DNA of 34,781 bases from the NCBI GenBank assembly GCA_031272035.1, contig JAISUO010000076.1:1-34781 (forward strand). The letters run 5' to 3'. Positions 1 through 34,781 of the stretch are shown here, in pieces (the stretch's first letter is position 1; each line of letters starts with the position of its first letter). The DNA comes from Synergistaceae bacterium (GTDB lineage: Bacteria > Synergistota > Synergistia > Synergistales > Aminobacteriaceae). A program made the position numbers and the translations under genes. The notes under the pieces are model-generated. The model had not been told where the DNA came from. It saw nothing but the letters and a program-made list of their open reading frames with translations, and did no database searches.

Positions 1-484
1 ATTTTCTGAATCGTTTTGTGAAAAAGGCCTGAAGGCGGGCCAGGGCGTCGGCGGCGTCCTCCGGCAGGTCGGGAGCCCGATCCTGACAGAGGCGGCGAAA
101 CTCCCGAACCTCCTCATCCCTCACGGTCACCTCCGGGGGGCGGAGCCTTCCGCCGGCTCCGGAGGCGCGCTTCACCGGAGGCCGCCCCACGACGACCTTC
201 ACCTTCCGGACCTCCAGCGCCCAGTTCTCCCTCAGAGCCCGGGCGATATTGCCGCCCATCATGGACAGACGGCTGGCCACCAGAGGCGTGTCCGCGGTGA
301 CGAGCAGTTCGCCGTTCACCAAGTCCGTTGGGGCGGAACGGCCCCCCAGAGCGGGCCCCACCACCTTTCCCCACTCCGACGCGGCCCGCTCCAGCTTCGC
401 GAAATCGGCGAAGTCGGGCATCACCCGGGGAAGCAGTTCCTCCAGCGCCTGAAACCCTTCTCCCCGCCTCCGGGCGCTCCTCAC
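1..484 (-). CDS. DUF721 (DciA-like) protein, 3' end cut by window edge
   Basis: The reading frame starts at a GTG (484-482) that overlaps the TGA stop of mnmG by four bases, so the two are translationally coupled. It stays open for 161 codons to the left edge with no stop. The protein has the look of the DUF721 family: an N-terminal helix (residues 10-19, FQALEELLPR), then EWGKVVGPALGGRSAPTDL near residues 37-56, then the hydrophobic strand GELLVTADTPLVASRLSMM followed by a basic strand (VRKVKVVVGR). DUF721 includes DciA, a loader or regulator of the replicative helicase DnaB, and such genes commonly sit beside recF or gyrB. The position at the end of a dnaA-dnaN-recF-mnmG block supports this. 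The C-terminal part (after about residue 115) is less conserved-looking. Family assignment is from memory of the motif pattern; a helicase-loading role is inference. Confidence 0.72.
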   Translation of the reverse strand, partial: MRSARRRGEGFQALEELLPRVMPDFADFAKLERAASEWGKVVGPALGGRSAPTDLVNGELLVTADTPLVASRLSMMGGNIARALRENWALEVRKVKVVVGRPPVKRASGAGGRLRPPEVTVRDEEVREFRRLCQDRAPDLPEDAADALARLQAFFTKRFRK

Positions 485-2394
485 GACCCGGCAGCCCCGG
501 CCCGGCGGGCCTTCAGCGCCACCGAAAGAAGCTGGACGTCCGTCGGCGTCACCCCCGAAATGCGCAGGGCCTGACCCAGCGAGCGGGGACGGAAGCGGGA
601 GAGCTTCTGACGGCTTTCCGCCAGCAGGCTTTTGACGCTGTCGTAGTCGAATTTTTCCGGAATCAGCACCCGATCCATGGAGTCCATTCGGGCGGCGGCC
701 CGCTCCTCTTTTTCGATATAGCCCACGTAGCGCAGCTCCGTCTCCACGTGAAACCCGTCGTCCTCGTCCAGACGGACCGGCTCTTTTCCGGAGGCGGACA
801 GAAGGGTCCCCAGCAGTTCCAGCGTCACGTTGCGACGGCGCAGCATCAGCGCCCCGGTCACCGGCTCGGAGAGGGGATCGGAATCCGCTTCTTCCAACAG
901 GCGGTTGATTTCCTCCGAGGGAAGGATTTTCTCGGTTTTCAGGCGCAGAATCTCCGAGTCCGCCCGGCTCCACCGACGGTTCAGCTCCTCCCATCGGGCG
1001 TCGTCGATCAGGCCGACCCTCCGGCCCAGGGGGCACAGGCGGCGGTCCGCGTTGTCGTGCCGCAGCAGCAGGCGGTGTTCACAGCGACTGGTGAACATAC
1101 GGTAGGGCTCGGTGGTGCTCTTCGTGGTCAGGTCGTCCACCAGAACGCCGATGTAGGACTCCGCCCGGCTGAGAACCAGCTGTTCCTCCCCACGGACCCC
1201 GAGAGCGGCGTTGATCCCCGCCAGAAGCCCCTGAGCGGCGGCCTCCTCGTAGCCGGAGGTCCCGTTGACCTGCCCGGCGCAGAAGAAGCCCCCGATCTCC
1301 CGGTTCTCCAGAGTGGAGCGAAGCTGTTCGGGAGGCAGATAGGTGTACTCGATGGCGTAGCCCGGCCGGATGATCTTCGCGTTCCTGCAGCCGGGCAGCG
1401 AGTGGATCAGCGCCACCTGCACGTCGTAGGGCAGGCCGGTGGAGAAATTCTGAACGTAGACCTCCTTCGAGCGGGACGAAATCGGCTCGAACACCAGGGG
1501 ATGAATATGACGGTCGGGAAATTTCAGAAATTTATCCTCCAGAGAGGGACAGTAGCGGGGCCCCGCCGTTCCGATGACGCCGGTGACCAGGGCCGACCGG
1601 TGGATGTTGGCCGCCAGAACCTCGTGGGTCTCCTCCGTGGTGTGAGAGAAGTAGCAGGCGTAACCGTTTCCCGCGGAGCCTCCTCCGTAAATTTTTTTCT
1701 CTCCCCACAGGTCGAAGCAGAGGGGCGTGTCCTCCGAGCGCTGGACGCGGGTCTGGGAGAGGTCGATGGTATCGAAGTTCAGGCGGGGGGTGGTGTCGGT
1801 TCGCATCCGTCCCGTCCGAAGCCCCAGAGACGACAGGGAGTTGAACAGCTCCCGGGCCGGAGGCTGACCCATGGGTCCTGAGGGAAAGGAAATCTCCCCG
1901 ATCCAGCCCCGTCCGTCCAGGTACGTTCCGGAGCAGAGGACCACGGCCCGGGCCTCGTAGGTGGACCCGTGCCGCGTTTTCACCCCCGCCACGCGGCCGC
2001 CCCGAACCAGCAGTTCCACGGCCTCGTCCTGATGAACGTCAAGGTTGTCGTCCGCCACGCACAGGGCGGTGGTGTAGTGCAGAGCGTAGAGTTTCGGGTC
2101 GCACTGGGCCCGCAGAGCGCGGACGGCGGCCCCTTTGGACGTGTTGAGCCACCGGATGAGTTGGGTGGAAGCGTCCGCCGCCCGGGCCTGCTCCCCTCCC
2201 AGGGCGCTGATCTCCCGGACCAGATGTCCCTTGGCCGGGCCTCCGATGGAGGGATTACAGGGCATCAGCGCCGTGTTGTCCACGCTGAGGTTTAGAATGA
2301 GCGTCCGGCAGCCGATGCGCGCCGAGGCCAAAGCCGCCTCGCAGCCCGCGTGTCCGCCGCCGATGACGATGACGTCGTATGTGTCGTGATACAT
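481..2394 (-). CDS. mnmG: tRNA uridine-34 5-carboxymethylaminomethyl modification enzyme MnmG (GidA)
   Basis: Full-length 637-residue FAD enzyme. With MnmE it installs the carboxymethylaminomethyl group on wobble uridine 34 of certain tRNAs, in the cytosol. The N-terminus carries the dinucleotide-binding motif GGGHAGCEAA (residues 12-21). The two conserved cysteines of the family are present, C46 in MPCNPSIGG and C282 in GPRYCPSLEDKF. The sequence FCAGQVNGTSGYEEAAAQG and the C-terminal helical region ending in SGVTPTDVQLL are also family hallmarks. The ATG at 2394 is preceded by GAGGAG at an 8-base spacing. The gene follows recF after 76 bases, and its stop overlaps the start of the DUF721 gene. 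mnmE is not in the window. Identification is secure. Confidence 0.97.
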   Translation of the reverse strand: MYHDTYDVIVIGGGHAGCEAALASARIGCRTLILNLSVDNTALMPCNPSIGGPAKGHLVREISALGGEQARAADASTQLIRWLNTSKGAAVRALRAQCDPKLYALHYTTALCVADDNLDVHQDEAVELLVRGGRVAGVKTRHGSTYEARAVVLCSGTYLDGRGWIGEISFPSGPMGQPPARELFNSLSSLGLRTGRMRTDTTPRLNFDTIDLSQTRVQRSEDTPLCFDLWGEKKIYGGGSAGNGYACYFSHTTEETHEVLAANIHRSALVTGVIGTAGPRYCPSLEDKFLKFPDRHIHPLVFEPISSRSKEVYVQNFSTGLPYDVQVALIHSLPGCRNAKIIRPGYAIEYTYLPPEQLRSTLENREIGGFFCAGQVNGTSGYEEAAAQGLLAGINAALGVRGEEQLVLSRAESYIGVLVDDLTTKSTTEPYRMFTSRCEHRLLLRHDNADRRLCPLGRRVGLIDDARWEELNRRWSRADSEILRLKTEKILPSEEINRLLEEADSDPLSEPVTGALMLRRRNVTLELLGTLLSASGKEPVRLDEDDGFHVETELRYVGYIEKEERAAARMDSMDRVLIPEKFDYDSVKSLLAESRQKLSRFRPRSLGQALRISGVTPTDVQLLSVALKARRAGAAGS

Positions 2395-2470
2395 GCTGTC
2401 AACTCCTCAATGTCTGTTGAACTGCTGAATAAAATAAATTAAATTAAACCCCGCACAGGGACGGCGTCCA

Positions 2471-3640
2471 TTATCTCACATTATGTAAAACTTCTCCCTC
2501 GCGCAGAAGCGCCACGTTTCCCGTTTCGTTCGAGAAGGGATTTTCTTCGGCGTCAGCGGAGGCAGCGGTGACGAAAACCTGCCAGCCGGAGCCTGTCAGC
2601 GCTTGGCCCATCAGACGGCGACCCTCTCCGTCCAGCTCGGCGGCGATGTCGTCCAGCAGGAGAATCGGTGTCACGCGCATTCGGGAGTGAATCACCTGAC
2701 CGGCGGCCAGCACCGACGCGGCCACGGTTCTGCGTTTCTGCCCCCGGCTGAGGGACTGGGACGCCGGACGGCCGAAGCAGGAAAAAAGCAGATCGTCCCG
2801 GTGGGGGCCCATCAGCGGAATTCCCGCGCGACGCTCTCTCTCGAAATTTTCTCTCAGGTCGGCGGCCAGACCAGCCGCAGCGTCCGCCGGGTCCGAAGGG
2901 TCGAAGGTCCGGGTCGAGCCTCGGTGGTCCAGATCCAGTTTCAGCCCTCGGGGCAAAAGACCAAAGTCCTGAAGCGCGAAGGCCTCCTTCAGAGCAGCCG
3001 CGGTTTTCCACCGAACGACCCGAATCCACCCCCCGAACCGGACCAGAGGCAGGGCCGTGGCCTCCAGAGCCGAGGGGGCGGGGCAGGGGGAGCGCAGCAG
3101 GGCCGACCTCTGACGCAGAATTTTCCGATACTCCGCGAGACGCCGGGCGTAAAGGGGCGACAAAAGAGCGCAGAGCCGGTCCAGAAAGAGACGGCGCAGG
3201 GAGGGCGAGCCATCCAGAAGCCCGATGTCTCTGGGCAGAAAAACAAAAGCGGGCAGCAGGGCCCGAAGGGACGAATAGGTCGCCCGTTCTCCCTCCACGG
3301 AAAAGGAAATCCGGGAGGAAATCGACGCCCGAACCTCGACCTTCCGCTCTCCCTCCGCCCGCGCCAGAAGGAAGGTTCCCGTTGGATTCTTTGACCCCGA
3401 AATTTCAGTGGAATCCGTTATTTCCGTTTCCTGAGAATCCTGCCCGTCGGGCCAGGTGACCAGAGACGAGGTCCGATTTCCCTCAAAAGCTCCCCAGCCG
3501 CACAGCACGGCCAGCGCCTCCAGAAGGTTGGTTTTTCCGGCCCCGTTCATCCCCAGGATGACGTTGAGCCCCGAATGCCAGGAAAGACGGCAGGGCTTCA
3601 GATTTCTAAAACCTCTCCAGACGGTCTCCGCAATTCTCAC
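2471..3640 (-). CDS. recF: DNA replication and repair protein RecF
   Basis: 389-residue SMC-like ATPase that acts with RecO and RecR to load RecA at single-strand gaps. Visible motifs in order: Walker A GMNGAGKT (30-37), GPHRDD (278-283), signature LSRGQ (297-301), and Walker B ILLLDD (326-331) followed by AAELD. The protein is slightly longer than usual (about 360-370); the extra length includes a polar insertion near residues 66-90. The start is a GTG at 3640 with no clear Shine-Dalgarno sequence. The N-terminus from this start matches the family layout, with FRNL just after the first strand. The start codon lies at the end of a 12-base tandem duplication (see 3642-3665). It lies 80 bases downstream of dnaN in the usual dnaA-dnaN-recF order. 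Confidence 0.95.
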   Translation of the reverse strand: MRIAETVWRGFRNLKPCRLSWHSGLNVILGMNGAGKTNLLEALAVLCGWGAFEGNRTSSLVTWPDGQDSQETEITDSTEISGSKNPTGTFLLARAEGERKVEVRASISSRISFSVEGERATYSSLRALLPAFVFLPRDIGLLDGSPSLRRLFLDRLCALLSPLYARRLAEYRKILRQRSALLRSPCPAPSALEATALPLVRFGGWIRVVRWKTAAALKEAFALQDFGLLPRGLKLDLDHRGSTRTFDPSDPADAAAGLAADLRENFERERRAGIPLMGPHRDDLLFSCFGRPASQSLSRGQKRRTVAASVLAAGQVIHSRMRVTPILLLDDIAAELDGEGRRLMGQALTGSGWQVFVTAASADAEENPFSNETGNVALLREGEVLHNVR

Positions 3641-3665
3641 GGTTTAATTCACAGTTTAATTTTTA
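3638..3665 (-). repeat. 12-bp tandem duplication at the recF start codon
   Basis: Read on the minus strand, AATTAAACTGTG is followed directly by AATTAAACCGTG (11 of 12 identical). The final GTG of the second copy is the recF start codon. No Shine-Dalgarno sequence is visible here. This is one of several such duplications at gene boundaries in the window. Confidence 0.7.
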
Positions 3666-3720
3666 TGACATAACTTTTACAGCGTAATTTTGACTGAAAG
3701 AAAGCCGTAAACAGACGGAA

Positions 3721-5070
3721 TCAGGCGTCCGTTTCCGGCATTTTTTCCGGCTCCGAAGTTTCTGCCGGCTCTGCCGTTTCCGCCTGCGCCGGCTCGGACT
3801 TTGCGCCTTTTTCTTTTTTGCCCGAACGACGCGGGGCTTCAGCCTCAATTACTATTTCCTCCTTCAAAGTTTCCGGAGCTTCGTCCTCTTCCGGAGGGGT
3901 GGAGTCTGCGGCGGCTTCCTCCCCCTCTTCCTCCTCCTCGGGCTCTAGCAGATCCTCGTCGGCCACCCGCATGGGCATGAGCATGTAGAGAAAATCGTCC
4001 GCTCCCTGTCGGATGAGGGTCATCTGCCCCTGGTCACCGTTGAGGTTCATACAGACGTCGTCCGCCCCCAGAGACTTGAGACCGTCCTGAAGATAGCCCA
4101 CGTTGAACCCGGCCCGCATGGATTCCCCGTCGATTTTCGCGTCCAGATACTCCACGACGGTGCCCAGTTCCGGGGCGCGGCCCGTCATTTTCACCCGCCC
4201 GCCCGGAGAAAACTGCATCACCACGAGGCGGCTGTAGGAGCGGACGATGACGTCCACGCGCTCCAGAGCCGACAGCAGGGCGTCCCGCCTCAGAATAGCC
4301 GTAGTGGTGCTGCCGGGATTCAGAACCCTCTCGTAACTGGGGAAGGAGGACTCCACCCGACGCACCGAAAACTCCAAATCTCCCATCTGGAACCAGGCCA
4401 GCGAGCCATCCCCGAGGACACGCACGGGAACATCCGACGACTGGGCGGCGAGAAGGCGCTGCAGCTCTCGAAGAGCCGACAGAGGCAGAAGCATGTCGGA
4501 ATTTTGTTCCCCCTGACAGGTACACTTTGAAAGAGAGAGCCGCCGCCCGTCCGTGGAGACCACCTGAAAAAGGTTCCCCTGAACCTGAAGCAGACAGGCC
4601 CCCAGGTACTTCGGAAAATCGTCGGTGGCGGAGCTGGCGATGGATCCCTCCGCCAGAACCCTCAAAAGCTCCCCTCCGGTGAGGACGCACAAACTCTCCG
4701 CCCCCTCGCTTTTGGGCAGCTGAGGAAAATCCCCCACCGGCCAGGTGGTGAAACGGGTCCGGTTCCGTCCCATGCTCAGAACACCCCGATTTCCCTTGAT
4801 CTCCACCTTCAGGGTGTCCACGGACGCCTTCTTGAAAAGCTCCCCAAGAAGTTTCACCGGAAAAATGGCGGAACCCTCCTCCGAAACGGCGATTCCCCCC
4901 GCCACGCAGCGAATGGAGGTCTTCAAATCCGTGGCCTGCAGGTATACCCGGTCGTTCTCCGCACTCACCAGAATCCCTCCGAGAGCGGCCACCGTGCTTC
5001 TGTCGCTGCTGGATCTCTCGGCCATCTGCCACCATTTCATAAATTCTGAGCGAATAATATCTATTTTCAT
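3721..5070 (-). CDS. dnaN: DNA polymerase III beta sliding clamp with long acidic C-terminal tail
   Basis: 449-residue processivity clamp. The start is the ATG at 5070, preceded by AGGAGGGAG; the same frame can be extended upstream to 5112, but that ATG lacks a ribosome binding site and the added residues do not look like clamp sequence. Residues 1-368 are an ordinary beta clamp, ending in the canonical FLYMLMPMR that forms part of the client-binding cleft. Most bacterial clamps stop within one or two residues of this point. Here about 81 further residues follow. They are very acidic at first (EPEEEEEGEE, 376-385), with a short basic patch RRSGKKEKGAK (414-424) and then a Glu/Pro/Ala-rich end. 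The tail is low complexity and probably disordered. The gene lies between the origin and recF. A frameshift artefact is unlikely because the tail ends in one clean frame with a normal intergenic gap. Confidence 0.96.
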   Translation of the reverse strand: MKIDIIRSEFMKWWQMAERSSSDRSTVAALGGILVSAENDRVYLQATDLKTSIRCVAGGIAVSEEGSAIFPVKLLGELFKKASVDTLKVEIKGNRGVLSMGRNRTRFTTWPVGDFPQLPKSEGAESLCVLTGGELLRVLAEGSIASSATDDFPKYLGACLLQVQGNLFQVVSTDGRRLSLSKCTCQGEQNSDMLLPLSALRELQRLLAAQSSDVPVRVLGDGSLAWFQMGDLEFSVRRVESSFPSYERVLNPGSTTTAILRRDALLSALERVDVIVRSYSRLVVMQFSPGGRVKMTGRAPELGTVVEYLDAKIDGESMRAGFNVGYLQDGLKSLGADDVCMNLNGDQGQMTLIRQGADDFLYMLMPMRVADEDLLEPEEEEEGEEAAADSTPPEEDEAPETLKEEIVIEAEAPRRSGKKEKGAKSEPAQAETAEPAETSEPEKMPETDA

Positions 5071-5130
5071 ATGATTTCTCCCTCCTGGGTTATCCTCAAG
5101 ACTTTCTTTCACAGCTTCTTTTACAGTTTT

Positions 5131-5183
5131 TTATATATAAAAACAGTAACAGAAGTAATAAGAGAGAACAACTCTGTGGATAA
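5131..5183 (-). other. Candidate DNA unwinding element: DnaA box, DnaA-trio-like triplets, AT-rich DNA
   Basis: A perfect DnaA box (5175-5183, minus orientation) is followed, after 13 bases, by eight consecutive triplets at 5161-5138. On the plus strand each has the form NAR (TAA, CAG or AAG). Read 3' to 5' this is the [G/A]AN pattern described for DnaA-trios, on the strand complementary to the box. An AT-only stretch (5131-5143) comes next. The order of parts matches the basal unwinding system of B. subtilis. Assignment is by pattern only. Confidence 0.6.
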
Positions 5184-5218
5184 GTCGGTCGCCCCCTTTA
5201 ACGGCGGACTTTCATTTC

Positions 5219-5302
5219 CTGTGGAATACCTGTGAAAATCCTGTGGGCCGAATGTGGACAACCGGAATAACTTTCCAGATTCCTTTCGGATGCTGTGGAA
5301 AA
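5219..5302 (-). repeat. Helically phased TGTG array of weak DnaA-like sites
   Basis: TGTGG or TGTGA cores begin at 5220, 5231, 5242 and 5253, exactly 11 bases apart; a further TGTGGAAAA begins at 5294. All have the same orientation as the perfect box at 5175. Matches to the 9-base DnaA box range from 5 to 8 positions. Even spacing near one helical turn puts all sites on one DNA face. Confidence 0.55.
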
Positions 5303-5431
5303 CTCAACTTGTCCACACCTCCGTCCACACTTTTTTACACAGGAAATTCACAGGGTTATCCACAAAAAACACGCCTCGCAACACAATTTATATTCTATAA
5401 CTGTTATATTTCATAATATGTATCTCGCAAT

Positions 5432-6769
5432 TTACAGTTTGCTCCGGATGCTGTCCACAATATTCCTCAGTTTTTCGTCGTCCCTGAGAAGCTGAGAGAT
5501 CTTTCTCTGGGCGTGGATGACCGTCGTGTGGTCCTTTTTTCGGAAGGCCTGAGCCACCTGGTTCAGGCTGGAGTCCGTGTGCTCCCGGCAGAGGTACATG
5601 GCGACCTGTCGGGCCATGGCGATTTCCGCGGTTCTCTTGTTGCCGGTCAAATCCTCCACGGTCATTCCGAAGGCCTCTGCCGCCATAGCCTGAATGTCGG
5701 CCAGAGTGGCGGGGTTCTTCAAATCCGACTTCAGGATGTCCTTGAGCCAGGTGGAGGCGCTGTCGATGCTCACCGGCTCGGCGTTCAGCTCGGAGCAGGC
5801 GATCAGGCGGTTGAGAGCTCCCTCCAGCTCTCGGATGTTACTGGGAATACGGCGGGCCAGAAAATCGATAACCTCGTCCGGAATTGAGCATTCCCTCAGG
5901 GCGGCCTTTTTCCTCAGTATGGCGATTCGGGTTTCGATGTCGGGAGGCTGGATGTCCGTCACCAGCCCCCAGGCGAAGCGGCTGAGGAGACGGTCCTCGA
6001 TATCGCGCATTCCCGTGGGCGGGTGGTCCGAGCAGATCACGATCTGCCGGTTGGCCCCCCTCAGAGCCTCGAAGGTGTGGAAAAATTCCTCCTGACTGGA
6101 GTTTTTCCCCGCCAGAAACTGGATGTCGTCCATGAGGAGGATGTCCACGTTCCGGTAGCGGTGCTTGAACTCGTGTCCCTGCCGGAGCTGCAGCGACTGG
6201 ATGAACTCGTTGACAAATTTTTCGGTGCTGAGGTACACCACGCTCAGATTGTGCTTTTTTTCCAGCGCGTGATGGCAGATGGCGTGCATCAGGTGGGTTT
6301 TCCCCAGACCGACGCCTCCCCAGATGAAAAGGGGATTGTAGGCCTCCCCGGGGCTCTCCGCCACGGCCAGGCTGGCGGCGTGGGCCAGACGGTTGGACTT
6401 GCCCACGACAAAAGAAGAAAATACGTAATTCGGATTCAGAGTGGTGTTGGAGGGGTTGGGTTTCCCCACCGCCTTTTCCGCCCTCTTTTCCCATCCTGCC
6501 CTTTTTTCCTCGTCCTCCGGCTCGGTGGAGGTCTCCAGACGAATGGAGGAAACCTCCCCCAGTTCCTTTGCGGCGCGGTTCAGCTCGCTGAGGTAGAGCG
6601 TTCCGATACGTTCCTTCACAAAAACATTGGCGACGTCCACAACCAGCACGTCGTCCTCCACATCCGTGGGCGAACAGGTTGTGAACCACAGGTCCGCCGT
6701 TCCCTCGGGAAGGCGGGACGTCGCCCGGTCGATAATGCTCTGCCACAGGGTCTGCAGGTCCTTTTGCAC
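5432..6769 (-). CDS. dnaA: Chromosomal replication initiator protein DnaA
   Basis: AAA+ initiator of about 445 residues that binds DnaA boxes and opens the origin. Domains in order: an N-terminal domain I with the tryptophan-rich start (LWQSI, later LWFTT); a variable charged linker (about residues 80-112); the AAA+ core with Walker A GGVGLGKT near residue 151-158, Walker B DILLMDD near 209-215 and sensor region SRFAWGL; and the DNA-binding domain IV with signature DHTTVIHA near 413-420. The frame also offers a GTG three codons upstream (6778), but the GTG at 6769 has AGAGGTG at a good distance while the upstream one has none. Boxes on both sides of the gene and one inside its likely promoter suggest autoregulation. 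Confidence 0.96.
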   Translation of the reverse strand: MQKDLQTLWQSIIDRATSRLPEGTADLWFTTCSPTDVEDDVLVVDVANVFVKERIGTLYLSELNRAAKELGEVSSIRLETSTEPEDEEKRAGWEKRAEKAVGKPNPSNTTLNPNYVFSSFVVGKSNRLAHAASLAVAESPGEAYNPLFIWGGVGLGKTHLMHAICHHALEKKHNLSVVYLSTEKFVNEFIQSLQLRQGHEFKHRYRNVDILLMDDIQFLAGKNSSQEEFFHTFEALRGANRQIVICSDHPPTGMRDIEDRLLSRFAWGLVTDIQPPDIETRIAILRKKAALRECSIPDEVIDFLARRIPSNIRELEGALNRLIACSELNAEPVSIDSASTWLKDILKSDLKNPATLADIQAMAAEAFGMTVEDLTGNKRTAEIAMARQVAMYLCREHTDSSLNQVAQAFRKKDHTTVIHAQRKISQLLRDDEKLRNIVDSIRSKL

Positions 6770-6851
6770 CAGTTTCACCTCTAAAAGTTATTCCCAGAAT
6801 TTCCCACAACTTATCCACAGGCGAAACACGCTCGTGGGGTCTTTTGGGGTA

Positions 6852-6882
6852 ATTATACACTTATCCACATTCATAAACCCAA
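6852..6882 (-). promoter_or_regulatory. Candidate dnaA promoter with DnaA box in the spacer
   Basis: On the minus strand a TTGGGT (6882-6877) and a perfect TATAAT (6857-6852) are separated by 19 bases. The spacer contains the perfect DnaA box at 6861-6869, and another box (6888-6896) lies just upstream. Binding of DnaA here would block RNA polymerase, the usual negative feedback on dnaA. The -35 is weak and the spacer long. Confidence 0.5.
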
Positions 6883-7020
6883 GTTTCTGTGGATAAGTTG
6901 CGTTCGCGGGACTGCGTTCTTTTCCCCAAAAATCGACGCGCCCCAAATCAACACAGGGACTCTAATGGTATCATACAGAAATTATGGATTGCATCGCCGA
7001 TAAATCTGAGGCATCATAAC

Positions 7021-7050
7021 GCAAAAGGGCAAAAGGAAGCAAAAGGAAGG
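7021..7050 (+). repeat. GCAAAAGGAA tandem repeat forming multiple ribosome-binding-like sites
   Basis: GCAAAAGG (7021-7028) is followed by two perfect copies of GCAAAAGGAA (7029-7038, 7039-7048). The last copy, extended to GGAAGG, is the ribosome binding site of the next gene. Each copy carries a purine-rich AAGG core. Confidence 0.75.
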
Positions 7051-7054
7051 ATAT

Positions 7055-8335
7055 TTGAAAAATATGTCTGTTTATCTCAACAACGCCGCCACCACTTGGC
7101 CGAAACCTCCCTGCGTGTCCCGGGCCGTAGCGGATTTTATCATCTCGGGGGGAGCCAGCCTGGCCAGAGGAACCGCGTCGGAGCGGGACATGAAAACCCT
7201 TTCTCTGGTTCTGGAGTGTCGGATTCTTCTGGCTCGGCGGTTCGGGGGCTTCGAAAATGGGGATCCCCGCTACGTCACGTTCTGTTCCGGCGTCACCGAG
7301 GCTCTGAACCTGGTGCTGAAGGGTTTTCTGTCCTTCTGTTCTTCCCGCCGTTCTTCCCATGAGGGCCGACCCCTTCGGGTTCTTTCCTCCCAAATGGAGC
7401 ACAACGCCGTGGTGCGGCCTCTGAGGGGACTGGAGCGGCAGGGGGTGAGGACGGAGTTTCTTCCCTGCGACCCCGACGGCTTCCTCCGGCCGGAGACGGT
7501 GAAGGAAGCTCTGGCGGCGGAAAAAGCGGATTTGATGGTCCTCAGCCACGCCAGCAACGTCTGCGGGACGATCCAGCCTCTGCCGGACATCGCGGAGCTC
7601 TGCGGCGCCTTCGACGTTCCTCTGGTGGTGGACGCCGCCCAGACGGCGGGAGCTTTATCCTTCGGAAACTCCTTCGAAAAGGAGGGAGAGCCGGATTTTC
7701 GGGCGGCGGACTGGAACTTGGCGGCCCTCTGCTTCACCGGTCACAAGGGGCTCATGGGCCCCCAGGGCACGGGAGGCGTTCTCTGGAGGCCGGATTTCGC
7801 CGAGCGGACGGCTCCTCTGGTAGAAGGGGGGACCGGCAGCTTCTCCCAAGTGGAGTTTCAGCCCTCCGACATGCCGGACAAATTCGAGGCCGGAACCCCC
7901 AACCTTCCGGGCATCGCGGGGCTTTACGCCTCCCTTCTGTGGCTGGAGGAAACCGGCGTGAAAACGGTGGAGCGAAGGGAAAGGGAGATGGGGGAGCGGC
8001 TGCTTGAAGGCCTGAAGGAAATCGACGGGGCCGTCCTGGGGGGCCGGTCCTCAATGGAGGGTCGGCTGCCGGTTTTTTCGGTGAATTTTCGCGAGCCCGA
8101 CGTTTTCAATAAATCGGGTGAGTTTGGTGAATTTGTGGACAACGGCGTTCTGGCGGACCGGCTTTCACAGGAGGGGTTCGAGACCCGACCGGGCCTGCAC
8201 TGCGCGCCTCTGGCCCACCGGACCCTGGGGACGTTCCCTCAGGGAAGCCTGCGGGTTTCGCCGGGGTATTTCAACGAGCCGGAGGACATTGACGCTTTTC
8301 TGGAGGCGGTGAAGAGATGTATACGAGAAAACTGA
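7055..8335 (+). CDS. PLP-dependent class V aminotransferase, cysteine desulfurase-like
   Basis: 426-residue PLP enzyme of the SufS/IscS superfamily. Features: N-terminal VYLNNAATTWPKP; HASNVCGTIQP near 165-175; PLP-contacting VDAAQTAG (192-199); Schiff-base lysine K231 in FTGHKGLMGPQGTG; and a conserved cysteine C383 in GLHCAPLAH, placed like the sulfur-accepting cysteine of desulfurases. The combination resembles the uncharacterised family (TIGR01977 type) rather than housekeeping IscS. The start could be TTG 7055 (4 bases after GGAAGG) or ATG 7064 (13 bases after); spacing favours TTG. The next gene starts inside its 3' end, a 19-base overlap, so the two are co-translated. Sulfur transfer from cysteine is a plausible activity; the partner is unknown. 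Confidence 0.88.
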   Translation: MKNMSVYLNNAATTWPKPPCVSRAVADFIISGGASLARGTASERDMKTLSLVLECRILLARRFGGFENGDPRYVTFCSGVTEALNLVLKGFLSFCSSRRSSHEGRPLRVLSSQMEHNAVVRPLRGLERQGVRTEFLPCDPDGFLRPETVKEALAAEKADLMVLSHASNVCGTIQPLPDIAELCGAFDVPLVVDAAQTAGALSFGNSFEKEGEPDFRAADWNLAALCFTGHKGLMGPQGTGGVLWRPDFAERTAPLVEGGTGSFSQVEFQPSDMPDKFEAGTPNLPGIAGLYASLLWLEETGVKTVERREREMGERLLEGLKEIDGAVLGGRSSMEGRLPVFSVNFREPDVFNKSGEFGEFVDNGVLADRLSQEGFETRPGLHCAPLAHRTLGTFPQGSLRVSPGYFNEPEDIDAFLEAVKRCIREN

Positions 8336-9114
8336 ACGTTCTGCCCTCCGGAGCGGGCTGCACGGGCCAGATAAAACTGCGGAACCTGCTGGACTGCCTG
8401 CAGGACACGGCGTCTCTGGCGGTTCAGGATGTGGAGGGAACCCCGGGGGCTCTCATGAGCCGGGGGTACGCCTGGGTGCTTCTGAAGTACGATCTGGACG
8501 TGGTTCTTCGTCTGCCGGCCATGGACGAGACCTTCGAGATCCGGACCTGGCACATGCCCGACTCGGGCTTTTACACCCTGCGCGTTTTCGAGATCGACGG
8601 AGAGGGCCCCGGCGGGCTGCTTCCGCTGGTGCGGGCGAAAACGTCCTGGATCCTGCTGGATTTGGCGGCGGGTCGTCCGGTGCGGCCCATCAAACACCTG
8701 CCGGAGGTGTTCACCCGGGACGCCCAGCCCATTTCGGCCGACTTTCGGGACGTTCCCAAGGCGGGGACCGCGCCGGTTCGGGAGGCGATGTTTCCCGTGC
8801 GTTTTCACGACCTCGACGCCAACATCCACGTGAACAACGCCGTCTATTTCGAGTGGCTTTTCGAGGCCACCCCTCTGGATTTGACGGCTTGGGGAGTGAA
8901 ATCCATGAGCGCGGAGTTTCGGGTCAGCGCAAAGCCGGGGGACACCATCCGCGTGGAGGTTCAGGAGCGTCCGGGAGGCGGCGTGAAAAACGCGCCGGAG
9001 TACCTCTACACCATGTGGAGCACCGCGGAGCCGGACGACTCCCGTGGGGGCAGGAGGCCGCTGGCGCGCTTCCGGTGCCTCTGGGAGCCGCTGGAGGCCG
9101 CCGGCAGAAATTAG
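8317..9114 (+). CDS. Acyl-ACP thioesterase family protein
   Basis: 265 residues with the double hot-dog layout of acyl-ACP thioesterases (PF01643 type). The N-terminal half begins with the substrate-binding fold (residues 14-60, DTASLAVQDVEG). The second half carries VRFHDLDANIHVNNAVYFEW (161-180), whose Asp, Asn and His pattern (D-x-D-x-N-x-H-V-N-N) is the catalytic and structural signature. Such enzymes release free fatty acids from acyl carrier protein in the cytosol, and in bacteria often adjust chain length. The ATG at 8317 lies within the preceding aminotransferase gene, preceded by a GGAGG. Pairing with a cysteine desulfurase-like gene has no obvious pathway logic; co-expression is clear from the overlap. 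Substrate length cannot be read from the sequence. Confidence 0.88.
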   Translation: MYTRKLNVLPSGAGCTGQIKLRNLLDCLQDTASLAVQDVEGTPGALMSRGYAWVLLKYDLDVVLRLPAMDETFEIRTWHMPDSGFYTLRVFEIDGEGPGGLLPLVRAKTSWILLDLAAGRPVRPIKHLPEVFTRDAQPISADFRDVPKAGTAPVREAMFPVRFHDLDANIHVNNAVYFEWLFEATPLDLTAWGVKSMSAEFRVSAKPGDTIRVEVQERPGGGVKNAPEYLYTMWSTAEPDDSRGGRRPLARFRCLWEPLEAAGRN

Positions 9115-9116
9115 TG

Positions 9117-9138
9117 GAAATTGAGCTGAAATTGAGCT
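9117..9138 (+). repeat. Perfect 11-bp tandem duplication after the thioesterase stop
   Basis: GAAATTGAGCT occurs twice in direct succession, starting two bases after the TAG stop. The following 70 bases up to trkA contain no clear terminator; a GGGAGG ribosome binding site lies about 15 bases before the trkA ATG. Confidence 0.8.
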
Positions 9139-9209
9139 GATCCGTTGCCCTTCCGATACAACAGAGGAAGAGCGGGAGAGAATCCTGGGAGGGAAATCGG
9201 GGGTTCCGT

Positions 9210-10583
9210 ATGAGAATTGTCATTGTTGGCGCGGGGGAGGTCGGATTCACCCTCGCCGAGACGCTTTCCAGCGAAGGGCATGACGTAAACGTCGTGGAGC
9301 AGGACGACGTCCGGGCGGACCGGGCGGAGTCGGAGCTGGACGTTCGGGTGATCCGGGGAAACGGTTCGCGGCCTCAGGTTCTTTATGACGCGGGAGTTCG
9401 CCGGGGCTGCGACGTGGACTTTCTGGTGGCCTGCACGGACCGGGACGAGGCCAACATTCTGGCCTGCTGGATCGGCCGGCACGCGGGGGTCAGGCGGGTG
9501 ATCGCCCGGGCGAAGGATCTGGAGTTCACGGACTCCCCCACCTGGGGCCGGGATCTGGGAATCGACATGATGGTGTCCCCGGAGCGCTCCGTGGCCCGGG
9601 AGATTCTGGAGCTGCTTTCCGTCAGCACGGCTATTCACACCGCGGAGCTTCTGGGGGGCCGGGCGGCCATCTACGCCTTCCGCATCGCGCCGGAGTCCCC
9701 TCTGGTGGGGCTTTCCCTGAAGCAGATGCGCATGAAGAACACCGACCTCATCGCCATCGTGGTCTACATCGAGCGGGAGGGAGAGGACGACATCGTCCCC
9801 AACGGAGACACGGTGCTTCAGGAAGGGGACATCTGCTACGTGGTTTCTTATCGTGAGCAGGTCTGGCGTCTGGAGAAGCTGTTTCAGCTCCGAAGCTCCC
9901 GCCCGCTGAAGCGCGTGTTCATCGTGGGGGGCGGCAAGCTGGGCTTTCAGGTGGCCCAGAGGCTCCAGAGCAACTACAGGGGCGTGGAGGTCCGTCTGAT
10001 CGACCGGGATCGTGAGCAGTGCGAAAAACTGGCCTCCGAGCTGGGAGGGACCCTGGTTCTCCACGGGGACGGGGCGGACGCCGGCCTCCTGACCGAAGAG
10101 GGCATCGCCGAGGCCGACGGCTACGTCTGCGCCACGGAGTCCGACGAGGTCAACCTGGTTTACGGCACCATCGCCAAGTCCCTGGGCGCTCAAAAGTGCA
10201 TCGCCGTGGTGCGCAAACGCCTCTATCTGGACATGCCGGAGCGGATGCCCATCGACTCCGTGGTGGACCCCAACGCGGCGCTGGCCTCGGTGATTCTGCG
10301 TTATATCCGGTATCCGGGGAACTCCCGGGCACTGTCCATCATCGAAAAAATCGACGCCGAGATGCTGGAGATCGAAATTCCGCAAAACTACCCGATGGAG
10401 GGGATCACCCTGTCGGAGCTGGGGGTTCCCAGGGGCGTTCTGGTGGCTCTGGTGGCGCGGAAAAAAGAGGTGTTCGTCCCGGGCGGAGACACCGCCTTCA
10501 AAGCGGGGGATCACGTGATCCTCTTCGCCTCCACGGAGCAGATGCCCGCGGCCTCCGAATTTTTCAGAACCGATCGGGAGTGA
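9210..10583 (+). CDS. trkA: Trk system potassium uptake regulatory subunit TrkA
   Basis: 457-residue peripheral subunit that gates the TrkH channel by binding nucleotides. Two tandem RCK units are visible. The first Rossmann motif is GAGEVG (7-12) with the acidic residue E30 at the end of the second strand. The second is GGGKLG (240-245) with D261 in the matching place. Each is followed by a TrkA-C subdomain (about 150-220 and 370-450, e.g. PESPLVGLSL and PMEGITLSEL). Length and the duplicated architecture match TrkA proper rather than the single-RCK KtrA. trkH follows after 7 bases, so the two form an operon. The protein is cytosolic and membrane associated. Confidence 0.95.
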   Translation: MRIVIVGAGEVGFTLAETLSSEGHDVNVVEQDDVRADRAESELDVRVIRGNGSRPQVLYDAGVRRGCDVDFLVACTDRDEANILACWIGRHAGVRRVIARAKDLEFTDSPTWGRDLGIDMMVSPERSVAREILELLSVSTAIHTAELLGGRAAIYAFRIAPESPLVGLSLKQMRMKNTDLIAIVVYIEREGEDDIVPNGDTVLQEGDICYVVSYREQVWRLEKLFQLRSSRPLKRVFIVGGGKLGFQVAQRLQSNYRGVEVRLIDRDREQCEKLASELGGTLVLHGDGADAGLLTEEGIAEADGYVCATESDEVNLVYGTIAKSLGAQKCIAVVRKRLYLDMPERMPIDSVVDPNAALASVILRYIRYPGNSRALSIIEKIDAEMLEIEIPQNYPMEGITLSELGVPRGVLVALVARKKEVFVPGGDTAFKAGDHVILFASTEQMPAASEFFRTDRE

Positions 10584-10590
10584 CCTTCTT

Positions 10591-12063
10591 TTGAAACTGA
10601 AACTTGTGGCCCGGGTCCTTTCTCTCGTTTGTCTGGTCGTTTCCCTTTTTATGATTTTCCCCCTGATCTGGAGCCTTGTGGACGACGGGCCGGACAAATG
10701 GGGCTTTGTCCAGGCGCTGTTCTTCGGCCTGGCGGCCAGCGGCGTGATGTTTTTCGCCGGGGGCGGCCGGAAGAAGCGGGACGATTACGAGGAGCTGGGC
10801 ATTCGGGAGGCCTTCGCCGTGGTCAGCCTGTCCTGGATCATCGCCACGGCGGTGGGGGCGCTCCCCTACATGCTGTCCGGAGTTCTGCCCTCCTACACGG
10901 ACGCTTTTTTCGAGACCATGTCGGGCTTTACCACCACCGGCTCCTCGGTGATCATGGACGTGGAGGCGGTTCCCCGGGGCCTGCTGTTCTGGCGGGCCAT
11001 GACCCACTGGATCGGGGGCATGGGGATCGTGGTTCTCAGCCTCGCCGTGCTGCCCTTTCTGGGGGTGGGGGGCATGGAGCTCTACAAGGCCGAGGTGCCG
11101 GGCCCGACCCCGGAAAAACTGACGCCCCGTGTGCAGCAGACGGCCCTCTTTCTCTGGGCGGTTTACATGCTGCTCACGTTTTTGCAGACGGTTCTGCTGA
11201 TGATGGGGGGAATGACGCTTTTCGACGCGCTGGCCCACGCCTTTTCCACCATCTCCACCGGGGGATTTTCCACAAAAAACACCTCCGTCGCCTGGTTCGA
11301 CAGCGCTTATATCGAGTGGGTGATCACCTTCTTCATGGTGGCCTCGGGAGTCAATTTTTCCCTGCATTTCCTGTATTTGACGGGCTTTCTTCGCCGAGCC
11401 TTGCGGGACGACGAGTTCCGGTGGTACATAGGCATTTTTGTGGGGGTCAGCGCCGTGATCGCCGTCTTTCTGCTGTCCTGGAACCTGGCCGACGGCGTCG
11501 AGCACGCGGTGCGGGCGGCGGCGTTTCAGACGGGGAGCTTTTTGACGACCACGGGCTTCATCTCGGAGAACTACGACAGATGGCCCCACTTCACCCAGTT
11601 TCTGCTGTTGCTGGCGGCCTTTGTGGGGGGCTGCGGGGGGTCCACGGGAGGCGGGCTGAAGGTCGTCCGTCTGGTGGTGCTTCTGCGCACGATCCGGGTG
11701 GCCTGCCGGAACCTGCTGCATCCCCGGGCCGTTCTGCACACCCGGCTGAACGGGACGGTGGTGTCGGCTCAGGCGCTGGGGGGCGTGCTGTCCTTCTTCA
11801 CCCTTTATATGGCGATCATCGCCGGCGCGGCTCTGGCCGTGACCCTGTTGGGCAACGACCGGCTGGACGTGCGGACGGCGCTTTCCGGCGTGGTGGCCAG
11901 CATCGTCAACCTGGGCCCGGGACTGGGGGATTTAGGGGCTGTGGACAACTACGCCTGGCTTCCCGCGGGGGTCAAGTGGATCTTCTGCTTCTGTATGCTG
12001 GCGGGCCGTCTGGAGCTTTACGCGGTGATTCTCCTCCTGTTCCCCAGCACCTGGAAACGCTGA
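10591..12063 (+). CDS. trkH: Trk system potassium uptake protein TrkH
   Basis: 490-residue membrane potassium translocator. Four selectivity-filter P-loops are recognisable: FTTTGSS (113-119), STGGFST (222-228), LTTTGFI (318-324) and NLGPGLG (440-446). The central glycine of each is conserved. Several long hydrophobic segments surround them, plus the loop GGCGGSTGGGLKVVR (347-361) typical of TrkH/KtrB. The start is a TTG at 10591, ten bases after GGGAG and seven after the trkA stop. No ATG gives a better N-terminal membrane helix. It works with TrkA encoded just upstream. Functional potassium or sodium coupling is inferred from the family. Confidence 0.94.
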   Translation: MKLKLVARVLSLVCLVVSLFMIFPLIWSLVDDGPDKWGFVQALFFGLAASGVMFFAGGGRKKRDDYEELGIREAFAVVSLSWIIATAVGALPYMLSGVLPSYTDAFFETMSGFTTTGSSVIMDVEAVPRGLLFWRAMTHWIGGMGIVVLSLAVLPFLGVGGMELYKAEVPGPTPEKLTPRVQQTALFLWAVYMLLTFLQTVLLMMGGMTLFDALAHAFSTISTGGFSTKNTSVAWFDSAYIEWVITFFMVASGVNFSLHFLYLTGFLRRALRDDEFRWYIGIFVGVSAVIAVFLLSWNLADGVEHAVRAAAFQTGSFLTTTGFISENYDRWPHFTQFLLLLAAFVGGCGGSTGGGLKVVRLVVLLRTIRVACRNLLHPRAVLHTRLNGTVVSAQALGGVLSFFTLYMAIIAGAALAVTLLGNDRLDVRTALSGVVASIVNLGPGLGDLGAVDNYAWLPAGVKWIFCFCMLAGRLELYAVILLLFPSTWKR

Positions 12064-12193
12064 ACCGGAACGATACGCTATAATGGTCAAACGATACTCC
12101 GGAAATGCATAATACGTCATGAGTAATATGTGATGAATAATAATGAGGGGTAATACTGAGGAGATTTTTTGAAATTCGAGGTGAAATGAGCAG

Positions 12194-13879
12194 ATGGTGG
12201 AACCCAATGAAAACGAGACGCCGCCTTCGACGGCGGGTGTCAGGGGAGAAAATCCGGAGCCCCGGCATAAAGCGGGGTACAAGGACCGTCCGGAACGAGA
12301 AAAAAGAGACCTTCATCCGGGATTTCAATCGGAGCGGAAGGCGAAGGCGGTTGCCAAAAGCACAGGAGGAGGGACAGACGTCCGGACTCTGAACGCGGCG
12401 TCCTTCGTCTGCGGGGCGGCCGTCATGGTTCTGGAGATGGCCGGGTCCCGGGTGGTGGCTCCTTACATGGGGACGTCCCTGATCGTGTGGACGGCGCTGA
12501 TCGGCATCATCATGGCGAGCCTCAGCGCGGGATACTGGCTGGGAGGCGTGGCGGCGGACCTGCGGCCCGAGCGGAAGATCCTTGCCAGAATCATTCTGCT
12601 GGCGGCCGTTTTCACGGCTTTGACGGCCTTCATGGCGAACCCGCTTCTTTCGTTTTTGTCCGGAATTTTCGTGTCCAGCCTTCATTTTTCCGCCGTGCTG
12701 GCGGCTCTGATTCTCTTTACCGTTCCGGGGGTGCTGTTGGGCATGGTCTCCCCCTTCATCGTGCGTCTGGCCATGAAGGACGTGGGGACCTCCGGAACCA
12801 CCGTGGGGCGCTTTTCCGCGCTTTCCTCGGCGGGAAGCATTTTCGGGACCTTCCTCGGGGGGTTCGTGCTCATCGCGTATTTCGCCTCGGGAACCATTCT
12901 TCTGCTGGTGTCGGCGACTTTGGCCCTCGTGGCCCTGATGGTCTACCGGTCCGCCTGGAAGAAGGCCGCGGCGCTGGGCGTGGTCTTTCTCGCCGCGGGA
13001 GGCGCGGTGCAGGTCTGGGGTATGCCCATGGCTCTGGTGGGAGAGCACATCGAAACGCCCTACAACCACATCTGGGTGGCCGAGAACATGAGGGCCTCCG
13101 GACGGCGGGTGAGAGTCATGATGACCGACCCCCTGGGGGCCCAGTCCGTCATGTACACGGACAACCCCACGGAGCTGGTCAGCGACTACACGAAATTCTA
13201 CGACCTGGCCTTCCGGTTCAACCCGGGGATAAAGCGCGTTCTCATGCTGGGGGGCGGGGGCTACTGCGTTCCCCGTCACGTGATGGAGGAACATCCGGAC
13301 ATTCATATGGACGTGGTGGAGATCGATCCCGGCGTGACCGCCGCGGCCCGGCGCTATTTTTACCTTCAGGATATGCCGGGGCTCTCCATTCATCACGAGG
13401 ACGCCCGCATCTTTCTGAACCAGGCCGCTGCGGACCCCGAGCTGAGGGGCTCCTGGGACGCAGTTTTCGCGGACGTGTTCGGGTCCTCCTACTCCATTCC
13501 CTTCCACCTGACCACGGTGGAGGCCGCCCGGAAAATGTTCGACCTGCTGACGCCGGGAGGCGTGATGATCTCCAACGTCATCTCCTCTCTGGAAGGGCCC
13601 AGAAGCCTTGTTTTTCAGGGTATTTACGGAGCTGTCTCCTCGGTGTTCCCCCGAGTGCAGATCTTCCCCGCCTCCCGGCCGGAGCCGGAGTTCCGCACCT
13701 CCCGCCAGAACATCATGCTGGTGGCCTTCAAGTCTCCGGAGGACCTGCCTCCGGCCTCTCCCTGGGACGCCTACACCGCGGGACTGCTGGCCCATCGATG
13801 GACCCGGCCCTTCAACGTTTCGATCCCTCCTTTTACGGATGCCTTCGCTCCCGTGGAGCGTTATTCTTTGATGCAGTGA
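12194..13879 (+). CDS. Membrane protein fused to a spermidine-synthase-like methyltransferase fold
   Basis: 561 residues in three parts. Residues 1-65 are hydrophilic and charge-rich, probably disordered. Residues 66-280 hold about seven hydrophobic helices (beginning AASFVCGAAVMVLEMAGSRV). Residues 285-555 form a Rossmann domain like spermidine synthase SpeE. The nucleoside-binding loop is MLGGGGYCVPR (351-361), the acidic strand VVEIDPG (374-380), then HHEDARIF (400-407) and VFADVFGS (424-431). The usual polyamine synthase motif with DS/TDP is replaced by ADVFGS, so true aminopropyl transfer is doubtful. Such fused proteins are widespread and mostly uncharacterised. ATG 12194 has GAGGTGA nine bases upstream; the long charged N-terminus means a downstream start cannot be excluded. 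The gene is 130 bases after trkH. Confidence 0.8.
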   Translation: MVEPNENETPPSTAGVRGENPEPRHKAGYKDRPEREKRDLHPGFQSERKAKAVAKSTGGGTDVRTLNAASFVCGAAVMVLEMAGSRVVAPYMGTSLIVWTALIGIIMASLSAGYWLGGVAADLRPERKILARIILLAAVFTALTAFMANPLLSFLSGIFVSSLHFSAVLAALILFTVPGVLLGMVSPFIVRLAMKDVGTSGTTVGRFSALSSAGSIFGTFLGGFVLIAYFASGTILLLVSATLALVALMVYRSAWKKAAALGVVFLAAGGAVQVWGMPMALVGEHIETPYNHIWVAENMRASGRRVRVMMTDPLGAQSVMYTDNPTELVSDYTKFYDLAFRFNPGIKRVLMLGGGGYCVPRHVMEEHPDIHMDVVEIDPGVTAAARRYFYLQDMPGLSIHHEDARIFLNQAAADPELRGSWDAVFADVFGSSYSIPFHLTTVEAARKMFDLLTPGGVMISNVISSLEGPRSLVFQGIYGAVSSVFPRVQIFPASRPEPEFRTSRQNIMLVAFKSPEDLPPASPWDAYTAGLLAHRWTRPFNVSIPPFTDAFAPVERYSLMQ

Positions 13880-13980
13880 CTGAGATTAATTAATGACTGG
13901 GATCAAGCCGGATGCGGCATAAAGGCATAAAGAAAAGATAAGATGCGATAAAAAATTGTCCTTGTAAGGAGGCTGTCTCG

Positions 13981-15015
13981 ATGAGACGAATGAATGGAAA
14001 AGCGGTTTTTGCAGTGCTTTCAGGCATTGTTTTGAGCCTTTTGTTCCTGTCGCCGGCGAAGGCGGCCGATAACGTGAAGCCCGTACGGGTGGGGCTGGCC
14101 CTGCCTACCCAGCAGGAAGAGCGCTGGATTCGGGAGATGGAAATGATCACGGAGGCCGGCAAAGCCGTGGGGCTTGAGGTGCGTTCCCAAATTTCCCGCA
14201 ACGACCAGAACGACCAGAACCGGCAGATCGACCTGCTTCTGAAGGACGGCATAAAGGTGCTGATTCTCGCCCCTCACGACGGCGCGGCCGCGGCTTCCGC
14301 GGTGAAGAAGGCGAAGGACGCGGGGGTGTGGGTGATCGCCTACGACCGCATGATCATGGGGCCGGACGTGAACGTCTACCTCTCCTTCGACAACGTGAAG
14401 ATCGGGGAGCTGCAGGGCGAGTACCTCACGAAGCTGGTTCCACAGGGGCGTTATGTCCTCATGAGCGGCGCTCCCACCGACGACAACGCCCGGCTGTTCA
14501 AGGAAGGGGCCATGCACTTCATCCAGCCCCTGATTTCGAGGGGGGACATCGAGGTCGTGGTGGACCATCCCGTTGTCGACTGGCAGCCCAGCAACGCCCG
14601 GAAAATCGTGGAAAACGCCCTGATGCTGGCGGAGAACAAAATCGACGCGGTTCTCGCCCCCAACGACGGCACGGCCAGCGGAGCCATCACGGCTCTGGAG
14701 GCTCAGGGGCTGGCCGGAAAGATTCCCGTGTCGGGCATGGACGCCGAACTGACGGCCGCCCAGCGGATCGTCCAGGGGACCCAGACCTTTACGATCTTCA
14801 AGGACACCCGGGATTTGAGCAAAAAGGCCGTGGAAATCGCCCTGATGATGGTGAAAGGGGAGGATTTCCTCACTCTGGCCGGGGGCGCCACCATGAAGAA
14901 CGACGTGAAGGACGTCCCCGCCGTGCTGCTGCCCGCCCATCTGGTGGACAGGAACAATCTGGACGCCCTCCTGATCGACAGCGGCTACCTGAAAAAAGAG
15001 GACGTGTATCAGTAA
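13981..15015 (+). CDS. Xylose-type sugar ABC transporter periplasmic binding protein, orphan
   Basis: 344-residue periplasmic binding protein of the ribose/xylose (XylF-like) type. A signal peptide covers residues 1-28 (LLFLSPAKA then AD). The mature protein has the two-lobe sugar-binder pattern: VGLALPTQQEERW; the run SRNDQNDQNRQIDLLLKDG; VLILAPHDGAAAASAV; YDRMI; and VLAPNDGTASGAI followed by VSGMDAE. These resemble D-xylose binding proteins more than ribose or galactose binders. The start has a strong ribosome binding site (AAGGAGG). No permease or ATPase gene of a sugar importer is nearby, so it either serves a transporter encoded elsewhere or a chemoreceptor. Substrate is inferred only. 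Confidence 0.85.
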   Translation: MRRMNGKAVFAVLSGIVLSLLFLSPAKAADNVKPVRVGLALPTQQEERWIREMEMITEAGKAVGLEVRSQISRNDQNDQNRQIDLLLKDGIKVLILAPHDGAAAASAVKKAKDAGVWVIAYDRMIMGPDVNVYLSFDNVKIGELQGEYLTKLVPQGRYVLMSGAPTDDNARLFKEGAMHFIQPLISRGDIEVVVDHPVVDWQPSNARKIVENALMLAENKIDAVLAPNDGTASGAITALEAQGLAGKIPVSGMDAELTAAQRIVQGTQTFTIFKDTRDLSKKAVEIALMMVKGEDFLTLAGGATMKNDVKDVPAVLLPAHLVDRNNLDALLIDSGYLKKEDVYQ

Positions 15016-15027
15016 AGTATCAGTGAA
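15006..15027 (+). repeat. 11-bp tandem duplication across the binding-protein stop codon
   Basis: GTATCAGTAAA (15006-15016) is followed by GTATCAGTGAA (15017-15027), 10 of 11 identical. The first copy contains the TAA stop of the binding protein; the second supplies a GTG that opens the next reading frame. Confidence 0.8.
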
Positions 15028-16439
15028 GGAAACAGAAGTGAGAGAAACAGGGAAAAAAAGCGAAAAATTTTTCAACACGGCGGGGCCGGTTATTCCGGAA
15101 GATCACTACATATTGGATCCTCTGCGCCGTGTCAGTTATGAAGAAATCTCCGACCTGATCGATCAGAAACGTTATTTCGTTCTGCACGCGCCCCGGCAGA
15201 CGGGGAAAACCACCTCTCTTCTGGCCATGGCCGGTCGCATCAACGAAGAAGGGCGGTATCGCTGCGTTTACATCAATGTGGAAGCCGCTCAGACGGCCCG
15301 CAGCGACGTGGCGGAGGGAATGCTGTCGATTCTGACCGAACTGAACGGGGCCTGCAGGGAATATCCGGAGGGCTCTTTCTTCGTGGAACCCGCGGAGCTG
15401 GTGAGGTCGAAGGGCGCTCATTCGGCTCTTTCGGTGGCGTTGCGGTAGCTGTGCGAAACGCTGGACCGGCCTCTCGTTCTTTTCATCGACGAAATCGACG
15501 CCCTCGTCGGCGATACGCTGGTCTCCGTTCTGCGTCAGCTTCGCATGATTTACGCGAAACGTCCGGAGCGGGCCCCCGCGGCGGTGATTCTCTGCGGCGT
15601 TCGGGACGTGAGGGACTACCGAATCCACCGGTCCGACGGGGAGATCGTCACAGGCGGAAGCTGCTTCAACATCAAGGCCGAATCCCTGAAGCTGGGGAAT
15701 TTTTCTCCGGACGAAATCCGGGAGCTGTACCAGCAGCACACGGCGGCCACGGGGCAGATCTTTCAGGAGGAAATTTATCCGAAGGTCTGGGAACTGACCT
15801 CCGGGCAACCCTGGCTGGTGAACGCCCTGGCCCGTCAGGCCACTTGGAAAATGCGGGAAAACCGTGACCGGACCCGCCCGATCACCCCTGAAATTGTCGA
15901 AGAAGCGGCGAAACGACTGATTCTGGAGCGGGCGACGCACTTGGACCAGCTTATCGACAAACTGCGTGAACCGCGGGTTCAGCGGGTTCTGGAGTCCCTG
16001 CTGGCGGGAGAGACCTGGCGGCGGGATCCCCCGGAGGACGACGTTCAGTACGTTCTGGACCTTGGACTTCTCCGTCGGGACGAAACCGGAGCCCTGGTGG
16101 TGGCCAACGGAATTTATCGGGAAATCCTGCCCCGTCAGCTTTTCAGCGTCATGCAGGACAAACTGGCGGGAGTTTTCCCCCACGCCCCCCACAGAGAGAC
16201 AAACGGCGCGCTGGATATGAGCCGTCTTTTGGCTGAAGACGATTCGTGAGAAATCTCACGGGCCGGAACGGGTTTTGTCGGAGGGGCTGGAGCAGACGGC
16301 CCGTTACGCCGACCTGTCCAACGCCTCCGAGGCCCATCTGGTCGTATGCGACCAGCGCCCCGATCGCTCCTGGGAGGAAAAAATCTACGACCACCTCGAT
16401 CGCTTCAACGACAGAGCGATTCACGTCTGGGGCATGTAA
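15023..16439 (+). pseudogene. Decayed AAA ATPase (AAA-like/PF14516-type family)
   Basis: The sequence reads as one protein family across three open segments. Segment 1 (15023-15448) has NTAGPVIPEDHYI and Walker A HAPRQTGKTTSLL, then a TAG at 15446-15448. In the same frame segment 2 continues with Walker B LVLFIDEIDALVGDTL, CGVRDVRDYRIH and SGQPWLVNALARQ, ending at TGA 16247-16249. Segment 3 is in another frame (to TAA 16437-16439): LSEGLEQTARYADLSNASEA, then HLVVCDQRP and SWEEKIYDH. This is the family's usual C-terminus. Between segments 2 and 3 the expected nuclease-like region with an E-x-K motif is absent. So there is a nonsense codon, a frameshift and probably an internal deletion. TAG ends other genes here (thioesterase, dppC), which argues against recoding. 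GTG 15023 or 15038 could start it. Intact members are thought to be ATP-binding proteins of unknown role. Confidence 0.82.
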
Positions 16440-16506
16440 ATGTAAAAAGGCGCAACCCTTTTAAGTGGCGTGTAATACCAATTTGCTTTCAATCGAGTGT
16501 TAATGA

Positions 16507-16540
16507 AGAAGCTAATGTTTGAATATCATTGCTTTTAGCT
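16507..16540 (+). repeat. Diverged direct repeat, copy A (downstream of the MFS gene)
   Basis: This 34-base segment begins AGAAGCTAATGTTT. It matches 26 of 34 bases of 17859-17892, in the same orientation, without gaps. Six of the eight differences are transitions. The two copies bracket the MFS exporter gene. Confidence 0.55.
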
Positions 16541-16544
16541 ATTT

Positions 16545-17780
16545 TTATACCGCGTCGGGCCTCACGTCTTTGACGTTGGGGAGGAAAACCGCCAACAGGC
16601 CCAGAAGCGGCAGATACGCGCAGATGTGGTAGACCATCTCCACGCCGTAAACGTCCGCCGTTCGCCCCAGAACGGCCGCGCCGATCCCCGCCATGCCGAA
16701 GGATACCCCGAAGAACAGCCCCGACACGGTTCCCACGTGGCCCGGAACAAGCTCCTGAGCGAAAACGACGATGGCCGCGAAAGCCGAGGACAGAATGAAT
16801 CCGATCACGAAGATCATCACGGTGGTCCAGGCCAGATCCAGATACGGCAGAGCCAGAGTGAAGGGCGCGGCCCCCAGAATGGAGAACCAGATCACGTACC
16901 GCCGGCCGAAGCGATCTCCCAGCGGGCCTCCCAGCAGGGTCCCCGCCGACATGGCGAACATGAACAGGAACAGACGCACCTGAGCCGCCTCCACGCTGAT
17001 GCCGAACCGTTGTTTCAGGTAGAAAATGAGATAGTTGTTGATGCTGGCGATGTAGAAGTATTTCGAGAAGATCAGGAGCAGCAGAATGGAGAAGACGCGG
17101 AGAATCGTTTTTCGAGGGACGGGATTGGCATGAACCTCCGCTGCGCGGGCCTTCGCTCCGTGAATCTCCTTCGCCTCCCAGCTGCCGATCCAGAGCAGGA
17201 GAACCATGGCCGTCAGAGGAAGCACGGAGAGCCAGGACAGGCTGTACTGGCCCCGTGGCATGATGATGGCCGCCGCCAGAAGAGGTCCGCAGGCCTGACC
17301 GGCGTGGCCCCCCACCTGAAAAATGGACTGGGCGAAGCCGAACCGCGCCCCCGCCGCCATGCGCGCCACCCGGGAGGACTCGGGATGAAAAACCGAGGAC
17401 CCCGTCCCCATGATGCAGGCCCCCAGAATGAGCCAGGCGTAAGCCGGCGCGGCGGAAATCGTCAAAATTCCCGACAGAGTGAGACACATGCCCAGGGCCA
17501 GAGAGCGGGGCATGGGGTGCCGGTCGGTGAAACGCCCGATCAGGGGCTGGAGCAGAGATCCCGTAATCTGGTAGGTGGTGGAGATCAGGCCCAGTTCGGT
17601 GAAGGTCAGGGAAAACTGCTGCATCAGCAGGGGGTAAATGGGAACCAGCAGCGACTGAGTGGCGTCGTTCAGAAAATGAGACAGGCTGATGACGGTCAGG
17701 ACCGGAAAATTCATCGCTTTGACGGGTGCGGCGAGGTTGCTTTTTCCTGTTTCCGGGGCAGTACAAGAATTCGTTTCCAT
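16545..17780 (-). CDS. MFS transporter, fosmidomycin-resistance (Fsr) family
   Basis: 411-residue inner-membrane major facilitator with about twelve hydrophobic segments. The sequence closely follows the Fsr family: SLSHFLNDATQSLLVPIYP in helix 1, LISTTYQITGSLLQPLIGR, the loop FTDRHPMPRSL, then GTGSSVFHPESSRVARMAAG and FQVGGHAGQACGPLLAA. Fsr proteins export fosmidomycin and related compounds; the natural substrate is generally unknown. The ATG at 17780 is chosen because GGCGG lies upstream; a TTG at 17819 in the same frame has no ribosome binding site at the right distance. It stands alone on the minus strand between two plus-strand groups and is bracketed by a diverged direct repeat (16507-16540, 17859-17892). 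Confidence 0.9.
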   Translation of the reverse strand: METNSCTAPETGKSNLAAPVKAMNFPVLTVISLSHFLNDATQSLLVPIYPLLMQQFSLTFTELGLISTTYQITGSLLQPLIGRFTDRHPMPRSLALGMCLTLSGILTISAAPAYAWLILGACIMGTGSSVFHPESSRVARMAAGARFGFAQSIFQVGGHAGQACGPLLAAAIIMPRGQYSLSWLSVLPLTAMVLLLWIGSWEAKEIHGAKARAAEVHANPVPRKTILRVFSILLLLIFSKYFYIASINNYLIFYLKQRFGISVEAAQVRLFLFMFAMSAGTLLGGPLGDRFGRRYVIWFSILGAAPFTLALPYLDLAWTTVMIFVIGFILSSAFAAIVVFAQELVPGHVGTVSGLFFGVSFGMAGIGAAVLGRTADVYGVEMVYHICAYLPLLGLLAVFLPNVKDVRPDAV

Positions 17781-17858
17781 AATTTCAATTTCCGCCTTTT
17801 CAAAAATTTTTGTATCCAACCCTTTGTGCTGCGCTCATGCCAACTCAGGTATCAGCAC

Positions 17859-17892
17859 AGAAGCCAATGTTTAAAGACCGTCGCTTTCATCT
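17859..17892 (+). repeat. Diverged direct repeat, copy B (upstream of the MFS gene)
   Basis: Partner of 16507-16540 (26 of 34 identical); begins AGAAGCCAATGTTT. See that entry. Confidence 0.55.
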
Positions 17893-18120
17893 GTATCCAG
17901 CTCTGAGTCTTTGATTTCGGACAAGCATTAACTGCTTCTCATTGTACCACCGATTTTTTTCCGACTTCCGCGTCAGTGGAGCAGAAAATATTGCAGGGTC
18001 AGTTGAAAAAGTAACTGCTTTTTTGCATAATTTATAATAATTGCCACTTATTTGCAGGACTGCTGTTATTTTTCAATTAATATTATCTAAAATAAACCAG
18101 TATTTTTATAAAAATAATGC

Positions 18121-18149
18121 TTGACAATAAAATATCCATGCAGTAGTAT
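18121..18149 (+). promoter_or_regulatory. Strong sigma-70-type promoter for the first peptide-binding protein
   Basis: Perfect TTGACA (18121-18126), a 17-base spacer and TAGTAT (18144-18149; 5 of 6 to TATAAT), in AT-rich DNA. Transcription would start near 18156, giving a leader of about 175 bases before the GTG at 18333. Confidence 0.75.
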
Positions 18150-18332
18150 TTTTTAAAATTAATTTTATTATTTAATATCCAAATAAAAAATATCCAAAAT
18201 AAAATATGAAAAATACCGTAAATCCCTGGCGCGCCTGAGAGGATTGGGAGAGGCTGTTTGTTCGGTTTGAGATGCTGTCCCGGCGCTTTTTTGGCGGATC
18301 TTTATATCCTTTGAATGGAGGAGGTAGTTACA

Positions 18333-19823
18333 GTGAAGGTAATGAAGTGTATTGTGGTTTTTGTGATTCTGGCGCTGCTCGCGGTTCCGGCGGCGGCGAA
18401 GGACAGGCTGGTGGTGATCGAGGAGTACGACCCCACGACACTGGATCCTATCGGCCACGACGATCTCCCCACTTCCCGGGCCTGCCATGAAATTTACGAT
18501 ACGCTGATCTTCGTGGACGACAGCTCCAACGTCACGCCGGGGCTCGCTGAGAAGTGGGAGTATCTCTCCCCGACGGAGCTCAAATTTTATCTTCGCAAAG
18601 GCGTGAAATTTCATAACGGCGACGAGATGAAAGCGAGCGACGTCCGTTTTTCCTTCCTGCGGGCCACTACCGAGGAAGGGGCAAAAATCCGGAACTACGC
18701 CCAGAACGTCAAGGATGTGAAGGTTCTTGACGATTATACTGTGGTCATGGAGCTGAAGGATCAGGATTCCTATTTCTTCGCCTCTCTCGCCCACGGCTGG
18801 GCCTCTGTTACGAGCGAAAAAGCCGTGAAGGCGGCGGGAGATTCCTACGGCATGCACCCCGTAGGGACCGGGCCTTTCAAGTTCGTGAGCTGGCAGAAGG
18901 GCCACAAATACGTGCTGGAGCGTTTCGATGATTTCTGGGGGCCGAAGCCCAAATACAAATACCTTGAGGTCCGCGCCGTCCCCGAACCCACCAGCCGCAC
19001 CATCGCCCTTGAAACCGGCGAGGCGGACCTTGTGTACCCAATTCCCCCGAACGATGTAAAGCGCGTCAGTGAGAACAAGGATCTCGTGCTCATTCGATAC
19101 CCGTCGAACACCGTCATTTACATGGGCTTCAACATGACGAAACCCCCTCTGACCGACATTCGCGTCCGTCACGCGATCTCCGCGGCCATTGACGTCGTGG
19201 CTATTCAGGCGGCGGTCTTCAGGGGCATCGGCTCGGCCCCCACCACTATAACTCCCCCGGGAATCCGATACTCGCTCAACGACAAACTTCTCCCTCACAA
19301 ACAGGACGTCGAACTGGCCAAAAAGCTCCTCGCGGAGGCCGGCGTGAAAGATTTGAAGCTGGAAATCTGGAGCAACGAGAACAAACAGCGCGTGGACTGC
19401 GCCACCATCGTCCAGGCCCAGCTCGAAGAGATCGGCATCAAGTCCGAAATTCGGGTGCTGGAATGGGGCACGTATTTGAATGGCCTCATGGAAAAGAAAC
19501 ACGACCTTTTCTTCCTGGGCACGATCGCGCAGGTGGCGCATCCCAACCAGCCGATTTCCAATCTTCTGGAATCAACCTCCGGAGGGGGCAACTATACCTT
19601 TACCCGCGACGCAAAGATCGACGAGCTGCTGCATAAGGGACGCGCCACGCCTATCGACGAGGCCGGGGAGATTTACGTCGAACTGCAGGAGTACATCAAC
19701 GAGCTGACCCCAATGATCTACTTTCAGGTCAACGAGTTCATCGGCGGGGCGCAGAAAAACGTGAAAGGCTTCGACCCCCGCGCGACGGGGTTCAACTCCT
19801 ACCGCAAAGTTTATTTTGAATAA
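18333..19823 (+). CDS. Peptide/nickel-type ABC transporter periplasmic binding protein (family 5), copy 1
   Basis: 496-residue secreted solute-binding protein of the DppA/OppA class. The start is the GTG at 18333, 8 bases after GGAGGAGG; an upstream ATG (18315) would sit on the ribosome binding site itself. The chosen start also aligns with copy 2 (MKVMKC against MKAMKF). A signal peptide ends near AVPAAA-KD, with no lipobox. Family motifs: YDPTTLDPIGHDD, YDTLIFVDD, LAEKWEY, KFYLRKGVKFHNGDEMKASDV and GTGPFKFVSWQKG, and HAISAAIDV in the second lobe. It is about as similar to copy 2 as close paralogues are, including long identical stretches such as EEIGIKSEIRVLEWG. No permease gene is adjacent; the only set is dppBCDF-like, 8 kb downstream. 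Ligand is probably a short peptide. Confidence 0.93.
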   Translation: MKVMKCIVVFVILALLAVPAAAKDRLVVIEEYDPTTLDPIGHDDLPTSRACHEIYDTLIFVDDSSNVTPGLAEKWEYLSPTELKFYLRKGVKFHNGDEMKASDVRFSFLRATTEEGAKIRNYAQNVKDVKVLDDYTVVMELKDQDSYFFASLAHGWASVTSEKAVKAAGDSYGMHPVGTGPFKFVSWQKGHKYVLERFDDFWGPKPKYKYLEVRAVPEPTSRTIALETGEADLVYPIPPNDVKRVSENKDLVLIRYPSNTVIYMGFNMTKPPLTDIRVRHAISAAIDVVAIQAAVFRGIGSAPTTITPPGIRYSLNDKLLPHKQDVELAKKLLAEAGVKDLKLEIWSNENKQRVDCATIVQAQLEEIGIKSEIRVLEWGTYLNGLMEKKHDLFFLGTIAQVAHPNQPISNLLESTSGGGNYTFTRDAKIDELLHKGRATPIDEAGEIYVELQEYINELTPMIYFQVNEFIGGAQKNVKGFDPRATGFNSYRKVYFE

Positions 19824-20068
19824 TAACGCGTCTAAAAGTTCGTAAAAGAACCGGATTTAGAGGAACAGGCGTCAAAAAGAGAGTCGCCGTCAGATACGGC
19901 CCAGGCTCCTGGATTTATAGCGTTGAGATTATTGTGCATTCTTCTCAATTCAGCCACGCAAATGTGCTATGATGAAGACGTTATAATTTTCAGGAGCTTC
20001 AATATTATTATAGGATTTTATTATGCGACTCCGCGCGCAGCGAAAATATGTGAAAGAGGTAATACGCC
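19824..20068. promoter_or_regulatory. Intergenic region with candidate promoter for the M20 gene
   Basis: 245 bases with no gene. Candidate -10 elements are TATGAT at 19968-19973, with a TG one base upstream (extended -10), and TATAAT at 19982-19987. Neither has a good -35. No terminator hairpin with a T-run is apparent after the binding protein gene. Base composition shifts to higher AT here. Confidence 0.35.
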
Positions 20069-21217
20069 ATGTTCAGCCAGTGTGACAGTTACTATGAGCG
20101 CATCGTTGCTCATCGCAGATATCTTCATGAGCATCCGGAGGTGTCGTATAAAGAGTTTGAGACACAAAAATACATTATTTCGACGCTTGAAGAAATCGGC
20201 GTTCCATACAAAACCTTTGAGGGCAACTGCGCCGTCCTGGCCATTGTAAAAGGCCACGCTCCCGGCAAAACCCTTGCGTTCAGGGCCGATATTGACGCGC
20301 TCGCAATCACTGAAGAAAACACGTTTTCCTATCGCTCAAAAAACGAAGGGGCAATGCACGCATGCGGGCACGACGGTCACACCGCGGTTCTGCTCGCTTT
20401 TGGCGAGCTTCTGAACAAGAATAAAGATAAATTTGGCGGAGAGGTTCGGTTGATTTTTCAGCACGCTGAGGAAGTGGGGCCGGGTGGCGCCGTTGAATTG
20501 ATAAAGGCGGGCGTTTTGGACGGGGTCGATATTATTTATGGCGCGCATACGAACGTGGTGGTGCTTGACGCCGGTCAGGCCGGTTACGTCGAAGGCCCCC
20601 CCTATGCGGCGGCCGATAAATTTGAACTGGAGTTTGTGGGAAAGGGAGGCCCCGCCAATCGGCCTCATCTGACGGAAGATCCCATACTCGCCGCTTCCCA
20701 CGCTGTGGTGTCGCTTCAAAGTATCGTCGCTCGCAACATCGATCCGCTCGAAAGCGCCGTGGTAAGCGTCTGTGTATTCAACTCGGGTTCGCTGACCAAT
20801 GTTTTCCCGACCTCAGCCAAACTCAGGGGTACGATCAGAACTTTTGACGAAAATATCCGCCAGTTCATCAAAAAGCGCGTGGGCGAAGTCGCCAAAGCCT
20901 CAAGCGATATGCACGGCACAGAGCTTCGATACACCCACCTGCAGGGTTATCCCGTCCTTGTCAACAACGCCGACGTCGTCAGACAGGTAAAGGAAAAAGC
21001 GCAGGAAAATGGGATTGAAATGGTAAAAATGGAAAAATCTCTTGGGGCAGAAGATTTTGCCTATTATGCTCAAAAAGTGCCGGCAGGATACTTTTTCATG
21101 GGTTGTAAAACAGAAAATCAAATGCCGGAGCACAGTCCAAAACATGATATTGACGAGCGGGGGCTGCTGACAGGCCTGAAGCTGTTTGTATCCTGCCTGC
21201 AATGTCATTGTAAATAA
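20069..21217 (+). CDS. M20 family amidohydrolase (N-acyl amino acid / aminoacylase type)
   Basis: 382-residue cytosolic metallopeptidase-fold enzyme of the M20D (AbgB/HipO-like) group. Metal-ligand motifs: RADIDAL (72-78), HACGHDGHTA (97-106) with C99 and H101, QHAEE (131-135) with the catalytic/ligand glutamates, GAH (H160), and a C-terminal HSPKHDIDE. These enzymes split N-acyl or peptide amides such as N-acetyl amino acids, hippurate or indole-conjugates. The ATG at 20069 has AGAGGT eight bases upstream. Codon choice and composition are noticeably more AT-rich than in neighbouring binding-protein and amidohydrolase genes, a sign of separate origin. Lying between peptide-binding proteins it may process imported ligands; the substrate is not readable. 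Confidence 0.9.
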   Translation: MFSQCDSYYERIVAHRRYLHEHPEVSYKEFETQKYIISTLEEIGVPYKTFEGNCAVLAIVKGHAPGKTLAFRADIDALAITEENTFSYRSKNEGAMHACGHDGHTAVLLAFGELLNKNKDKFGGEVRLIFQHAEEVGPGGAVELIKAGVLDGVDIIYGAHTNVVVLDAGQAGYVEGPPYAAADKFELEFVGKGGPANRPHLTEDPILAASHAVVSLQSIVARNIDPLESAVVSVCVFNSGSLTNVFPTSAKLRGTIRTFDENIRQFIKKRVGEVAKASSDMHGTELRYTHLQGYPVLVNNADVVRQVKEKAQENGIEMVKMEKSLGAEDFAYYAQKVPAGYFFMGCKTENQMPEHSPKHDIDERGLLTGLKLFVSCLQCHCK

Positions 21218-21341
21218 TTGGACCGGAGTCTTTTGGCCTTCTTCACAATGAAGCGTGGAGCAGGTTATAATGCCATATATTATCGTTCGCGGACAGAGTT
21301 CGTTCGAGTGAAAACACGACGGGTGTACAGGTGTATGTTAG

Positions 21342-21584
21342 ATGCGAATCATTGAATCGGCGAGAAAACATGGCGTATTGGATGACGATATCAAATATGT
21401 GTACGAGACGGCGACAAAAACCATTATTTTGCGGGATAACCCGACAAAGATAATGATTTTTGGTTTTGACAGGGTCGGCAGATGTCTTGAGGTAGGATAT
21501 ATTATTGATGATGAAGGCGAAGATGTCGTGATTCACGCGATGAAAATAAGACGATCTTACATAAAATATATGAATGAACAGTGA
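21342..21584 (+). CDS. Small toxin-like protein of a toxin-antitoxin pair (BrnT/DUF4258-like)
   Basis: 80 residues: an N-terminal ESARKHGVLDDDIKYV helix, two beta-rich segments (TKIMIFGFDRVGRCLEVGYI) and a C-terminal VIHAMKIRRSYIKYM. The pattern of a KHG-V-D-D-I start, a G-D-R-x-G-R-x-L-E-V core and a V-I-H-A-M end recalls small RNase-like toxins, often annotated as hypothetical or DUF4258/BrnT-like. The frame is closed upstream by a TAG just before ATG 21342, fixing the start; AGGTG lies 8 bases before it. The antitoxin gene follows with only an 11-base gap, toxin first as in brnTA. Composition is AT-rich like the M20 gene. Ribonuclease activity is inferred from superfamily resemblance only. 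Confidence 0.65.
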   Translation: MRIIESARKHGVLDDDIKYVYETATKTIILRDNPTKIMIFGFDRVGRCLEVGYIIDDEGEDVVIHAMKIRRSYIKYMNEQ

Positions 21585-21595
21585 GGAAGAATCCA

Positions 21596-21853
21596 ATGGC
21601 GGAATTGGGAACGTATCAGGGGCGTCCGATGACGCCGGACCTTGTCGAAGAACTCTCGGCGGAATTTGAGCGGGATTGGGACGAATCCGAGGTTATCGTC
21701 GCGTCAACGTCCCGCGGTAAAGCGTTGCGGGCGCTGCAGGCGCTGGAGCTTCCCATTGAGCAGATCGAGGCCCTTGAATGCCGTGCCCGACACGAACAGA
21801 AGTCGCTTACGTCTTATTTGCGGTCAATTCTGCAGAACGAACTCGTGGTTTAA
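21596..21853 (+). CDS. Cognate antitoxin-like protein with C-terminal ribbon-helix-helix-like segment
   Basis: 85 residues. The first 45 residues are acidic and probably flexible (LVEELSAEFERDWDESEVIV), the toxin-binding style of antitoxins. The end (LELPIEQIEALECRARHEQK then SLTSYLRSILQNEL) has the strand-helix-helix pattern of ribbon-helix-helix DNA-binding proteins. ATG 21596 has GAGGAAG six bases upstream; a GTG at 21581 overlapping the toxin stop (GTGA) is an alternative that would add five residues. Small size, order and tight linkage to the toxin-like gene support a type II pair that represses its own promoter. The function is inferred. Confidence 0.62.
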   Translation: MAELGTYQGRPMTPDLVEELSAEFERDWDESEVIVASTSRGKALRALQALELPIEQIEALECRARHEQKSLTSYLRSILQNELVV

Positions 21854-21869
21854 GAGCAACAGAAAACAG

Positions 21870-21900
21870 GGCGGCCGGATAAACGCAGGCAAAGGCCGCC
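21870..21900 (+). repeat. GC-rich inverted repeat downstream of the TA pair
   Basis: GGCGGCC (21870-21876) and GGCCGCC (21894-21900) form a perfect 7-base stem with a 17-base loop. No T-run follows, so it is at best a weak or Rho-assisted terminator. It lies between the TA pair and the convergent nitroreductase gene. Confidence 0.4.
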
Positions 21901-21992
21901 TCTGCTTTGGATTTTAACCTGCGCCTGAGGGCAATTTTCCCCTCTTTCTCCGTTGTCCTGTCAAACGGGATTGACGGAATTGTGCGATTCGC

Positions 21993-22769
21993 TCACAGCC
22001 ATATCGCGTCGGCCTTTTTTCTAGGAGCCGTGCGCAGGTACTCCACGGACGGGTAGCCGACCAGCATACTTGCCGCCAGAGGCTTTTCCGCCAGTTGAAG
22101 CCATTTTTTAGCGTCCGGACTGAGCCGCGTGGACCTGACCAGAAAGCCGTTGTACAGGACGCCCAGTCCCTGCGTTCCCGCGATGAGTTCCATGTTTTGC
22201 GCGGCCAGTCCGGCGTCCCATACGTTGTTTGAAGCGATGTAGAGCACGGCGGGCGCGTTGCGAAACAGGTAGTCGATTCCTTTTTCCTGACGCAGCTTCA
22301 CCAGGCGCTGTAAGGGCTTCGCTTCTTCCACGCCGGAAGCGACGGCGCTTTCGACGTCTTTCCAGACCATGCGTTTCAGGGAGGCAAGCCCCTCCTGCAC
22401 GACGATGAACCGGCAGCCCTGACTGTTGACCGCCGTGGCCGTATAGCGTCCGGCCTGAATGAGGGTTTCCAGCGTTTCCGGCCTGATTTTCCTGTCCAGA
22501 TAATGGCGGATGCTGCGCCTCGACCGGATGGCGTCAAACAGGGCGGACGTCGAAAGGGTGGAATCCATATCCCTGAGTTCCCGAACGTCGTCCATGTCGT
22601 ATTCCGGAATGGAAACCGCCTTCGTGGGGCAGATGGCAACACAGTGGCCGCAGTGGAGGCACTCGCCGGAATACACCGCCCTGTTATTTTTCAGGCTCAG
22701 AGTCATATAAACACAGTCTGCTGCACATTTCCCGCAGCCTATACAGACTTTTTCGTCAATGGAAACCAT
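21993..22769 (-). CDS. Ferredoxin-nitroreductase fusion protein
   Basis: 258 residues. Residues 1-50 are a two-cluster ferredoxin with both CxxCxxCxxxC motifs complete (C9, C12, C15, C19 and C37, C40, C43, C47), so two [4Fe-4S] clusters are expected. Residues 75-258 are an FMN nitroreductase domain: IRSRRSIRHYLDRKI, then TATAVNSQGCRFIVV, NAPAVLYIASN and ELIAGTQGLGVLYNG. Such fusions are common in anaerobes and pass electrons from a low-potential donor to flavin; substrates are usually unknown. The ATG is preceded by AAAGGAGG, the last of several tandem copies of a ribosome-binding-like unit (22776-22814). The gene stands alone on the minus strand. Confidence 0.92.
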   Translation of the reverse strand: MVSIDEKVCIGCGKCAADCVYMTLSLKNNRAVYSGECLHCGHCVAICPTKAVSIPEYDMDDVRELRDMDSTLSTSALFDAIRSRRSIRHYLDRKIRPETLETLIQAGRYTATAVNSQGCRFIVVQEGLASLKRMVWKDVESAVASGVEEAKPLQRLVKLRQEKGIDYLFRNAPAVLYIASNNVWDAGLAAQNMELIAGTQGLGVLYNGFLVRSTRLSPDAKKWLQLAEKPLAASMLVGYPSVEYLRTAPRKKADAIWL

Positions 22770-23140
22770 CTTGCCCTCCTTTATTTTTTCTCCTTTATTT
22801 TCCTTTTATTTTTTACCCTGCGTTCCAATTTTTATTTTCCTCCCGGGGGCAGAAAAGCGCCTCCGGGCCTTCTTCGGGCGAACTTTGCCTCAGAGAAAAT
22901 TGCAGTCAATATTGTCTGATTGTTTGTTTGTACAAATGAGATTTTAGTGAGTAAAAGACGAATGTCAACGATTTTGTATATCTTTTATATCATGCATTCA
23001 ATAATTAATATTTAAGGAAAAATATTATGAAAAATGTGAAAAAGTCTGGATTGAGTGAAACTAGTTATATAATAAAAAAGCTTTTGCGCAAAGTTATAGG
23101 AATATATTTTTATATTAATGCGATAAAGGGGGGTTGCGTA
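22770..23140. other. Divergent intergenic region, nitroreductase to amidohydrolase
   Basis: 371 bases. The left end holds a T-rich tandem repeat (see 22776-22814). A TTTGTACAAA palindrome lies near 22927-22936. The right end is very AT-rich (22970-23120) and likely contains the amidohydrolase promoter, with TATATT near 23111 as one possible -10. The amidohydrolase frame stays open upstream to an ATG at 23027, but the added 38 residues look like AT-rich non-coding DNA. No gene called. Confidence 0.6.
22776..22814 (-). repeat. Tandem repeat duplicating the nitroreductase ribosome binding site
   Basis: On the minus strand three units succeed each other toward the ATG at 22769: AAAAAATAAAAGG, AAAATAAAGGAG and AAAAAATAAAGGAG. 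Each carries an AAGG core; the last one is the actual site (AAAGGAGGG). Period 12-14 bases. Confidence 0.7.
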
Positions 23141-24310
23141 TTGACTACGCAATATCTTCGGGGAGCCACCATCCTCACCGGGACGGGCGAGCGTCTGGAA
23201 AACGGCCTGGTGGTGCTGGAGGGGGCTAAAATCGCGGAGGTTTCGAGAGCTTCGGAGGTCTCCCCTCCCGCGGGGGCGGAGGTTTTCGACCTGCGGGGCG
23301 CCTTTGTGACGCCGGGGCTGATCGACGCCCACACCCACGTGGGAACCTGCTGCGAGGGCTTCCCGGCGGACATGGACGACACCAACGACATGGTGGAGCC
23401 CGTAGTTCCGCAGCTTCGCGTGCTGGACGCGATTTACCCGGACGACACGGGCTTTATGGACGCGCTGGCGGGAGGCGTCACCTGCGTTCAGACCCTGCCG
23501 GGGAGCGGCAACGTCATCGGCGGACAGGGGGCCATCGTCAAGACCAAACCTGACATTGTGGAGCGCATGGTGGTGGAAGCTCCTTCCGCCATGAAGGCGG
23601 CTCTGGGAGAAAATCCCACACGGGTCTACAGCGAGAAGGGCAAACTGCCCAACACCCGCATGGGAAGCGCCTGGCTCATGAGGGACGCCTTCGTGAGGGC
23701 CCGGTACTATCGCGAAAAACTGAAGGCCGCCGAGGCCAAGGGCGAGCCTCTGGAGCGGAATCTGGCGCTGGAGGCCCTGCTTCCCGTGCTGGACGGCAAA
23801 CTGACGTACCGCGTCCACTGCCACCGCTCGGACGACATTCAGACCGCCATCCGGGTGGCGGAGGAGTTCGGCCTGCGCTACACGCTGGAGCACTGCACCG
23901 AAGGCCACCTGATCGCGTCCTGGCTTGCGGAGAAAAAGGCTTACGCGGCGGTGGGGCCCACCCTGACCGCCCGGTCGAAAATCGAGCTGCGCAATAAAAC
24001 CTGGGACACGCCTCGTTTGCTGGAAGAGGCGGGCGTGCATTTCTGCATCATCACGGATCATCCGGTGGTTCCCATCGAGCATCTCAGCGTCTGCGCCGCC
24101 CTGGCCGTTCGCGGGGGCCTGTCTCCGGAAGCGGCTCTGGCGGCCGTGACGATCCGCGCGGCGGAACACCTGGGCATCGAGCGGCGCCTGGGTTCTCTGG
24201 AGAAGGGGAAGGACGCCGACCTGGCGGTCTGGAACGGCGAGCCCCTCGACGCCCGGTCGAAGGTGGTAAAAACCTTTGTGAACGGCGCTCTCGTTTACGA
24301 GAGTCGATAA
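23141..24310 (+). CDS. Metal-dependent amidohydrolase (imidazolonepropionase-like, COG1228 type)
   Basis: 389-residue TIM-barrel hydrolase. The start is taken as TTG 23141, 7 bases after AAAGGGGGG, because the preceding in-frame sequence looks non-coding. Metal-ligand motifs: DAHTHVG (H64, H66), K134 in GGQGAIVKTK as a possible bridging lysine, HCHRSDD (H226, H228), EHCTEGH (H251, H256) and ITDHPVVP with the catalytic D306. The N-terminal GATILTGTG and C-terminal GSLEKGKDADLAVWNGEPLD are the small beta-sandwich typical of the superfamily. Relatives include imidazolonepropionase and Xaa-Pro/Xaa-Arg dipeptidases, so cleavage of a cyclic or blocked peptide bond is plausible. Lying 119 bases before binding-protein copy 2, it probably acts on something imported. 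Base composition returns to GC-rich here. Confidence 0.88.
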   Translation: MTTQYLRGATILTGTGERLENGLVVLEGAKIAEVSRASEVSPPAGAEVFDLRGAFVTPGLIDAHTHVGTCCEGFPADMDDTNDMVEPVVPQLRVLDAIYPDDTGFMDALAGGVTCVQTLPGSGNVIGGQGAIVKTKPDIVERMVVEAPSAMKAALGENPTRVYSEKGKLPNTRMGSAWLMRDAFVRARYYREKLKAAEAKGEPLERNLALEALLPVLDGKLTYRVHCHRSDDIQTAIRVAEEFGLRYTLEHCTEGHLIASWLAEKKAYAAVGPTLTARSKIELRNKTWDTPRLLEEAGVHFCIITDHPVVPIEHLSVCAALAVRGGLSPEAALAAVTIRAAEHLGIERRLGSLEKGKDADLAVWNGEPLDARSKVVKTFVNGALVYESR

Positions 24311-24387
24311 AACGCCGATAAAGCGACGAAAGGGGGTGAGGGCCGGATTTTAGCGGAGTATATTGCGGTTCTCGGTGAGTTCTGACA

Positions 24388-24404
24388 ACCCTGACTTTCA
24401 GGGT
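24388..24404 (+). repeat. Short perfect hairpin in the leader of binding-protein copy 2
   Basis: ACCCTGA and TCAGGGT form a 7-base inverted repeat with a 3-base loop, 12 bases before the AGGAGGG ribosome binding site. It could be an operator half or an mRNA hairpin affecting translation or stability; no T-run follows, so it is not a terminator. Confidence 0.5.
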
Positions 24405-24429
24405 CAACAATGAACAGGAGGGAATTACA

Positions 24430-25923
24430 ATGAAGGCAATGAAGTTCGTTTTTGCGCTTGTGCTTTTGCTCGTGGTCGCGGCCCCCGCGGGAGCGGCGGC
24501 GAAGGATACGCTGATCGTGATCGACCAGTACGACGCCACCACAATGGACCCCATCAAACACAACGACGTCCCCAGCTCCAGGGCCTGCGGCGCGGTTTAC
24601 GACACGCTGATCTTCCTGGACGACGAGGGCAACGTCACGCCGGGTCTGGCGGAAAAGTGGGAAACCATCTCCCCCACGGAGCTGAAGTTCTACCTCCGGA
24701 AGGGCGTGAAGTTCCACAACGGCGAGGATATGAAGGCCGCCGACGTGCGTTTCTCCCTCATGCGAGCCACCACCGACGAGGGCGCGAACATTCGGGTGTA
24801 CTCCCAGAACCTGAAGGACGTGAAGATTATTGACGACCACACGGTGGTACTGGAGCTGAAGGAGCCGGACTACTACTTCTTCGCCTCTCTGGCCCACTGC
24901 TGGGGCTCCATCGTCAACGAAAAGGCCCTGAAGGCCGCCGGGGACTCCTACGGCATGAACCCCGTGGGGACCGGTCCCTTCAAGTTCGTGAGCTGGCAGA
25001 AGAGCAACAAGTACGTCATGGAGCGTTTCGAGGATTTCTGGGGCCCCAAGCCGAAGTTCAAGACCCTTGAGGTCCGCTCCGTGCCGGAACCCACCAGCCG
25101 TACCATCGCTCTGGAGACCGGCGACGCGGACATCGCCTACCCCATCGTTCACAACGACCTGAAGCGCGTGCAGGAGAACGAGAGACTCGTGCTGCTCCGG
25201 AGACCTCAGAACTCCACCACCTACATGGGCTTCAACATGACGAAGCCGCCCTTCACCGACATTCGCGTCCGTCACGCCATCTCCGCGGCTCTGGACGTGG
25301 TGGCCATTCAGGCCGCGTCCTACCGAGGCGTGGGTCGGGTTCCCACCTCCCTGATCCCCTCGGCGATCAAGCATTCTCTGAACGACAAGCTGCCCATGCA
25401 CAAACAGGACGTGGAGCTGGCCAAAAAGCTTCTGGCCGAGGCCGGCGTCAAGGATTTGAAGCTGGAAATCTGGAGCAACGAGCGCAAAGAGCGGGTGGAC
25501 AGCGCCACCATCGTTCAGGCCCAGCTGGAGGAGATCGGCATCAAGTCCGAAATCCGCGTGCTGGAGTGGGGCGCGTACCTGAACGGCCTCATGGAGAAGA
25601 AGCACGACCTCTTCTTCCTGGGCTGGGTCACCTCGGTTCCTCATCCCAACGGACCGGTCTCCGGCCTTCTGGAGGCTGGTTCCGGAAGCAACTACACCTT
25701 CACCAACGACCCGAAGATCAACGAGCTGCTGAAGAAGGGCCGCGCCACGCCTCTGGACGACGCCGAGAAGATCTACGTGGAGCTTCAGGAGTACATCAAC
25801 GAGCTGACGCCCATGATCTACTTCCACAACGACGAGTCCATCGCCGGCACCCAGAAAAACGTGAAGGGCTTCGTTCCCCGGGCCACGGAAATTCACTCCT
25901 TCCGTGAGGTGTATTTCGAGTAA
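24430..25923 (+). CDS. Peptide-type ABC transporter periplasmic binding protein (family 5), copy 2
   Basis: 497-residue paralogue of the protein at 18333. ATG 24430 follows AGGAGGG by 7 bases. The signal peptide is residues 1-24 (VVAAPAGAAA-KD), without lipobox. The same family-5 motifs occur in the same places (YDATTMDPIKHNDVPSSRAC, GVKFHNGEDMKAADV, GTGPFKFVSWQKSN). Differences from copies 1 and 3 concentrate in the C-terminal third (GWVTSVPHPNGPVSGLLEAG), where ligand contacts are often found, hinting at different peptide preferences. Nucleotide identity with copy 1 is high over long runs near 19313-19470 and 25420-25575. The gene is strongly GC-rich, unlike the M20/TA segment. Confidence 0.94.
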   Translation: MKAMKFVFALVLLLVVAAPAGAAAKDTLIVIDQYDATTMDPIKHNDVPSSRACGAVYDTLIFLDDEGNVTPGLAEKWETISPTELKFYLRKGVKFHNGEDMKAADVRFSLMRATTDEGANIRVYSQNLKDVKIIDDHTVVLELKEPDYYFFASLAHCWGSIVNEKALKAAGDSYGMNPVGTGPFKFVSWQKSNKYVMERFEDFWGPKPKFKTLEVRSVPEPTSRTIALETGDADIAYPIVHNDLKRVQENERLVLLRRPQNSTTYMGFNMTKPPFTDIRVRHAISAALDVVAIQAASYRGVGRVPTSLIPSAIKHSLNDKLPMHKQDVELAKKLLAEAGVKDLKLEIWSNERKERVDSATIVQAQLEEIGIKSEIRVLEWGAYLNGLMEKKHDLFFLGWVTSVPHPNGPVSGLLEAGSGSNYTFTNDPKINELLKKGRATPLDDAEKIYVELQEYINELTPMIYFHNDESIAGTQKNVKGFVPRATEIHSFREVYFE

Positions 25924-25947
25924 TCTGCAAAAAAAAGACTGGAAAAA

Positions 25948-26008
25948 AGAGTTTATGGAGAGCTTGAAGAGAGTGTATTAACGAGAGCTTGAGAAGAGAG
26001 TAAACTCT
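25948..26008 (+). repeat. Direct repeats inside an inverted repeat after copy 2
   Basis: GAGAGCTTGAAGAGAGT (25958-25974) recurs as GAGAGCTTGAGAAGAGAGT (25983-26001), period 25. The pair is enclosed by AGAGTTTA (25948-25955) and TAAACTCT (26001-26008), a perfect 8-base inverted repeat. Confidence 0.6.
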
Positions 26009-26074
26009 GACAGTCTAAAGTGTCAACCTGATTTATTATATTTAGTTTTTATGCAAACGCGGTATTTATTTAAA

Positions 26075-26120
26075 TTCAGCAAAAATATCTGCTGAAATAC
26101 GGAGTTCAAATCCGTATAAT
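26075..26120 (+). promoter_or_regulatory. Candidate promoter overlapped by two adjacent inverted repeats
   Basis: TATAAT (26115-26120) has CTGAAA (26092-26097) 17 bases upstream as a 4-of-6 -35. One inverted repeat, TTCAGCA (26075-26081) with TGCTGAA (26090-26096), covers the -35. The second, ATACGGA (26097-26103) with TCCGTAT (26111-26117), spans the spacer and reaches into the -10. Such placement is typical of operators. It would control binding-protein copy 3. Confidence 0.55.
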
Positions 26121-26235
26121 GAAGTAAAATGGGAGCGCAGACCCCGTTTATCCGGACAACGCCGGTCCTTTCCGGGTTGCGGGTTCTGCGCCCTTTGCAG
26201 CGAGGGCAACTGGCAGTGTCAGGAGTGGATAAGCA

Positions 26236-27768
26236 GTGAAGAGATCGATATTTGTAATTTTCGGGCTATTGCTGGCCGCGGCGTTCCTGTCGGGGGTGAC
26301 GAACCTCCCGGCGTGGGGGGCGGAGAGAGAGAAGCTGACTGTGGCGGACCAGTATGACCCCACGACAATGGACCCCATCGGGCATAACGACGTTCCCAGT
26401 TCCCGCGCCTGTTATCAGATTTACGACACGCTGATTTTTCTGAATCAGGAAACCGGGCTTGCCGAGCCGGGGCTCGCCAAAAAATGGGAGTTTCTCTCCG
26501 ATACGGCGTACAAGTTCTATCTGCGCAGAGGTGTGAAATTTCACAACGGAGAGGAACTGAAGGCTTCCGACGTCCGCTTCAGCATCATGCGGGCCACCAC
26601 CGATTTGGGGGCGAAAATCCGGACCTACTCTCAAAACGTGAAGGACGTGGAGGTTCTGGACGACTACACCGTCGTCATTCATCTGAAGAACGTGGATTAT
26701 TCGTTCTTCCCCTCTCTGGCCCATTCCTGGGGCTCCATCGTGAATCAGAAGGCCGTTGAGGCCGCGGGGGACTCCTACGGGCTGAACCCGGTGGGCACAG
26801 GGCCCTTTAAGTTCGTGAGCTGGCAGAAGAGCAACCGATACGTGCTGGAGCGATTCGACGACTACTGGGGGCCGAAGGTGAAGTACAAAACGCTGGAGGT
26901 GCGCTCCGTGCCGGAACCCACCAGCCGCACCATCGAGCTGGAGTCCGGGGGCGTGGACATCTCCTTCCCCATCGTCCACAACGACATTAAACGCGTACAG
27001 GAGCACGAAAAACTGACCCTTTTGAGAACGCCTCTGACCTCCGTGGCTTACCTGGGCTTCAACATGACGAAGGCGCCCTTCACCGACGTGCGGGTTCGCC
27101 GGGCCATTTACGCGGCTCTGGACACGGCGGGAATGCAGGCGGCCGTCCTGCGCGGCGTGGGAACGCTTCCCCGGTCCCTTGTGCCCGCGGCGATAAAATA
27201 CTCCATTCATAAGGACGTGCCGGTTCACGAGCAGAACGTTGAAGAGGCGAAGAAACTGCTGGCCGAGGCCGGCGTCAAAGATTTGAAACTGGAAATCTGG
27301 ACCAACGAGCGCAAGGAGCGGGTGGACATGGCGACCATCATCCAGGCCCAGCTTCAGGAGGTGGGAATTCAGGCCTCCATCAAGGTTCTGGAGTGGGGCG
27401 CGTACCTGAACGGCCTCGTGGAGAAAAAGCACGACCTGTTCATCCTGGGATGGGTTTCCACCGTTCCCGACCCCAACTTTGCCGTGGCGGGACTTCTGGA
27501 GACCGGCGCCGGATCCAACTACACCTTCACCAGCGACAAAAAGCTGGACGAGCTGCTGGTAAGGGGGCGCTCTCTTCCCGACGGCCCGGAGCGCGAGGCG
27601 ATCTATAAGGAAATGCAGCTTTACATCAACGACCTGCTCCCCATGATCTATCTTTACGGGGACGAGGGCATCGTGGGCACTCAAAACTACGTGAGGGGTT
27701 TCGTCCCCAAAACCAACGAAGTCCATTCCTTCCGCGAGACCTGGTTTGAAGATGGAGAAAGCAAATAA
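26236..27768 (+). CDS. Peptide-type ABC transporter periplasmic binding protein (family 5), copy 3
   Basis: 510-residue paralogue of copies 1 and 2. GTG 26236 lies 10 bases after AGGAG. The signal peptide is longer (residues 1-28, NLPAWG-AE). Family motifs: YDPTTMDPIGHNDVPSSRAC, YDTLIFLN, GVKFHNGEELKASDV, GTGPFKFVSWQKSN and RRAIYAALD. The C-terminal third diverges (LGWVSTVPDPNFAVAGLLET) from the other copies, and it has a short extra C-terminal tail (EDGESK). It is the copy nearest to the permease genes (443 bases upstream of dppB) but has its own promoter-like region. The stop codon lies inside a perfect 10-base tandem duplication. Confidence 0.94.
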   Translation: MKRSIFVIFGLLLAAAFLSGVTNLPAWGAEREKLTVADQYDPTTMDPIGHNDVPSSRACYQIYDTLIFLNQETGLAEPGLAKKWEFLSDTAYKFYLRRGVKFHNGEELKASDVRFSIMRATTDLGAKIRTYSQNVKDVEVLDDYTVVIHLKNVDYSFFPSLAHSWGSIVNQKAVEAAGDSYGLNPVGTGPFKFVSWQKSNRYVLERFDDYWGPKVKYKTLEVRSVPEPTSRTIELESGGVDISFPIVHNDIKRVQEHEKLTLLRTPLTSVAYLGFNMTKAPFTDVRVRRAIYAALDTAGMQAAVLRGVGTLPRSLVPAAIKYSIHKDVPVHEQNVEEAKKLLAEAGVKDLKLEIWTNERKERVDMATIIQAQLQEVGIQASIKVLEWGAYLNGLVEKKHDLFILGWVSTVPDPNFAVAGLLETGAGSNYTFTSDKKLDELLVRGRSLPDGPEREAIYKEMQLYINDLLPMIYLYGDEGIVGTQNYVRGFVPKTNEVHSFRETWFEDGESK

Positions 27769-27780
27769 AAGCAAATAAAG
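27761..27780 (+). repeat. 10-bp tandem duplication across the stop codon of copy 3
   Basis: GCAAATAAAA (27761-27770) is followed by GCAAATAAAG (27771-27780), 9 of 10 identical. The first copy holds the TAA stop at 27766-27768. Confidence 0.8.
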
Positions 27781-27947
27781 GAAAGTGAATGAACAGACTC
27801 CAATTTTTCTTTAATTCAGTTCAGGCCGGATTGAGCGGAGTTGAGTAGAGCGGAGAGGCCGGACGGCAGCTAACGGACCGGAGAGAGATTTTTAACCGTC
27901 TTCAATAAAATAAAAGGCTTCTCTGAAAAAAGATTTTGTTTTAAAAT

Positions 27948-27986
27948 AGGCAGTATGTTTTGCATAGGCAGTATCATAAGCAGTAT
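27948..27986 (+). repeat. Three AGGCAGTAT-type direct repeats
   Basis: AGGCAGTAT at 27948-27956 and 27966-27974, and AAGCAGTAT at 27978-27986. Spacings are 18 and 12 bases. The last copy runs into a TATAAT-like sequence. Possible regulator binding sites for the permease promoter. Confidence 0.5.
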
Positions 27987-28016
27987 AATTTGGTATAAGA
28001 AGCACGTTTTGTAATG

Positions 28017-28074
28017 AAACCCTGCGGCAGAGAGAGCGAAAAGACTGCAAAAATCAGTTCCTCTGCCGGGGTTT
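28017..28074 (+). ncRNA. Candidate structured leader RNA upstream of dppB
   Basis: Outer stem AAACCC (28017-28022) with GGGTTT (28069-28074); two-base bulge TG; main stem CGGCAGAG (28025-28032) with CTCTGCCG (28061-28068), all 8 pairs perfect. Inside is an asymmetric loop (AGAGCGAAAA, 28033-28042) against a single C, then GACTG (28043-28047) with CAGTT (28055-28059) and a 7-base loop. Only a short T-run (TTTT) follows. It matches no riboswitch I recognise; it could be an attenuator, a processing site or a DNA-level element. Confidence 0.45.
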
Positions 28075-28142
28075 TGAAATTTTCATCTTCATCCCATCGC
28101 CGTCTTCCCTGGCGGTTTTCGTTGCGCGTTATAACAAGTTAC

Positions 28143-28166
28143 AAATTGAAGTATAAATTGAAATAT
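28143..28166 (+). repeat. 12-bp tandem duplication before dppB
   Basis: AAATTGAAGTAT (28143-28154) followed by AAATTGAAATAT (28155-28166), 11 of 12 identical, 45 bases before the dppB ATG. Confidence 0.7.
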
Positions 28167-28211
28167 GAACTAAAGTAAGAATCTTTTTGAAGAAAGAAGG
28201 TAGGATAGACG

Positions 28212-29141
28212 ATGATTCGTTATATCATACGCCGTATCCTGTTTTTGATACCCGTTCTCATTGGAGTGGCCTTCTGCGTCTTCACCCTGCTTTATCTGAC
28301 GCCGGGAGATCCGGCGCGCATGATTCTGGGTGACATGGCCACGGAAGAGGCCATTCAGGAGTTCAGGGTCAAAGAGGGACTGGACAAACCTTTCCTGCTT
28401 CAATTTGGCAATTATCTCTGGAAAGCCGTGACTCAGGGGGACATCGGGCGCTCCTACATCACAAAGCGGCCCGTGCTGCACGAGATTATGACGGCGTTTC
28501 CGGCGACGCTCCGACTTTCCGCCTTCGCCATCGTCATTGCCATCCTCATCGGTTTGCCCTGCGGCATTTTGTCGGCCATAAGGCAATATTCACTTTTCGA
28601 CACTCTGACCATGATTTTCGCCATGGTGGGGCTGTCCATGCCGGTTTTCTGGCTGGGCCTGCTTCTGATTCTGCTGTTTTCGGTTTACCTGCGCTGGCTG
28701 CCCTCCTCGGGGTTTGACACCTTCCGGGCCATGATCCTGCCCTCGGTGGCGCTGTCGGCTCAGTCCATCTCCATGATCACCCGCATGACCCGTTCCTCGA
28801 TGCTGGAGGTGGTCCGCGCCGACTACATCCGGACCGCCCGGGCAAAAGGGCAGAAGGAATCCGTCGTCATCTGGGTGCACGCGCTCTACAACGCCCTTAT
28901 CCCCGTGGTGACCCTCTGCGGTTTGCAGTTCGGGCACCTTCTGGCCGGGGCGATCCTCACGGAATCCATCTTCGCCATTCCCGGGGTGGGCCGCCTGATG
29001 GTGGAGTCCATCAAGATGCGGGACTATCCCATGGTGCAGGGCGGAGTTCTCTTTGTGGCCGTGGCTTTCAGCGTGGTCAACCTCCTGGTGGATCTGCTGT
29101 ACGCTTACATCGATCCGCGCATCAAGGCGCAGTATCGGTAA
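28212..29141 (+). CDS. dppB: Peptide ABC transporter permease, DppB-type
   Basis: 309-residue inner-membrane permease with about six membrane helices, the first at residues 9-29 (ILFLIPVLIGVAFCVFTLLY) followed by the conserved LTPGDPARMI. The cytoplasmic EAA loop that docks the ATPase is clear: DYIRTARAKGQKESVV and onward to HALYNALIPVV (about 205-235). It ends with FAIPGVGRLMVESIKMRDYP and LVDLLYAYIDPRIK, both standard for the family. ATG 28212 follows AAGGTAGGA. It is the first gene of a tight four-gene operon (dppBCDF-like). The symbol is assigned by family and order; the transported substrate (di- or oligopeptide, possibly others) is inferred. Confidence 0.92.
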   Translation: MIRYIIRRILFLIPVLIGVAFCVFTLLYLTPGDPARMILGDMATEEAIQEFRVKEGLDKPFLLQFGNYLWKAVTQGDIGRSYITKRPVLHEIMTAFPATLRLSAFAIVIAILIGLPCGILSAIRQYSLFDTLTMIFAMVGLSMPVFWLGLLLILLFSVYLRWLPSSGFDTFRAMILPSVALSAQSISMITRMTRSSMLEVVRADYIRTARAKGQKESVVIWVHALYNALIPVVTLCGLQFGHLLAGAILTESIFAIPGVGRLMVESIKMRDYPMVQGGVLFVAVAFSVVNLLVDLLYAYIDPRIKAQYR

Positions 29142-29157
29142 GGGAGGATGAGAGAAG

Positions 29158-30060
29158 ATGAGTAACGCAACGGATCTTTACCTCGCGGAAAACGCCGCCG
29201 GCGTGACGAAACGAAAGAAACGGGGAGCGCTGGGGGAGGTGCTGTTCCGCCTTCGGAAAAGCCCCCTGGCCATGTTCGGCCTTGCCATCATTCTGCTTTT
29301 GATCTTCGTGGCCCTTTTTGCCGACTTTCTCGCCCCCTACGGCTACTCCAAGCAGAACCTCATGCACACCTTCGAGACGCCCTCGAAGCAGTTTCTGCTG
29401 GGGACGGACGAGTTTGGACGGGACATTCTCAGCCGCCTGATCTACGGGGCCAGGGTTTCCCTGCAGGTGGGCTTCATCGCCGTGGGCATCGCCCTCGTGG
29501 TGGGGGGAATGCTTGGAGCCGTGGCGGGGTACTACGGAGGCTGGATCGACAACGGGATCATGCGCGTCATGGACGTGCTGCTTTCCGTTCCCCAGACCCT
29601 TCTGGCCATCGCCATCGCGGCTTCGCTGGGGCCGGGGCTTTTCAACCTGATGATCGCCGTGGGCATCGCGGCCGTCCCCAACTACGCCCGAATCGTCCGG
29701 GGATCGGTGCTTTCCATTCGGGAGATGGAGTTTGTGGAGGCCGCCCGGGCTGTGGGCAGCTCCGACCTGCGAATCATTCTCAAGCACATCGTTCCGAACA
29801 GCATGGCCCCGATCATCGTCCAGTCCACGCTGGGGGTGGCCTCCGCCATTCTGAACGCGGCGGGGCTTTCCTTCATCGGGCTGGGGATTCAGCCGCCCTA
29901 TCCGGAGTGGGGAGCCATGCTTTCGGGCGGACGTCAGTACATTCGAGATTTTCCGCATCTGACGCTCTATCCCGGTCTTGCCATCATGTTTACCATTCTG
30001 GCGCTGAACTTCCTTGGAGATGGGCTCAGAGACGCGCTGGATCCCAAACTGAAGCGGTAG
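29158..30060 (+). CDS. dppC: Peptide ABC transporter permease, DppC-type
   Basis: 300-residue second permease subunit. It has the DppC/OppC-specific N-terminal cytoplasmic segment (residues 1-35) then membrane helix 1 (AMFGLAIILLLIFVALFADF) leading to the motif LLGTDEFGRDILSRLIYGAR (81-100). The EAA loop is FVEAARAVGSSDLRIILKHI (about 182-201), followed by the C-terminal helices with GLSFIGLGIQPPYPEWGAML (about 232-251). The gene starts 16 bases after dppB with GGGAGGA as ribosome binding site, so they are co-transcribed. It ends in a TAG, showing that TAG is a normal stop in this genome. Confidence 0.93.
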   Translation: MSNATDLYLAENAAGVTKRKKRGALGEVLFRLRKSPLAMFGLAIILLLIFVALFADFLAPYGYSKQNLMHTFETPSKQFLLGTDEFGRDILSRLIYGARVSLQVGFIAVGIALVVGGMLGAVAGYYGGWIDNGIMRVMDVLLSVPQTLLAIAIAASLGPGLFNLMIAVGIAAVPNYARIVRGSVLSIREMEFVEAARAVGSSDLRIILKHIVPNSMAPIIVQSTLGVASAILNAAGLSFIGLGIQPPYPEWGAMLSGGRQYIRDFPHLTLYPGLAIMFTILALNFLGDGLRDALDPKLKR

Positions 30061-30080
30061 CGTCGGAGGAGGAAGGATAA

Positions 30081-31076
30081 ATGAGCGACATAACGCACGA
30101 AAAGGGCCTGCTGCTGGAGATCAAAGACCTGACGATCCAGTACGTGACGGACAGCGGCACGGTGCACGCCGTGGAAAACCTGAACCTGGAGCTGGGACGG
30201 GGCGAAACTCTGGGCTTCGTCGGCGAGACCGGCGCGGGCAAGACGACAACGGCTCTGGGGATCATGAGGCTGATTCCCTCGCCTCCCGGGGTGATCCGGT
30301 CCGGGGAAATACTCTTTGAGGGGGAGGACCTGCTGAAGAAGAGCGAGGCGGAGATGCGCGCCATTCGCGGCGGACGCATAGCCATGATCTTTCAGGACCC
30401 CATGACCAGCCTTAATCCGGTGATGACCGTGGATAAGCAGATCGCGGAGATGATCCGGCTCCACCGGAACGTCAACGAGGCGGAGTCCCTGAAGCTGGCC
30501 GGCGACATGCTGGAGGTGGTGGGGATCCGGCGGGAGCGCATGCACGACTATCCCCACCAGTTCAGCGGTGGAATGAAGCAGAGGGTGGTTATCGCCATCG
30601 CCCTGGCCTGCGACCCCGGGCTGCTGATTGCGGACGAGCCCACCACGGCGCTTGACGTGACGATTCAGGCGCAGGTGCTGGAGCTGATGAAACGGCTGAA
30701 ACAGCAGTTCGACGCGTCGATGCTTCTGATCACCCACGATCTGGGAATTGTGGCGGACATCTGCGACCAGGTGGCGATCATGTACGCGGGGCGGGTGGTG
30801 GAGTACGCCGACAAGCGCACGCTGTTCACCAATCCGGTGCATCCCTACACCATCGGTCTGTTCAACTCCGTGCCGGATCTGGACGAGGACAGGGAGGAGC
30901 TGGCGGTGATCCCCGGCCTGATGCCGGACCCCATGGACCTTCCCACGGGCTGCACGTTCCACCCCCGGTGTTCCCACGCGACGGAGGACTGCTCGAAGAA
31001 GAAGCCGGACATGGTAAAAATCGGACAGGGACATTACGTGGCCTGCCCGGTCCGGGCGGGAGGTGAGAGGAAATGA
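30081..31076 (+). CDS. dppD: Peptide ABC transporter ATPase, DppD-type
   Basis: 331-residue cytosolic ATPase. Walker A GETGAGKT (48-55), Q-loop [12 protein letters not shown], signature FSGGMKQRV, Walker [13 protein letters not shown] and switch histidine LITHDLG are all intact. The C-terminal oligopeptide-transporter domain carries [15 protein letters not shown] and a later YVACPV, four cysteines that in relatives bind an iron-sulfur cluster. The start follows dppC by 20 bases with GGAGGAAGG. Its stop overlaps the start of the next ATPase by four bases (ATGA), giving translational coupling. It powers uptake with DppF, using binding proteins encoded upstream. Confidence 0.94.
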
Positions 31077-32065
31077 AGGAAGCGCCCTACATTCGGGTGA
31101 ACAACCTGAAAAAATATTTCCCCACGAAGCGGGGGCTGCTGCACGCGGTGGACGACGTGAGCTTCACCATCCAGAAGGGAGAGACCCTGGGTCTGGTGGG
31201 AGAGTCGGGCTGCGGCAAGTCCACTCTGGGACGGTGTCTCATCCGTCTTTTGGAGAGCACGGCGGGAAGCGTGGTTCTCCACGACGAAAAGACGAACGCG
31301 GACGTGGACGTAACGAAGGTCAGCGCTCACGTGATGAAGGACCTGCGGAAAAAGGTGCAGATCGTGTTTCAGGACCCCTATTCCTGCCTGAATCCGCGCC
31401 TTTCGGTGTGGGAGCTCATAGCGGAGCCCCTGATCGTGAACGGGGTGTTCAGCGACAAAACCGCCATGCGCGCCAGAGTTCGGGAGCTGATGACCACGGT
31501 GGGACTGGCGGAGCGTCTGGAAAACAGCTACCCCCACGAGCTGGACGGAGGGCGGCGGCAGCGTATTGGCATCGCCCGCTCTCTCGCGCTGAGCCCGGAG
31601 TTCATCGTGCTGGACGAGCCGGTGTCGGCGCTGGACGTCTGCATTCAGGCGCAGATTCTGAACCTGCTGAACGAGCTTCAGAAGGAATTTCACTACACCT
31701 ACGTGTTTATCTCCCACAATCTGAGTGTGGTAAAGCACGTCTCGGACCGGATCGCCGTGATGTATCTGGGAAAAATTGTTGAGCTGACGAACTATAAGGA
31801 GCTTTTTGTGAAACCGCTCCACCCCTACACTCAGGCGCTGCTGTCGGCGATTCCCGTGGCGAAACTGGACGTGAAGCAGGACCGGATCATTCTGGAGGGC
31901 GACGTCCCCAGCCCCATCGAGCCGCCGGAATGCTGCCGTTTCGCGGGCCGCTGCCGTTATCGTCAGGAGGTCTGCTCAAAGGAGACTCCGGACCTGAAGG
32001 AAGTCTCCCCGGACCATTTCGTGGCCTGCCACTTCACAAACGCCCTGAAGCCCACGAACGCCTGA
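31073..32065 (+). CDS. dppF: Peptide ABC transporter ATPase, DppF-type
   Basis: 330-residue partner ATPase. Walker A GESGCGKS (43-50), Q-loop [12 protein letters not shown], Walker [13 protein letters not shown] and switch VFISHNLS are intact. The signature reads LDGGRRQRI where most ABC proteins have LSGGQ; the LDGG form is frequent in DppF proteins of clostridia-like anaerobes, so it is not a defect. The C-terminal domain has the cysteine pattern [15 protein letters not shown] and a late FVACH, again suggesting an iron-sulfur site. The ATG overlaps the dppD stop. A strong terminator follows 80 bases after the stop. Confidence 0.94.
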
Positions 32066-32143
32066 CCCTTTTGATTTGAACTTCTAATTTGAAACTGAAG
32101 ATTTAAATCTGAAATCAAAATCCTCATTATTACATTTCAAGTG

Positions 32144-32177
32144 CCCCCCGGTTCCTCGCCGGGGGGGATTTTTTTAG
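32144..32177 (+). terminator. Rho-independent terminator of the dpp operon
   Basis: CCCCCCGG (32144-32151) pairs with CCGGGGGG (32159-32166), loop of 7, followed by GATTTTTTT. The T-run is on the plus strand only, so it stops the dpp transcript and not the convergent chemoreceptor gene. Upstream (32075-32120) are short AT-rich repeats and a TTTTGATTT/AAATCAAAA inverted repeat. Confidence 0.92.
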
Positions 32178-32199
32178 TGCCCGATCGATGCCGATAAAG

Positions 32200-34338
32200 T
32201 CAGCGTTTTCCCGGGAGAGCGGGCTTTTTGGGAGCCGCGTTCCGTTGATTTTGAGTCTCCCGCAGCCTGAAGCGGGACAGAGCTTCGCCCAAGGACTGGG
32301 CGTGTCCGGTCATGATTTCCGCCTGTCCCGAGATGACCTGAGCGGTTTTTGCTGTGGCCTCGGTTTGTTTTTGCATTTCGTTCATCGTTTCATTTATTTC
32401 GACGGTGGATTTTGTGGCTTTGTCAATGGCATGAGCCACTTCTTTGCTGGAAGCGGCCTGCTCCTCCGCCACTGCCGCGATGTTCTGGATCGAATCATTG
32501 GCCTTGCGGATTTCGTTCATGGCCTGGCTCAGCTCGTTCTGGGCCGCGGTCGCCTGAACCAGAGTTTCGCTGAGAGCGTGACCGGCCTGAGTCGTCGCCT
32601 TTATGCTTTCCTGCGCCTGTGTTTGCAGGTCAACGATGATCCTGTTCACGTTTTGCGCGGCCTTCGCGGATTCTTCCGCAAGTTTGCGCACCTCTTCCGC
32701 CACCACCGCGAACCCGCGCCCCACGTCGCCGGCCCGGGCCGCCTCAATGGCCGCGTTGAGCGCCAGCAGGTTGGTTTGATCGGCAATGCCTGTAATGACC
32801 GTCACGAACCCGCTGACGTTTTCGATGGAATCGACCAGCTGCCGTGTTTTGTCCTCGCTGTCCTTCGCGTTTTTATCCACATTTTTCATCCCGTCGATCA
32901 CGGTGTTGACCATCTCCGTCGCTTTTATCGCGGCATCGGTGGTACGGGCAATGGAGGACGCGGTATCCGTCGAGGACTGAGCCACGGTGTCCGCGCCGGC
33001 GCTCATTTCCTCCACGCCCGCGTTGCTTTCTTCGAGGGCGGCGCCGTTTCCTTCGCTCAGCTCATACACGTGCTCAAAATCGTTTTTGACCTTTTTCATG
33101 GAGTCGTTTGTCTCCCCGGCGATGGAGGTCAGCTTTTCGGCCACGTCGCCCAGTTCCTCAGCTACCGTAACGACGTTGCGCATGGCGGATTCCTGACCTT
33201 CCACCATGTCGGAGAGCGCGCCGACCAGATTTCCAAGCTCGTCTTTGCCTTCGTAGCCGAAATCCGTCCGCTGGATGGTAAGGTCGCCTTCCTGACACCG
33301 TTTCGCCAGCTCCACGATTGTGCGGAGGGGTTTGGAAATGGCCCGGGAAAGGAAGATGGCGATCAGAAGGCCAAGAAGGAGGGAAATCGCTCCGGAGGAG
33401 AAAAGAAGGGTCACGGTGGAGTGCACCAGGTCGATGTTTTCGTCGCTCACGGTTTTCACCGTGGTCTGGGCGAAGGCGCTCACTTCCGCGACTTTGTCGT
33501 TGTAGGTCCCGCTCAGAAGCACGAGGGAGTTTATGGCGTCGTTCTGGGCCTGGATCGCCGTGGCCATCAGGTCCAGTTCGGTCACGTAGCTTTTGAGAGC
33601 TGCGGACACCTTCTGTATCATGCGCCTGCGCTCCTCGTCGGAACTGCCGTCATGCACGTTCTGGGCCCATTGTTCCAGAGTCGCGCAGGTGTCTTTGGCC
33701 TTCAGGAAGGCCTGAGGATCGTTGGCCCCGCTGGCCGCCGTGATCTGACGCCGGAGGTCCAGGGCGTCCCCGTACATCCTGCCCACTGAATAAATCTGTT
33801 CCACTCTCTGCGCTTTGCTCATGTGGTCGTTTTCCGCAACCGCCGCGTTGCGGTAACTTTCCAGAGCTTCCTGCGTGGTGGAGGTCATCACGTTTCCCGC
33901 CTTGACCAGCTCGAGCCAGCTGGCGTTTTTCTTTCTGAGGGCTTCATGCAGCCGGTTCAGGGAATCCACAAAGTTTTTGTGGATGGGCAGAACGTTTTCC
34001 CGCACCATCTTCGGGCTCTTCAGGTCCGGATTTGCGGCGCCCAGGGCTTCCATGTCGGCCAGGGCTTTATTCAGGCCCGCGACCTTCACATCGTCGTCCT
34101 TCATGGTCTCCTCGGTTCCTGTGTACCGTGTTTCCCGGGTTGTCATAAAAACCGCGGTGGCGGCGCTTTCAATGCCGCTTTTGATTTGCAGTGCCGGAAC
34201 CACCTTGCTGCGCAGAAATTCGCTCTTTTCTCTGACCTCCGATAAATCCATCCACGTAACGAACACCGCCGCCGCGAACACCAGCAAAACAACGCCAAAT
34301 CCCAGCAGAAGTTTGGAAGTCATCTTCAAATTTCTCAC
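32200..34338 (-). CDS. Methyl-accepting chemotaxis protein
   Basis: 712-residue transmembrane chemoreceptor. Membrane helix 1 is at residues 9-29; a large mostly helical periplasmic sensor covers about 30-305 (longer than a simple four-helix bundle, possibly a double-bundle type); helix 2 is at 308-330; HAMP at about 331-383; then the cytoplasmic signalling coiled coil. The conserved hairpin tip is [20 protein letters not shown] (518-537) with [18 protein letters not shown] after it. No C-terminal NWETF-type pentapeptide for CheR docking is present; the end is basic (KKPALPGKR). The start is GTG 34338, with GGAG nine bases upstream; ATG six codons in is possible. It is convergent with the peptide uptake operon. 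Ligand unknown. Confidence 0.94.
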
Positions 34339-34626
34339 TTTTTACATCTCCGTTTCTAATTTGAAATTTCAAATCACAAAAGATATAAAATAGCAAGGTA
34401 ATTTTACTTGCGTACTTTACTCTAATTTTTGTAAATTTCAATATCGGGTTTAAAGTCTAAATTGTGTGATAGTTTGAATTTTCGGTGAATTATACTTTTA
34501 TAGGAATTCCGAAATTGAGGCTTCCACCTTCAGTTGTCTTTTCCGGCGTCGATAGCTGCAATAGGGTCATTGCCTGCGCAAGTCAATTTTTTTAAAGCCA
34601 GGGGAGTTCTTTTTGGTGGCGAATCG
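34339..34626. other. AT-rich region upstream of the chemoreceptor gene
   Basis: 288 bases. A perfect 16-base palindrome ATTTGAAATTTCAAAT is at 34359-34374, between the likely promoter and the ribosome binding site of the chemoreceptor. On the minus strand TTGAAA (34442-34437) and TAAAGT (34420-34415) with a 16-base spacer form a weak candidate promoter. Between 34500 and 34626 no credible gene is seen downstream of the partial antitoxin. Confidence 0.45.
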
Positions 34627-34781
34627 TCAGAATGGCAGTTCGTTATCCGTGCCCCAGCTCTTGATCCACTTTTCGACTTCTCTGTCAGTGGCATGTAATC
34701 CTGTGGCTTCATAATCTTCCCAGGTTTGGATCAGGTTCCGGCGCAACGCCTCGCGTTTTTCCTCCCGTTCCACATATTGCT
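34627..34781 (-). CDS. CopG/ribbon-helix-helix-type antitoxin, C-terminal part only
   Basis: The minus-strand frame is open from the right edge to a TGA at 34629-34627. The 50 visible residues include EREEKREALRRNLIQTWEDY, then GLHATDREVEKWIKSWGTDN, then ELPF. This pattern (REALR..., a W-x-x-Y-x-x-T-G-L-H-x-T segment, then W-x-x-S-W-G-T) is the usual C-terminal half of antitoxins found beside RelE/ParE-type toxins. The toxin gene normally follows directly, but the 120 bases downstream hold no toxin-like frame, so the antitoxin may be an orphan or part of a decayed pair. The N-terminal DNA-binding half is outside the window. Confidence 0.65.
   Translation of the reverse strand, partial: QYVEREEKREALRRNLIQTWEDYEATGLHATDREVEKWIKSWGTDNELPF

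Follow-up and report, generated by a model that had tools for sequence, protein, structure and literature searches.

Where the chromosome is opened for replication is the question raised by the DNA between dnaA and dnaN in a Synergistaceae bacterium (contig JAISUO010000076.1, of which 34,781 nucleotides were analysed; hereafter, the window). A basal unwinding system (BUS) has been defined as a DnaA box, a spacer of up to 16 bp (peaking at about 10–13 bp, with 13 bp the most common length) and at least three triplets with a central adenine, and was predicted in 1755 of 2070 species, or 85 percent (Pelliciari et al. 2021, PMC8287927). A tandem second DnaA box accompanied 57 percent of predicted cases and is not obligatory (PMC8287927); the Synergistetes receive no mention in that paper's main text. 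The initial annotation of the window had proposed that eight successive NAR triplets, 13 bases from a perfect DnaA box on the correct strand and in the correct order, would constitute such an element.

Results

Structure of the putative unwinding module

Direct reading of the letters bore out both the triplets and the box. The perfect DnaA box TTATCCACA lies on the minus strand at 5175–5183 (plus-strand letters TGTGGATAA) and is the predicted docking box of the module; adjoining it is a 13-nt spacer at 5162–5174, which reads GAGTTGTTCTCTC on the minus strand and GAGAGAACAACTC in plus-strand letters. The triplets occupy 5138–5161 of the plus strand, with trio 1 at 5159–5161, and read TAA AAA CAG TAA CAG AAG TAA TAA, i.e., eight DnaA-trios of the form 5'-NAR-3' (3'-RAN-5'). 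Taken away from the box these are 3'-AAT, AAT, GAA, GAC, AAT, GAC, AAA, AAT-5', none of the eight being the exact consensus 3'-GAT-5', and the box strand in order is TTATCCACA GAGTTGTTCTCTC TTA TTA CTT CTG TTA CTG TTT TTA TATATAAAAAA. The triplets had also been described as followed by AT-only DNA; an AT-only stretch does exist and is likely to continue the melted region, but it spans 5127–5143 and so overlaps trios 7–8 (TAA AAA, 5138–5143). Since both of these outermost triplets sit within it, they were not considered diagnostic, and six triplets were taken as solid. A GAG at 5162–5164 might be read as a ninth NAR triplet, which would leave a spacer of 10 nt; comparison with relatives supported the 13-nt frame instead.

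The window agrees with each of the criteria of Pelliciari et al. (PMC8287927): where these allow a correctly oriented box of up to two mismatches, a spacer of no more than 16 bp and at least three consecutive NAN triplets, it has a perfect box, 13 nt and a tract of eight NAR triplets, well over the minimum of three. The sole candidate for a tandem second box is TTGTTCTCT, at 5163–5171 on the minus strand after a 3-nt gap, which has four mismatches and is a possible but weak match. The spacer word GAGTTGTTC (or a close variant), at 5163–5174, was common to near relatives in genera g1, g12, g13, g14 and g19; it takes the position at which a tandem second DnaA box is usual and, in most of the phylum, easier to recognise.

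Position of the module within the likely origin region

Both dnaN (449 aa, 3721–5070) and dnaA (448 aa, 5432–6778) are encoded on the minus strand, and a recF-like gene, named by sequence and order, is third in the dnaA-dnaN-recF order (2471–3640, minus strand). There were five perfect DnaA boxes within 5175–6896: two between dnaA and dnaN, i.e., the docking box and one facing the opposite way at 5356–5364 (plus strand), and three upstream of dnaA, at 6811–6819 and 6861–6869 (plus strand) and 6888–6896 (minus strand). Boxes with one mismatch were present at 5253–5261 (TTGTCCACA, minus strand), 5294–5302 (TTTTCCACA, minus strand) and 5309–5317 (TTGTCCACA, plus strand). A trio run beside the plus-strand box at 5356 was sought, and there was none there. 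Another perfect box, at 32873–32881, is isolated and far from the origin. Because the five perfect boxes are split to both sides of dnaA, a bipartite origin is suggested, of which the cluster at 6811–6896 would be the second half; alternatively, that cluster may serve dnaA autoregulation.

Position 7121, near dnaA, marks the cumulative GC minimum of the window. The complete genome of a relative (G032) switches sign at dnaA (2.284 Mb): its GC skew was -0.099 over the 14 kb leading up to the gene and +0.107 over the 15 kb that follow. Every stretch sampled between 1.32 Mb and dnaA had a negative skew, and most of those beyond had a positive one. The dnaA-dnaN position, the skew switch in G032 and the minimum in the window all point to a replication origin at this locus.

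Within such an origin, melting could conceivably take place at the other AT-rich stretch, at the dnaA end of the intergenic region (about 5384–5428), served by the box at 5356–5364 and with the triplets being incidental. This box is perfect and points to a stretch of 78 percent AT (5380–5430), but no triplet run follows it, and the AT fraction among relatives in the window's family was inconsistent past the dnaA stop codon (0.41–0.73), against 0.62–0.93 on the triplet side. Melting at the dnaA end was judged unlikely, and the triplet tract is preferred as the site of unwinding.

Conservation of DnaA residues predicted to contact the triplets

The best solved relative of the window DnaA was B. 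subtilis DnaA 8btg, the BUS structure, and its best named match was from a metagenome-assembled genome labelled Synergistaceae (JAISWV010000341.1, 68 percent). The protein keeps equivalents of N187, I190, K222, E228 and R264, all of which matter in B. subtilis by experiment; there, the central adenine has been attributed to N187 and the guanine to R202 and E228. The exceptions, both conservative, were lysine at the Arg202 position (K205) and leucine at the Ile193 position (L196), in which the window DnaA differs from that of B. subtilis. Apart from these two, the residues equivalent to those that contact the triplets (N187, I190 and E228) are retained, as are K222, the phosphate contact, and R264, the arginine finger. 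The codon of residue 205, at 6164–6166, thus specifies lysine where B. subtilis Arg202 contacts the trio guanine; lysine was found at position 202 in 58 of 109 genomes of the phylum, and the choice of lysine or arginine had no significant link with guanine in the first trio position (P = 0.13).

Conservation of the triplets among Synergistota

Comparisons were confined to the phylum, where 127 of 188 genomes had a DnaA, and 109 dnaA-dnaN intergenic regions were extracted. The layout was scored as present when a box of no more than two mismatches and a set spacer were followed by two leading triplets that fitted and by at least four fitting triplets of six. By this measure it preceded dnaN in 85 of the 109 regions from DnaA-bearing Synergistota, and the window's family, with 33 regions, had it in 31; controls over the same regions returned 1 (reversed), a mean of 0.75 (shuffled) and 11 (opposite strand, under the loose criterion).

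A fixed frame of 13 nt, which made no use of the triplet letters, showed, for the window's family, box-strand T at a frequency of 0.47 in the first position of the triplet, 0.83 in the second and 0.14 in the third, a contrast reached by none of 2,000 shuffles. Outside the family the signal in this frame was weak, with 109 of 2,000 shuffles reaching the contrast, because the spacer is often 12 or 4 nt long there and trio 4 is often degenerate; the frame was therefore also set from trios 1–2 alone. Close relatives kept the triplet periodicity, the property for which the initial annotation had proposed comparing them. The tract of a relative from the same genus (G099) reads CTA TTA CTA TTA TTG CTG TTT TTA, and differs from the window at five of the 18 positions of the first six trios, none of them central. 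Across independent same-genus pairs the central base was the least substituted (15 of 81 changes, P = 0.002), with a slight bias in that the frame was chosen with the tract. These patterns support selection on triplet phase, i.e., on the central adenine, in the window's family, and more weakly outside it.

With the frame set from trios 1–2 alone, and with weighting by genus across 39 Synergistota genera, the central base had a frequency of 0.68, 0.47, 0.95 and 0.79 for trios 3, 4, 5 and 6, respectively. Trio 4, and sometimes trio 3, was often degenerate (e.g., CGA, GAC, CAA, TCA), while trios 5–6 returned in phase; this gap was absent from the window and from its closest relatives. As the genera are not independent, the weak point at trio 4 was treated as a lead.

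Likely loss of the module in a largely DnaA-less genus

The window's family includes a sister genus (g11; genomes G046–G088) in which DnaA domain IV was found in only three of 43 genomes; the other 40 had nothing but weak AAA+ look-alikes. By comparison, 40 of the 43 had dnaN and 41 had DnaB; among the 30 best genomes, dnaN was detected in 29 and DnaB in all 30. Of the 29 dnaN loci read in g11, 27 belong to genomes that lack DnaA and the other two to G070 and G080. None of the 27 DnaA-less loci had a box-trio module before dnaN. G080, in which dnaA adjoins dnaN, alone kept the module among the 29; in G070 the two genes are on different contigs. GC skew was nearly flat in five DnaA-less g11 genomes (mean size 0.024 over 40 20-kb stretches); four Synergistota genomes with DnaA had a mean size of 0.076, although one of these (G021) had no clean switch. 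It is fairly likely, on these comparisons, that g11 lost DnaA and the unwinding module together and that its chromosome is now copied independently of DnaA, perhaps from dispersed origins.

The same loci bear on the possibility that something else keeps the triplets conserved, for instance a dnaN promoter or a site of DnaA-regulated transcription. The tract lies approximately 60–150 nt ahead of the dnaN start, both in the window and in the family, and AT-rich words such as TACTAT look like a -10 box; a promoter, however, would account neither for a period of three bases sustained through six triplets nor for a constant spacing from a directional DnaA box, and the tract vanishes along with dnaA although dnaN stays. 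A transcriptional role as the cause of the conservation was considered very improbable, but promoter and unwinding functions could be present at the tract together.

Rarity of the arrangement

When the 107 nt that separate the box from dnaN were shuffled 20,000 times with dinucleotides preserved, no shuffle placed eight triplets within 16 nt of the box; with shuffling limited to the 50 nt nearest the box, four in 10,000 did (P = 4e-4). No other run of at least six triplets occurred in the 34.8 kb of the window when both strands were scanned. In the draft genome (3.18 Mb, 122 contigs), a box with six triplets at 3–20 nt identified a single site, its four matches being overlapping registers of this one. 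Across the phylum, 26 of 188 genomes had a match to a perfect box with five triplets. The expected dnaA-dnaN site accounted for most of these matches, while several were elsewhere (e.g., G037, G084, G115, G117, G118, G147); the reversed pattern, run as a control, produced four single matches. While NAR is a permissive motif and the origin region is AT-rich with numerous boxes, the shuffles, the single genomic site and the phased conservation among relatives make it exceedingly improbable that a pyrimidine-rich, AT-rich stretch merely reads as NAR beside one of many boxes by chance.

Discussion

The box, spacer and triplets very probably form the unwinding module of oriC. The sequence itself is accompanied by rarity, by conservation in phase with the triplets, by DnaA contact residues that have been kept and by an origin-like skew switch. 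The layout agrees with the B. subtilis system, to which the initial annotation had likened it, in its strand and order, in its spacing and in lying between dnaA and dnaN. Like the incC BUS of B. subtilis (DnaA-box#6/#7 plus DnaA-trios), it combines a box, a short spacer and central-adenine triplets on the same strand and in the same order (PMC6669920, PMC10721633), and it too adjoins dnaA. Unlike in the B. subtilis BUS, the putative second box is degenerate and displaced, and there is no exact 3'-GAT-5'. The unwinding elements of Helicobacter pylori and Thermotoga maritima are likewise described as placing a box beside single-strand DnaA motifs (PMC8235120, PMC10316083).

By analogy with B. 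subtilis, from which filament assembly, strand choice and melting are all inferred, domain IV of DnaA would bind the perfect box at 5175–5183, probably with help from a second, weak contact within the spacer, and DnaA would be directed towards dnaN. Further DnaA-ATP subunits would form a helical filament on the plus strand, which DnaA would hold single-stranded, each engaging one triplet from 5161 down to 5138 and gripping its purine and central adenine. Because such a filament would hold and stretch the strand, the tract and the adjoining AT-only DNA (5127–5143) would melt, and so provide single strand for helicase loading.

As a discovery the element is modest, being a well-supported further example of the known Bacillus-type layout and no new mechanism; it nonetheless offers a compact, testable candidate origin. 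The comparisons extend the evidence for box, spacer and trios across the Synergistota through a conservation test that avoided choosing the frame by eye, and the weak point at trio 4 across the phylum raises the question of how strictly the DnaA filament reads each triplet. The comparative value of g11 is that relatives which lost DnaA lost the module too. Free-living bacteria without DnaA have been described in cyanobacteria (PMC7198777), while no report of DnaA-less Synergistota was found within an incomplete coverage of the literature. If the loss in g11 is real, the genus would represent a DnaA-independent lineage of ordinary genome size outside the cyanobacteria and endosymbionts, and would be a natural knock-out that supports the trios as DnaA elements.
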